From NCBI GenBank assembly GCA_004764695.1, contig SMSO01000014.1, forward strand, positions 6,810,029-6,874,028: DNA of 64,000 nucleotides. The letters are read 5' to 3'. Made by a program: the position numbers and the translations under genes. The notes beneath the pieces are model-generated. The model made no database searches and was not told the origin of the DNA. It saw only the letters and a program-made list of their open reading frames with translations. Positions 1-64,000 of the stretch are shown here, piece by piece. Origin of the DNA: Schizochytrium sp. TIO01. Taxonomy: Eukaryota; Sar; Bigyra; Thraustochytrida; Thraustochytriidae. Numbering within the stretch: position 1 is the stretch's first letter; the number at the start of each line of letters is the position of its first letter.

Positions 1-1130
1 TCCGCGTCCCATGGACTGATGACAACGGTAACGCCCGCATCAACAGAGGCTACCGCATCCAGTACTCCAGCGCCCTTGGACCCTACCACGGTGGCCTCAG
101 ATTCCACCCCCACCTCTCTCACGGTGGCGTCCGCATGCTCGGATGGGAGCAGACGCTCAAGAACGCACTTACCGGCGCACCCCTTGGTGGATCCCGCGGC
201 GGTTCGGACTTTGACCCTTCTAACAAATCTGAGCACGAGATTCGCCGCTTTGCCAATGCCTTTGTGTGCGAGCTTGCCGACTTCATTGGACCTGGCCTCG
301 ACACTCTCGAGACTGACCTTGGTGTGGGTTCCAGCGTTATGGCCGCGCTCCATGACGCCTACCGCATGATGGATGTGGACGGCGAGTCTGACGGCAGCGA
401 GTCCCTCTTCGGCGCATGCGAGATCTTCCCTGAGGCGTCCGGATTTGGTAGCGTCTACTTTGCGGAGCGCGCCCTCGAGGTGCGCGGTGAGTCTCTCCAG
501 GGCAAGAGATGCCTCATCTCTGGAGCCGGAGAACTCGCCAGGTCCACCGCACTCAAGCTCGCCGAGAAGGGAGCACTCCCGGTCACTCTCTCCGATGACT
601 CTGGCTTCATTGTTAACGACAACGGCTTCGTGGCCGGAGAGCTCGAGAACATTGCGCACATTAAGAAGTCCAAGGGCACGCTCAAGGAGTACGCGCGCCT
701 CGCTAACTGCCAGTTCTACGAGAACGGCTCCCAGTGGGAGCAGGTCAAGGGAGACCTTGCCTTCCCCTCGGTTATCCAGTCAGAGATCAACACTGACGAT
801 GCCACCGCACTTGCAGACAACGGCTGCCTCGCTGTCTTTGAGAACGCTGACCGCGCATGCACAAGCAACGCTCAGATGGTCCTCAACGACCGTGGATTGC
901 TCTTTGCACCCAGCAAGGCCGTCAACTGTGGTTCGGTCATCGCCAGCACCCACGTTGGAAAATCCAAGGAGGAGATGGACGAGGCTCTCCGCAGCCGCAT
1001 GATCCAGCTCCACGACGAGGTCGCCGATACTGCATCCCGCTACGGCGCCACTGGCGACCTCCAGGCCGGTGCTAACCTCCTCGCATTTATTCGCATCGCA
1101 AACTCGCCCATGTACACGACAGACATTTAG
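1..1130 (+). CDS. NADP-type glutamate dehydrogenase-like protein, 5' truncated, catalytic lysines replaced
   Basis: The frame is open from the window edge (first full codon at 3) to TAG at 1128-1130, giving about 375 residues. It aligns along its length with hexameric NADP-type glutamate dehydrogenase (2-oxoglutarate + NH3 + NADPH to glutamate); roughly the first 55-60 residues lie outside the window. Family landmarks are the RVPW start, the GGLRFHP block, the GGSDFDP block, TDLGVG, a Rossmann-type GAGELA and a C-terminal AGANLLAFIRIA helix. In Clostridium symbiosum numbering, with an ungapped alignment, K89 is His and catalytic K125 is Arg (GGSRGG), while K113 and D165 are kept. About eight residues around the EMSQN segment are missing. 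Codons are strongly C/G-ending, as in the formate-THF ligase gene, which suggests high expression rather than decay. Fold assignment is secure; ordinary GDH activity is doubtful. Confidence 0.9.
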   Translation, partial: RVPWTDDNGNARINRGYRIQYSSALGPYHGGLRFHPHLSHGGVRMLGWEQTLKNALTGAPLGGSRGGSDFDPSNKSEHEIRRFANAFVCELADFIGPGLDTLETDLGVGSSVMAALHDAYRMMDVDGESDGSESLFGACEIFPEASGFGSVYFAERALEVRGESLQGKRCLISGAGELARSTALKLAEKGALPVTLSDDSGFIVNDNGFVAGELENIAHIKKSKGTLKEYARLANCQFYENGSQWEQVKGDLAFPSVIQSEINTDDATALADNGCLAVFENADRACTSNAQMVLNDRGLLFAPSKAVNCGSVIASTHVGKSKEEMDEALRSRMIQLHDEVADTASRYGATGDLQAGANLLAFIRIANSPMYTTDI

Positions 1131-2214
1131 ATTGCGCCAATACTACTTTTTTACTACTACATACCAACCTACCTACCTACCTACAAACCTACCCTCTTCT
1201 CTTGTCTCTCGTTTTCTCCCGCTTATTCCCTCGTTTTGGCTCATCTTCGATCCTCTTCGATTCGATCCTCTTCCATTCTCAACCCAGTATTCTTCATACA
1301 TATCTGCTTGTCAACCGAGTGAACAATCCCCAATCAGAACGGTAGTTGCGGCATTTTCTTTTTCTTCTTTATCATCGTCCTTCGCTATGAATACTGTGTC
1401 AATTCAGCGTAAACATGGAAGATTACACCGCATTACTGCTGATGCGAGAGCTCCCCTTGTTTATGCTGTGGCTCTCGTCATGCATCTTTCATTTGCTTTC
1501 CTTTCCTTCCGTCAGTTTTACACCCCCCTCTCCCGGTTTTCACCCCACGAACATCTCATCTTTCTTGCGCGCTCTAATTCATGCCTTTTTAGCTTTAACA
1601 TCTTGCCAAGGTTGCCGCAGTTAATGGGCATGATTAGATCCCCAACAAAACCAACAACAGCGATGATGACAGCGACGACAAGAACTCCGTCGAGGAGAGC
1701 ATAGTAAGCAAATTAAGTAAGCACATAACCTAGTACTAACACATGTCTGTCTAATTGCATTTCATGGCTCTCCTTATGAGTCTAACTCGAAGAAACGCAT
1801 CTCAACAATACGAATTCTCTAAGCCTGTCGTTATATAAAGGATTTTTAAACTAATCCTGCACCATACCAGAGCCTAAGAACTATAAACAGAATTTTGTAT
1901 CAATAAATAATCGTAGAATCTACTCCACGTTTCAAAAGGCGGTTCGACAAGGGTCAAAATTAATTACTTCACAAGAGAGAAATAAAATAGGACCATAAAC
2001 TTTTATAGATATACCATGTCTGCTCTATTTGCATGTTAAATTTTCCTAAAGAACACATTACAAACTTGACTTCTCTATGCGATGGCGGCACAATCTTATA
2101 TGGGTATTTCCAAAAACAATTTATACAAGCTCTAATGCGATGCATGCGTGTAAAGGTAAAGACGACAGCGGCAGCGTGGAATAAGAAAGTCTACTTAACT
2201 TATGAGTACATGCA
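1131..2214. other. spacer between convergent genes, with CCTA repeat
   Basis: This 1.1 kb lies between the stop codons of the glutamate dehydrogenase-like gene and the coiled-coil gene on the other strand. It starts with a CCTA microsatellite at about 1164-1195 and a long pyrimidine-rich stretch (about 1195-1390), likely 3' untranslated sequence. The rest is AT-rich, with an AATAAA-like site near 1900. No supportable gene is visible. Confidence 0.5.
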
Positions 2215-3509
2215 TCATGTTCGCCCTTCCTTTGCCACATTTGTGTAAGCCAAAACAACATCCTTCTTAGCCCAACGCCGCTCACGCTCGGCCTGAGTGA
2301 CCTCCTTACGAATACTTTCCATTTCCGCCTTATGCCGCTTAGAAGAAACAGCCTGACGACGCTTACTTGCAAGCCATTTTTCAAAGGCCTCGCTGTTTTT
2401 CTCCTGTTTTTCTTTACGCAGAGCCTTTTCTTGCGCTAGAGCAGCCCGCCGTGCTGCAATGTTGTTTACTGACTGAGTTGAAGCCCTCTTCAATTCCTGT
2501 AAAGCACGAGCATCAATCTCTTTTTTAACTTTCTCTCGACGCTCATTATCGGCTTGCGATTGCTTGTGCTCTGCGCGGAGGGCCCGTCGTGCTTCGGCCC
2601 GGGCTTGGCGTGCTTCCTTTCGCTTCTTACGCTCCCAGGCCTTGACTGCTCGAGCATTCTCACGTGCTGTTCTAATTGCAGACTCTTCAGCCTCCTGGCG
2701 GGCAGACTTTTGACGAGCAAGCTCTTCCTGGTGCTGACGAGCCTTCTCTGCGCGCCATTCTTCGAATGCCTGGGATTCCGAAGACTGGACACGAGCACGC
2801 ACAACGGTACGTTGCGGGGCGTGTGGGAGGTGTTCATCCCGCCGGAGAAGGATCTTTGATTCCCCAAACTTTGCGTTCCAATAGTTTCGCAATTCTTCTT
2901 CAGTCGACTGCTCTGGGGCAACAGGAGGGATACCAACGTTTAGGATTGGCCTTTCTTGATACACTTTGCTTTCCTCGCTACTGAAACCAGAATAGAATAA
3001 GCCACACAACCAGCATCCGCATCACCCTCAACGGTGAGCCATCACATTTCGATTTTCACAGTATTAGCCCATTCATGCATATAGTGGAGCTCAATTCGAG
3101 CCAAGTTCGTGTGAGTTGACCTAGTTAGTCTCTCCATACGCTTCTGTCTAGTGCATATACGCCACCTAACACAACCATTCTGAACTTACGAGAATCCTCT
3201 AGTATTAGTTTTCCAGCTGCTCGAGGAAACCTTGGTATGCATATTGGGTTTACTAGCCATATTCAGGTGCGACGTGCCATTATGACTCTCAGTACAAATC
3301 TCATACTGTAGTTCTCGCAGCGTCATAGGTTCCTGCAAAGTTGAACTTGGCTTACGCGGAGGCGAACTCGCATATCTCGCAGGGTCGTATACTTTGGTGA
3401 TCGTTGAAGCACCCAACATTCCGATACTGTGTTGCTTCTTGAGGTGTTGGTTCTGTTGTTCACTCTGAAGACTCTGATATCGAGGTAGTGGTTGCAGCGG
3501 CGGAGCCAT
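2215..3509 (-). CDS. two-exon coiled-coil protein, CCDC34/MAP9-like
   Basis: Exons are 3509-3190 and 2980-2215, separated by a 209-bp intron (GTAAGT ... TTTCAG). The join is phase 2 and keeps the frame, giving 361 residues. Residues 1-106 are low-complexity and polar. Residues about 175-355 are a long Lys/Arg/Glu/Ala coiled coil with three spaced motifs of the form AFEEW (about 178), AVKAW (about 218) and AFEKW (about 305), each followed by charged Lys/Arg residues. This pattern is seen in CCDC34 and MAP9, which act at microtubules and cilia, so a flagellar or cytoskeletal role is inferred. ATG 3509 is the first ATG of exon 1. The frame stays open upstream to 3641 without an ATG, so a further 5' exon is possible. 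Family assignment rests on composition and motif spacing only. Confidence 0.6.
2981..3189 (-). other. spliceosomal intron of the coiled-coil gene
   Basis: The 5' site is GTAAGT at 3189 and the 3' site is TTTCAG ending at 2981, preceded by a pyrimidine-rich tract. Both flanking frames close with stops inside the intron, and splicing restores one continuous frame with a Ser codon across the junction. Confidence 0.8.
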
Positions 3510-4171
3510 GACTCGCCGAGGTTGACTAAGCACAGAAGGTTCCACCTTTTCCGGCTTCCCCAAAATAAAGAAAACCAAGCAAGCTTGCGCTAAACTCGGA
3601 AAAAGTTGAACAAAGAGGTCCTCAGCCGAACCTAGTTCAGCCTACGCCATACCAAACGAACTCTTGTCTTCTACTTTTTGTTCTCCTTCTGGGGGACTGG
3701 CACGCTAACTTTAGCTTTTCACTACTTAGAAACGGCTGTGCAACCCTTATAATTGAACAACCCATTCGTCAAGAAAAGGGGTTGCGCACAAAATAAAGTA
3801 GCCTAAACTTGACGTCGAGTCCTTCTCCAGGTAAGGAATACATTCTTGAAAAGACACAATTTTCAATCCAAAGAGTTGGCGCCCATTCACTGGGGAACAA
3901 GTCTTAAGGACCACGGTGTTAATTTCACTGTCAAGGTGCTGCTTCAAGGTCACTATCCTCGTTTAGGACGTGTCAATAATTCATAGATCGGGACTTAGGA
4001 GGCGAAAGACCTGATGATCCTGCAGCTGCACTTTCTTGTTAAGACCTAGCTCGGTGGTCAGGGGGTTAGAGAAAAAATATTAAGATCTATACTGGACCTG
4101 CTAATCGCTCAGGCCGTTTGTTATATCGTTTTAATCAGACAAACGTAAAACAGACTTTGTTTGTTTTTCAC
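3510..4171. other. spacer between divergent genes
   Basis: This spacer separates the coiled-coil gene and the THAP-like gene, which point away from each other, so promoters of both should lie here. An ATG-GCG-TAG triplet run at 3650-3642 on the minus strand sits in the same frame as exon 1 of the coiled-coil gene. No motif can be named with confidence. Confidence 0.4.
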
Positions 4172-5140
4172 ATGGCATCAGACTCCAGTACAGATACAAT
4201 TTTGGCCACGTTGGGAACAGATTCAAAAGAACAACATGACGAAACCATCGATTACTCTGAATCAAGCAAATCTCGCAAGAGACCCCCAAGGTCATGTTTG
4301 TGTGAACTCGTGCAGAGCAAGCATGCAGGCCAGTGCCGCATTGCTGAAAATGTAAACGGAAAGAAGCATCCAATGTATGGTAGTCGAATTGATCTTCCGA
4401 AACCGACACATATCCATGCTGGCGTAAACCGACGTGCTCGGTGGCTGGCCCACCTGCACATATCTGAAAACCAACTTGAGGGATTGAGTCCTTCAGCACA
4501 GAAAATATGCTACACTCACTTTCCTCCAGAATCATTTCGCACAAAAAACAAACGCCCTCGCCTTAAATTCCACACCTTCATTCCTGACGGACCAACGCCT
4601 GATCCAGCGGATAGAATCCAAGTGAAGGTGCAAGGTGGACGAGGCAAAACACAGAAAGCCTTCCTCGTTGTGCCAAATGCAGTCTTCACGCAAGATTCCA
4701 TTGTTGGTGCTGTGCCAACACTGCGTGCCCCGGCGCTTGGTCAGATTGAAACTGAACAAAGCGTAGACTCCCCAATTAATAGTTCAAATACTCCTCTGCT
4801 CGAACCAACTTCAACTTTAATCGCTTGCGATGAGGTTCAACTCTTACGTGAGCAAAACGCGCTTCTAAAGGCCGAGTTAGTTACACTTCGCTCCCAATAT
4901 GTTCACAAATCCGAGCTGGATAATTTGCAAGCTCAGTTTGAGTCTAGAATACAGCAATTAGATTTCACCCTCTCAGAGAAAGTTACTGCATTGCAAACAC
5001 AGCTCGCTGCACATTCGCAAAAGCCGTTGCAAGTGACCCCAGTTTCGAGACTATTACATGAAACCTCTCCTTCTGCCGTCTCCTCACCTGATACAGTACC
5101 ATGTTCGAAGCGCTTACGCAGTGCTGCACTCGGCACTTAG
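4172..5140 (+). CDS. THAP-like zinc-finger protein with C-terminal coiled coil
   Basis: This is a 322-residue single-exon protein from ATG 4172. Residues about 40-140 resemble a THAP DNA-binding finger. There is an early Cys cluster (C42, C44, C55), then an invariant-type Trp (W91, RARWLAHL). The hallmark ICYTHF (C113-x2-H116-F) follows, and a basic tail runs into a Pro-rich TFIPDGPTP box where THAP proteins have AVPTIF. The first Cys pair is not the usual C-x2-4-C, so zinc ligation may differ. Residues about 220-280 form a heptad-rich coiled coil (LLREQNALLKAEL), also common downstream of THAP domains and suited to dimerisation. THAP fingers are best known from animals and P-element-type transposases, so this may be a DNA-binding regulator or a domesticated transposon derivative. 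The THAP call is from motif order only. Confidence 0.6.
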   Translation: MASDSSTDTILATLGTDSKEQHDETIDYSESSKSRKRPPRSCLCELVQSKHAGQCRIAENVNGKKHPMYGSRIDLPKPTHIHAGVNRRARWLAHLHISENQLEGLSPSAQKICYTHFPPESFRTKNKRPRLKFHTFIPDGPTPDPADRIQVKVQGGRGKTQKAFLVVPNAVFTQDSIVGAVPTLRAPALGQIETEQSVDSPINSSNTPLLEPTSTLIACDEVQLLREQNALLKAELVTLRSQYVHKSELDNLQAQFESRIQQLDFTLSEKVTALQTQLAAHSQKPLQVTPVSRLLHETSPSAVSSPDTVPCSKRLRSAALGT

Positions 5141-5531
5141 ATCATCGCTCCCACTCTGGTAGATTGTCGACCCTTTCTTTAAATTCATGCTGTATCACAC
5201 AGAATGTTCAAAATGGAAACAAAGTTTGCTATTTTCGTTGCTCGTTCGTACTAGAATACGGTACAAGCTCTTCTGCTAGAAACCAAATATAATGATATTC
5301 TCCATCTCAACTTTCCGGCCCGTAAAATTGTCTATAGCTCCTTTGTAAAACTGGTTTCGTGATGACAATACTTCGCATCTAGTAGTACGTCCTTACTCCT
5401 AAAAGAGGAAAACCCAATTCTGCAATGCTTGCTGATGCAAGCTGCCACTCTATGATCGCAACTCTTTTCTCGCTCACAAACTCAGGTGGACGGCTTTCCA
5501 GGCAAGTCATTGTTCGTTCTGCGGACCGGCA
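5141..5531. other. short spacer between tandem genes
   Basis: This 391-bp AT-rich spacer runs from the THAP-like stop to the ankyrin gene start. It should hold the 3' end of one transcript and the promoter of the next. No recognisable element is seen. Confidence 0.4.
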
Positions 5532-6380
5532 ATGAGCTTCACGCGCGGTCTAGCGTGTCCCACGCACGGTGGTGATGGCAAATCTTGCCCTTGTCGCACT
5601 GTCTCCATGCCGGTCTCTATTTTCACAGCCGCAGAATGGGGCGCACTCCCACGCTTGCGTGAGCGTGTCAATCAAAATAGATCTTTAGTCTACGCCAAAG
5701 ACTCTGGAGGATACACAATGCTCCACTACGCAGCGCAACACGGCCATGGCGAAGCAGTGAAGTTCCTGGTTGAGGAGGTGAACGCAGAGGTGGATGCCTT
5801 TGAGCCCGGATCTACGCCGTTGATGAGGGCGAGCTATAACGGGGAGCTGGCCTGCGTAGATATCTTACTTCGCAATGGGGCTAGTGTCGTGGCCCGAGAT
5901 CGTTTGCATGGCGAAACTTCCCTTCACAAAGCCGCGAGACAGGGCCATGAAGGGGTTGTTGCTAGGCTACTCCAGCAGGACTCAGAGGCTGCGAAAGTCA
6001 AGGATAACCACGGAAGATTATACAACGAACCAAAAGATATCAAACTTCAAGACGAAGGATACTTTTCTAAATGTTTGCCGATAACGAAGAAGAAAATGCC
6101 AAATAATTTGGAGAGTGCTGCAATGAAGGAAACGGACTTGGTAGACTCGCCAAACGCGGTACCGGCACTTGTAGACAAATTGAAGGAGGAACCAGGAACA
6201 ACGAAAGGGAAACAACATCCCGAAAATGTACAGTCAGGAAGGCCTTGTCCAGTATGTGGCAAACATGTCATATATATGCGCCCATTGCCATGCTGTAATC
6301 GCTTTGTGTGCTCAACATGTGCCAGATCGCCAACATTAGCATATGGATCTTGTCAGCTGTGTAGACCCGAAGAGGGGTAA
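5532..6380 (+). CDS. ANKRD39-like ankyrin repeat protein with C-terminal RING-like finger
   Basis: This is a 282-residue single-exon protein from ATG 5532. Residues 1-22 carry a Cys-rich leader (ACPTHGG, CPC) like that of ANKRD39. Residues about 30-160 form three to four ankyrin repeats with good consensus (GYTMLHYAAQHGHGEAVKFL, STPLMRASYNGELACVDILL, ETSLHKAARQGHEGVVARLL), matching ANKRD39 in order and spacing. A charged linker precedes residues 238-278, which form a C-x2-C, CCN, C-x2-C, C-x2-C finger (C239, C242, C254, C255, C260, C263, C274, C277). The layout is RING-like, but Asn256 stands where the ligand His of a LPCGH-type RING would be. Human ANKRD39 lacks this finger. A role in protein binding, possibly ubiquitin transfer, is inferred. 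Confidence 0.85.
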   Translation: MSFTRGLACPTHGGDGKSCPCRTVSMPVSIFTAAEWGALPRLRERVNQNRSLVYAKDSGGYTMLHYAAQHGHGEAVKFLVEEVNAEVDAFEPGSTPLMRASYNGELACVDILLRNGASVVARDRLHGETSLHKAARQGHEGVVARLLQQDSEAAKVKDNHGRLYNEPKDIKLQDEGYFSKCLPITKKKMPNNLESAAMKETDLVDSPNAVPALVDKLKEEPGTTKGKQHPENVQSGRPCPVCGKHVIYMRPLPCCNRFVCSTCARSPTLAYGSCQLCRPEEG

Positions 6381-7197
6381 TTTTGAGAGCTACAAGCGAC
6401 CATAAATATGGAACGATGCCGCGTGAAAGTACCTGTTGATCAGATTTTGACATATTATTTAAATAAAACACATACTTTGAACGGCAAAGCTATGCTGTGA
6501 GAGAAAACAAAACAAAATGCTACCATACTCTATTTTCTTAGATGTGAATAATTACAGGTATTGTAATTTTTTACTGAGAGTTAGCCACGCATCGAATTGG
6601 GCACATCAAGATCCAACAGGACGGCTAATTTATTGAGAGCAGTGATACGACACAAAATATGACATGAAACGCACTTCGCCTCAGATATGCAGATGACCTC
6701 CATTCCATGGAAGGCGAAATTTCAAAGGGGCGCCACCACCAACATGACGAAACTCCAAATCATAAATCGCATAAGCTCTGATAGATATTTAAAGAAAAAT
6801 CGAAGATGGAAGGGTAAATTGGCTAATTTAAGAAGAGGTGAATATTGACGTAGTAACGCATCCTTGCGCAGGCTTTCTAAACTGCCAGAATCGGGATTTC
6901 GGTTCGATGCCAGTTCAACGTAGCGGCGCATTAAGTCATATATGGGCACTGGTAAATATAGACGTTTATAGACTATGGTCACAAGAGACAACCAAAGTTA
7001 AAAGAAGAGCTCCACCTCTTTTGCCATACATGTACTTGACAGAGATGACTCAAGGATTAGGCATAAACTGCGCTAACGTCAGCGAGCCATAGCGTCAAGT
7101 CCTGCTATTTGAAAAGGGTTTATGCAGGACAATTTGCATCTACAGCTGAGAATCTAAAAAGGAAGGGTCATTCTACTCTAATCATGACTTACTATGT
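6381..7197. other. spacer between convergent genes
   Basis: This 817-bp AT-rich sequence lies between the ankyrin gene and the gamma-glutamyl hydrolase gene, which converge. It contains AATAAA-type sites near 6462 (plus strand). Small open frames here show no family resemblance. Confidence 0.4.
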
Positions 7198-8656
7198 TTA
7201 ATAGAACTCGTAAGTCTCGGCGAAGTACTGATCGTAGTGGACCGAGTGGTGAGAAGCTTGAGCCTGAATAACCTCTTTTGCCTCCTGCTCGAGTCCGCCA
7301 GCAAACTTGTTGTCGTTGCAGCGAGTCTTGAGGACAAAAAAGTTAGTAAAGTACTGAGCAAGGAAGACTGCGTCCGGGCTGTGGGGAATGTTCGAGGGTA
7401 CGTAGAACTCAAAAATGGCCTTTTCAGGGTGAAACTGCACACCGTAGATGGGAATGTTGTTCTTCGCCTCAAACATAGCTACGAAGGGCTTACCCTTCTT
7501 ATCAACGTAAGTCGCAAGGTTGGTAAAGAAGCCACTGAGAGCCGGGTTGCCCGCAAAGACGTCAGGGGAGACACCCTGGCCATGGGCGTTAAAGGTAATG
7601 TCCTCGGCGATCATGGCGTCACGCAAACGTGCAGGCATGGTTCCTACGAGCTCACTATCTTCAGCGTTGGCGGTAAGTGTGACTGGCGCAGAGTAGTCTT
7701 CAGAGTCAAAAATGCCACTAGCGTCAAGCACGGTAGCGTTACTACCGCTAGCCAAAACCGCGAGCTGCTCAAAGCCAAGGCAGGTGCCCCAGATCGGGTA
7801 GACCTGACCATTAGCATTGGCCTCAAGAGCCCAGTGAAAAAGCTTCTCCGAAGCCTGTATTTTCCATGGGAAAATACGAAGTCAAAGCCGGGTAATCCCA
7901 TCGAGTGGTTTTTGAGTCGTTCAATGTGCCATCCAATATGTCAGTTATCTGGACATCAAATTACATATATATGTCTCCATATCGAGGTTGCAAGAAAAAT
8001 GATGTAAAACTTACGTCGAAGTAAGGGTGTCCATGGGACAGGTAAGCAGATCCACCAGGAAAAAACAGACCGTTCACAGACTCGAAAATACGGCGCAGCT
8101 CCTTCTCCGATGATGTATAGCGCACAGGCACAACCCGAGCACCTGCCATCTCCAGGTTCTGTATCATCGTTAACCCGAGTTACGCCATGGCGTCCAACAT
8201 CGTTGTCAATTCAGACATCACCACCGCAAAGATAAATGACCGTCAGAAATAATATCAAGTCACGCATACCAAAAATGTCAGTCATGTCATGCTCACAGCA
8301 TTCAATACAGCGTCTCCGCAGGGTTCTCTATGAATAAGATCGAACAAGGCACGTATTAACTGTCTTCAAGCCAATCTTCACTTTCCTGGAGATTTTGTTG
8401 TGCATTCTAATCTGGATGAACTTACCTTGACGTAAGACGCCGCAACGTATTCGCCTGGGCCATCATCGTTGGGCTGCGAGAGAACTCCGATAATGGGACG
8501 ATCATTGATAACCTTGCAGGACTTCGCGCCCAGGGTCATTTCCTGCGGCTCAATTGAGAACGACTCACGAAGTCCTCCCATGCGCGCCTCCGTAGGAGTC
8601 ATGGCCACCATGAGCACTGCCATGATGACCGCCAGCAAGCTAGCCACCTTTGTCAT
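7198..8656 (-). CDS. GGH: gamma-glutamyl hydrolase (folate polyglutamate hydrolase), three exons
   Basis: Exons are 8656-8426, 8158-8015 and 7854-7198. Introns of 267 and 160 bp both begin GTAAGT and end ACAG, both in phase 0. The product is 343 residues. It removes poly-gamma-glutamate tails from folates in the vacuole/lysosome or outside the cell (peptidase family C26). A hydrophobic N-terminus ending TPTEA is a clear signal peptide. Order of landmarks: RPIIGVLSQP, AGARVVPVRYTS, GLFFPGG, WGTCLGFEQL with nucleophile Cys150, and YGVQFHPEKAIFEF with catalytic His267 and Glu269. Length is close to family norm (about 320). Exon joins recreate the family sequence exactly (YVK-NLEMAGARVV; PYFD-ASEKLFHWA), which supports the gene model strongly. 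Confidence 0.94.
7855..8014 (-). other. GGH intron 2
   Basis: 160-bp GT-AG intron (GTAAGTTTTAC ... AATACAG), phase 0, between PYFD and ASEKLF. Confidence 0.9.
8159..8425 (-). other. GGH intron 1
   Basis: 267-bp GT-AG intron (GTAAGTTCATCC ... ATGATACAG), phase 0, between AASYVK and NLEMAGAR. Confidence 0.9.
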
Positions 8657-10080
8657 CTTGATTGTTCTTCTGCCTCTGATGCTCGAAATGTCCTAGCCTT
8701 CACCCAGAGGTGTCTTGATAGCACCCAATAGAGGCTGGCGTAGCCGTGCTTTGGTCGATTCTGGTTTGATTCTGCGCAGTCTTGCTCCTTGTTCTGGCAT
8801 CATGATCAACGGAGCAAATCAATTAGCGATGTGTATTCGCAGTGCTATTGTTATTCATAGGCAACTGCTATGTATGAGTCTCGCCGCTTTGCATTACATT
8901 TTACCCACTTCAACACACATTTACATCTTCTACTCAAAGACTAAATCTACGTATCAAAGTCCTCCAAGCATGTTTGCCAATGAGGCAATGGTCTTCAACA
9001 CCCTTCTGCATGACTTTGTTGAAATCCTTCGAGGGGGCCGCGGAGTGGATGAACCGATCGAAACCCCCGAGGCATGATGGGATGGATATTAAAACGTTTT
9101 GACTCACGGCTTCACATTTGTTCCTTTCGGCTCTATTAGAGTTAGACCTATACGGCTAGTAGAGGAGCTGGAGAAATGCGAGCTTGGACGAAATTGGGAT
9201 TCCCATTCGTTCATTTATTTGCACTACGCGACTCTTCTTACGCACGTGCGTGCGTGCCATAAGTCTGTAAACGTGTTGTCACGACTTGTATATTGGGCCT
9301 CCTGTATAGACGCGGAGCTTCTAGCTTGTGGACATGAAAAGGAGCCCCCGATGGATTACACTGCACTGTACACTCCTTGTTCTTTGGCAAATCGCTGGAA
9401 CTCTTCAGAGGTGCCGTGTGCTGTGCAAAGATGATGTTATATGAGATTTGGGTTCGTGGGAAGGAGAAAATAGAGCTACAGGGCGAGCGTGCTTAAGACA
9501 GGGTTCTACCTGAGCTGGATGAGCTATTTGACTCGTTTTGGACTGAAGTTATCCTCATCATATGATCGCATTCGCTTTAGCTTATGCGGTATAATGTTGG
9601 CACTCTGTAAAAACTCTGCACGATCAATACGTTGAAGCTCACACGACAACCCCCAAAGTGATACGAGGCGAAACCACTTTCGTTACGAATCTCAGCACTG
9701 ACGGCTTCTTCTATGCCGCGCCCGCTTACAAAAAAAATGCACTCCTTTGCTGGCTGGGGGGCTTGATAGTAAGTTCTAAAGCACCTGCAACTTTGGCCAA
9801 GTGACGCCGTTGATGATGATGACAAGTTTATCAGGTCCCCATAATGATGGTGGTGTGCAGGCGCCCATGGTGTCCACGTCTTCGTCAAGGCATGTGAAGA
9901 CCCTTGCAATCACTTGCCTGTTCATCAAAAGCATTATTGATACTCTGTTAATATGCTGCGATGGGGTCGGTCTTAGAAGAAAACTGAAAGAAAACTAAGA
10001 AGCAGAACTCTAAAGAGGTCAAGATCGTGACAAACTGCAAGCTTGCCGCACTCGCATGGCAGTGGCGCAAACTTGCGTCA
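8657..10080. other. spacer between divergent genes
   Basis: This 1.4 kb separates the GGH start and the alpha/beta hydrolase start. It contains several short open stretches on both strands (for example about 8958-9080 minus) that look peptide-like, but they have no start, no splice support and no recognisable family. Promoters of the two flanking genes are expected here. Confidence 0.35.
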
Positions 10081-11721
10081 ATGGTACCAGGTGTTGTGCA
10101 AAAGCCGGTGTCACGCCAGTGTGCGGCAAAACCAGTCCTTTTGCTGTTGGCAGTCCTGGTCGCAGCCGTGGCCACGTTAGGGCCTGCGGCTCCAGCCTCG
10201 TATGTCGGCATTCAAAGAAGTCGTGGCGTTGCATGGGCCGCTGCAGTGGCTCGCGCAGGGCTACGATGGAAACTTTGGGCACTGCGAGAGGCGCTTTGGG
10301 GGAGACTTAGGAGAGCGAGCGCACAATGGGCACGCAGAGCTGCAGTTTGGCGTGAGGTACCCTGCGGCGTTTCGAAGGGCGTCGAGTCGCGCGACGAACA
10401 GGTGCCTGGATACCGCACAGAGGAAGGGGCCCTCGAGGAGGTCGAAGAGTTGCCATCTTTCAAAGTCAGGGTTTTTAGACCTCCGCCACCTTCGGAATGC
10501 GCTCAAAGAAATGTGGAGACATGGTCAAGACCGTTGAATTCTTCAAGTATGTCGAAGCTAATATCGAGCTTGGTTCCGAAGAGTCTGGCCATGTCGACGT
10601 CAACCTCGGCATCAACTTCGGCATCGTCAATTTCTTCAAACTTTTCATTTACGCCTACCTCAAAGTTAAGGGTGGATGGTGGGTATATAAAAGGTGCAGC
10701 AATGTCACAGCCACGAGCAGGCAATGATATTTGGCAAAACGAAGAACTGGACACTCAAAATCAGAATAACAGTATCCCTGTAGTTCTATTTCTTCATGGA
10801 GGTGAATTTTTAGATGGTTCAGCAGCTTCTCCAGAATACCACGAGCTGTGCAGTGATTTTGCGCAAGCGGGTTTCGTGGTGGTCTGTCCAGACTACAGAA
10901 TTGGGCGTCAGAACCCTTTTCCAGCAGCCGTTGAAGACGCGTACCGATGCCTGGCCTGGATTGTCAGCGGAGGTTTAGGTAGCATGCCGCCCGAGGCTGA
11001 CTGCAGTCGCATCATATTGGTTGGAGATTCTAATGGTGGTGGGTTAGCGGCTGTGCTAAGCTCTCTTGCGCGCGATGAGCTGACTGGGACTTTAGAGGAT
11101 TCAGATGTTACACATGATTTTGAAATCCTTCACCAAGTCATCATCAACGGCTGGTTATTTATGAATGATCCACTCTGGGAAGCACGCGAACCCTCTCCAC
11201 TTTCTTCGCGGGAAATTTATGCCTCCAGAGAACGATTTCGTGGAAGCTTCTTTAATGGTTCAAATTCCCCAACAGCCTCCATTTCGCCCACTTCTCCACC
11301 TTCTGGTCGGCGAAAATCCCAACCTTTTGTAACAAACTTTACTACTGCGGACCTCATCAATGCTACGCGCTCCGGCTTAAAACCTCAGTTCTCTTGCAGC
11401 GGAGACTCTGTCGGGGAGGTTGTTGATGTGTACCTGCCTGCGTGTATCCGTGAAGAGGCACTGGCTGATCGCCGATGCTCGCCATGGCTTGCTGGTTTGC
11501 ATGACTTACCTTCTACAACGGTGGTGGCAGCAAGCCGTAGCCCTTTTTTTGTAGAAAATCTTCGATATGGCGAGCGCGCTTTCGCAATGGGTAACGTTGT
11601 TGAGAAGCACATAATTGACGACGTTCATAACTTTCTCACAGTACCTATTAGCCCAAATCGCCGTCCAGTTCTTGACGCCGTCCTCCGGCGCCTTAAAATG
11701 TACTTAGAATCTGTAGACTAA
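10081..11721 (+). CDS. membrane-anchored alpha/beta hydrolase, hormone-sensitive-lipase-type family
   Basis: This is a 546-residue single-exon protein; ATG 10081 is the first in frame. Residues about 18-40 are a hydrophobic Leu/Ala/Val segment, a likely signal anchor. A long basic and then Ser/Thr-rich region follows (repeated STSAS near 172-185). The alpha/beta hydrolase fold begins near residue 230: FLHGGEF (239-243) is the oxyanion-hole HGGGF of the HSL/esterase family, VVCPDYRIG follows, and LVGDSNGGGLA holds nucleophile Ser317. The C-terminal catalytic His is probably His516 (DDVHNFLTV). The usual DP-x-x-D motif with the acid residue is not visible; the aligned stretch reads SPFFVEN, so Glu may substitute or the triad may be incomplete. 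Substrate is unknown; esterase or lipase activity is inferred. Confidence 0.8.
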   Translation: MVPGVVQKPVSRQCAAKPVLLLLAVLVAAVATLGPAAPASYVGIQRSRGVAWAAAVARAGLRWKLWALREALWGRLRRASAQWARRAAVWREVPCGVSKGVESRDEQVPGYRTEEGALEEVEELPSFKVRVFRPPPPSECAQRNVETWSRPLNSSSMSKLISSLVPKSLAMSTSTSASTSASSISSNFSFTPTSKLRVDGGYIKGAAMSQPRAGNDIWQNEELDTQNQNNSIPVVLFLHGGEFLDGSAASPEYHELCSDFAQAGFVVVCPDYRIGRQNPFPAAVEDAYRCLAWIVSGGLGSMPPEADCSRIILVGDSNGGGLAAVLSSLARDELTGTLEDSDVTHDFEILHQVIINGWLFMNDPLWEAREPSPLSSREIYASRERFRGSFFNGSNSPTASISPTSPPSGRRKSQPFVTNFTTADLINATRSGLKPQFSCSGDSVGEVVDVYLPACIREEALADRRCSPWLAGLHDLPSTTVVAASRSPFFVENLRYGERAFAMGNVVEKHIIDDVHNFLTVPISPNRRPVLDAVLRRLKMYLESVD

Positions 11722-13561
11722 ATGGCACAAGCAAGAGAGGAGGTATGGTTTGCATCCTATCTCGCGTGCCGAGAGCAATGCCTGTAATTGTAACCTGAAG
11801 GCATTTCGTTTAAAACTGCTAAGAGAGAACAAGTTAATATTTTAATTTATTTATAGGACTTGAAAACAGTAGAAAAGGAGCGAGTTGTTAATGTGAGGGC
11901 AAATTGATCATAAAAGAAACAACATCGAATTATCAGGTTATAGATTCTTAACTACAGATTAGCCTGCTGAATTTGGTAGAACCACCATAGGTATCAACCA
12001 ATCCCACTTCCCGTGTTTTAAAGAAACTGCTGAAGTGTTATCGCCCTGGTCTCTTAAATTTCGTATTGAAGTTAAGCTAATTGGGCTTGGCTATACTGCC
12101 GAAAACTGTTCGACTCTGTATTTAAATGTAGATGACAGGCCTTTTTTAAAAGGAGAATATATATATATAATTTTAAAAGAGGAATGACCTTATACATTCA
12201 TATCGATTTATTGTTGAGTTATTTACTTACTATTTAATTTTTAATTTTAACTTTATTATTTATTTATTATTAATTATTAATTAATTTTTTTTTTTGGGGG
12301 GGGGGGTTCAGCTGGTATAGAGACAAGCCCCTATGCCAACTCCTTCTGCTGCTCGTAGCGATTTTGTGGGTTATTCTTTACTCAAACATCAAACATCAAA
12401 ATCATGTTAAAAAAACTGCAACAAGTGTAAGTTGGAATGTTGAAATATGCACAAGTTCTTGAATTGAACGATGTTCACCTTTTTTTTACCAGTTTAGATT
12501 ACACCTGATGTGGCGCAATCTATGCTCTCGCAACTATCGTCAGGACTGAGTATACACGAAAATCCCGCCAGCTTTTACGACTTTGTTTTATAATATCAAT
12601 TCGAATGTTAATTACGCTCTCTACCGCAGCACTATATGACAGAGATACTGAATAAGAGAGCGGTTCCAAGAGGTATTATGAAAAAATCGGCCCACTTCAG
12701 CTCATGTCTTACAAAATTAGAAATAATCAAAGCACTTAAGCGAAACAAAATCTCTTAATGGAAACGGATGATTCTTAAAAGGTGGGAAATCAACGATATG
12801 AACAATGCGCCTAAGCTCCAAAAATATCACTATTAAAGCTGCCACTTCGAGTGTATCAAAGTTTAGGCTTGGATTAAGTTGCTCCAACGATAAAATTTTG
12901 AATAAGGTGGCAGGATGCCAATATGAAGGATTAACTAAGACGCATGAAGATATCTAGAATGTATGAGAATTTAGCTATATTACTCTAGCAAGTTTTTCTA
13001 AGACCTGTGTTGCGGGCTAATTTGCATGACTTGCTATTTATGTGATGGTATAAGGTGTTGCATACTTAAAGAGTATTGAGTTGGTTCTATCATGACGCAA
13101 AGCACTTCACTATATATTACAGGCAGAGAGAGATCGATTTAGGCCTCCAGACTAATTTCTAACCTAATATATAGAAAAAATACCCTCACAGTGCACCAAA
13201 AGTATGTGTGAATAACTTTCAGGATTTCCTTGCTGGCTACCACAAGAAATGCCTGCATTATGTGTCTGCTCTATCCTATCAATGGAAAGGACAACAAAAT
13301 AGGAATGTGTTTTATGCCTTTTTGGCTACACCACAAAGTTATCTCTGTGGGGAAACAGTGGTGTATCAGTAGTGCATGTCGGAAACACTATTTAGTGGTC
13401 TGCTCTACAGCTGTGGCAAAATTGAAATTTGGGTGCTGAGTCGGCGAGGCGACAGCAACCTAAAGGTGTATTCGTCTAAAGATTTTCCCGAGCCAACTTT
13501 CTAGACCGGGTAGAAAAGTACTGACCACACTACAACCCAATGTATTGCTTCTTCCCGAATG
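11722..13561. other. AT-rich spacer between convergent genes
   Basis: This 1.8 kb lies between the hydrolase and C2H2 genes. It has an almost pure A/T region at about 12130-12295 ending in a T11/G11 homopolymer junction (12285-12306). No gene is supported. Confidence 0.5.
12285..12306. repeat. T11-G11 homopolymer junction
   Basis: A run of T is followed directly by a run of eleven G at the end of an A/T-only tract. It is prone to length error in sequencing and to slippage. Confidence 0.85.
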
Positions 13562-15640
13562 TTATTTGCTAGAGGACGTCGCGGATGCTGGTTGTTGATG
13601 TGGCGCAGTCTTGGTTGTTTGCCGTTTCTTACGAGCGGGCTCCTTGGCAGCAGCAGTGGATTCCGCGTTGCTCTGGTTATCATCATCGTCGTCCTCAAGG
13701 TCTTCGTTGCTTCCAGTCGTGCTACTTCCATCAGCTGCCTTACGCTTGCCACGGCGCTTGTGGCCCTCAAGGTGGCGGCGAAGCTCTGAGTTACAGGCAA
13801 ATCCTTTGTTGCAGCCCTTGATAGGACAAGGGAAAGGCCTCTCTGGGGAGTGAATGCGAATAAGGTGAAGACGTAAGTCTGTCTGGCGCACGAAGGAGCG
13901 CTCGCAGCCTGGTTCCGTGCAAACCCATTTCTTTTCCTTAGTGTGGTGGTTCCGGACATGCAAGCGCAGACCCTCTGCAGTAGAGTACGACTTGTTACAT
14001 CCTTTCACATCGCAAGTGATAGCACCAGGCTTACGCGTGTGAATGCGCTCGTGAGAACGGAGGCAACCCATTTTAAAGAAGGCTTTGTCGCAGTACTTGC
14101 ACTTGTGAGCACGGGCTTCATCAGCGCTACGGTGGGTCTTAACATGTGTTTCAAGACTCCAATGCCATTGAAAGGTGCGATCGCAGTCGGGGTGCGGGCA
14201 TTTATACAAATGGTCTGTCTTACCTTTAATGTTGCGCTTGATAGCATCGAGGTCGAGAGTTTGAAGCTGCTCTCGGGATGCCCTGGCAGATGCGGTAGAT
14301 TCCTCTCCAGGGGAGCCAAGCGGGGAGGAGATTGCTGAAAGAGACGAAGAGGATGACGAAGTAGCAATCGGCGCTGGGACTGGACTTACTTGTGCATGTT
14401 GTGCTTTGTGTGGTTGCACAGAGGATGAAGATTTGCTAATAAAAAATTCAGATCGCTGAGAGTTCTCCGCAGTGGGTCGCTGATGCTGTTGCATCTGGTG
14501 CTGGGATTGCTGAGCGGAAAGTGCAAATTGCCCTTGCAGCTGTTGAAGTTTGGCCAGCTCAGCCATAGCATTAACATGTGAAATTTGCTGTTGTTGCTGC
14601 TGCTGTTGCTGTTGCAACAGCTGGCTTCCCTGAAGGCTTTGAGGCAACTGTTGCTGCACAGCAGCGGAGAACCATTCAATGGGGAGGTTTGTAGGACTGA
14701 GCTGAGTGGGCAAAAGCGAAGGTGATGAGGCAACTGGAGATGTCATGGCGGATGGCAGACCAGGAGCCCTTGGGTCCTGTTGTTGGGTAGGTGATCTTGA
14801 ACCAGTGGATCCTGCACTAGGTGATGATGAAGAGGCTGCTACGGCAGCAGCTGCTGCGGCAGCTGCTGCAGCAGCAGCTTGCGATCGGATCTGAGATACC
14901 ATAGTGGATGCAGAGAGTCCAGCAGAAGAGGCATTGTACTGTTGTTGCTGGTGCTGTTGTAAGATAACATTGTGCAAAAGGTTGAGTACATGGGGTGACG
15001 TAGCGGCCGCAGCAGCAGCTTGAGGAGTTGAAGATGCAGCTTGTGCTGCAATTGCTGTGAGCCCTGAGAGGTATTGTTCAATAGCCTGAGCTGCGTTTTG
15101 CGACTGAGGAATCTGCTGTTGTTGTTGTTGTTGTAGTAGTAATTGAGACCAGTTTGCTCCAAGAGGCGATCCCCGTGAAGGTCCAGATGATGCGGAGAGG
15201 GCCGTCATGGATGGCATGCTGGTGGAGCTCGTAAGCATGTTGTTTCCTGGAAGCTGATGATGACGAAATTGTGCTGTAAGGTCAACCGAAAGGTCCCGAG
15301 TAGCAGCTGAAGTTTGTAGGGAGCTAGCTGCGCTTTGGGGGGTGTCTACAGAGAGTCCTCTTGGAAAGCCTGCTGCGTACAAGTTTTGTTGCTGTTGTTG
15401 TTGGGCGGCGTACTGCAAATGCTCGAGGTTATGAGGAAACCACTCTTGCTTGGCTTTCTCAGAAGTAGTTGATGCACTGGAGGATGTGGCGCGGGTTTGT
15501 TGCTGCGAAACCTCGCCGGCCAGCGCCTTCCCTGAATCGTTAGATGCAGGGGTTGAGTTCAAATCTGCCGGCGCCGGCCGCGAGTCGCCTTTTCTTGTTG
15601 GCGACGTGGGCCCGACGTACCGACTGCCGAGCCCGGGCAC
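13562..15640 (-). CDS. polyQ/polyA-rich C2H2 zinc-finger transcription factor, 5' end unresolved
   Basis: The frame gives about 692 residues and has no ATG before residue 135; it is open to a stop at 15689-15691. A short upstream exon is therefore likely, or translation starts at ATG 15238. Residues 1-470 are low-complexity: several Gln runs (for example about 79-85, 169-176, 343-352) and an Ala run (about 255-266), coded by CTG/TTG and GCA/GCT repeats on the plus strand. Residues 481-627 hold five TFIIIA-style C2H2 fingers (start Cys at about 481, 514, 543, 574, 605) with C-x4-C or C-x2-C and H-x3/4-H spacing. A basic GKRKA segment (nuclear localisation), an acidic run (EDLEDDDDDD) and a basic tail (RKKRQ) follow. 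A sequence-specific nuclear regulator is the natural reading; the target is unknown. Confidence 0.85.
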   Translation of the reverse strand: MPGLGSRYVGPTSPTRKGDSRPAPADLNSTPASNDSGKALAGEVSQQQTRATSSSASTTSEKAKQEWFPHNLEHLQYAAQQQQQQNLYAAGFPRGLSVDTPQSAASSLQTSAATRDLSVDLTAQFRHHQLPGNNMLTSSTSMPSMTALSASSGPSRGSPLGANWSQLLLQQQQQQQIPQSQNAAQAIEQYLSGLTAIAAQAASSTPQAAAAAATSPHVLNLLHNVILQQHQQQQYNASSAGLSASTMVSQIRSQAAAAAAAAAAAAVAASSSSPSAGSTGSRSPTQQQDPRAPGLPSAMTSPVASSPSLLPTQLSPTNLPIEWFSAAVQQQLPQSLQGSQLLQQQQQQQQQQISHVNAMAELAKLQQLQGQFALSAQQSQHQMQQHQRPTAENSQRSEFFISKSSSSVQPHKAQHAQVSPVPAPIATSSSSSSLSAISSPLGSPGEESTASARASREQLQTLDLDAIKRNIKGKTDHLYKCPHPDCDRTFQWHWSLETHVKTHRSADEARAHKCKYCDKAFFKMGCLRSHERIHTRKPGAITCDVKGCNKSYSTAEGLRLHVRNHHTKEKKWVCTEPGCERSFVRQTDLRLHLIRIHSPERPFPCPIKGCNKGFACNSELRRHLEGHKRRGKRKAADGSSTTGSNEDLEDDDDDNQSNAESTAAAKEPARKKRQTTKTAPHQQPASATSSSK

Positions 15641-18600
15641 GTAGCCTCGAGCTCTACCGCACAGGGTTGTGAAATCAATTAATCTGTTTTACACGCCAGA
15701 GGCAACGCTGCCTCCGAATTTTGCTTAGGCACCCGACGCTCACGCAAGTGTAGTTGCCTGTTTTAGAATTCGAATACCAAATTTGGTCCGTTTCGGCTGC
15801 TCACCATGCCTTATGAACGTGCCTGGCTGCACCTGAGTAGGGATTTACTTCCCTACGACGTCTAAAAAAAGTATTTGAGCAAGGAATAAGACGTTGTCTT
15901 TGGCACAGGGAGCCTTTGCTCAGTGGTGTTGATGGTGATCTCGTTCAGGATGAATGTCGAATTCTACTGTACTCTTAAGAAATCAGTCAACGACTCCCCT
16001 ATTCCTGAAAGCGAAGCAAAAAGCAAAACCTCGAAGGTGCTGATTGCACAGAGATCCTCAGCACTTCTCAACTCTATTCGTCACGAGCCAGCTGCGACCC
16101 CAAGCGATTGGGCTTTGCTCGACTGGGCTGGTCTGGTCACGTGCTGCCGCGCTACTATTCCCAAGCAGACACGAAAGAGAAAACCGCGAGGTTTAAAAAA
16201 AGAAGGAAAACAGAAAGAAACTGAGCCTCTCGTTCTCGTCAATCGTTCGGCCACAAAGCTCGAGCAGCTCACAGCGTCCAGAGCAGGCCAAGGCAGGCAA
16301 GCTCCCAGAGGGATAAGACCTTCCCTAGCTGCTACGTAGGAGGGTTTAAAGCTGTTGTCGAGGCGAACGGGAGTTGGCTTTTCGGGTTTGCTGGCCAGCG
16401 GCCCACGGCGCCGGCTCGAGCAAAGCAGTTCTCGTGGGACCTAGTCGAGTGATTCTTATTTACTTTGTTGATTTAATAGTTTGAAAAGATTATACAGAAT
16501 TAATAGAAAAGGAAGTCTTCTTCCTTTCCTAACAACGTGACAGTCGATAAGTAAAAGATAAACTTTAAAAGCTCACACTATTTTTCATCTTTGGGTGGGA
16601 GGTTTTCGACCTTCATATTTTAAAAATTAAAATTCTCTTTAAAGAAAAGAAAATAGTGTATGTAAAAGAAAATAAAATAAAGTTTCATTTGACAATGAGG
16701 TTTCACGTAGGAACCATTAATGTTAACAAAGAGATATTTACCAGAGTCGAGAGCTACCAGAAACAACAAACATTGAATTAAGAAAATGCTAACCAAACTC
16801 GCGGCATCATATCATTTATTCAAGGTTCCTCAGTTTGAAAGCAATATGTGGGGGAAGGCCGTTCGCAGCCGCAGCGTGCAGCGTGCAGGATGCCGGGTTG
16901 GCCGAGGCGAAAGAGGCCTCGCCGGGCCACACGCCTGTTTTGGAGACTGCTACAGACCTCGTGCTCATTACTTTTAGTCAGGCAACTCTAACACGAAATA
17001 CCTAACAATACTCTATTTTTCATGGAGAACGCCTGAGAGGAGTATTTCTTTTTGGTTGTTTCCTTACAAGTAAAATGATCATTGCGATTTATGGGGACAA
17101 CCAATCAAGGGAAAGCCTCTTCCTGCTGGTCATATTCCTAACCACCTACCTACTAAATCGTCATCATCCCATGACAACAACATTTGATACTAAAAAGTAA
17201 CCTTTCTTGTTTAAAGTTTTTGTTTCATAATCATATTTTAGTTTTTATAGTTTTTAATTTTATTTCTAAAAATAAAAAATTTGAAAGAATAGCCTGAACT
17301 TCATTTGGGAACCCGTAAAGGTGCCAAGGCGAAGTCTTTTAATCCCTCTAAAGGAGGGACCAAAGGCACCTAATTAAGCCTCAGAATAAGCGGAAATGGC
17401 TGTTAAGAGTGTCGCAGCACCTCTGAACTGCTTTTTGCGTGGTAGTAAGCTTCAAGCTTGCTTTGCTCATACATCGAAGGCCTACTTACCTAAGTGAGGC
17501 ACAGGCTGCAATAAGTGATGCTTCGGTTAAACCTCTAGTAAATAAAATTCCAAAGCCAGCGACATTCAACTTTGGTTTATAGTTTCAGGAATAACCTGTC
17601 GTTGATGTCGATCTCAGTACAATACTGAGCATGCATGGAACTCTATCTCTTCCAGGCAGTGCTACTTTTCATATGTTGACGTTTTGTTTTCAAGAGCTCA
17701 ATGATCAATGATGCCTTTGTGACAGTGAGTAAGTACAACTCGAACTTCGTCCTGTTTTGCGAAACTAGAACGAGATTAGAAAGGCTGAAGTTTATGAAAT
17801 ACTATGTAGCTTCATAAAAATATTAGTATATATATTTTATAGCACTTGCGGGCAGGCAAACTTCCCGTTTCTTCTACTTCCACTCTTTTCTCTCCCTATA
17901 CGAGGACCAGAAAGAAAGAAAAAAAAATAGAAGAAAAAAAGTCAGACTTTTATTTATAAAAAGAAAATAAAAAGTGATCATCTGAAGAGGTCCCCACCTT
18001 TATTGCGAAAGGAATTCTGAAGGCTTGTTTGTCAAATCTTTCAAAGCCAATTTCAAGAAATTCTGTTCATGATCGCCTCATGACATTTTAAGCAGCAAGT
18101 TTCGCGCGTCGAAGAAGGAGTGCAAGTCGATCTCGTTCTGGTACTTCCTCCGAGTTGTATTGACTCTATGTACAACATGTAGATTTGACCTCGTAGTGGG
18201 GGGGGGACCCATTGAATCCAGTATGAACATCTTAAAGATGAGCTCCAGGAGATCTGTCAGCAATAAGGTCTATAGCTACGTTTTGTCTCACACACAACTG
18301 TCTATATTCGCAGTCACACAAGGAAATATCAGTAATGCAGGTTTTTCTTTCTTTGCATTTCTATAATGTATCTTTTGACGAGAGAACAGTTGGAACCTAT
18401 TATAACTATCGCAATTCATGGATTTTAGTAAAGCTGGAGGGCTTGTGTAAGGCAAAGTCTTATCGTGCCAAAGATGATTGTGGAGGAAAAGACTGAACGA
18501 AAATTAATCAGACCCACCTCCATCAGCACATGTGAAGAATCGAAGCACCAATCGTTAACAATTTTTTTGGGCTCTTGGTAAATCACGGAAGAGCCTGCAT

Positions 18601-19200
18601 GTTGTAGTTTCTTTCAAAAAGCATTTCTGGGCTCCACAAAACTATCTCATCCTAAACACCCAAACCTCTGTGACTATGAGCTTCCCTTCGGAAATTTGGA
18701 GTGGGGTTCCGGCGTCGAGTACACCTCACAAAAAGATAGTAGTGAAATTTACTAGTAGTAGTCTATCCAATAATAGTAATTTCTGATCTTTACCCCTAAT
18801 TCTGTGTCTTGCTGGATGCTTAGAATCCCTTGCTCTTGCTAAAACTATGCTTGCTCAAAAACAACTATCTAGGAACTTTTCTTTTTATCCTGCAACTTGC
18901 GGAGCATCCACACTTCCCTCCACAGCTGATGCTTAATGTTCTATCTGGTTCTACTCGAGCTTTAATATTTAATTTTTAATTTTATTATTTTATTTTAACA
19001 ATGTGACGGGAAAAAAGGGAAGAAGGAAAAAACGATAACCTAAAATGAACAGAAAAAATAATACTAATTTAAAGCAATCACTCTAGGTTCCGTTTAGTGA
19101 ATCATTGAAAAACGATAGTCACCGTGACGGCCATTCCTTGGTGGTACAAGGTAGTGCTGCAGCTTAGAAAGCTAAATAAAGTGCCCCACAGTAGAAAGGC
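15641..19200. other. gene-poor region, upstream of the C2H2 gene
   Basis: This stretch holds the presumed promoter and first exon of the C2H2 factor on the minus strand; ATG followed by GTGAGC at about 15807 is one candidate, but its phase does not join cleanly. A 135-codon ATG frame at 15932-16339 (plus) has a Lys/Arg-rich middle and no recognisable family. Beyond it come A/T-only tracts (about 16620-16690, 17210-17290, 17930-17975, 18960-19005) and a G9 run near 18198. I see no supportable conserved gene. Confidence 0.4.
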
Positions 19201-21360
19201 AAGGATAAGTGGCGTGCGGTGTGGGCGCGCAAAACTTGGCGCACACCCTGCTCCCCGGCGAAATCAGCGCGTGCAGTAGTAATAGCGAAGCATGGAAGAC
19301 ATCATCAGCAAAGCAGCGATGGGGAGCGCGCCCTTTTTAAGCAGACAGGAAAGCTAAGGAAAGACAGAAAAGTGCGACGAAAAGCGCGAGCGCTCTGCTC
19401 TCTGCTGGTCTGTCATGTCATGGCGGTGAGTCGCTGATACTTAATGCTATAACCTCTTGTGGGAACTCTAATCTGCAATTGGGCGTGTGGACCCTTTTTG
19501 CAGCGAAGTTTCGCTGTTTTCTTGAGGTCCTCTTGATTTCCACTTGTACTTTACTGCATCTTTTTCTATTTCCTTTTCTTTTTCTCCTTGTTTCAACTAC
19601 AACTAGTCAAGATTTACAGCTTGGATCAAGCATTTACTAATTAGTGTCTATAGGCTTCCTCTTGTTTTTCTTCCTCCCATTTGAGATAGCCTCTGGCATG
19701 TCACGGTACCTACCTACCATTTGGTTATAATTTATGGTTATTTACGTGTTGATTTTATTTTTTTAATTAAAAAAAAAAACAAAAAAACTTGAATATTAAT
19801 TTTTATTTTAATTAAAAATCAAATAAAAATAGAAATGCTGGAGGGGCTTGCTACAACAACACATCAACATCGCATAATAGACGCTGCAAGCCGAGCCTTC
19901 GAACAACAACACTCCCGCTGCTGCCAGTCTTTCGCTGGTCGTCGTTGTACTGGTAGCCTCCGCAGATTATCGGAAAGGATGCTGATCCGAATTGTGGGTT
20001 GAAGAGCGCTGCGGGCGCTGTCTGGGCGATTGAGTGAGTCGCTCGGAACTACTATGCTTCCTGTTCTTTTCTTGTCTCACAAGGCCCTTCACGAAGGACA
20101 ACCTGCTAGTTCGTGACGGTCTCAGGCAGGCAGGTGTCCCGCGTAGTCTGCTTGCTCTGTGTTACGTTTGCTTGGATCCCTCATCTTCCTACATCTTGCT
20201 GTACCTGCCAAGCAGGGCTGCACGGGACCGCGATGATCTGGTTCATGGCGCAGGCCACATTCATGGCCAGCTTGCCCCCGGACTCCACTCTTAGTGTGCA
20301 GTGCAGCGTTTCTGCGCCTGGAGCGACAGGTCACTCCACACTGACTCATAATGACATCAGATTAGTCAATCGTCCGCTGGCAGCGCAGCAGCAGCAGCGT
20401 CGAGCGTCAGTTGAGAATGGGAGTGCCAAGCATTAGAACCAGCTAGCTTATCGAAGGCGGATGAGGCAATGGAGGCCTTCGGAGAAATCGATAAATGACC
20501 TTTTTATTTATTAGGCCTCTTATTCTTTCTTCCTTGAAATCACTTTTTTGTAGAATTAAGAAAATCAACTTTCTGTGCTATCATATTTTATAAGGAAAGA
20601 GATAGCATTCATGGGGAAGGAACGATTCCAGTCAAGTCCAGACTGAGATATGCGTGCAACATCAATTAGTGATGCATAATATTCTATTTATTGGTGCACG
20701 TATATATGTCTATCTGCATACCGTTGACGCTGGGATATGTCGTGCACTGCGATGTAGAAAAGGAGCGCACGCTAAACTTGTCGCGGTCACTGGGTCCAGA
20801 CGTTTGTTGTAAGTGTTTGGTTCATCAACGACGCCCTTCGCGTCCACATGCTCCAGGGGTATTGAAACGACGCGCTCGCATGCATTTTTTCCCAGCCTCC
20901 TGAAACCTCCATTGGACCTCTCATGCTACAATCTAAAACTGACTTACACGAGGATTGCCAGCCCCAGCTCTGGGCCAGGACTTCTAGCTCGACGGTTTTC
21001 ATCGCGACGCGGGTTTCCGTCACTGGACGCGAGCCTGGCATATTGAAGGCAATCATGATGAGATAATAAAGCAAACGTCGGTTTTTTCCTTTTCATTGCA
21101 GCGCGTGCCGAAGCAGGTCTCACGAAGCGAAGACGTGCCATCCATGCATGCATGCCTCGCAAGAATGGGCGTGCGCGTTTAAACTGCGACGATGCAGAAA
21201 GGCACGGAGATGTGCAAGAGCAACACGACCTTGTTTACTTACCACCAGGTGTTTCTTCGTGTAAGGGCCTTGATGAAGGAGTCAATGAACTCGTGGACAC
21301 AAGATTGAATCAAGCAACGAAACAAGGAAAGCATAACCATACTACATGTTAGGACCTAAA
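19201..21360. other. gene-poor region with GC-richer islands
   Basis: Islands of higher GC (about 19200-19440, 19850-20440, 20690-21350) alternate with A/T-only tracts (about 19735-19835, 20510-20600). Peptide-like frames occur on both strands, the best being the spliced candidate at 20710-21153. No family is recognised. Confidence 0.35.
20710..21153 (-). CDS. speculative small two-exon gene, unknown
   Basis: From ATG 21153 the frame runs to 20948 and meets GTAAGTCAG. A TTTCAG ends at 20900, and splicing out the 48-bp interval keeps the frame (phase 2) to a TAG at 20710-20712, for 131 residues. The second exon includes the stretch VVSIPLEHVDAKGVVDEP. I do not recognise the protein. The 48-bp intron is much shorter than the other introns in the window (160-267 bp), and chance splice signals cannot be excluded. 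Confidence 0.2.
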
Positions 21361-22139
21361 ACTATTTTGTTTTATTACTTTTCTTTCGGTGTTAAAATCA
21401 CTTTTAGATTAGGAACTTCTATAATAGTAATAGTATTACTACCAGTGTAAAGGTATACTTTTAAAAAAAAAGTTTAAGAAGATATATATTGTTTATAATT
21501 ATTTTAAAATACTTCAAATGAAAGAATAAAATAAAATGAGGCAGCAACAGCATCCTCTGCTGTATCAAATAATATGATGAAGAACGAGAGGTTTAAGATT
21601 GCTTGCTTCATGTCAAATTGAGGCGCCATTGATGCGATTAAGTAAGCTCCACGCTCTAACTAATAGCTTAATTAATGCACGGCAAAAGGAACAAAATGAA
21701 ATACTCGAAGAATTTTTAATCTTTTTAATTTTTTTTTTTCTGTTATGGCAGGCCAGGAAGGTATTTGAGTATTCTTTTCAGCTGGGCTGCTGAGCTGTTT
21801 TGAGTTATTGAGTACAGGAAGGAAGAGAAATCAAGTCCACCGGGACTAATAATAATATAATAAGGTGCTGTCGCAGAACTTCGATCTAGGCCCGGTTTCA
21901 TTCTTACAATAAGCAGTTTATCTCCTCGCCAGTGTGAGGATCGCTTGTTCCTCCTCCCCTCTATCGTCTTTCTCCAGCGCTTGAACGAAGCAAGCCATTC
22001 TTCAAGTACGGTTCTGCTATTCCATACAGGTTCTCTAAGATGGATGGTTTATTTTAGTTTTACAATAAGTCTCGTCCAAGTCACTTATATGTTAACCGAA
22101 TGAGAAGAGAAGAGAAGAGAGGAAAAAAAAGTTGTCGAG

Positions 22140-22173
<34 letters not shown>
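22140..22173. repeat. A34 homopolymer
   Basis: An uninterrupted run of 34 A preceded by a GAGAA-rich stretch. It could be a retrocopy tail, but no retrocopied gene or target-site duplication is obvious next to it. Confidence 0.9.
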
Positions 22174-22174
<1 letters not shown>

Positions 22175-22619
22175 GTGGAGGACACTAGGTACCAGTACCA
22201 GTAATATGATAATAATATAGAACAGAAGAAAGTGATGGGACTCACACCATGATAGTGCGAGGTCTCAAGACCTGAATTGAAGTTGACACCACGCTCGTGC
22301 GAAGCTGCAAAACCTTGGCGTACGCCCAATGGCAGTTCATTCTGAAGACGGACCTTTCATATTTCATGGGTGTCCGCGTTCCTGATGTCTCTGCGTCCAC
22401 CATTTTGAACGTCGCTGGCCAACTTCCGCCTAGTCGGAGGGCATACTAAGCCAGCTGAGCGAGATTTATTGAGCGCCAGTTTTCTTCTTTCCTTGCATCC
22501 GCTATTCCCTTCTTCACAGAATCCTTTTGTTTCTCAATATTATCCGTGGAAACACAAAACATCATTAAAAAAATGCATGCATTACTATTTTTTATTTTCT
22601 TATTTTAAAATGCAAACGT

Positions 22620-22645
22620 AGAAGAAGAAGAAGAAGAAGAAGAGG
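22620..22645. repeat. GAA microsatellite
   Basis: About eight perfect AGA/GAA units just downstream of an A/T tract. Confidence 0.9.
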
Positions 22646-23340
22646 AAAATCCTTCATTTTATGAAAAGCTTCGTGGTCACCGTTGTCGCCGCCACCGCTT
22701 GTAACAACCAGGTACTGCCCTCGCGGAGTGCCGAGCGTCTCCGCCCGCACGGGACGGGTTCGGTAGGCGTTGTTTGTTAATTCATTTGTTCATGCGTATA
22801 CTCGTCTTATCATTGTTAGCTATCGCTGTTTTAGAATCTGTTCTTGTAAATTCAAAGAAGAGTGGTTGGGTACTTCTTAGTAATCTTGTGGCGCTGCCTG
22901 TCGCCATGGGTGGTGCCAGTGATCACGATCACTCATGTTCGGGTGTCTCGCTTCACTAATTGCTCCGCGTAGAGGATAAACAAACCAACGCAGCGATGTC
23001 GAAACACCCTCAACTCGATTGACAGGCGCAACGGCAGCTTAAAAGCAACCGGCAGGGCGGCCTAAGCTGAGTTGCTTGGCACGGCGACTTTTGGAAACAC
23101 GATGTCTAACTAGCTAGGTCAGTGAGCATTGTTTCCAACTGCGATAAACATGAAAAAGAGAAGAATTAAATTGAAAAATTGAAGGAAAGCGAAGAACAGA
23201 ACTAAAAAGAAAGAAAAACAAAAAGAGCGAGAGAGACGTGAGATCGAATGAGGGCAAAACTTGAGCTGAGGAAACAGTAGGAACAGGAATCGGGGATGCA
23301 GATACAAGATGCCACAAGAAGATGCCAGCGAGCGCTACTC

Positions 23341-23436
23341 TCTGCTTCGGATACGGCCGCCCAGCAGAAGTCCTCCACTCGCATACCCTTTGCTTTCCTT
23401 GCGGCCTCCCTGCAAAGACCCTCCACTCGCATCGCC
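23341..23436. repeat. 48-bp imperfect tandem duplication
   Basis: Copies at 23341-23388 and 23389-23436 match at 34 of 48 positions without gaps and share the block CCTCCACTCGCAT. The length is a multiple of three, so both strands keep frame through it. Confidence 0.7.
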
Positions 23437-23811
23437 TTCGACCTTTGCACTCTAACAAAGGCCGGTATTCGCCATCCTCCCTTCGTTTTAACAGTTTTAA
23501 CGATGCGACAAAGTTCACAATTCAGGTAAAATAGAGCACATGGCGTATTACTTTAGACGAAGGGGAGCATCCAAATGATCGACGCTTCGGCTCCAGAAGT
23601 ACCTCGCGATCCCCATCGACTCCACTTCAGGGCGAGCTCGAAGAAGAAGCCCCAAAGCCAAAGATCCTGGCTGGCCAGTGCTTACAGCTCAGCGGGCCAT
23701 CCTCCCGACCAAAAAGACTGCCTGCAGGGGTGTGCACCATGTTCGGAAGCGCATGCATGCATCAATCTAAGCACGTGAATACATATGCAATACACTCGAG
23801 CCTAGCTGACC

Positions 23812-23936
23812 AATAGATAGATAAAAGAAAGAAAGATAGAATGATAAAAGAAAGATAAACAGAAAGGTTAAAGAAGAAAGATAGATAAAAAGAAAGAAAG
23901 AAAGAATAGATGAATAGATAGATAGAATAGATAGGC
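23812..23936. repeat. degenerate GATA/AAAG purine tetranucleotide cluster
   Basis: The plus strand is nearly pyrimidine-free apart from T in GATA units, mixing GATA, AAAG and AATA repeats for about 125 bp. Confidence 0.8.
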
Positions 23937-24177
23937 CAAGGAGAGAGATGATTCGGAATGCGGCGCGATCGAGGCGAGACTCTCGAGGAACTTTGAGGAG
24001 GTCCGTCGTTGGTTAGTTTTTTCTTCGTGGCCTGAGGCGATGAGACTCTTCCGCTCCCGAGCTGGCTCAACTAGGCCACTTATACCCACCCGCCCGCCAC
24101 TGCGAATGCGGCGGAAGCCAGACCACGATCCCAACGGCGATCGGTGCGGATGGACGAGCGGAAGGATGATGGTTGAG

Positions 24178-24209
24178 GAGTGAGTGATGAGTGAGTGAGT
24201 GAGAGAGAG
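24178..24209. repeat. GAGT/GA microsatellite
   Basis: About six GAGT-type units followed by GAGAGA. Confidence 0.8.
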
Positions 24210-25371
24210 CCTTCAACTTGCAGATGAATGACTGCCGTGCACGAGACAAGCGCAGCTGCTGCCGGTTGGTTGGGCAGGCACCTTCGAAGGAGACGGCGAT
24301 GGAGGCTGAACGCGGTTCGTGATTACTCGAACGCGCGGCAGCCGCCCAGCGCAGACACAGCTGGCCTGGTGTGGTCGGGGCATCTGGATGTCAAGCCCCG
24401 CACCACGAGCAGCGCTCAGTCCCGTACGGAATCACTCACTGAAGGGGTTTAGGATTGTTTCCTTGGTGGCTCAGCGGTGAGTTGAGGCCTGGGATGGCGA
24501 AGGATGGGCGGCTTGGAGGCCATCCAATCGGGGAACTTAAACGCCGCCATGCCCATGTTTGCCACAATGCGAAGGCCCACGTTGGACTTGACGCGCTCGC
24601 TTGGAAATGCTCCACTCGAAGAGGATCCGTTGTGGAGAGATTTGGGGGGGGAAAGCAATTTGCAGTAATAGACTCAAAGTGTATGTTAATTTACGGTGAT
24701 CAATTGATCGGTGCCCGTGAAGAGCTCCGTCCGTCGCCAGAATCCACGGCGCAAGAGCGTACGAGGGAGGGATTCAACAAGGTTCGTGGAAACCCGCGCA
24801 CGTGCTCCTTCAAGGGCGACGATCAAACACATGATTGAATATGTCTCGAGCTCGTCAGATGAAATCACCACTGTAGGTTCGCAGACTCGCGAAGAAAGTG
24901 TTGCTGTGGTTCGCGAAACTTGAATGTATCTTGAGCTTTCTCACATCATGACCACTTCTCCTCTCGGGGAATTGAGGTCTTCACAGAAATAAAGCATCAA
25001 AGCAGCCTTCGTTGTGATGCACTGTGAAAACAAAAAGGCGCCAAGGAAAACACTTTGGAGTTCTTTTCGTTGTTCATCAAGTAGCAGCGCAGCACTTGCT
25101 AACTACAGAAGAAAACTGAAGTTAAAAGGAACAAAGAAAGAAAATAACTTTTTAATTCAACAAAATTAGAGAAAACTGGCGAGGACCTAGACTACCCTTT
25201 AGGAGGCGACAGCATCGAGCTTTGACATCATCAGCAGTGCTTTCGAGCGAGTGTTCACGCCGATTGGTGTCGTATGAAAGAATGCTTTTATTTATTCTTA
25301 TTTATTTTTATATTTATTTATTCTTTTCCAGATTATAAGAATTCATGAAAATAGGCGAATGAATGGCTTCT

Positions 25372-25427
25372 GATATATGCATGCATCCATGCATTCCCTC
25401 ATGCATGAATGCATATATGCATGGTCC
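25372..25427. repeat. ATGCAT-rich imperfect inverted repeat
   Basis: ATATATGCATGCATCCATGCAT is followed after a few bases by a near-complementary arm built from ATGCATGAATGCATATAT. At least five ATGCAT units occur in 56 bp, so a hairpin or cruciform is possible. Confidence 0.7.
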
Positions 25428-25605
25428 CAGCCTGGCCTAACGCTTATCAGAGTAGCATACCAAGAGCTTCTATCAGCGAAAGGCACCGATCATTTGGGTG
25501 TTGCATTGCCTTGATTCTGGTTCCTGGAGTCTCAGGGCTGATTGCCAGGATGGCCGGCCTTCCTGCATATTATTACATAGTCGGCTATGATATTCAAAGG
25601 TACTG

Positions 25606-25630
25606 TTTTTATTTTATTTTATTTTATTTT
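25606..25630. repeat. ATTTT microsatellite
   Basis: About five ATTTT units in tandem. Confidence 0.8.
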
Positions 25631-28432
25631 TCTTGAATAACAAAAGATCGCTTCCTCTTCTTCTTTAGGGAAAAGATGAAGATAGGATGTTAATTTGAGA
25701 TGAGAGGGGTCTCAAATGAAAGGAGCAGTGTCGTCAGTTTCATCATACTTCTAGAGTCTAGTAAATTCTTCTTTCGCTTCCTTATTTTATAAAAGAACAT
25801 GATATTGCAGAATTTTATTGATAGGCCATCATGAACGACTAGTATGGAATGTAAAATTTTAAGTTTTCAGAACCATATGTATTCTGCACCTTGAGGGGGG
25901 GGAGGGTGATGCTATGAAATGCACTTTCCTCTTATCTTCAGTTATGAGATCCTTTTTTACTTACCATGATGGGTAATCATAATCAAATATTTAGTTCTGT
26001 ACAGCCTATCAGAGAATTATCCTTTCTACATTTGCTTTGCCATACTAGTAGAATCACGGGTGCAACTGAGCGACTTCCCGCCTTCTTTCATCATGACTAA
26101 GTAAACACCGTACAAACATAGCATGACTAATCGTCTTATATATTTAAAAAATGTAAGCACTCCCGAACTTAAAATAACAAAAGATGAAGAAGAATACTTC
26201 TTTCACTTGTCGCCCGCACGTGCAACAATCGAGTGCTATAGAAGCTTTTCGATCTTGCCATATTTTTAATTCTATTTTGAAAAGACTATCATTCTCTTTT
26301 ATTTATTTTAAAATTTGAAATAAAAAGACTATTGATAAAGGGTTGCTAAAATAATAATTATATGAAGTACTGCTGGTCTGCGTAGGGGTGACTTTTTAAA
26401 AAAAAGTTTCAGAGAGATATGTAAAAGTCGAAATTAATGGGATTCAACCATTCACTTTCCTTGAAAGATCAGCCTGGGATATCATATAGACGTCATTCAT
26501 TGATAAACCGTTGCAAATGAGACATGCAGGTGGCGTTCATAGACTTGCCGGAGTTTTCACAGCTCGTGCTTGAAGCGGGGCTGGCTTGTGCATAAATTAG
26601 CTCTGATCGGGCCTCTAAGATTTAGAGGGAGGTCTGATGCGGAGGATAGGAGGAATACCGTATCTGCATAAAAGATGCAGAAGAAGCTGGCAGAATGATT
26701 TATGGCGTGGATTCTTCGTATCAGCGTTCGTCACGAGTCGTCGGTGGGTCGCCGAGGCCAATCGCTTACTAAACTAATATTTTCAGGATATGCTATAGCT
26801 ACTAGTAGCTTTTTAAAAAGGATGAAATTAAGAAGGGTTCGAAATTGAAAATAAATGATTGCTCAATATTTTACATATTGACAAAGTAAATAAAAAATAA
26901 AAAACCCTCACTTCACCATTAGTATGGCGGCAGCTTTCGTGTTTGTGGAAAACAAACCTAAGTTTAGCTGAATACTTCGATACTGACTCGAGTCTCCTGA
27001 GACACCTCTTGAGATATAACTCATCAATAGCTATGCGCCCCAGATCGTGAAAGCTCAGGTACACGGCTCAGCAGCTCGGGATTGATTTACTTGAAGTGGT
27101 AAGGATGAAGGCAGCTAAGGCCTTTCCAACATCCGTAAAAATCAACTTCTAAATTGTGCTCGGTCATACTCACATTAAAAGTTGTATATCTACATTTTTT
27201 ATATTTCTTATTTAATGATGCCAAGCAAGTGATCATATGTAACGACCAAATTTGAAAAGAAAAAAACATCAATTTGAGAAAAACATGGCTGGTACTAGGA
27301 AGGAAAGACGATGACGCTATAAATATTGCAGCTTTGGAAACCCCGTGATAAGACGAAGTACAGCCAACTTAGAATTAGTGTATTAAAAATAAGGATGTCC
27401 TCTCATTTCATTTTTTAATTAAAATTTTAAAATTAAACATAAATAAATAAAGTCTTCGGAAACCCTTATCCGGACGGACTACTCATTTTTGTATCTAATT
27501 ATTAGTGTTATCACTAAAAATTAGCTGAAGTGTGCGTCACGGCAAAAGATACAGAACTATAACTTTTTCATATCATTGCCAGGACCGGAAAGAGCTACAG
27601 GCACTAACAACATGGCAGTTGCAGCTGCTTTAGATAATTGAGAAAGCCTTAAGATGAATTAAGTTTGTTTACAAAGAGAGTTAGAAATGCTAATTTATCC
27701 TTTTCTTGTGTATCCGTGAAGGTTTATATGATCACATTCATTTAAACTTTAAATAAAGACTTTTTATTAATTAGATTTTAAAATACAAAAATGTTTGAAG
27801 GTGATAAATAAGTCATCTCTTTATTATTGTTCAAAGTAATTTTATGATAAAGCCCATAACTAGTTGAGAACAATACATAGTGTGAAAGTAGTTCGTTATT
27901 TGTTGGTTCGAATTATTCAGAATCGCAGCGCAATCCCAATTGATCATAGTTTTTGGCTCGCTTTCGTTCGACTTGCCGGTGAAGTCTACTTTACTCCGCG
28001 TGCGTCGCGCGAACTTGAAAATCACCCTGTCTACTCCTGGCTTCAAAGCTGCATCCAAGTATATAAGGGTGCATCAGCCTGACGATATTTTGCTGTAGCT
28101 TTTACGAGTGTTTCAATATCCCTCCAAGCGCTCAAGTTGGATGAAGTCTTGTTGAGTTCATTCAGAATTCGCACCATTTTATTCCGTCAGGGAAATTTAC
28201 TGAATATGCGCAGAACAACCACTGCTTTAAATAAAATGGTATATGTCTTGACCCAGCAAGCCAGTCATCCTGACCACAAATTCATAAACTGCTGCTACGC
28301 AAGCCAGTCAGAATATCTGTTTCACACAGGCCGGGCCTTGTAAAAATGCGCTTGACTCAAAGGCCCGAAGAGGGAAATACAACTAAGACAACAAGCAAGT
28401 TAAATGGCAGCTACACAGCTTCCATCTGGATG

Positions 28433-28467
28433 AAACTCGAAACTCAAAACTCAAAACTCAAAACTCT
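28433..28467. repeat. 7-bp tandem repeat AAACTCA
   Basis: Five near-perfect copies of AAACTCA, with the outer two each differing by one base. Confidence 0.85.
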
Positions 28468-29000
28468 TAAATGTCGATACATTTGGTATAGAGACTCTGC
28501 AGAGGAGTTTTTCATGAACGCTTAAATGAGATAACACTTCAATTCTACAACACAGTGCTGATGTATCACAACCTCTCCAATAAATCTAAGTGTTAACGTG
28601 AACCACTTACATAAAACATTCGTGAACATGGTCAAGAGACAATACAATTGGTAGCAAGACATTTCGATTGAGGATAGCATTTGTTAAATGTACTAAAGTA
28701 CATCGACACGTAAATAAAAGATGGTTTTCATTTTCATTAAAATTTTACAAGTCCAACTAGTAAAAGGGGTTCTTCAACTTCACCTTCTTCTCATAATTGA
28801 TTTATTGATACACTTAAGCGTATTCTATTTAATAAGAGTTTCCTCTCATATTATTCATATCGCATTATATTTAAAAACAAAAATATGCATCGTTCTAGTA
28901 GCCATATGAATTAATTCTCTTACAAGGTTCTAAAAGTCAAAATAGTGTGAATGAATCTATCAAGGGTGATTAATGGATTTTAATTTTTTTGCTCTATAGC

Positions 29001-32000
29001 ATATCATACAATGATATTCACATTCAATGCTAGGAAGCCCAGGCTGCTGTTTTTTTTAAATACTCATCCTTCTTCTTCTTCTTCTTCTTCTTCTTCTCAT
29101 TCAAGTTTTATTATTTACTTCTATACACTATCCTTATATTTAAATTTATTTATCTTGTGAGGGCAAGGCTCTCTCAGGAATAAATTAAAAATCGGAAGAA
29201 CAGGTTTCGCATTGCGACAGAATTAAGGGAAAGTAGAGAGACTGAAAGAGTTTCAGGAAGTCTACAACAAAATACGTGGACGCTCCAGGTGTGGGCGACT
29301 GACGGGGTAGATGCTGCGGGCATCACAAAGGGTGATTTGCACTTTTGGGGGAACCCGCATACGACTTGCCTTTCGAATATTGTGTCATGATTCTCGCCTA
29401 AATCATGCGCAGATTTGTCATTGTGCCGGGTCATTAAGCATTTTAACTAGGTACCAGACCAGCATTTCAAAGTGGCAAGGATGATTTTTTTTAAATTTCC
29501 GAATCTAAATATCAGATTATTGAACTCGTGACTAGACACTAGATCAACTGAGAAAAACATATCAGGTAATTTCTGTTTGGCTTTCTTGGAACGAAGTTCA
29601 TTCATTTCTCTCAAGTTCTTGTCGCCCACTGATGGGCCTGACTTTTCTTTCTGAATTTCCCATTTTTATCCACCATCTGCTGTTTCAGAGTCTCGGTAGT
29701 GCTCTTCTCTCTCTCGCCTCTGTACCCTCCGCTTACTCTTACGGCCGTTCCGCTGAAGTACTAGAGCGGAAGAGTGCCAGTGAAACTTCGCTCGCTCGTT
29801 TGCTTTGTTTCTTGTTCGCTGGTTTTTGTCACCACACGCACGTGCAAAGCAAGAATGGGTGGATGCAGACTTGATCAGCACGTTTTTATACTTTAAATAC
29901 TGATTAGCACTTTTTTCCTTTTTATTTCCCTTTATTTATTTATTTTTAACTTTAAAAGAAGGGTTTCATCTTCTTTTTGTAATTGCTGTTTGGGGGGAAG
30001 TAGACTTTTTTTGTTTGATGTTTATTCACTTGTTGACTTCGGTTAGGAAAGTTTCGAAGTTTCTTGATCTCCATTGCCTCCTGTACTTACTACCACATGC
30101 TGGCAGCTATATCTTTTCATATTGTTGCTTCTAAGCCCTGAGGAAACTCACTTCATCTAGAGCTACTTCGCATTCGCAATGCTCCAAGGTTCATTTCATT
30201 GAAGCCCGGGTAGGTCTTTCGAGAAACGACCTCTATGATAGGAGGCGGAAGCACTGAATGATTGATCAACGAGTAACACAAAAACAACCAAGCTAGCTCC
30301 CTGGTTTTTAGGTGAATCGCAACTCTTAAATGATTGCATGAGTGAAATTGTGCTGGAATGGCGTGCTTCGCATTCATAGCATCTTTGAATAGAATTAAGG
30401 GCTTTGGACACCGCTGGCTGACCCTCAGGTTGTTTGAGAACCAGCTGGTATTCTCTTCTAATCTCTACGTATCTACCTACCTAACCAACTAAGTAACTAC
30501 CTACTGTGTTCTGATTCAAGTAGCCTCTAGTACAGTACCATGAATAGGTTGTGATTCCTTCGTGCTTGGCGTTTTTCTCCACGACGCGCGAAAATAAAGA
30601 AAGCAGCGCACGCAGGTGCCCCAGCCTCATCACCGCCTCACTTCAGACGACATGCGTAGCTGGGCCCGTGCGTGTATACTCTGCAGGCTTGCTGCGCGCC
30701 TCGGAACAAACCTCGGAAACTGGGCGTACGCCCTATTTCAAGCCCTGCTGACATCCCTTGCTTGCTAAAGCTGCAAAGTTCCTCACGTGCCAGCAGTACT
30801 ACTGTTGGCACTTCCCAACCATCGGCATGTGCTGAGACAAGGGTTTCACACCTTTTCCACCTTTCTACTGAGCTCACTTGGAATCTCATGGTTGTAGTAG
30901 AAGCTTAGATCAGTCTAACAAGTTTACTTTTAGTTAGTTTAGTGTCGGATTTATTATTTTCTTTTATTAAATATTAAAATAAATAAAAATAAAAATATAT
31001 ATAATGATGTCTATTCAAAGAACAAAATAAGACTAGTAAAGTAATTTCACTTACCAAAAAAACAGGGTTCTCTTTTGCTTGAAATGAGCATCTTTCGTAG
31101 CTCTATCTAAACATGCTTGCGTTTCCTGAACGAGCGAGAAGCCGGGGAAGTAGATAGAAGAAGCGGGTCATACGAATGCTAACAGGCGCTATACTCCTGG
31201 CGCTCACAAGTTCAACAAACTCACTTTATCTACTCCGACCTGGCGCAGACGGCCTTCCCTCGAAGTAGAATGAAGCAAGAGTCCGGGACCACCACGCACT
31301 CGTTCATGCATTTTCCATCGTTCCATGCATCTATATGCTGCTTCACCAGCAACTTAGTCAAAAATGCACCCCCTGCAAACGATTGGCTGTGCATGGATCT
31401 TGTAATGCCAGGGACTCGAACTGGGTGAGTCTCTTGTATCAAAATAAAGTGGAATTTGGGCAAGGCATCTATGTTTTTTTCTAACTGAGACTCGCCAGGT
31501 ATTAGAGGAATTAGCAAAAATCAAAGCGACGAGAACTGAAGCCAGGAACGACGTGATTCCTTGACACTGTTTCCAGAGAATAGAAGCTCAGTGACAGATT
31601 GTGACACATAGCCCAGACCACATAACGAGATAAACCTAACGCAGAATTAGAAAGGGCCGAAAAACAAACAAGAAGAGATCTTGATGTAAAGTGAGGTTAA
31701 AGTAACAATCTTTCAGCAACTATACAGGTAGCTCGTTACGTATTGTATAAATACTCGACAGGGGAAATTCAAAGGTGGTTGCCCTGGGATGGAAAATGCG
31801 CAAACTGTTTCGTTTTACTTTCCCCTCTCAGTTGTTTTCATTGGTATTGATTTTTTGTTAACCTGTGCTTGCCCAAGAATGGTCAATGCACCCAGCACTA
31901 CTGCAGAAAGAATATGAACCCCGAGTGGAAAGAGTTAGGTTAGCACAACAAATGGTAAATGGTAAATTGCCTTTATAAAACTTCTAGTCTGGTGGCTTAA

Positions 32001-34400
32001 TTGAGGGATTCGATACTGGCTGCACTTTTGCGCAATGATTAAGGAGCTCGAAGAATACTATCAACGAATTATGAAGGGTGGTGATCTGAGGACCTGTTCT
32101 TGTTAATAAGTTCGTAGTCATGCAGAAGTGAAGCTTGTTATTTTACAAGTTTTAATAAATGAACATTAGTGGTGAGTGGCTTATTATTCTCAGATAGCTT
32201 AATCATAACCACATCTACACTATTCACATCTTCCTCAATGAGCTTTCCTGATCGACAATCAGAATGATTTGGAACTAACTCTTTCTCAGAGACGCCTCAT
32301 GGCGAATTTTTCTAAATGGGGTTCGTATCTTTCCTTTTTTATATCGAGAGATTACCTACATTGACAAAAGAACACTTAATCATCGATCGCATCATTAATC
32401 AGGACACTAAGGAACTGATACTGCAAAAGTTGATAGCGAGGAGCTTGTCTACCAATTACTGTCTACCATTACAACTAGGCTACTGACTTTGGGTCTCGTT
32501 CTTTAGTCTACATCTTCTTCCCCAATTTCTTCTTCGACTGGGCGAAGCAGAATGATTTTTTTTGCTTTTATTTTGTTATTTTAATTTTAATTTTTAAATC
32601 CTTCTATAAAATCTGAACAAGTGTTTATTTGTGATATAGTATTTACGACAATCAAGGCCGGGGGGCATCTCATGGATTTCCCGATGTCGCCGCCCCCAGT
32701 CGGCACCCCGACTCAATTGCAGTGCGCGACGCACCGCCTGTCAAACAAAGGGTAGCAGAGGCAAACTTGCGCGCCACTTATGTTGAGTCAGTCACTATTT
32801 TTTTTCCAAGTGACACGGTATCTCTTTGATTTGCTTCCGTTTACAGAGAGCTCTTTGTTTCTTCAACATTCCTTTTAGTTTTAAGATGCTGCGTTGCTCT
32901 TTCTTTATTTAAGGCCCTGCGATATAGACCATCAATCAAGACACCTTGACCCCTTCTACTTTGCGTGTTTGATTGGCCAGTATCATTTTTGCGTAAAGAA
33001 GGAAAGATGTCCTTGTCGCCCCTTGCACCCTCACGGGCTCTGCATCGAGCCTGGGATTGCAAGCTAGCGCCCATACAGAATGGGCCAAGCGCAACGCCGT
33101 TCCATGGGTGTGGGTGCATGACACTGATGATGTTTATGGACGCCGTGAAGTCGCTACGAGCGACTTCGAAGTAGTCATGGTGAGATGCTCAGTCAGTCAA
33201 TCTTGTATTATTTCATTCAACTCTTTTAATTTATTCTATTCTAAAACTATCTTACATGGGTACCTTCGAACCTTTGTCTTAGCTAGTTTGCGTATTTTTC
33301 TCAAGCTAAGGCTTGCACGAGAGAAAAGGAAGAAGATTAAAAGGATTATGAATTTTGCCGAAAGCGTCGAACAATATCCTCCTACCTGCAGATGGTTCTC
33401 CTTTTTCATTTTTGGTCTCGTTAGGTTCTCTTTTCCAGTTGTCTATTTACTTCCAACTCTAAATACCAAAGTTCCTCTGCAGATTGTAAGTTTGCCAAGT
33501 AGTAGCAAAACTACAAGGAGAACAAAACCTGATTTTATGCACCACATTGCACTTGCATAAATTGCTATTTATTGGCAAGCGAAAAAGATCTGTCTACAAA
33601 CTGCTTGTCTGCTAGCCGAAGTTAGAATTTGGATTTCCAAAAATACTTCTGGGCGATGATAATCGGTTTATTTATCAGTAAAAATGGCTCAATTATTACT
33701 ATCTGTAGCACTACGAAGCTTATTAGCCAGTGATCAGACAATCAATCTTCTTCCGTTGAAGACGCGCAGGAAAAGAGGGAGACAGACTCGGATCCACGCT
33801 TATAGCGTGTACACAGGACTCACACAAGGAATCTCTGACTGTTTTATTGACAGAAGTATTAGGCTGCAACTCGCTGGCAGCATGCGCAGGAGCTGTGGCG
33901 AGGTTGTCAGTCAATTTTTATCAACTTTTGTGTTTCATTTGTTTTTTCGCATTTTAAACTTTTAAAATTAAACCAGTAATAATTAATGAAATAAAGAAAA
34001 AAGTACCTCGTTTTTGCATTTATGAAGTTGAATGGCTTATAATTCATATTATATATTCTATAATATATACAAACACTATTTTTAAAAGTAGTAATACATG
34101 TATACATCTTTAAAAGCTCTGCACTGTTACTAATATCATATCTAGGATTATAATGGTTGAAGTGTTCGTCGATGGGTGCCTGCGACCAGGTGATGTGGCT
34201 GAAGGGTGCCAAGTTTGTGACTATGAGGCATCAAAAATGAACAAGATTTGATCGCGGTTTTCTTGGAGACATTGTCTCTATGTTGACCGGTAGTCCCGCT
34301 TGAGAATTTGGTGCTGTCGCGCTTTCTGGCTGAGGTAGCATGCATTTCGCTGTCTACAATTTTACTTTAAAAAAAAAAATCAAAATTAGAATCAGAGGCG
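29001..34400. other. gene-poor region
   Basis: This part holds a CTT array (29069-29097), A/T tracts (about 29925-29960, 30950-31010, 32560-32625, 33940-33990) and GC-richer islands at about 29200-29440, 29640-29880, 30550-30900, 31230-31560 and 32990-33180. Several islands have 80-95-codon frames (29174-29434 minus, 30638-30889 minus, 31230-31517 minus) and one plus frame is open from 32997 to 33560. None matches a family I recognise; they could be decayed gene pieces or chance. Confidence 0.35.
29069..29097. repeat. CTT microsatellite
   Basis: About nine CTT units; the complement is the same GAA motif seen at 22620. Confidence 0.9.
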
Positions 34401-37400
34401 GTACCTTGTTCCAAAAGCAGTCGAGCCAGGTGAGGTACTTTGAATTAGCTGGCTAGCAGAGACCAAAGAAATCAGCACTTAAAACAACAATTTGGTTGGC
34501 GACGCAGTGCTCTTCACAGCTTATGTGTCACTCGACGCAACTGTAGTGATTATCTTAAACATGGCGAGCAAACAGGCTCAAAGCTAGGAAAACAATTCCT
34601 CGCTTTGGTTTGGCCAGGTGAATATAACATCATTCGAGACTTGGCTTGTGTGTGCTGGAGTCTTGACTTTTGCCAAAAAATGCGAAGACGATGTGGAGTG
34701 CCTAGTATTTTTTAAATGTAGCTCTGTGCCTCGCAAGAAATTATTTAAATTCAATGGGCAAATGAACTACTTTGAAAGTATGAGGGTGAATTGGTGTAGT
34801 TGGCGGATTTTAGCAGCTTGAAGCAGTTTGTTTGCATCTATTTTTTTAATACAACACTTTCGCTGCTCGTTGAAGGAAACCGAAGTTTGTCATGTTTTAT
34901 AGTACGCCTTGCGCGTATACCAATTAATTAAACCAAACCGCTATATAAGAGCTGCATGCGCAAATCACGAATCACGAATTGAACATAAGCGGCCTTACTA
35001 TCTATCGCCTCTAACGAAGTCTTTTGAAAAGGAAAGGAATCTTGAAATAACATACTTGCAAAGCATCAACATGGGAACACAATCAGCAACAAGTGCTTTT
35101 TACAAGGGGTTCTTTTCTTTTTTCTTTTTTCTTTCCTTTCTTTCTTTCTTTCTTTCTTTCTTTTGTGAACTGAAAAGGGCAGAAAAAGAGTTTCGAAACT
35201 CTTTCAAAGGAAACGCGGACCATATGTAGTAAGCTCCGAAGAACCGGAGACCCACACTAGGTCGATCAGGCCTCCCGCGAAACAGTCTGCCTCTGTTTGA
35301 TTTATATTTGTTTTTTAGGCCTGTTGTCTTCTTGCCACACCGCGAGATTGCCTGTTCGCACGTGTAATAGAGAGGAACAGTGAAAGTTGGGGTTTATAAT
35401 CTAGTGTACTGCAAGTGCCAAGATTATAAAATGCTTTCAGTCTACAAAAGGAAGAATTGAATGGTTTTTCGATTCTAGAAAGGTGAGTGCGAGAGTACCA
35501 GTCGAGATTAATAGACTATAGTATACTCAAGACGCATATAAGGTAAGAAGTACTCTGGCAGTATGAGTATACTCAGGTAAAATATGAAAATTAGATTCCC
35601 AACATTGTTTTAATCTCTTCCTTCTTTTAAAATTGTCAACATAGCTATGGTCCTACAGACTAAGGGAACGCCAAGAAATTCATATCCACTCCCAAAATGC
35701 GAAGCCAAACAGTGTCTGCCATCGCCAAGGATAAACCTCATAAGAGGAAGAGGTTTAGCTCGATGATACCAAGAGGTTATTGCATAATATAGCCAAATAA
35801 AATGAGTGTCCTTCTATGACTTTATTTCCGAACCTTTTCTTGTCAAAGGTAAGAACCCATAGACTCGCATTGGGTCGACTCTCTGCTCGCATAGTCGGCA
35901 AGGAGACCTGGCCGATGCGCGGATTCCCTGCGGGTCCCCAGATCAGGGAGACTAGAAGAGCGCGTCCGTCGCTAGAGGCGATTGCGGCACCGCATCGCAA
36001 ATTTAAGGCAAAATAGCGGCAAAAGTTCCCTAAGGCTTAAAATCTTTTTTAGTTCGTATTAATTTTTGTATTCTCTTTAGAATCTTAAAAGTTTTAATAG
36101 TTTCCTTATTCAACATTAGATGCCTATATATACTTTTTAATAAAAACTTCAAAGAATGAGTTTTTTCAATAACTCATGGCACGTGCCGATTGGAGCAGCA
36201 CTTGAAACTCTAGTCTTGAAGAGGCTCAAAAGCGTGACATGAGTCTCTAAGGATTTTTTTTCTTTTTTTCTAATAAATAAATATATATACGCAAGACCTG
36301 GAAAATGAGGTTTGACAACCTTAATGCTTCTTCATAAGGGCATGCCAGCAACTAGCAAAAAAAAATGGTAAAATGGTGTTAGAAATAAAAGGAAAAAAAG
36401 TTGAATTGAATAATTTTGCCAAGAGACCAGGGCGGGGGAGAGTCACGTTTGAACAAAGAAGCGTTGGTTCGCTTTCAAAACAATTGTGTGTCTCTTAAGG
36501 ACTCTTTACAATCTCCCCCAAGATAATTAGCTCTCTACTCTAGGTTAGATTCTGTTTGCCTCTTTTACTTTAAATCTAATGAGTTTATTTAATTATTTAT
36601 ATTTAATTAAAGGATAAAAAGGAAAGAGCCTCTCAGACCCTTCAAATTCTTTGTGTCTCTTTTTTTTAACAATTAAAACAATTAATATATAATCAATTTT
36701 AAAATAAGAATATAAATGAGCAACCACTAGATTTTGTTTCAATATATCCCAATTTTTCAGTCTCTTCTACCTTTATTGTGAGTTAATCTTTGCTCCAACG
36801 ACGCACGTACATTTCTCAAATCGCCCATTAATTGAATCGTGTGTCTAACCTTCTCCTAATTTAATTTAACATTTAAACTGTAGCTTGCGAAAGAAATGTA
36901 GCCTAATGTTCCTGTGGTCTTTTTCCTGGTTCACTAAAAGGTATCCTGTGACGACATTTGACTTGCCACCACCTACCCTAATCTGGACGAATCAGGACAC
37001 CATAGCTGGCTTGACTGCTTGAGAAAACAGCTTTCACTGACAGAGAATGGCAAGGCCATACTTTGCAGATATATAGTCAAAGCTGAGTATGACATTCAGA
37101 ACTTAGAATTTGAGTTTCATGGAAACTTCGATAATCATCACGTTTGATTTATACAGAAAAGGACCCTGCTAACAGTTTGATGTCTGGTACCTAGCCTATG
37201 CAGAATATCTAACTTTCTAATCTATAATAATAGGTAGGGACAAAGCCGCTATCAGGGTACACCCAACCAATGAAGACAGACCTCCGGGACATTACGTCTC
37301 ACTACAAATAAACAACTCATAGATGCCATTGGGAGTAGGAAGTGTCCAGCGCTGGTCCCGAATGAAGTTGATGAGTGCCGGAGAAGGAATCAAAACCTTG

Positions 37401-38569
37401 ATATTATTTACTCAAGTGCAATACTACTTTTGAGAAGAGCCTAGGACACTGAGTGATCCCCGTGTCCAGTTCACTCGTCATACTATACTGGCAGACGGCA
37501 GCAAGCAAACTCTCTGAGATATCCAGAGATCTATCATGGTGATCACGCACACGCGTTACTCGAGCGGCACGTACCTACTCATACTACCTACTGTGTGCAC
37601 AAGAAGCTTCATATAATTTTTATTTTATTTTTTATTGCTGTACGTAGGTACGCAGAGGATAAACCAATTGAAAAGAAATGTCGAGACTCAGACTTTACTT
37701 CGTGGTCGCTCCAGCACTTGTTCGACGCGCGAGTATCCACTAACTTGAGAGATACCCAGCATCAACGTTTGGAGTAGCACACACCTTCAGCTCAGCTCGC
37801 AATTTGCTAAGATGCCACCAGCAATCGCGCCGCGAGGAATGCCGCATAAAACGAATGAACACCTCCTATCTATCCTCTACTAGACAATGGCGGAGGGTGT
37901 GTGCTACGAAACAAACTCCGTGTTGACATCCTTGGTCATTATCGCTCTCATCATCATCATATACATGATTTATTTATTTATTTAATATAGCGTAGTCTCA
38001 ATGTGCTTTGAAGGTTGAATATCTCATATAGCTGCAACGCCGAAGTAGCCAAATGGTCTATACATGCAATACATGTAGACAGTGAAAGAAACCCTGCTCA
38101 CTGTTCCATATGTGCCAGTGAACAACCCTAAGTAAGAGAAATAAAATTGCTCACTGATATTCTAGTTTATCTAGAATATTCTTTATTTCATGAATACCTC
38201 GGAATCGGAGACCAATCATGACGAAAAACCTTCTGCTACGTGGACGGATCTAATTCACTTGGAGTCAAACGCGGCTCTGCTGAGTGACAGTTACTCTGCA
38301 CTGTGTTTAAGATCATAGTCATCAGACTAGAATTACTGACCTTCGTGCGGAGCTCTCACCTGGTGTTGATTCCTAGGATTGCCTGCAATTTCAGTGGCGG
38401 TGATCCACTCTAAACGAAGTCTCCTGTGCAAAGAATATTCGAGAGCAGCAGCTTCACTTGCGAAAGAAACAGCTTGCTCTGAGGACCCAACGCAACAACG
38501 ACACTGCCTCTTAGTAAAGCAAACAAGTATTGCCCAAAAGCACTGCATACACAAAAAGAACTGTGCGCG
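34401..38569. other. gene-poor AT-rich region upstream of CDC123
   Basis: Long A/T-only tracts lie at about 36040-36150, 36265-36290, 36590-36720 and 37965-37990, and a TTTC array at about 35110-35164. The stretch before 38569 should contain the CDC123 promoter. No other gene is supportable. Confidence 0.4.
35110..35164. repeat. TTTC microsatellite
   Basis: Pyrimidine-only tract of TTTC and TTTTC units, perfect in its distal half. Confidence 0.9.
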
Positions 38570-39859
38570 ATGAGTCTTGCAGAGAGCAACAACAACAATA
38601 CTGAAGACGTGCAACAAGAAGACGGCTGGGTGTTGCGACTTGACCGCCAGGCAGTTGACCATGCTGCATTCGACTCTTGGTATCCTCTTTTCAGCAGAAC
38701 AAAGGGAGATAAAACATCGAAGCAGCACACGATTCGCTCTGTGATCTTACCCATGTCCGATGAATTTCTTGCATACCTTCAGCAAGATGGAGTTATCATG
38801 CCAAATGTCCCTGAAGGCGTTGACCTCGCTGTGGCAGATCCGCGATACGTTGTGGCAGCTCCCGAGGATACATACGACGCATTTGGAGATGTGGATTGGG
38901 AACAGGATGAGTCCGAAGACGAACTCGACGAGGCTGAAGCACCTTGCTTTAAAGACCTGGAAGCTACCTTACAGGAAACCCTCGACGAGCTCAAGGGAGA
39001 AGCCTTCGTTAAACTCCGTTGGACCAGTCCGCAGGACGCGCATTGGGTCTGTGGTGGGCTGCGTTGCTCCACCCCAGGTCATGTTTATCTGCTTCTAAAG
39101 AGCTCAGACTTTATCCAGCACGACCTGGAGCACGTATATGATAACTGCTGGGACACAACAAATCCTAACGTCACATCAACTGAAGGAAAGGCAGAGTCTG
39201 AAGATGATTCACCTTCGTTGGCCTCAACAAAACAAAACCCGTGCCTCGTGATGAGGCGCTGGAGTCATCTCAACCGGGCAATGGAGTTTCGATGCTTTAT
39301 TTATAATAATCAGCTCCTTGCTATCACGCAGCGCTATCCTCAAGACTATCATGCCTACTTGCAACCAGGTCAACCTATGCACGAAACTGTAGTGAGCTCA
39401 ATCATGTCATTTTTTGATGAGGCAGAGGTTCCAGACCGTTATCCCCACCCTCACTTTGTCATGGATGTTTATGTTGATCGGGAAGAACGCGTTTGGGTCC
39501 TTGACTTTGGTCCTCTTCCTACCTTTATCCCTGAAGTTGAAGTGTCAGAGTCCACAACTGATTACCATAGACTTATGCAGTGCTCTCAGCAGCTTGTTAG
39601 TGTGCCTCCGCATGAATTGCTGAGCTGGGCTGAGCTGCGGCGACTTATTTCTTTGGCTGAGAATGACAAGGAAACTGACCCGGACCCAGAGTTCTACGTT
39701 GTCAAGTCTCGTCAAGCTGCAGAAAGTACCCGTGATGTCAAGCGCTCACACTGTGTTCCTATTGAATTGGTTACAGGTGAACTTACACCTGAAATTTTCA
39801 AGCAAGCCCAGGAACAGCTTGATGCTATGAATAATCCAAAGTCTGAGGCCACACCATAG
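38570..39859 (+). CDS. CDC123: CDC123 family protein (eIF2 assembly chaperone)
   Basis: This is a 429-residue single-exon protein from ATG 38570, preceded by a CA/GA-rich leader. CDC123 is an ATP-grasp-fold chaperone that binds eIF2-gamma and promotes eIF2 assembly in the cytoplasm. Family landmarks occur in order: FDSWYPLF (34-41), an acidic segment (about 107-125), FVKLRWTSPQDAHWV (146-160), LLLKSSDFIQHDL (174-186), EFRCFIYNNQLLAITQR (239-255), FVMDVYV (296-302) and VWVLDFGPLPTF (308-319), the last holding the metal-binding Asp. Length is slightly above the human protein (336) because of acidic and C-terminal additions. It converges on the lipase maturation factor gene, with 301 bp between stops. 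Confidence 0.92.
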   Translation: MSLAESNNNNTEDVQQEDGWVLRLDRQAVDHAAFDSWYPLFSRTKGDKTSKQHTIRSVILPMSDEFLAYLQQDGVIMPNVPEGVDLAVADPRYVVAAPEDTYDAFGDVDWEQDESEDELDEAEAPCFKDLEATLQETLDELKGEAFVKLRWTSPQDAHWVCGGLRCSTPGHVYLLLKSSDFIQHDLEHVYDNCWDTTNPNVTSTEGKAESEDDSPSLASTKQNPCLVMRRWSHLNRAMEFRCFIYNNQLLAITQRYPQDYHAYLQPGQPMHETVVSSIMSFFDEAEVPDRYPHPHFVMDVYVDREERVWVLDFGPLPTFIPEVEVSESTTDYHRLMQCSQQLVSVPPHELLSWAELRRLISLAENDKETDPDPEFYVVKSRQAAESTRDVKRSHCVPIELVTGELTPEIFKQAQEQLDAMNNPKSEATP

Positions 39860-40160
39860 ATTAATGCATCTACCGTCGCCTAATTAAACCTGTGTACAAT
39901 AGAATATTAGATCGAGGAATTGTATATGTAATGGCTTTAAACATATCTGGTAAACTCTTTATGTCTTTTCCTTTGCTACACAGCATTGATATAAGATATG
40001 CCCAAAGACAAATAAATGAACTCATTGCAAACTCTTTTATTTTAAAGAACATAACTATTTGAGTAGAAAAAGAGGTCCATTGTCGTTGCTTAAGCCTACA
40101 CAGCTTTTGTTTGTGTTTGAACGTATTTGCTAGCTAGCTAGCTTTTCATTAATACGAGTT
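39860..40160. other. short spacer between convergent genes
   Basis: This 301-bp AT-rich spacer has an AATAAA on the plus strand near 40011, serving CDC123, and a small self-complementary GCTA array (about 40129-40142). It serves as 3' untranslated sequence for both neighbours. Confidence 0.5.
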
Positions 40161-41885
40161 TCAGTCAATTAAGTCTGTGCTTCGCAAAAAGTCATACACT
40201 TGCTTTTGATCCAGCGAAAGAGGTGGTAAGTACGGTTCCTCAAACTCGCGAACCCACCATGCAGTTGAATTCCACTCGCGAGCAAATCTATAGTGATATT
40301 TATCCACTTTAATACGTTTCGGCGGCGCTTTCCCAGTGAATGGATTTTCAGCCAAAGCCTGAAAAGCCAATTCATCTCCTTCTAGTAATTTGACAATGTA
40401 GTGCACAAGCCAAGGATGATACTGAAAGGGCTGGAATCCAGCGAACCATAACGCCCAGTCTATACGAAAGTGATATGGTGCCAAAATACAAGGTCGCCTC
40501 TCAGTGTCGCCTGGTTTGCACTTGAACTGGTACTCTAGCCAGTCTTCGTCACCACTTTCTGAAGCACTGCCGAAGAGAATGACTTCGTGTCGTTCGCGAT
40601 TTACAGACCCAAAAGCTCCGTACGTGTTTACAATAGAAAAGGTATTGAAGCTCGTGTTCATTCGCTGGGACGGACTTAGCAAATTCATCACCACAGGAAC
40701 ACTCAAAAAACTGATCAAAAGAATCAGACAGACATGCAAACTTTGCCGCAAAGGTGAAGGTGCCAAAAATGCAGATCGCTTTTTAGATATCTTTGGGATG
40801 GAAGAAAGTATGGAAGCGCCACTTGCGGCTTTATAAAAGGAATTGACAACTAAACGCACAAAAACATGGATATCTGAGAAGAATTCATCATCAAAACAAA
40901 AGATAGCAGGCAGTATAGTCATCATATTCAAGAATCCATAATTTCCAGTAGCCTGAATCAAGAGCATTTCAGAAGCGACTGATACTGCTCCTAGCATGCG
41001 GACCTCCCGTGACAAAAGCATAGTCCATGGGACACACACTTGCACAATGTGATTAAAGGTTACTTCCATTATATGCCACTGCGCAGGAAACTGAGTGTGA
41101 AAAAACCAGCTCAATGGGTTAGGTACGCATGTTGTTTCATAAAAATAGTTCATGCACGAGAAATCACGCCAGCAGGAGTCTCCACGGAGTTTGATCAGAC
41201 CTGCACCAATATAAATCCGCATGAGCAACCAACGATAGAGCCAGACTACAGATTTGGGTGTCGCTAACGACGTCATATCAAGAGACATAAATGGGCAAAG
41301 GAAGATCGAAAGGAATCCAGTTTCTAGCAACTGAATCTCCCAACCAAAGCTGTACCAGCCTTGGCCAACGTTTGTAATACTTCCATATAGCACCCAAATC
41401 GCAGCCATAATGACCATGTTTGCACGTCCAAATAGAAGAGGTATTAAGGCCAGTCCCAACCCTGTCACCTCGCACCTCAATAGCCATTCATCAAAGGCAC
41501 CCTCTGGAGCAAACCACAAGACTGTAGGTGACGCAAGATAGAGCTCGTATGGCTCTAGAGGTTTCCCCTGACGGCTCTCAAGCTGCCCACGCAAACGGCG
41601 AAGGTGCCGTGGTCCAGGGGTCAACCCATTTGACCCAATCAGTAAGTCATTCTGTTCTAACGCCACCAGAAATGCCAGGACGTACATGAGGCCCATGGCT
41701 CGCAAGAACAGGTCCCGTGCAACGTTGTAAGTTGAGTCCTGAGGCTTCAAAGGTGGTTCAGACTGCAAGCTTTTGCTTGGCAAACCGTCCGCGCATTGTT
41801 GCAACTCTTCCTCAGCCTCCGTGGCAACCATGTCGAACTTTGCAGCAAGGCTTGGTGACTCAGGTGGCACAGGAGCTTTACCCAT
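40161..41885 (-). CDS. lipase maturation factor family membrane protein
   Basis: This is a 574-residue single-exon protein from ATG 41885. Lipase maturation factors are ER multi-pass membrane proteins that help fold and assemble secreted dimeric lipases. After a polar 50-residue N-terminus, the family pattern begins at YNVARDLFLRAMGLMYVLAFL (first membrane segment about 60-77). It continues through IGSNGLTPG, a run of further hydrophobic helices, GWYSFGWEIQLLETGFL, LLMRIYIGAGLIKLRGD-type and WRDFSCMNYFYETTCVPNPLSW. The C-terminal lumenal part has RIDWALWFAGF and ends with the family signature WWVREFEEPYLPPL. Size matches LMF1/LMF2 (about 570-700). Which paralogue it is cannot be told. Confidence 0.93.
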   Translation of the reverse strand: MGKAPVPPESPSLAAKFDMVATEAEEELQQCADGLPSKSLQSEPPLKPQDSTYNVARDLFLRAMGLMYVLAFLVALEQNDLLIGSNGLTPGPRHLRRLRGQLESRQGKPLEPYELYLASPTVLWFAPEGAFDEWLLRCEVTGLGLALIPLLFGRANMVIMAAIWVLYGSITNVGQGWYSFGWEIQLLETGFLSIFLCPFMSLDMTSLATPKSVVWLYRWLLMRIYIGAGLIKLRGDSCWRDFSCMNYFYETTCVPNPLSWFFHTQFPAQWHIMEVTFNHIVQVCVPWTMLLSREVRMLGAVSVASEMLLIQATGNYGFLNMMTILPAIFCFDDEFFSDIHVFVRLVVNSFYKAASGASILSSIPKISKKRSAFLAPSPLRQSLHVCLILLISFLSVPVVMNLLSPSQRMNTSFNTFSIVNTYGAFGSVNRERHEVILFGSASESGDEDWLEYQFKCKPGDTERRPCILAPYHFRIDWALWFAGFQPFQYHPWLVHYIVKLLEGDELAFQALAENPFTGKAPPKRIKVDKYHYRFAREWNSTAWWVREFEEPYLPPLSLDQKQVYDFLRSTDLID

Positions 41886-42570
41886 TGCTGAGTTCCTCCC
41901 GAAGAGCTGAGTGCAAGACAGTGGGCTAAAAAGCTCGGGTATTGCGAGTCAAAAAGGCGGAGAGACTTAAAACTCTATTGTTCATGTGGATCCTAAATGT
42001 CCTTACATGTTTTCAACTTTTTATGGAAAGAATTTAAAAAAAAAAAAAATAAATGGTGACTGTTGCGCATTCGTCAGACAGTACTGGTACATATGCGTAC
42101 ATTTAGCGACAAAAAGCTTGTCTTCAAGTTATAGAAGATAGGAGTGCCAGATAATAAGCCCAATCGTTTTATGCACTTGACAACGAAAGTAACACATATC
42201 ATACTATGGCACTGTGAAGGATCTTGATGAAGACCATGTCATCCTGCGACTGTTCCTTGTTGAATCACAAACAGTATCTTTAAAGCTGTTCACCAATCAA
42301 AGCAAAGAAAATCACAATATTGGTTAGAAACTTACACTTTAATCCAGCTTACTTGACTCTAATTTTAATCTGCAAATGTACAGATCACATGTAAACTTAT
42401 CCACAAATAACATCAAAGCCAAGTAAAAAACAGAACAGAATATTTATTTTCAAATGACCAACAACAAAAAACCAAAAAACCTGAAAGCATCATCAGATTC
42501 AGGTCAACTTGCAGCTACAATTATTGAATGTGCAACCATCCATGAAAATACGGTGCACTGTTGTAAGGCA
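41886..42570. other. spacer between tandem minus-strand genes
   Basis: This 685-bp AT-rich spacer lies between the NEL-like gene stop and the lipase maturation factor start. It should contain the promoter of the latter. Nothing else is recognised. Confidence 0.4.
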
Positions 42571-45447
42571 TCAACGAGAGAACGGTTCTTGCTGTGTCGG
42601 AGCAGAGATTTGAGCGCTAGTAGTAGCAGTTACACCTTCGTGATTAGAAGTCATATTAGATATAAACTGTGTGACATATCGCATCATTGCTGTTGGTACA
42701 TTATCTTGATCGTTCCCTACAGAAGAATGGCCACTGCTCAACCGAGAGCTCATTCGCTGGCTACTTCTCAAACTGCCACGACGTTGACCAGAGCTTCGTG
42801 TTGCACTACAGGAAGACAGACGACTACGTGCAAGCGAGGCTCTCCGAGGTGTTTCCGCAGTTGTTGGCTTCGTATTTTGCAACCTACGGACCAGTTTAGG
42901 ATAATCTTCTATCGACACGTTGCAATTAGCAAAATCACACCCAGTTCGCACCCATTGGGCACAGAAATCATTATAAGACCACACATCACTATCATCGGGT
43001 AACACAAGAATAGGGTCTGTGATAGGTTCTCCAAGGAGACTTAGATGCCCTTCCGGATCTTCATCGATGTCTTGCAGTGATTTGTCAGCAGGAAGTAGAT
43101 CCAGATAGGACCTTACTGATTCAAGGCGGTCCTGTCGCTGCCACTCTGGCCATGCCGCCAACCATTGCTTAAATGACTCCTCAGAAATAGCAAGTGCTTC
43201 CTTTTCGGCGTGCGCGATATCCTTGTGGTCGATCTTTATATAATTTGCAAAAATCATTGACTTTGATGACACGGGTAGATTCAGACGCTGTCGGAGTGCA
43301 ATTTCAAAGCCTAAATACACGCATACATCATCAATATCGCGGTTCAAGCTATTGATGTATTTTTCAACATGTTCATGCACAATGTTTAGACGCATAATGC
43401 CCATGCCGAGTTTCCGTAGCTTCTCCCGATCACCACGTGCGTGGGCGATCTCAACAACAATTTGCATCTGACCTAGAGCCCAGATTGGTTTATCAGCACA
43501 AGCATCAGTGGCATCGAGCATACGTATGATGATCTCTTCACGTGATACTGGGTCATTAATTACAAGCTCTAAGACTTCTTTGACACGCTCCTTGAGTCCA
43601 TCACGGTAATCTTCATTTTGAAACTCCTTTGAGCTTAGGAGCATGCTCAAAAACCGAAGAACGCCCCACACGTAAGCTTTGTCAATGTGCTCTTCAAGGT
43701 CAGTCGCCTGAACATGAAATTCGCGTGCCACCTCATAGAGTGTATTCAAACTGATCATCCCTCCGTCTGATGTGTAAGCTGCTCCGAGAAAAATCTGGAT
43801 ATTATCATTCTGTAAGTTGCGCAATGCATCTAGAGCGTCCCCAACTATACTTGTTTCTTGAATATTGACGACTACCTGAGTAGCTCGAGGAGCTTCAAAG
43901 GACTCAAGAGGAAGCTGCATAAGACTAATACACCCCGAAAAGTTCATCTCTTGACCACTGCAGCGCAAAGAGGAAGGAACATAGTTGAGTGAAGTACATC
44001 CCTGAACAGAGAGAGTACCCTTCACCACAAGATTCTCAGGCAGCTCTTGGAGCATGACACAATCGTGCATGAAGAGGTCACCCATAATCACAAGATTATC
44101 GGGAAGTCGTTTGAGCTGTGAGCATCCCATTAGTAAAACGTCTCCATTGACAAGAAGCAACGACTCAGGAAAGTTTTCAAAGCGTTCACAACGTGTAAGC
44201 ACGAGAGCGCCAATGGTCGCCATTCGGGCTGGAAGGCTCGTAAGCCATTCATCTCCTGCACAATTTAGTTCACCAGCAATCTCCAAGTCGTCTGGCAGAG
44301 CGTAAGGCTCTGACATTTTCACACGAAGGATCAAATCCCCGTCAATCTTCATACGTTTCCCAAACGACAAAACCTGGACTCCAGCAATGACTGCATTTCC
44401 AGCAACGGAAAGCTCATTTGGTAACGAAACCATGCATGGTTCTTCAGCATTGCTTTTACCAATAAGAGAGAGGTTCCGTTTCGCCGTAAGCAAGTCCGGG
44501 ATGCGATTCGGTGAAGCGGAGTTAGCAACAAGAATAGCGTCACAATGAAGCTCTAGTCGAGGCAAATCGTCTGGGATTTCGAGTAGAGCGTAGTTTTGGG
44601 GCATGGTATATACACGAATGGCCTCGGTTTTAGTGTTCCAGGACAGAACTGTTTTCTTTGAAAGTTCTTTATAGGCCTGCGAGTCTTGTGGCATCGCTTC
44701 CAGAGCATTTTGAATCACCTTATGATGTTTATTGCACATGCTGCGTGCTTGAAGTGTTGTATAGAGTTTTGCATTGTGAGCCAACCTTGCCGTATAAAGA
44801 GGTCCATTTATCACGCCTAAACCTAAAGCAGTTATGCAGTAGAATGGCGATAACAGCAAATTTTCAAGAACCTTACAGAGACTGGCAAGGCAATGCATAG
44901 GCGGACTTGTGAAGGCTATTTCTTTTTTACAACAGCAACGCCAATTCACTATGCAGGCTTTGCTAGGATCACCGTTTCCATTGTCAAGAAAGCAAATGCA
45001 CACGAATGGGAGCGACAAGATGCCCATTATAAGCAGCTCTGATATCAGCATAGATACCTCAATGCCATATACAAAGCACATTTTCACCGAACATTTAGAT
45101 GAGTTCTCCAAGTATTCCCGAAAACAGCATTGTGGAGTTAGGTAGAGTGCCCTCGAAGGTATGCCTGCAGGGTTATTGCTACAACCCCAGGGTATCAAGT
45201 CTGCTGTGTTGCACGTGCAGCATGCACACCTACAGCACGTCTCAGAATTTTCGCTTAGTGAAAAAGGCTCCTCACCATTGATTATCCTCTTCGTGTTGGC
45301 AATATACAGAGAGCTCAGCCCGTCTGCAGGAGAGGCCAGCCAAGTTTCTGCCCACTCGTCCTCTTGTCTTGAATATATGGCCATGAGCAAACTCCGTAAT
45401 CTTTCCTCCAAGTCTGGCTCATAGCTATACTCACCATCGCTCTCCAT
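42571..45447 (-). CDS. membrane-anchored LRR protein with NEL-type E3 ubiquitin ligase-like domain and U-box-like tail
   Basis: This is a 958-residue single-exon protein from ATG 45447. Order: acidic N-terminus; Cys clusters (71-79, 107-108, 171-173); two hydrophobic segments (about 131-155 and 194-215), probably membrane helices; and about ten 'LPxxLxxxGxLxxxxCxxL' repeats (about 285-520) like bacterial LRRs. From about 565-775 the sequence follows the NEL domain of IpaH/SspH/SlrP ligases. It has Cys650 in DACADKP (the C-x-D catalytic motif), then ALGQMQIVVEIAHARGD, LRKLGMGIMRL, DDVCVYLGFEIALRQRLNLP, YIKIDHKDIAHAEKEAL and WLAAWPEWQ. NEL proteins use the Cys to form a ubiquitin thioester. Residues about 807-858 resemble a U-box (ITDPILVLP, SYNDFCAQWVRTG). 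The tail is Ser/Arg-rich. Codon use matches neighbours. The NEL call is by recognised pattern; function is inferred. Confidence 0.75.
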   Translation of the reverse strand: MESDGEYSYEPDLEERLRSLLMAIYSRQEDEWAETWLASPADGLSSLYIANTKRIINGEEPFSLSENSETCCRCACCTCNTADLIPWGCSNNPAGIPSRALYLTPQCCFREYLENSSKCSVKMCFVYGIEVSMLISELLIMGILSLPFVCICFLDNGNGDPSKACIVNWRCCCKKEIAFTSPPMHCLASLCKVLENLLLSPFYCITALGLGVINGPLYTARLAHNAKLYTTLQARSMCNKHHKVIQNALEAMPQDSQAYKELSKKTVLSWNTKTEAIRVYTMPQNYALLEIPDDLPRLELHCDAILVANSASPNRIPDLLTAKRNLSLIGKSNAEEPCMVSLPNELSVAGNAVIAGVQVLSFGKRMKIDGDLILRVKMSEPYALPDDLEIAGELNCAGDEWLTSLPARMATIGALVLTRCERFENFPESLLLVNGDVLLMGCSQLKRLPDNLVIMGDLFMHDCVMLQELPENLVVKGTLSVQGCTSLNYVPSSLRCSGQEMNFSGCISLMQLPLESFEAPRATQVVVNIQETSIVGDALDALRNLQNDNIQIFLGAAYTSDGGMISLNTLYEVAREFHVQATDLEEHIDKAYVWGVLRFLSMLLSSKEFQNEDYRDGLKERVKEVLELVINDPVSREEIIIRMLDATDACADKPIWALGQMQIVVEIAHARGDREKLRKLGMGIMRLNIVHEHVEKYINSLNRDIDDVCVYLGFEIALRQRLNLPVSSKSMIFANYIKIDHKDIAHAEKEALAISEESFKQWLAAWPEWQRQDRLESVRSYLDLLPADKSLQDIDEDPEGHLSLLGEPITDPILVLPDDSDVWSYNDFCAQWVRTGCDFANCNVSIEDYPKLVRRLQNTKPTTAETPRRASLARSRLSSCSATRSSGQRRGSLRSSQRMSSRLSSGHSSVGNDQDNVPTAMMRYVTQFISNMTSNHEGVTATTSAQISAPTQQEPFSR

Positions 45448-48400
45448 TGTGCCAGCAACTATGGCAATGAGCTATAAGTTTGCATCCACACCAAGCCACA
45501 AGAGGCTCGCTGCCCACGCCCCTGACAGCAGCAATATGACTTTGCCCGCAAGCCAAAAGCTCACTCAGCACACCGTAATTCCTTGCAAAAGAGAGATAAT
45601 TCACTCGCTCATTTGCATGTGCTTTTGGTTATCTAATACACCTACTAGTAGGGCTGAGGTTCGCATCCTCCAATGTTTGCAAAGAAACTGGACTTTGGAG
45701 ACTAATTAGTAAGGATGAACGAGCTTATGTGGGATGTAGAGGTACCCTACTAGCTTAAAGCAAATTACTCACGGCAGGAGAAAGCAACTCCTAGGGTTCA
45801 AATACCTTGACATTCGAGTGAGTTTGGATACATCATGATATCTACGCTCTCTGTCTGATGGCCCTTTACCTTCAATCAACCGAGCAAATCAAACGATGGG
45901 TGCTATTGTATCAAAGTTTCCTTTTTCTTTTTTCCTCTTTTCCAATACGGAAGCCTTTTGTTATATTAGGACTAATATGCACTTACACAACTATCAAGAC
46001 TATGACTGGGAGACTATTGTCAGATAGCAGAATTCGACAGATTTCTTGTCTTGAATAGATAGTGAGCTTAAGTTTGCTTTATATATTGTAGCGGAATAAC
46101 CCTCCTCTATCCATTGCTAACATTACCGTACATAATTGCTATGGACTACCTCGAGACACAAGAGATCATAAAGACCTCAAGAGACTTACGATCCAATTTT
46201 ATGCAAGAGTGCTGATGTAGACCAACTGTAACCCCCCCCCTCCCCCCTTTGTGGAGAGTCTCGAAGGCTGTAAACCAGCAACCACATTATGTGATGATTC
46301 GGCACTCTGTGACTCATATTGTCATATGCTGATTGAGCCCATACAAAGCATGACAATGGTGGATCATGGAGCATATAATTTCTTTTATGACTGCAGAAAT
46401 GTTCTTATAGGGTTTTACTTTCTCACACCCACAAAATCATCATTATTTGCCTCTGTGTCTATCATACAAATGGCTTAAAGAATTTAGGCATGGCGCTCCA
46501 AAATGAGAAATGCAACCTTGGGTTAGCATTTATCAAATATACTACATTGTTTTAGTGGTGGTGGCAAATTACAAAGGGTACTTTGCGTCAGGATCACTAC
46601 AATGCAGTGTTTTTGTGAAAGTTTAACAGCCACCACCTCGCAATTGCCGACAGGAACCAGCTAGTTCTAAATTAAGTATAACAAAGTTGATTCTTTTATT
46701 TTATGTAGAAACCAGCTGTTATTGGTCGCCCAAACCTGCTTTCTAAATCTTTGTATTGATGTACTATCCAGCTAGGTGTCTTACCCTGACCTAGCCTAAG
46801 CTAACTCTTCGGCCGGATACAAACCATCCATTCTGCCTCAATATCTAGAACCTCAATAATCTAAATATTTTCTTTTACTTTTTGCCCTTATCAACTTCAT
46901 CACTTTATCTGAATCTGCTATCTCTTCAATTTACTCTGTACGCTCCACTACACAAAACATATTGTGATGCATTTTAGGCGCTATGTACCTTTTAACAGAA
47001 TCCTTCGCAGTCCATACATATCAAAAGGCGGAAGTCAAACCCGGCCTAGCTCGGGCTATTCCTCTTTACTGGCAGAGTCTAATATAGCTACATTAAACCA
47101 GAACACGGAAGAATGCCAATAAAGATCTCGCAACTACTTTCTGTCGCTGGAATATCTTCATTCTTGAGGCTTTAAATTTGTTTATTAAATCATCAAAGCA
47201 ATATGATTCTTAACCGTGACTCGTCTACTCAACTTTGCAGCAGCGATATCACCATAAGCGACGACATATTAGGAAATCACTGTTCTTCGTTTTCTCGAGA
47301 GTTTACACAAAGAGCTCGGGGCAGTTCTCTAATCTTGAGATTCTTGCGTATACAACCAGAAAAATCAACTTTAGATTTTAAAATGAAAGACAGGTTATCT
47401 GCGAGCGTGGAATGTGAAATTTACTTTTTTAATCTATATTTTTTTCATATTATTAGATTGCACACCAAAAAACGTTGAACTAGTGATAAAGGTTGCATAT
47501 TGAACTAAATCAAGTAAATGAACCGTTTCAAAAGAAGTCATGAGTCGTTATCAATGACTAAAACGCAGCTTCCGTTTCGCTTTCAAATTCAATCTTTTGG
47601 AGTAACTATGGTGGTTTTTAATGGCTAAATTGCAACTTCCTCTTTGCTCTTGAATTCAATGTCTTGAGATATATTTATACAGAAAAGGTAACGTACCATA
47701 TAGCGCCGGAACAACGGAATTTCTTGAGTTCCCCTCGTTACTAAATAAGGGTGTAATTATCCATATTTCCAAATAATTTTATTTTGACGAAGAAAAAAAT
47801 GACAATCAATAGAATTCTAATCAAACGTGTGCAATGCGATAAAGCGATCTAGCTAATGGGTGTAATCTTTGAAGCGATTGATCAGAAAACCTGATGGTCC
47901 CAATTATGTGTTTGCCCAGAACTGAGAGTGAATTACTTCAACGTAATAGACGCTCAGTGCATGCGAGATTCTGAACGCCATGAATCAATAAAGGCTTCCA
48001 CACTCATGGTTTTAGATATTGTTGTCCTTCCCACGCTTTTATTACCCTCAGACTGTTAGATCATCCCTAACAAAGGTCAAGATGATGACAATTAAGTCCA
48101 AATTTATGTCAGAAAGAGACTTTCTTAAAATTGACTACCCAAAAGCCTTACAGAAGGATCGATCTACCTCAACAAAGAAGATACCCCTTGAACCAACAAA
48201 CAGGGAAAAACTTCCATTAACCTTTTTTGAAGCATTGAGAAACGTAGCAAAATTGTTGAAGGTTGGATGGCCACTGAAATAAGTCACCCTGAGTTGACAA
48301 CGAGCCTCCACTGTTTAGAACATTCATTTTTAGTGCATGACAACTGAATACTTAAGGTATGCCAATAATAGTATGCGCTTTAAGCGGCTAAACCCTATGC

Positions 48401-49250
48401 ATGAAGGGGAGACTGTTGTAGATGTGCAATTTATAGAAGAAGGCGATTGGGAGTTGAGCGGATATATTCTCACTCATTGCATTATTTAGTCATATTTGAG
48501 GCTTCCATAAGCAGTGTCACTTTAAGTCGTGAAAACCTGCAACCTCGGGTGTTGTGAGAACTAGAGGCCTAGCACGCAGTTAACATAGCTTCGCGACTTG
48601 CACTAAAAGGAAGACCAACTATTCCTGTTCCTGAGCCACTTAATGCAGTCAAGTAAATCGAAATATGACTCGGGCTATCTAACAAGAAGACTTTGAGGTT
48701 CTCCTGGGACTTAATTATTAATAAAAATCGGATTCATTTTTTAGTGAAGTCATATGCAATCTTTTGTCTTTCTCGTCTTTTTGGCTACATAAAAGTTTTT
48801 GTTCTATTGAGCTCATGGTAAAGGTATTTTCTTCACCGTTAATGACTTGCTTATGTAGATATGTAGATAATTCTTTTCATTTGGTTCTGTCTCGTTTTAT
48901 CTCTTTGATTCAGCAAAGATACTTTCTTCAAGCACGATTGATGTTTCCATTGCATTGTACTTACTGCGTATGGCTTTTGTCCTTTACCAAAAATCTGCCG
49001 ATCCACTTTGTCTTACGTTTTTATTTGGACACTTTCGAACCAGCAGTTGCAAAATTTTCCAAATCGTCTTCTGGACTCGTCCTTGCTTGCAAACCGTCTT
49101 TTAATCTCCTCGGGGTTTTCCAGCATGTTACATAGACTTTCCACGATATCCACGTACTTACTATTGAAATAAAGCATAAAGTATGTTATTTGGGGACATT
49201 TTATTCTCCTAGCTTGCAACCAATCTTCCTCTCCGCCCGAATTTATAAGC
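45448..49250. other. gene-poor AT-rich region
   Basis: This part should start with the promoter of the NEL-like gene. It contains a C9TC6 run (about 46232-46247) and small frames such as 47203-47478 and 48019-48282 (plus), which are peptide-like but unrecognised and within chance length. No supportable gene. Confidence 0.4.
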
Positions 49251-51660
49251 TGGGCATCATGACTACACCATTAGCCCTCCAAGATGAGCCGAGAAACGCG
49301 AGCTTCGATGTCTGATCCATTGGTTGACCAATCCTGATGGTTGCCAGCGATCGCCTCGGTGCCCCCGATGTAGAGAACCGCTAAGAACCGGGTGCTACTA
49401 CCTACTACCTACCGTTCTACCTACCTTTAATTTTGAAAAGTTCTATGGCACTTTGATAAAGAACACGCAAGGACTTTTTTAGCAAAGCACATTTTTAAAG
49501 AGTTTTGCACCAGGACATTCATAATGATCTTTGAGATATACTATGGCCGCCTAGGTTTTTTTTTGTTTTTGATGATTCAATGATTGTTACTTTATATACG
49601 CCTATATATATATGAATACATCTAGGCGGACCTACCAGACAATGGTTTCCAGCATTTTCATACGATCATTGTAGGGTGTAGTAATTTCTAATTTGTTTAT
49701 AAAATGCTAAAGTAAAATAAGATGATACCTTGAGGTAATAATAAATGAAGGGTTAGTACAACAACAACGCAGAACTGCTGAGAACTCACCCATATACCTG
49801 TCAGGTACGAGACGCTTCTGTTCTGGTTGGCAGCAGCGAGGTTAATTATTATTTAGAAAACACCTGCTGCTACAGCAAGAGCTCGAGGCGGCTGGTTTCG
49901 CAGACTCGAGGCCCCTTCCCGGCCGCTGCTGCGATGGTGGGTCTAGTCAGCTCTGGTTCTTGGCCGTGAACGATAAAATAGTAGTAAACTTCTTTGCCTG
50001 TTATGCACTGTGCGCGAAAGTGAAATCAAAGAGTCCAGGAGTAAAATATGTGGCACGTATTGATAGGTATGGCGAGCTAAATAGCAGTAGCACTTACCAC
50101 CCATTACGTGGGTAACTAGTAGGTGCTTAGTGCCTCTTAAGGAGGTCTTGGTATGTAGTTACGGATGAGGATCCAATGTTTGGAAACACAAAGAACATGA
50201 AAAGAGAATGAAACGAAAATGAAAGCTGAGAGGAAATCGATGAGGCTGAGATAAGATGAGAGGGCGGGGCCTAATAACAATAGCCACTATACCTACTACC
50301 AACTTGCTGCTTCTTTTAAAAACTCAAATAACACGCGCTGTCAAAAAAGCTAATGAACAAAATCGAGGGAAACTAAGGCCTGCAAGCAATTCGATCCTGG
50401 ATTTCTTGGCTTTTATGGCCAGAGATACCTACCTCATGCGCTCGCTCACTCACTAACTTAATTAATTATTTTGTGCCTTGGAATAAGCATTCTAGTCTTG
50501 AATATGCATGGGCTTGGTGTCTCGGATTGATGACTTGTGGCACATATTTGTAGCAGAGTTCTTTCATGCATTCTTTCATTTTCGTGGCGTTTAACCTGTA
50601 CAACTACGTTGTGACTAGGTAGGTACCTAGTTATGAACAATGTCTACGTTGGCATTTGAAGGGCTTTCCTGAAAGACGACAACCCACGCACTCGTTGATG
50701 AGGGACGATGTGTTGCTGTCTTGCAGTGTTTTATGAAAAAGTCAAACTCGTAGTATGTGCTTTTCAGGATAGACATACGTAGTAGCACTTAGACTTCACC
50801 CTGGGCTTAAGTTTGGGTGCTCTACCTACACTTCGCAAATCCGAGGTGGTTCTAAGTTTTGTATCATCTGTGGATGTGGATGATGTTATACAGCTTAAAG
50901 TTATGGGTATATCTTTACAAACTGATTACAAAAGCCATCGTCTCGCGAACCTTGAGAAGGAGAGGACTGAAAACTGGCTTAGCTAGCTATCTATTTAGCC
51001 ATCATGGCGACGCTGGATCTTCGTTAGGGCCGGTGTTGCTTGTTCCAGTCCGTTTGCCGCTTGATGTGTTATTAAGAGTTGAATGGCACAACGTGCAGAA
51101 CGACTTCCTGGCCTCGAGGCAGTTCAATGACTTGCAAAGTAGTTTTTATCAGGAGTTTTCATAATTTGGCAACTATTGTTTCTATTGTTTATGATCTATA
51201 TGAATAAACAAATTATATATACATCTTTTAATAAAATGTATAAATTTACCAACCTGAAGAACAACATTCCTGAAAAGGCAAATAAACTGCCTTGAACTGG
51301 CCTTCCTACAGAAGTTCTTGTTTTAAAAAGTTGTTGACTACTTCTCATCGACACCTTCCTACTGCTCCCTATAACCCGTGCCTAGCTAGCTAGCATCTAC
51401 TTGGTAGAAGACAGGGAAGAACTTCCTATTCAACTTCATCAGTAATTTACAACTCCACGAAAGAAAAGGCTTTCCTTCGGGTTCTCTGAAGCGCCCAATG
51501 ACGGAGAGAGAACGCATTTTATCTTTTTTTTTAAAGGAAAGAAGCGCAAATTAATATCGCTGGTTCTCTCCTCCTTCTTCTCCCTTTATTCTTCTTTCTT
51601 TATTATGCTTCTTTCTTCTTCTTTCGTCGCCAAGGTGAGCCTAAGCAAACGATCAATCGA
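49251..51660. other. gene-poor region with CCTA motifs
   Basis: Short CCTA/TAGG repeats occur near 49395-49425, 50281-50300, 50430 and 50615-50632, and a TA run near 49600. No coding sequence is supported. Confidence 0.4.
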
Positions 51661-51683
51661 TTGATCAACCAATCGGTCACAAT

Positions 51684-51849
51684 CAATCAATTCGTACAAT
51701 CCGTACAATTCGTACAATTCATCAATTCATCAATTCGTACAATTCATCAATTCATCAATTCATCAATTCATCAATTCATCAATTCATCAATTCATCAATT
51801 CATCAATTCATCGATTCATCAATTCACCAATTCGTACAATTCGTTAATT
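51684..51849. repeat. 8-bp minisatellite ATTCATCA with ATTCGTACA variants
   Basis: About 15 copies of ATTCATCA are flanked on both sides by variant units of the form ATTCGTACA, giving a higher-order edge-variant pattern. Because eight is not a multiple of three, all frames of one strand give the same eight-residue periodic peptide; the resulting long open frame is not evidence of coding. Confidence 0.92.
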
Positions 51850-51977
51850 CGTGGCTCGAACCGGCGGCCCGAAACCGGCCCGAGCGAGCTTGGCTTCTTG
51901 CTACTTGCTTGGGCTGGTGGTCTCGAGAAGAGCAGCAACCAGGCCACGGCAATTTGTAGCTTCATTGCGAGCGAGCG

Positions 51978-52048
51978 AAACAAACAAACAAACAAACAAA
52001 CAAACAAACAAACAAACAAACAAACAAACAAACAAACAAACAAACAAA
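51978..52048. repeat. AAAC microsatellite
   Basis: About 17-18 perfect tandem tetranucleotides, beginning after a GAGC triplicate (gcgagcgagcg). Confidence 0.95.
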
Positions 52049-52058
52049 GACAGCACAG

Positions 52059-52082
52059 AAATGAATGAATGAATGAATGAAG
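52059..52082. repeat. ATGA microsatellite
   Basis: About six AATG units, ten bases after the AAAC array. A related AATGC run lies at about 52160-52180. Confidence 0.9.
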
Positions 52083-52160
52083 GAGGGCAGAAACGGATGC
52101 TGCGAATAAATAAGCGCACGGCTCAGAAGGTTGGGAGGCCACGCACAGAATGGATGCATG

Positions 52161-53700
52161 CAATGCAATGAATGCAATGCACTTGTGTGCCCATTGGCTG
52201 CGAGAGAAAGCCTTTTTCTGAAGCGCTTAAATCGCTCGTTATTCATTTGTAGGTTGGGCCATCGAAGTTGTAATCTCGAATGGCGAAGAGCTTATTATTT
52301 GCGTTTCGATGTTGTAGGCGGCATTTGCAGAGCGATATTTGTGCTGTAGTTAGTGTATTCATCCATGTGGAGTACGTGCGAACTGTGTTTGGCGGAGGAT
52401 GTGCATTACTTTCATTTTGGATAGCTCGTAATCATTTTTGTTTATGTTGTGCACCACACACAACTAACTCTTCATGATATTGAAACGATGCTTCAGATGT
52501 AAATCTGATTTGGCCACGAAGCTCCATCGGAGATAAGAAGAGCGTGCTTGGGCAATTGTCTTTGATCGTGGCGGCGAGGCGCTGCAAAGAGGGGTGGCGA
52601 CGAAGCACAAGTCCCACGCCTGGGATCGGCGGCCTCGATCTCCGCTCCAAGCTCGACATTTGCTTGCCTATAGAACGGCAGACGCATCGAATGCCGAAAG
52701 AGTGGTGGAGGTGAATGGACTTCTTTCATTAATCTGAAAAACCTTTTTTATTTTCTTTTTTTTTAATGAATTACATTAAGTAAAGGAAAGAAAAAGAAAA
52801 ACAATCGTTCTGAGCGTGGTTAGTGAGGAAATGCGTTCTCTTTAGCCGTTCAAGCGGAGACTAAGAACGACTTTTTTTCACGATGAAAGAGGACAAATAA
52901 CCAAAATATGGCAGCCACGAACAGGTTTGGAGAAGTGGTCAGTCAGTGAGTGGCAGAGGCCGGAGTCATGCCAATAAGCTGTGGAAAAGCAAAGGAGCCG
53001 CTGCGCTCTGCTCTGCGTTTCGCGAAGGTAGGTAGGAAGCTTAAACCTCACCACTGACTGATACTCTACAGAAGATACACAATCGCAAGAAGAAACTCTG
53101 GTCTCATCATGGTTATTACTTAGTTTAGTTTATCCGCTTTCTTTTAGAAAAAGGTTTTTGTATTCTCGCATTTCTTCTTTTCTTTCTGTTCTTTTAACTA
53201 GGTACATAGGTAAATATTATTAGGCAAGTGCTATTGCTTACATTAGATTATGAAGAAAAAAAAGTAAAAAAGCTTTCAACAACTTTACGCATCAACTTTA
53301 TGTCTCGAAACCTACTGAGAGTTATTTGGCATTCAAGCCGAAGCAGCAACAGCAACAACAGCAGCAGTAGGAGAGGAGTAGACGAAGAACATGAACACAG
53401 GTATCGCTATGTCCAAGTCAGGCTGAATGCTAAAAGGAAGAAATAGACATCTAGCCATGGAATTTGACATCGCCAAGAAGATCTATTCTAAACCACACAC
53501 AATTGGTATGGACTACTTTTGTAAAGAAATTATTATTAAAATATTCAGGCAGAGAGATATCCATCCACCGAAGTTAAAAAAGGTAAGCGAAGAAAACAAA
53601 GTACAGCAAAGTAGAGCAAACCCACAACCAGAACATCCCGCTGGCCTCAGCAGCGGAAAGGCAGCAAGCAAGCAAAGTCAAGACAAACAAACAAGCCAAG
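52161..53700. other. spacer and leader of the formate-THF ligase gene
   Basis: This part holds a T/A-rich tract near 52740-52800 and a CAG/CAA-rich stretch near 53340-53375. The last 100 bases are a CA-rich, AUG-free leader before ATG 53701, probably the 5' untranslated region. No other gene is supported. Confidence 0.45.
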
Positions 53701-55626
53701 ATGCCCTCCGGAGGCGTTGGTCTGGTGTGCCTGGAGCCTGTTCCCAGCGACATCGAGATCTCCCAGACAGCCGTGCAGCCCGAGCACATCAGCGTCATTG
53801 CCAAGGATGCTGGCATTCTCGAGGAGGAGCTGGACCTCCACGGCCCGCACATGGGCAATGTGAGCCTCAAGGTTCTCGAGCGCCTCAAGGATCGCAAGGA
53901 CGGTAACTACGTCCTTGTCACCGGCATCAACCCGACCTCTCTCGGCGAAGGCAAGAGTACCACCACCATTGGACTCTCGCAGGCGCTCGGTGCCCACCTC
54001 GACAAGAAGGTCTTCACCAACATTCGCGTGCCGAGTGCAGGTCCTACCTTCGGTGTCAAGGGTGGTGCCAGTGGTGGTGGATACGCACAGACCATCCCCA
54101 TGGAGCTCTTCAACATCAACGTGCCCAACATGCAAATCTCCCCTGTGATGGCTGCTAACAACCTCATCGCCGCCGCCATCGATTCCCGTATGTTCCACGA
54201 GCAGACGCAGTCCGACGAGGCTCTCTTCCGCAGATTGTGCCCTGACCACGGTGAAGTTCGCGTCTTTGCCAAGCCCATGCTCCGCCGCCTCGAGAAGCTT
54301 GGAATCACCAAGACCAACCCCTCGGACCTCACCCCCGAGGAGGTCTCCCGCTTTGTCAGACTCGACATCGACCCTGAGTCTATCACTTGGAAGCGCGTTG
54401 TGGACACCTGCGACAGACACCTTCGTGGTATCACCATTGGACAGGCCCCCTCAGAAAAGAAGGGAGTTCCTCGCGAAACCGGATTCGACATCGCCGTCGC
54501 CTCTGAGTGCATGGCAATTCTTGCATTGGCTACCTCCGTGCACGACCTCAGGGAGAGGCTTGGACGCATTGTCGTTGCCTACTCGAAGGCAGGAGAGCCC
54601 GTTACCACTGAGGACCTCGGAGTTGCAGGAGCGGCGGCCGTTCTCATGCTTGATGCCATCAAGCCCACTCTCATGCAGACGCTCGAGAAGACCCCCGTGC
54701 TTGTGCACGCAGGACCGTTCGCCAACATCGCCCACGGAAACAGCTCGCTTATTGCTGATCAGATCGCACTCAAGCTCGTCGGAGAGGAAGGATTCGTTCT
54801 CACCGAGGCTGGCTTCGGAGCTGATATTGGAGCAGAGAAGTTCTTCAACATCAAGTGCAGAGCCAGCGGACTCAAGCCGGACTGTGCGGTCATTGTCGCC
54901 ACCATCCGTGCTCTTAAGATGCACGGAGGCGGCCCTCAGGTAACCCCCGGAAAGCCCCTCGACAAGGCTTACAAGGAGGAGAACCTTGAGCTTCTCGCCA
55001 AGGGTGTTGGCAACCTGCAGCACCACATTCGCAACATGAACAAGTTCGGAGTCACTACCGTCTGCTGCATCAACAAGTTCGCCACTGATACCGAGGCCGA
55101 GATTGAGCTTGTGCGCAAGGCTGCCATCGAGGCAGGAGCGTATGATGCTGTCATGGCAAACCACTGGGCCCAGGGTGGTGCTGGAGCAGTTGAACTCGGA
55201 GAGGCCGTTGTCAAGGCCTGCGCAGACTCCCGGGCTGGCAAGGCAGGACCTGGTTTCAAGTTCCTTTACCCACTCGAGATGAGCCTTCGCGACAAGATCC
55301 AGCGCATTGCCGTAGAGATCTATGGTGCCAACGGAGTCGAGTTCACGGACCTTGCCTCCCAGCAGCTCGAGCGCTACCAGAACCTCGGATTTGGTAAGCT
55401 TCCCATCTGTGTTGCTAAGACCCACCTCTCGCTCTCTGCGGACCCGTCCAAGCGCGGTGTCCCTACCGACTTCACTGTCGTCGTGCGCGAGGCCCGTGCC
55501 AGCATCGGTGCTGGTCTTATCCTTGCTATGCTCGGAGACATCATGACCATCCCGGGTCTCCCCACTCTCCCTGGTTTCTACAACGTCGACGTCACTGACG
55601 ATGGCCAGATTAAGGGCCTCTTCTAA
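53701..55626 (+). CDS. formate-tetrahydrofolate ligase, monofunctional
   Basis: This is a 641-residue single-exon protein from ATG 53701 in good context (CCAAGATGC). It makes 10-formyl-THF from formate, THF and ATP, feeding purine and methionine synthesis. Landmarks are VPSDIEISQ (14-22), the P-loop region [18 protein letters not shown] (75-92), [71 protein letters not shown] and the C-terminal [15 protein letters not shown]. Length fits the ligase alone (family about 555-640). The dehydrogenase/cyclohydrolase domain of the trifunctional C1-THF synthase is absent, as in plants and bacteria. No organelle targeting peptide is evident, so it is likely cytosolic. Codons are very strongly C/G-ending, a sign of high expression. 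It converges on the patatin-family gene. Confidence 0.97.
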
Positions 55627-56430
55627 ACACACCTTTTTTCTCTCTAATTCTGAAGAAAAAGAAGAAAAGAACATGCCTCGTCAGCGAATTCCATAAAAAC
55701 CCTCGTGGCATCTTCATCTATCACTTTTACACATGTAAGGATCCCTTCTCTCACCCAAGTAAATATCAATTGCATCTAGTTTGCTTCAGGGAGATGAGGT
55801 TCTCTCACACAAACCCACTACTCTGTTGTTTTATGCACACCACACCACACTTCTAACTAAAAAAACAATTTTTCTTTTATAAATCAAACATTTGCATGCA
55901 TTACGTAGAAGCGCAATTTTATTGAGAGCCTGAAAGCCTTTCCTATGAGTTCCCCCCTCTGTATGAGAGCTAAATGCTTTTAAAGAAAATAAAAGCACAC
56001 AATTCTTGCTTAATCTTCAACAACATGAGCGCGATGAATCATTTAGAAATGTAACTGTGCATTTTTTTCTGATCTTAGCATGTATTCAATGTCTCATTCG
56101 AAATGTAAGAAACAGGTTAACATAATCGTCCTTTTTCTTGGGGCAAGGGGGGGGAGGGGGGCGGTAAAACTAAACACACTCATTGACTGTTGACTGGAAA
56201 GAAGAAAGAAAATACATGGTGTTGAAACTTTGATTCGTTTCTGGTTTTCTAGCTAGACTCCTATATCTTCTAATTTGAATACCAGCAGAACTTGTAACAT
56301 TCCATTTCTGCTCATTTTAATCATTCATTCAGGCTGACTAGTGAACCAATATTTGATTATTCATCCCAAAGAAAATTCAATTCTTTTAAGCATAAACCGC
56401 CACAATGAAACACGAACTATTTAAGTAATA
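55627..56430. other. spacer between convergent genes, with G-run
   Basis: This 804-bp AT-rich sequence between convergent stops carries 3' untranslated sequence of both. It includes a G-rich tract at about 56140-56163 (G9-A-G6 flanked by GGG and GG) that could form a quadruplex. Confidence 0.5.
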
Positions 56431-59400
56431 TTACTCTATTTCATGTCTATAAGCCCAAGAGCCTGTTCGTCGTAACGTAAGCCCGTTGCCGCGAAGTCCT
56501 GAAATCTTCTTTTCCTTGCGCGGCTGACGCTTGCTACGATCAACTCGATCGATGGCTCTCCAAGAAATGCAGCGAAACTTGGAAGCATGATTGCGACGGA
56601 GATCTTCTACCCAAGCTTGCACACGAGGCTGAGCGTACTTGTACGCTCTCTCCTGGATTTCTGCACTTCGACTAAACTCTAATGTGCTCACGTCGTCAAC
56701 AGGAGGCTGCAAATAGAGGTCAATGTAATCAATCAAAGTTGGGTTCCCGGAAGGCTCCAGGCCACCATAACGACGAGAGTACGCAGATCCGAGCGAACCT
56801 TTCTTATCAACTTTGCCTGTACTGCCTTGCTTCACACTACTAATAAACGCTAGCTGAGTCTGAATGTCACTTGATGTCGGAATAGCGGGTGTCTCCACAA
56901 AAGGGTTCAACCAGCGCAAGAGATAACCCCATCCAGATAATTCAGCACCATAATCAGCACCTGCAAACTGCCACGAACCTTGCACATCAACAGCAATTAC
57001 CGTTGCACGAGGACCAAGATACCTGCGCATTATATCGGCAGGAAGATTGTTCGTGTAACCACCATCACATAAGTAGTGCACCACCTTTTTCGTTTTTGCT
57101 TTCTTTGATTTTTTACCTTGAATGCCAGAGTTCTCTCCAAATTCAGTACTGCTAGTAGCGGCACCAGATGGGGGGCTTTCAATAGTCCATTCACTGGCAT
57201 TCTTCCCACCTTGTGTGGAGGATAAATCCCCGGTGTGGCGACGGCTCCGGAGCCCTGACTTGCCCACAGGAACTGATTCGCGAGGTTGTTGAAGTTCGCC
57301 TCCATCATTCGGAGGCAAGAGAGATTTTCCAGTTGAATCATTATCATCGGCCTTGCTTTTCTCCTCGGCATGGTCTCCCTGGGCATCATAGTCTTCAGCA
57401 TCACAATTGACTTCCTCATCCTCGAGAATCTCTTCCTCCAAAACATCGCAAAGTGGGGGCATGAAATTGACCAATGTCATAGACGCACGCACATACCGCC
57501 AAAGTCGCCCATTACGATGAGCAATCTCTTCGGAATCAGTCAAATCTGTCGTCATACAAAAGTATGGCAGCCATAAGTCCTCGATACATGTGGTCCCGAA
57601 GAATTCGATAATGCCTCGATTGAAGTTGCCGCCAGTGAACCAAGACACTACAGGAAGCGTCATATCAGAAATAAGTTCCCACATTGAAGACATGCTTGTG
57701 GTAAACTTTGTCAGTAGCTTATGCATTAGAAGAGTATCGCACTTCATCGAATAAACAGCACCTAGGAAAGAACCAATACTTGTACCCGCTACAAAATCAA
57801 CCGGGATACCCATTTCCTCAAGGCATCGAAGCACAGAAACATGCGACATTCCACGCGCACCACCACCACCTAATACAATGCCCACAGACTCGCCAATCAA
57901 CCACCGAGAAAGCCGACGGAAATCACTCTTAAAGTGCTCCACATCAAAATATCCTGTTCGCCCATAGGCATCGGTTCGATTAGGATGGAACCGTATGTGA
58001 TGATGATGGTGAATATTTCCACGATTAATGATCCATTCACGTGTGTTAGAGGGAAGCTCCGACATATCTTTGCGCCCAGACTCGATATGGAGCAGCACAA
58101 GCTCCTTGCGTGCATTAGTGTTCACAGAAGCGAGCTTGCGTTCCAAAGGTGTAATGTCTGCACCATCAGCTGCATTGGCCACGTACATGACTAAGTCAGC
58201 TTGGGCGATGCAAAGTTTTGACCACCAGGAGGGCTCAGGCTCAGACCACGGATCCACTACATAGAATACAATATCACTGGTATCCTCAGCTTCACTAAGC
58301 CATGTAAGAAGAATAAGTTGTTCGAGAGGAGAAAACGGAGCTGAAATCACATTACCTACTCCAAGCTTGCGCTCTTCGGCCATGCGATCAACAATATCAG
58401 AGGTGAGTGTCTCCACTGACGTACCCATGGTTTCTAACGTTTTCGATAGTGTGCGAAGAAACAAATCGATGGGCGCGGAAGGACTCGCAGGAACGATAGC
58501 CACAACGTTTGTTGTCGCGCCTTGTGTTCCTTGAGATGCGCTGCTCGGACCTTGCATAAGCGATCGACTCATAGTTCGACCCATGTGGAAAACAACCTCC
58601 GGAAATTTCGACATAATTGCGAGCATAGCAACCTTGGGTAGCACAGCAAGCTGGGTACTACGCAGGGCGGTCACGCTTTCAATCATAGGTTCCTCCGTAA
58701 GAAAAGAGATTTCTCCTATCAGAGCGCCACGCCCATATTCACGCTCTTGGCTTTCAGGTGTCGTACGCCGAGATGAAGCCTTGGATCCTCGCATACGACC
58801 ATGAAGGACTACATACAGATTCTCGCAGGTTTGGCCTTCCTTGACCAGTACCTCGCCAGAACCAAGGTGACGCCATGTTGTCGTGAGATCGATCATGCGG
58901 ATCACATCAAAAAGATTCTGGACAAGGCCTTCCGCTTTATGAACAATGATTTTAGGGTATTTGTCAATTAGATCGTAGTAGTCTGACTGAGCAATGCGGG
59001 CCAAAACGGTCTCCTTATGTGTTGCTGAGGCCCGAACCCATACAGCCTCAGCTGTCTGAAGGCTATTACGACCAAGGTACCAATCATTCCAAGCTCCAGT
59101 AAGTAGGGAAAGGTGTCCAAAGGTCTCTCCGCGGCAAAAGCAGTGTTCCAATCGGCTCTTTGCTTCGTCTCCACGACGACCAACCATGAGCTCAAGGCCA
59201 CCCTTAATCACAACGTACATTGCGGCTTCGTTTGAGACATCCAACACCTCCTTACCAGGCTTGAGTTTGACGATGTGTACAACTGTCTTTTGTGGGTTGA
59301 TATTACGATGGGACTGACGACTGCCGGGACGGCTAGGGAGCTCCAAAGAAGGAACTCCGCGTCCTCGCTCATGGCCTGCCGGTAGTCCAGTTGACATCCC

Positions 59401-61167
59401 TGACGGAGAACGAGGAGCAACAGGAGAAGAACCCGTAGAACTGATAGAATTTGATCTCATGAGAGATAAGGCAGAGTCATCCGTACCAAGAGAAAATCTA
59501 CCCATCGGCAAGTCTAAGCTGGACATGGTTTTACTAACCATAGGGTGTTCCGCAACAGAGTCACTACCAGAAGTGTGTGCATCATCTTCATCACCCACAT
59601 TCCGAATATCGCTATCATCCTCCTCATCCTCAGAATCCTCGGTATCCCAATCTGCCAAACTTGTTGCAGAGTAGAGCTCCTGGCGCGAAATTCCGAGTTC
59701 TCGACTCACAAGATTGAGAACTTCGTCATCTGATACAGTTTCCTCTCCCCCAAGACGTTTTTTCAGCTCAGTCTTTGGGATGACAATACGACCCGTAAGC
59801 CTGAACATGGTCATAAAAGTGATGCGATTGAGACGAATCATAATACGCAGAAGCATTTCCTCGCGCAAACCAGTGAATTCTGCAAAAATTGGGCCAAGGC
59901 ATTGCTCATAGTCGATGGAGAGTACGGTTGTATCTTCCTTTGCGGATACAGTAGCAATATTCTTTAGAGGACGTTGTGTGATAACTGAAAGTAGTTCAGC
60001 AAGGCCTGTTGCGTTTTCGTCAGGTCCAAGTTGGACCGTATCTTCTGCCCCAAAAGCTCCTGGGCTTCTGGATGGCCGAACGTAATCTTCGTCGTCATCA
60101 TCCTCAGCTTCAATAACACCTGCCGCGGCACCTTGCAACGACTCTACTCCGGATAGTGTCGAAGACAAACTACTGTCTCTTTTATGGCTGGCACGCGTAG
60201 CCTCTTGTTCTTCAGGAGTAGCAGGTAAAGCTTTTCCAGACCCAGGTAGCATGGAGTTAAGGTCAACCTGCATGGCGCCTGAGATGACAATAATAAATTG
60301 AGCCTTTTTCGGCTTGGAGTTTGCTTCGAAGAGGGTATCACCAGCAACAAGCTCCACGCGCTTTGCTCTGGAGGAAATGGCACGGAGGATTTGCTCTGGC
60401 AGCCATGAAAAGATCTCCGTTTTACGAAGGCATTTGATAATGTCGGCGTCTTCGTCCATCTGGAATTGCTCGTCTAGCATCTGTCCAACCTGTCGCTGCG
60501 TGAGCGAGGACATAATACCGGTCTGCACAGGCGCCTTGTCTGCTCCATCTGCCCCGGGTACAGGTCTATCGGCGTAGATTGACCTGAGTCCATCGCCATC
60601 GCGCGTTGTAGATTTGACCCAGCGGTACCTGCGCCTCTGTCGAAATGTGTCCACAGCAGCTCTGATAGAGAATCTGTCCCTAATCTCACGGTATTTGCGC
60701 TTTGCCTGTGCCATTCTGCCTTCACGTTGCAACATCCTGGCTACCTGAGAAGCACTGTCATCCCCCAAAATCGCAGAACCCAAGTTTTCCAGAGTTGTCA
60801 TCGACGCAGATCTGTCCAGACTACCCAAGAGGGGTATTTTGCTGCTCGAGCTTCCCTCCTCACCTTTAAATCCGCTAAGGTTGCTGTCTTTATTGCTGTT
60901 GTTGATACGTCTGCTGCGACTGAGTTCGTTGGACCGAAGAAGAAACTTGATGAGAACCGCCATGACTACCAGCAGCGCCACAGTGGACACCAAGACTCCA
61001 AATCCGAACCCGGCATCATCACGTTTATTAGCAAGGCTCCCAGCTAATGACCACGCTGGAGATGGGGCCGCGGAGGACTGTGGATCCCTGCCTTGAATCC
61101 CGCCAAGGCCTGCTTCAAGGCCATCCTCAGGCAGAACCACACTAAGAAGTCCAAGCAGCTCCGCCAT
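56431..61167 (-). CDS. neuropathy target esterase (PNPLA6/7)-like lysophospholipase with cyclic-nucleotide-binding domains
   Basis: This is a 1578-residue single-exon protein from ATG 61167. PNPLA6/7 enzymes deacylate phosphatidylcholine and lysophosphatidylcholine at the ER membrane. A membrane helix spans about 54-76. Cyclic-nucleotide-binding-like domains lie at about 245-420 (split by an acidic insert), 625-745 and 748-865; the third has GEVLVKEGQTCENLYVVLHG and GALIGEISFL. Residues about 935-1090 match the linker that precedes the patatin domain. The patatin domain starts at VGIVLGGGGARG (1095-1106). It has GTSIG with nucleophile Ser1130, and DGGYTNNLP with Asp1368, so the dyad is complete. 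About 115 acidic, low-complexity residues (about 1245-1360) are inserted just before the Asp motif, where the animal enzyme has only a few. A basic tail ends the protein. Confidence 0.95.
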   Translation of the reverse strand: MAELLGLLSVVLPEDGLEAGLGGIQGRDPQSSAAPSPAWSLAGSLANKRDDAGFGFGVLVSTVALLVVMAVLIKFLLRSNELSRSRRINNSNKDSNLSGFKGEEGSSSSKIPLLGSLDRSASMTTLENLGSAILGDDSASQVARMLQREGRMAQAKRKYREIRDRFSIRAAVDTFRQRRRYRWVKSTTRDGDGLRSIYADRPVPGADGADKAPVQTGIMSSLTQRQVGQMLDEQFQMDEDADIIKCLRKTEIFSWLPEQILRAISSRAKRVELVAGDTLFEANSKPKKAQFIIVISGAMQVDLNSMLPGSGKALPATPEEQEATRASHKRDSSLSSTLSGVESLQGAAAGVIEAEDDDDEDYVRPSRSPGAFGAEDTVQLGPDENATGLAELLSVITQRPLKNIATVSAKEDTTVLSIDYEQCLGPIFAEFTGLREEMLLRIMIRLNRITFMTMFRLTGRIVIPKTELKKRLGGEETVSDDEVLNLVSRELGISRQELYSATSLADWDTEDSEDEEDDSDIRNVGDEDDAHTSGSDSVAEHPMVSKTMSSLDLPMGRFSLGTDDSALSLMRSNSISSTGSSPVAPRSPSGMSTGLPAGHERGRGVPSLELPSRPGSRQSHRNINPQKTVVHIVKLKPGKEVLDVSNEAAMYVVIKGGLELMVGRRGDEAKSRLEHCFCRGETFGHLSLLTGAWNDWYLGRNSLQTAEAVWVRASATHKETVLARIAQSDYYDLIDKYPKIIVHKAEGLVQNLFDVIRMIDLTTTWRHLGSGEVLVKEGQTCENLYVVLHGRMRGSKASSRRTTPESQEREYGRGALIGEISFLTEEPMIESVTALRSTQLAVLPKVAMLAIMSKFPEVVFHMGRTMSRSLMQGPSSASQGTQGATTNVVAIVPASPSAPIDLFLRTLSKTLETMGTSVETLTSDIVDRMAEERKLGVGNVISAPFSPLEQLILLTWLSEAEDTSDIVFYVVDPWSEPEPSWWSKLCIAQADLVMYVANAADGADITPLERKLASVNTNARKELVLLHIESGRKDMSELPSNTREWIINRGNIHHHHHIRFHPNRTDAYGRTGYFDVEHFKSDFRRLSRWLIGESVGIVLGGGGARGMSHVSVLRCLEEMGIPVDFVAGTSIGSFLGAVYSMKCDTLLMHKLLTKFTTSMSSMWELISDMTLPVVSWFTGGNFNRGIIEFFGTTCIEDLWLPYFCMTTDLTDSEEIAHRNGRLWRYVRASMTLVNFMPPLCDVLEEEILEDEEVNCDAEDYDAQGDHAEEKSKADDNDSTGKSLLPPNDGGELQQPRESVPVGKSGLRSRRHTGDLSSTQGGKNASEWTIESPPSGAATSSTEFGENSGIQGKKSKKAKTKKVVHYLCDGGYTNNLPADIMRRYLGPRATVIAVDVQGSWQFAGADYGAELSGWGYLLRWLNPFVETPAIPTSSDIQTQLAFISSVKQGSTGKVDKKGSLGSAYSRRYGGLEPSGNPTLIDYIDLYLQPPVDDVSTLEFSRSAEIQERAYKYAQPRVQAWVEDLRRNHASKFRCISWRAIDRVDRSKRQPRKEKKISGLRGNGLTLRRTGSWAYRHEIE

Positions 61168-62915
61168 GGTGCTCGTGGCACAGCCCAGACCTACTTACAC
61201 ACCCCGTGACGCGCCTCTGCAGCTGTTTGGGACGGTCTAGCTCCAGCCAGGACCCCCCTCGTCAAGATCGCCGCGCCGACGATCCGTCCAAAGCTGGCAG
61301 TGCTCCAGGTGACGCTGATTGAGGTTTGCTTGCCTTCCAAAGCGAGAATTCAACCGAGTCAGAGATGAAAGGAAAGATAGAAACTAGAAAGTCTCGCTGG
61401 CATAGCCTCTCCTACTCCTTCGCTAGCCCCGCCTCCTCAGTGTGCCCCCAAAGGGACCTGAGCCTCGCCTGCGCTTCGTCAGAACCGGCGCGCCTGCAGA
61501 GGTCCTTGCACGTGGTAAGGGCTGGCCTCGCGCGAGGCACGTCGTAGCAATTTGGTTGATGAGCGATTCGATGAGGCCCGTTCGAATTCGTTGCAGTCTG
61601 ACTTCGTATTGGCTGGGCCGCAGGGCGATAGGCGTGGAGCATGGGGGTGCTGATTGAACAATCATGACGAGCTTGTGAAACTATCTTCCATGAGGTATCT
61701 GGTGATCTTCCGCTTGTCGTGCTTGTTTCTTCCTTCTTGCTTAGCTTCTTTCCGAGTTCCGCTCTTGTTTGTGGGCCCATCGATTCTTACGAAGTCAGGT
61801 TCTTCGTTACACTTGGTGCCTTTGCTGTTTGCACAGGGAGTTAGGAAGCACCTCAGGCGGAGCGCAAAACGCCATTGCGTTTGCTATCAAGGCTTTGTAG
61901 GTCCTTGGCTCCTGGGCACTGCCAACTCACGCCTAGACGAGTAGTGGCGTACGTGAGGGAGGTGAAGAGACCTCCAGCAGGAATTGCATCTCGAACTCCT
62001 GCGAAGGCGAGCGGTATTTCACGAACTTGTAGAAAGTAGGAACCGAGCACCTCACCCGGCGAATCAAAACGCTACGGTGCCGATTCTATCGGTACGAGTT
62101 TCTGCTGCACATATGCTGCTGATGCCAATCATCAATAAAGGCGACTCGGAGTACGATGAGAACGCAAGACTAATGACGGTGGTGTCGTTTGAGCTAACGA
62201 GCGTGACGTCCTTGCAGAGCGTCATCCACAGCGACGGTGCTGACTCAATTAGGCCTCGTCCCCGGAAAGCTATACAATTTCTGCACTTGTAAGGATTTCT
62301 GAGGCCGTGGGTTTGGATACTGCGAGCTGAGAGCTCTCTTTGAATCAAGATGTGACTGAGGTGAACTTGAAACGACCAAAGCTGGAGTCCACACTGATGA
62401 GCTGAGCGTCAATGGCGACCTAATGGTGATCTAAAGATCGTGACAAATATTTCAAACGCTTCAAAACAGTTGGAAATGAGTGCACTGAGGCATATGATCG
62501 ACTGGGCTGAGGGGGGGGGGAGGAGAATCCTATCACTATTTCACTGCTGAGAAAGGCTTCCGTTGAGGACAGAAATTCCGCAACAGAGGCGAGGCCACGG
62601 AAGGTGGAGAAGACTAGAAATATAAATCTTTTATATAATATTTAGATAAGCCTGGACATACCTTGTTACACTGTGTTTGCTAAGGAATCGAACTTATGTC
62701 TTTAACAAGTGTCGTCGTAGCACGGTGTATCCTCTCCGTTCTAAGCATCGAAGTGATTGTTTGTCAGCCAAGAGTTACAAAAATTTGTCATAAAACGTAC
62801 CCATCACAGCTTTCACCATCAGAATTTCATTAATGATGCAAACATAGCGAAAACCAATAGATTAAAAAAAATTGAGACACCAGCGAGATTTGGCTACCTT
62901 CATACTATTCCAAGC
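61168..62915. other. spacer between tandem minus-strand genes
   Basis: This 1.7 kb, GC-richer in its first kilobase, contains the expected promoter of the patatin-family gene. A G-run lies at about 62509-62522. Open frames of up to 122 codons here overlap on both strands and match nothing I know. A tRNA-like B-box at 62687-62697 (minus) does not fold as a tRNA. Confidence 0.4.
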
Positions 62916-64000
62916 CTAAAGCTTGACTACAGGGCCATCATCAGCAGGCGGCTCAATTCGTGGAGGGGGTGGAGTACCGTGCTCGCGAACATAAGCTGCA
63001 ATCTCTTCCCGATGATGCCAGTCTTTACAAGAATATTCGTCCACGCATGCCGTTCCCTCGAGGCAGCTACAGCTTGCGCGGTCCTCATTAGCATCAATAA
63101 CAGTATCATGACGATTTAAATCCTCGCGTAAATGGGGAACATCCTTAAGCGCAATGTCCGCACCCTCAGACCGAAGGTACTGATTGTCCAAGAGCTTGAG
63201 CCCAGGAAGAGCACTGTTGACAAGCTCATGGTATTCACGCATACATGAAGCCGAGTCCTGAAATGGGTTTTCTCGAAGATCTAGCTCGTAAAGATTGGGT
63301 GCTAGAGGAGCCAAGACGCTAATGACACTCTTAGCCGGTGTTAATTCATTTTCCTGGGCAGAGAGTACCTGAAGAATTGCCAGTTTGCTAATTGAAGGAG
63401 GCAAAGCTTTCCATCCGCAGCCATCAGCAACCAGACGACGAAGTGTATCTGCAAGAGGAGCAAAGTCAATCGCCGAATTATCTCCTGTCTGTATATAGCT
63501 AATGTCTAAAATTACAAGTCGCCAAAGCCCCTGTAAATTCAATGGAGTCGAGATACTGCTACTACCGATACTAAGCTTGCGAAGCCACGGAAACCCCATT
63601 TCCATTGGTGTGGCAACGCAATCCGTTGCATTCTCGGATAGATCAAGAGCGACGAGCTGGTGCCGCCCCGGAGGCAGATTCGATAGAGTGTTATTTACAC
63701 TACAGGCTGAATCAAGAACACGAATATGGCGTGGTTTTGTGTTTTCTGTGTCCTGTAAAATATCTGTGAGCTCTTCGCCAGTTTCTATTTCCTCTTCTTC
63801 CAGTTCGTCAAGTGCTCGATCAATATCCTTTAAATGAGCTTCGCAGAGGTCTTTCCATGGATCATATGTCTCTGCAAATACTTGAAATCCTTTCAATAAT
63901 TCTTCGCGTCGTGTAGCACTATTAAGTGCGTCTTGAGGGGCATCTTTGCTGGAAGAATCATCTCCCTCGGTGTTATCTACCTGAGTGGTTTCGCAAGGAC
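62916..64000 (-). CDS. leucine-rich repeat protein, 5' truncated by window edge
   Basis: The frame is open from the window edge to TAG at 62916-62918 (at least 360 residues); the start lies outside. An acidic helix (ALDELEEEEIETGEEL) precedes about six LRRs. These include LVALDLSENATD, LRKLSIGSSSIS, LVILDISYIQTG, ILQVLSAQENELT and NLYELDLRENPFQ. A capping motif, YHELVNSALPGLKLLDNQYL, follows, of the type that closes LRRs in SDS22-like and axonemal proteins. The C-terminal 60 residues are Cys-rich (SCSCLEGTACVDEYSCKDW) and then Pro-rich. It may be related to LRRC-type ciliary proteins such as LRRC56, but this is only a suggestion. It probably acts as a protein-binding scaffold. Confidence 0.8.
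   Translation of the reverse strand, partial: PCETTQVDNTEGDDSSSKDAPQDALNSATRREELLKGFQVFAETYDPWKDLCEAHLKDIDRALDELEEEEIETGEELTDILQDTENTKPRHIRVLDSACSVNNTLSNLPPGRHQLVALDLSENATDCVATPMEMGFPWLRKLSIGSSSISTPLNLQGLWRLVILDISYIQTGDNSAIDFAPLADTLRRLVADGCGWKALPPSISKLAILQVLSAQENELTPAKSVISVLAPLAPNLYELDLRENPFQDSASCMREYHELVNSALPGLKLLDNQYLRSEGADIALKDVPHLREDLNRHDTVIDANEDRASCSCLEGTACVDEYSCKDWHHREEIAAYVREHGTPPPPRIEPPADDGPVVKL

Follow-up and report, generated by a model that had tools for sequence, protein, structure and literature searches.

A gene on a long contig of the thraustochytrid Schizochytrium sp. TIO01 raises the question of whether a eukaryote possesses its own NEL-type ubiquitin ligase, or whether the gene is bacterial DNA that entered the assembly by contamination. 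In bacterial NEL ligases, according to the accessible parts of PMC12506513 and PMC4133400, ubiquitin is transferred through a Cys thioester, and the leucine-rich repeats (LRRs) choose the substrate. A preliminary description of the 64,000-nucleotide stretch of DNA analyzed here (the window) had proposed an LRR protein of eukaryotic type whose NEL domain is intact and whose neighbors are ordinary eukaryotic genes.

The gene and its NEL domain

The frame at 42571..45447 (minus strand, as are all features of the gene given below) is a single, uninterrupted ATG-to-stop ORF of 958 amino acids, and it was assigned to an LRR-NEL-U-box-like protein from the ORF itself, the Pfam NEL match, the self match and the paralogues. 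Its neighbors are ordinary eukaryotic genes, as had been claimed; Pfam identified the lipase maturation factor LMF1 (40161-41885), D123 (38570-39859), a formate-THF ligase (FTHFS; 53701-55626) and an NTE-type patatin phospholipase (56431-61167). Correlations of the NEL gene's codon usage were computed against LMF1 (0.87), NTE (0.86), D123 (0.78), a zinc-finger gene (0.59) and the GC-rich formate-THF ligase gene (0.13). The last of these (GC3 of 0.70) has a codon usage far from that of its neighbors.

Kyte-Doolittle analysis in 19-residue windows located a hydropathy peak of 2.31 within residues 126-152 (44992..45072), in a Cys-rich region. Two close paralogues (L012 and L014) also have hydrophobic N-terminal segments, as do P0002 from Hondaea and P0005; judged from sequence, residues 126-152 are a possible membrane anchor. 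The LRRs follow at residues ca. 401-520 (43888..44247), where a pattern search found four units of 21-22 residues starting at 415, 437, 458 and 479 (span 415-497), and LRR-type PDB chains matched residues 330-515; the Pfam LRR models gave no match to the protein at E ≤ 1. By repeat pattern and PDB matches, the LRRs precede the NEL domain, as in typical LRR-bearing NEL ligases. Relatives of the LRR region were also found at two places with no NEL match (L120, G000:C30:5977762-5978904; and G000:C13:867792-868217), so this LRR type also exists alone in the genome.

The NEL assignment was confirmed by both profile and predicted structure. PF14496 matched residues 596-771 (43135..43662) at 97.3 bits in hmmscan, against a curated cut-off of 24. 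In the predicted model, which is all-helical in its catalytic fold like the NEL ligases, residues 12-222 align to residues 404-623 of solved SspH1, placing the catalytic subdomain at residues 567-777 (43117..43749). The catalytic Cys650 (codon 43498..43500) and Asp652 (43492..43494) of the C-x-D motif are located where the preliminary description had put them, and both were conserved in 45/45 eukaryotic and 84/84 bacterial rows of the alignment. The eukaryotic rows comprised 17 from this genome and 28 from databases, after 13 duplicates or fragments and the broken locus L025 had been dropped. Residues kept in at least 90% of eukaryotic and bacterial rows alike were Leu, Phe, Trp, one Gly, Cys650, Asp652 and Asp706 (43330..43332; 44/45 eukaryotic and 84/84 bacterial rows), the last being the only further polar side chain conserved at that level across both clades. 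C-x-D was kept in all 143 sequences matching the NEL profile (18 from this genome, 41 from databases and 84 bacterial), a set in which about a dozen database proteins are near-copies of the genome's own loci and which does not include the degenerate paralogue L119.

Identity between the window protein and Hondaea P0002 was 27% in the N-terminus, 30% in the Cys-rich/TM region, 35% in residues 231-400, 43% in the LRRs, 44% in the linker, 74% in NEL, 38% in residues 776-796, 66% in the module that follows (see below) and 42% in the tail. At the level of sequence, NEL and the module, both putatively enzymatic, are the best conserved parts between the genera, and the recognition parts drift. The tail (residues 866-958; 42574..42852) is rich in Ser and Arg, and it closes with a short peptide similar to those at which paralogues P0003 and P0004 end.

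A chromosomal family and its relatives

A search of the 64.06-Mb assembly (37 contigs) with PF14496 returned 18 loci on nine contigs (19 rows, two of which represent the broken locus L025); none of 14 control genomes matched. The frame was open through NEL and the module at 17 of the 18 loci, and all 18 keep C-x-D. An MMETSP transcript exists for a protein 98.9% identical to L020, so this paralogue, at least, is transcribed in a close relative. Three NEL genes (L012, L014 and L023) lie within about 18 kb at G000:C24:1949499-1967103. The frame of L025 (G000:C31:2872556-2873285) is interrupted by stops. A protein query also detected L119 (G000:C34:3562881-3563375, minus strand), a degenerate LRR-bearing NEL paralogue that retains one Cys, while the C-x-D-K stretch has been deleted and the W..W end and the module are missing; as read from its sequence, it is a natural joint loss of the catalytic stretch and the U-box-like module. 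The 23,648-residue open frame of L013 (G000:C3:214587) was not accepted at face value; X in its translation denotes unread bases, and the frame is probably an artefact.

Protein-database searches gave 11, 4 and 34 matches that, with overlaps, amounted to 41 distinct proteins. Among named relatives, the one nearest to the window protein comes from Hondaea fermentalgiana (45.6% over 877 residues), so that the LRR-NEL protein of the preliminary description now has a profile match, a predicted fold, paralogues and relatives in a second thraustochytrid genus. The relatives from named organisms are eight Hondaea proteins and one (P0020) from Durusdinium trenchii, a coral-symbiont alga. P0020 is encoded on an 11-kb contig and shares an Arm-NEL layout with a Hondaea protein; for both reasons, thraustochytrid contamination of the algal assembly is likely, with transfer as the alternative. 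P0005 and P0019, whose titles are of the SspH1 type, are likewise eukaryote-type NEL proteins on small contigs (6 to 11 kb for the three). The front parts of the relatives vary, with SPRY in P0035 and P0039, Arm in P0024 and P0025, and LRR matches in several. In the public gene models of Hondaea P0002 and P0040, tubulin and LSm domains are fused to NEL genes, and P0002 has an internal peptide like the family's C-terminal end; these look like run-on models that hide the NEL family behind wrong names. Other relatives are named after plant disease-resistance proteins.

Bacterial contamination or mis-assembly at the locus was examined as an explanation, and it was rejected as having a negligible probability; nothing was found in its favor. 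The contig carrying the locus is 7.46 Mb long, the 18 NEL loci are spread over nine contigs, relatives exist in Hondaea, and the codon usage of the gene resembles that of two neighbors. Two conserved eukaryotic NEL patterns scanned against 84,980 bacterial and archaeal genomes matched 67 stretches with no confirmed relative among them, and the same patterns matched 14 stretches in viral contigs, again with no relative; these scans use eukaryote-type motifs and are not a demonstration that bacterial intermediates are absent. Among plasmids, 170 records matched, all below 60% identity (24-28% among the 60 matches listed), and among phages there was one short record at 29% identity.

The phylogeny with bacterial NELs that the preliminary description had proposed was also inferred. 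In the unrooted 67-row tree, a branch with 100/100 support divides 45 eukaryotic from 22 bacterial rows, the latter drawn from 84 loci of rhizobia and Serratia symbiotica only. Because the tree is unrooted, two-sided and limited to these bacteria, it names no donor and no direction of transfer, and the ancient transfer and domestication suggested in the preliminary description would be one of two possible directions. The existence of a protist NEL family makes the source of the IpaH/SspH effectors testable: either bacteria took NEL from protists, or they gave it.

The U-box-like module

The SspH1 alignment of the protist model ends at residue 623, the start of the helical E2~ubiquitin-binding thumb of solved SspH1 (623-697). 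No C-terminal helical thumb of this kind was found in the predicted protist model; a module of different type stands in its place (residues 797-865, with a sequence core at 802-857; 42853..43059). These residues adopt a U-box fold in the predicted structure, and when the module was modeled alone, its best structural match was the Prp19 U-box (a dimer entry). Comparison by hhalign showed the module to be similar to the genome's own U-boxes; of the pieces cut from the alignment in this comparison, the two that overlap the module's beginning had scores of 16.3 and 19.5, and the 14 others scored 7.5-13.2.

A module profile (E ≤ 0.01) detected it in 17 of 18 NEL frames of this genome and in 40 of 41 database relatives, although most of these positives match by construction, the profile having been built from 40 modules. 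The two negative cases were L025, whose frame is broken, and P0014, a fragment. Modules outside the profile matched as well (L015 and L022 in this genome; P0022, P0025, P0026 and P0040 in the databases), and none of the 84 bacterial NEL loci did (best E of 0.46). A single-sequence query found 17 places in the genome, all of them NEL loci; that of L025 was included, and that of L020 was missed.

An ordinary Pfam U-box was rejected by profile search, and the U-box was kept as a predicted fold. PF04564 matched 0/17 and 0/40 module sequences, and its nine matches in the genome include no NEL locus. In a plain hmmsearch control, the module profile barely separated the genome's true U-boxes from noise. 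The kinship to U-boxes is thus visible by profile-profile comparison and predicted structure only. In canonical U-boxes, an aliphatic residue in loop 1 and a Pro in loop 2 belong to the E2-facing surface. The loop-1 position is L, F, V, I or M in 40/40 modules; the loop-2 Pro occurs in 1/40, and D-[LF]-x-N is found instead. Since there is no Pfam U-box match and the loop-2 Pro is so rare, the term "U-box-like" was adopted, and E2 binding is put forward as a hypothesis. The module, which the preliminary description does not mention, is the main novelty of the gene and makes it more than a transplanted bacterial NEL.

A candidate two-step ligase and its place among known systems

Taking sequence and models together, the gene is probably a member of an endogenous thraustochytrid family of E3 ligases with an LRR-NEL-U-box-like composition, acting through a Cys thioester and possibly receiving its E2 through the module. 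The architecture would be a variable N-terminus followed by LRR, NEL and the U-box-like module. The substrate would be picked by the LRRs or, in some paralogues, by an added SPRY or armadillo part. E2~Ub would be delivered, possibly via the module, which would then perform the E2 recruitment of the bacterial thumb; ubiquitin would move to Cys650 as a thioester and from there to a substrate lysine, with Asp652 assisting. The catalytic Asp helps transfer in IpaH. The whole would constitute a two-step enzyme resembling RBR and HECT ligases, in which a NEL active site is combined with a eukaryotic E2-docking fold. The hydrophobic N-terminal segment of the window gene and its closest paralogues may tether the protein to a membrane. 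The preliminary suggestion of an endogenous class of ubiquitin ligases gains strength from the number of loci (18) and from the conserved Cys and Asp; ligase activity itself is what we infer. More tentatively, and with the balance slightly against it, LRR-NEL-U-box proteins could form a eukaryotic ligase class endogenous to thraustochytrids, in which the thumb was exchanged for a U-box or the reverse, an RBR-like relay to the NEL cysteine was built independently, and some members are LRR surveillance receptors that ubiquitylate what they bind.

The most serious competitor, less probable than E2 docking but still of real weight, retains the NEL ligase and has the module dimerize or bind substrate or ubiquitin, while the catalytic subdomain alone reads E2~Ub. 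The Prp19 U-box, whose dimer entry was the closest structure, dimerizes, and the canonical loop-2 Pro is absent from 39/40 modules. Against this reading are the position of the module, which is that of the E2~Ub-binding thumb of SspH1, its conservation near that of NEL (66% vs. 74%), and the aliphatic residue or Phe at loop 1 in 40/40. The predicted U-box-like fold would also suit a RING-type ligase in which ubiquitin is transferred directly from an E2~Ub activated by the module, NEL being a mere scaffold, but a scaffold needs neither Cys650 nor Asp652, and both are invariant in the 45 non-duplicate eukaryotic rows; this version is improbable.

It is similarly doubtful that the protein is a dead LRR receptor bearing NEL and U-box remnants. 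Degenerate NELs do occur in the genome (L119 and the broken frame of L025), yet they are exceptions among loci of which 17/18 are open through NEL and the module and 18/18 retain C-x-D; between genera, moreover, no part is better conserved than NEL. Equally low odds attach to a protist effector, secreted or injected into another organism in parallel to bacterial use. Thraustochytrids include parasites (in the available portion of PMC11642839), and the bacterial NEL proteins are effectors; however, judged by hydropathy, the window protein does not begin with a hydrophobic stretch, and some relatives have SPRY or Arm parts. Such parts are of an intracellular type.

If the module of the proposed two-step ligase recruits E2, the family would have arrived independently at a two-step relay ligase, and it would offer a natural experiment in which the E2-docking part of an E3 was swapped. 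As far as sequence goes, a chromosomal protist family contradicts the bacterial specificity of NEL stated in a 2022 review and fits a suggestion in a 2014 review, both consulted as excerpts. A literature search whose scope excluded most subscription journals and bioRxiv found, among the entries listed, no eukaryotic NEL ligase family or NEL-U-box fusion apart from a green-algal claim (PMC7145615, excerpted text). Within the same scope, "thraustochytrid" with "NEL domain" had no match; the PF14496 literature other than PMC7145615, as far as its accessible text goes, reports no eukaryotic NEL ligase; and "NEL domain" is absent from the main text of a thraustochytrid proteome paper (PMC12221091). 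As worded in the excerpted text, the green-algal claim of a NEL-like domain in NLR genes is based on homology in a region of the LRR superfamily, and that text does not mention a U-box-like module (PMC7145615). XopL-type effectors are alike in joining LRRs to a C-terminal E3 domain, but the XL-box lacks a cysteine and is distinct from NEL, according to the available part of PMC4133400.

The U-box proteins Prp19 and Ufd2/UBE4A/UBE4B and the bacterial mimics LubX and AvrPtoB share the predicted fold of residues 797-865; the module differs from them in lacking a Pfam U-box match, in having the loop-2 Pro in 1/40, and in that 17/17 query places are NEL loci. The bacterial NEL ligases (Shigella IpaH, Salmonella SspH1/SspH2/SlrP and rhizobial NopM; PF14496) have the same predicted catalytic fold, C-x-D, and LRRs before NEL. 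The protist proteins differ from them in identity (about 24-29% among the matches listed), in having mostly K rather than R after C-x-D, and in carrying a U-box-like module where the helical E2~Ub thumb would be. Whereas the bacterial effectors belong to Gram-negative bacteria and type III secretion, the protist proteins form a chromosomal, eukaryotic multigene family on several contigs. RBR and HECT ligases combine a separate E2-docking part with a catalytic Cys; by analogy, the protist proteins would follow the same logic of E2 docking and thioester Cys, with a catalytic fold unrelated to theirs.
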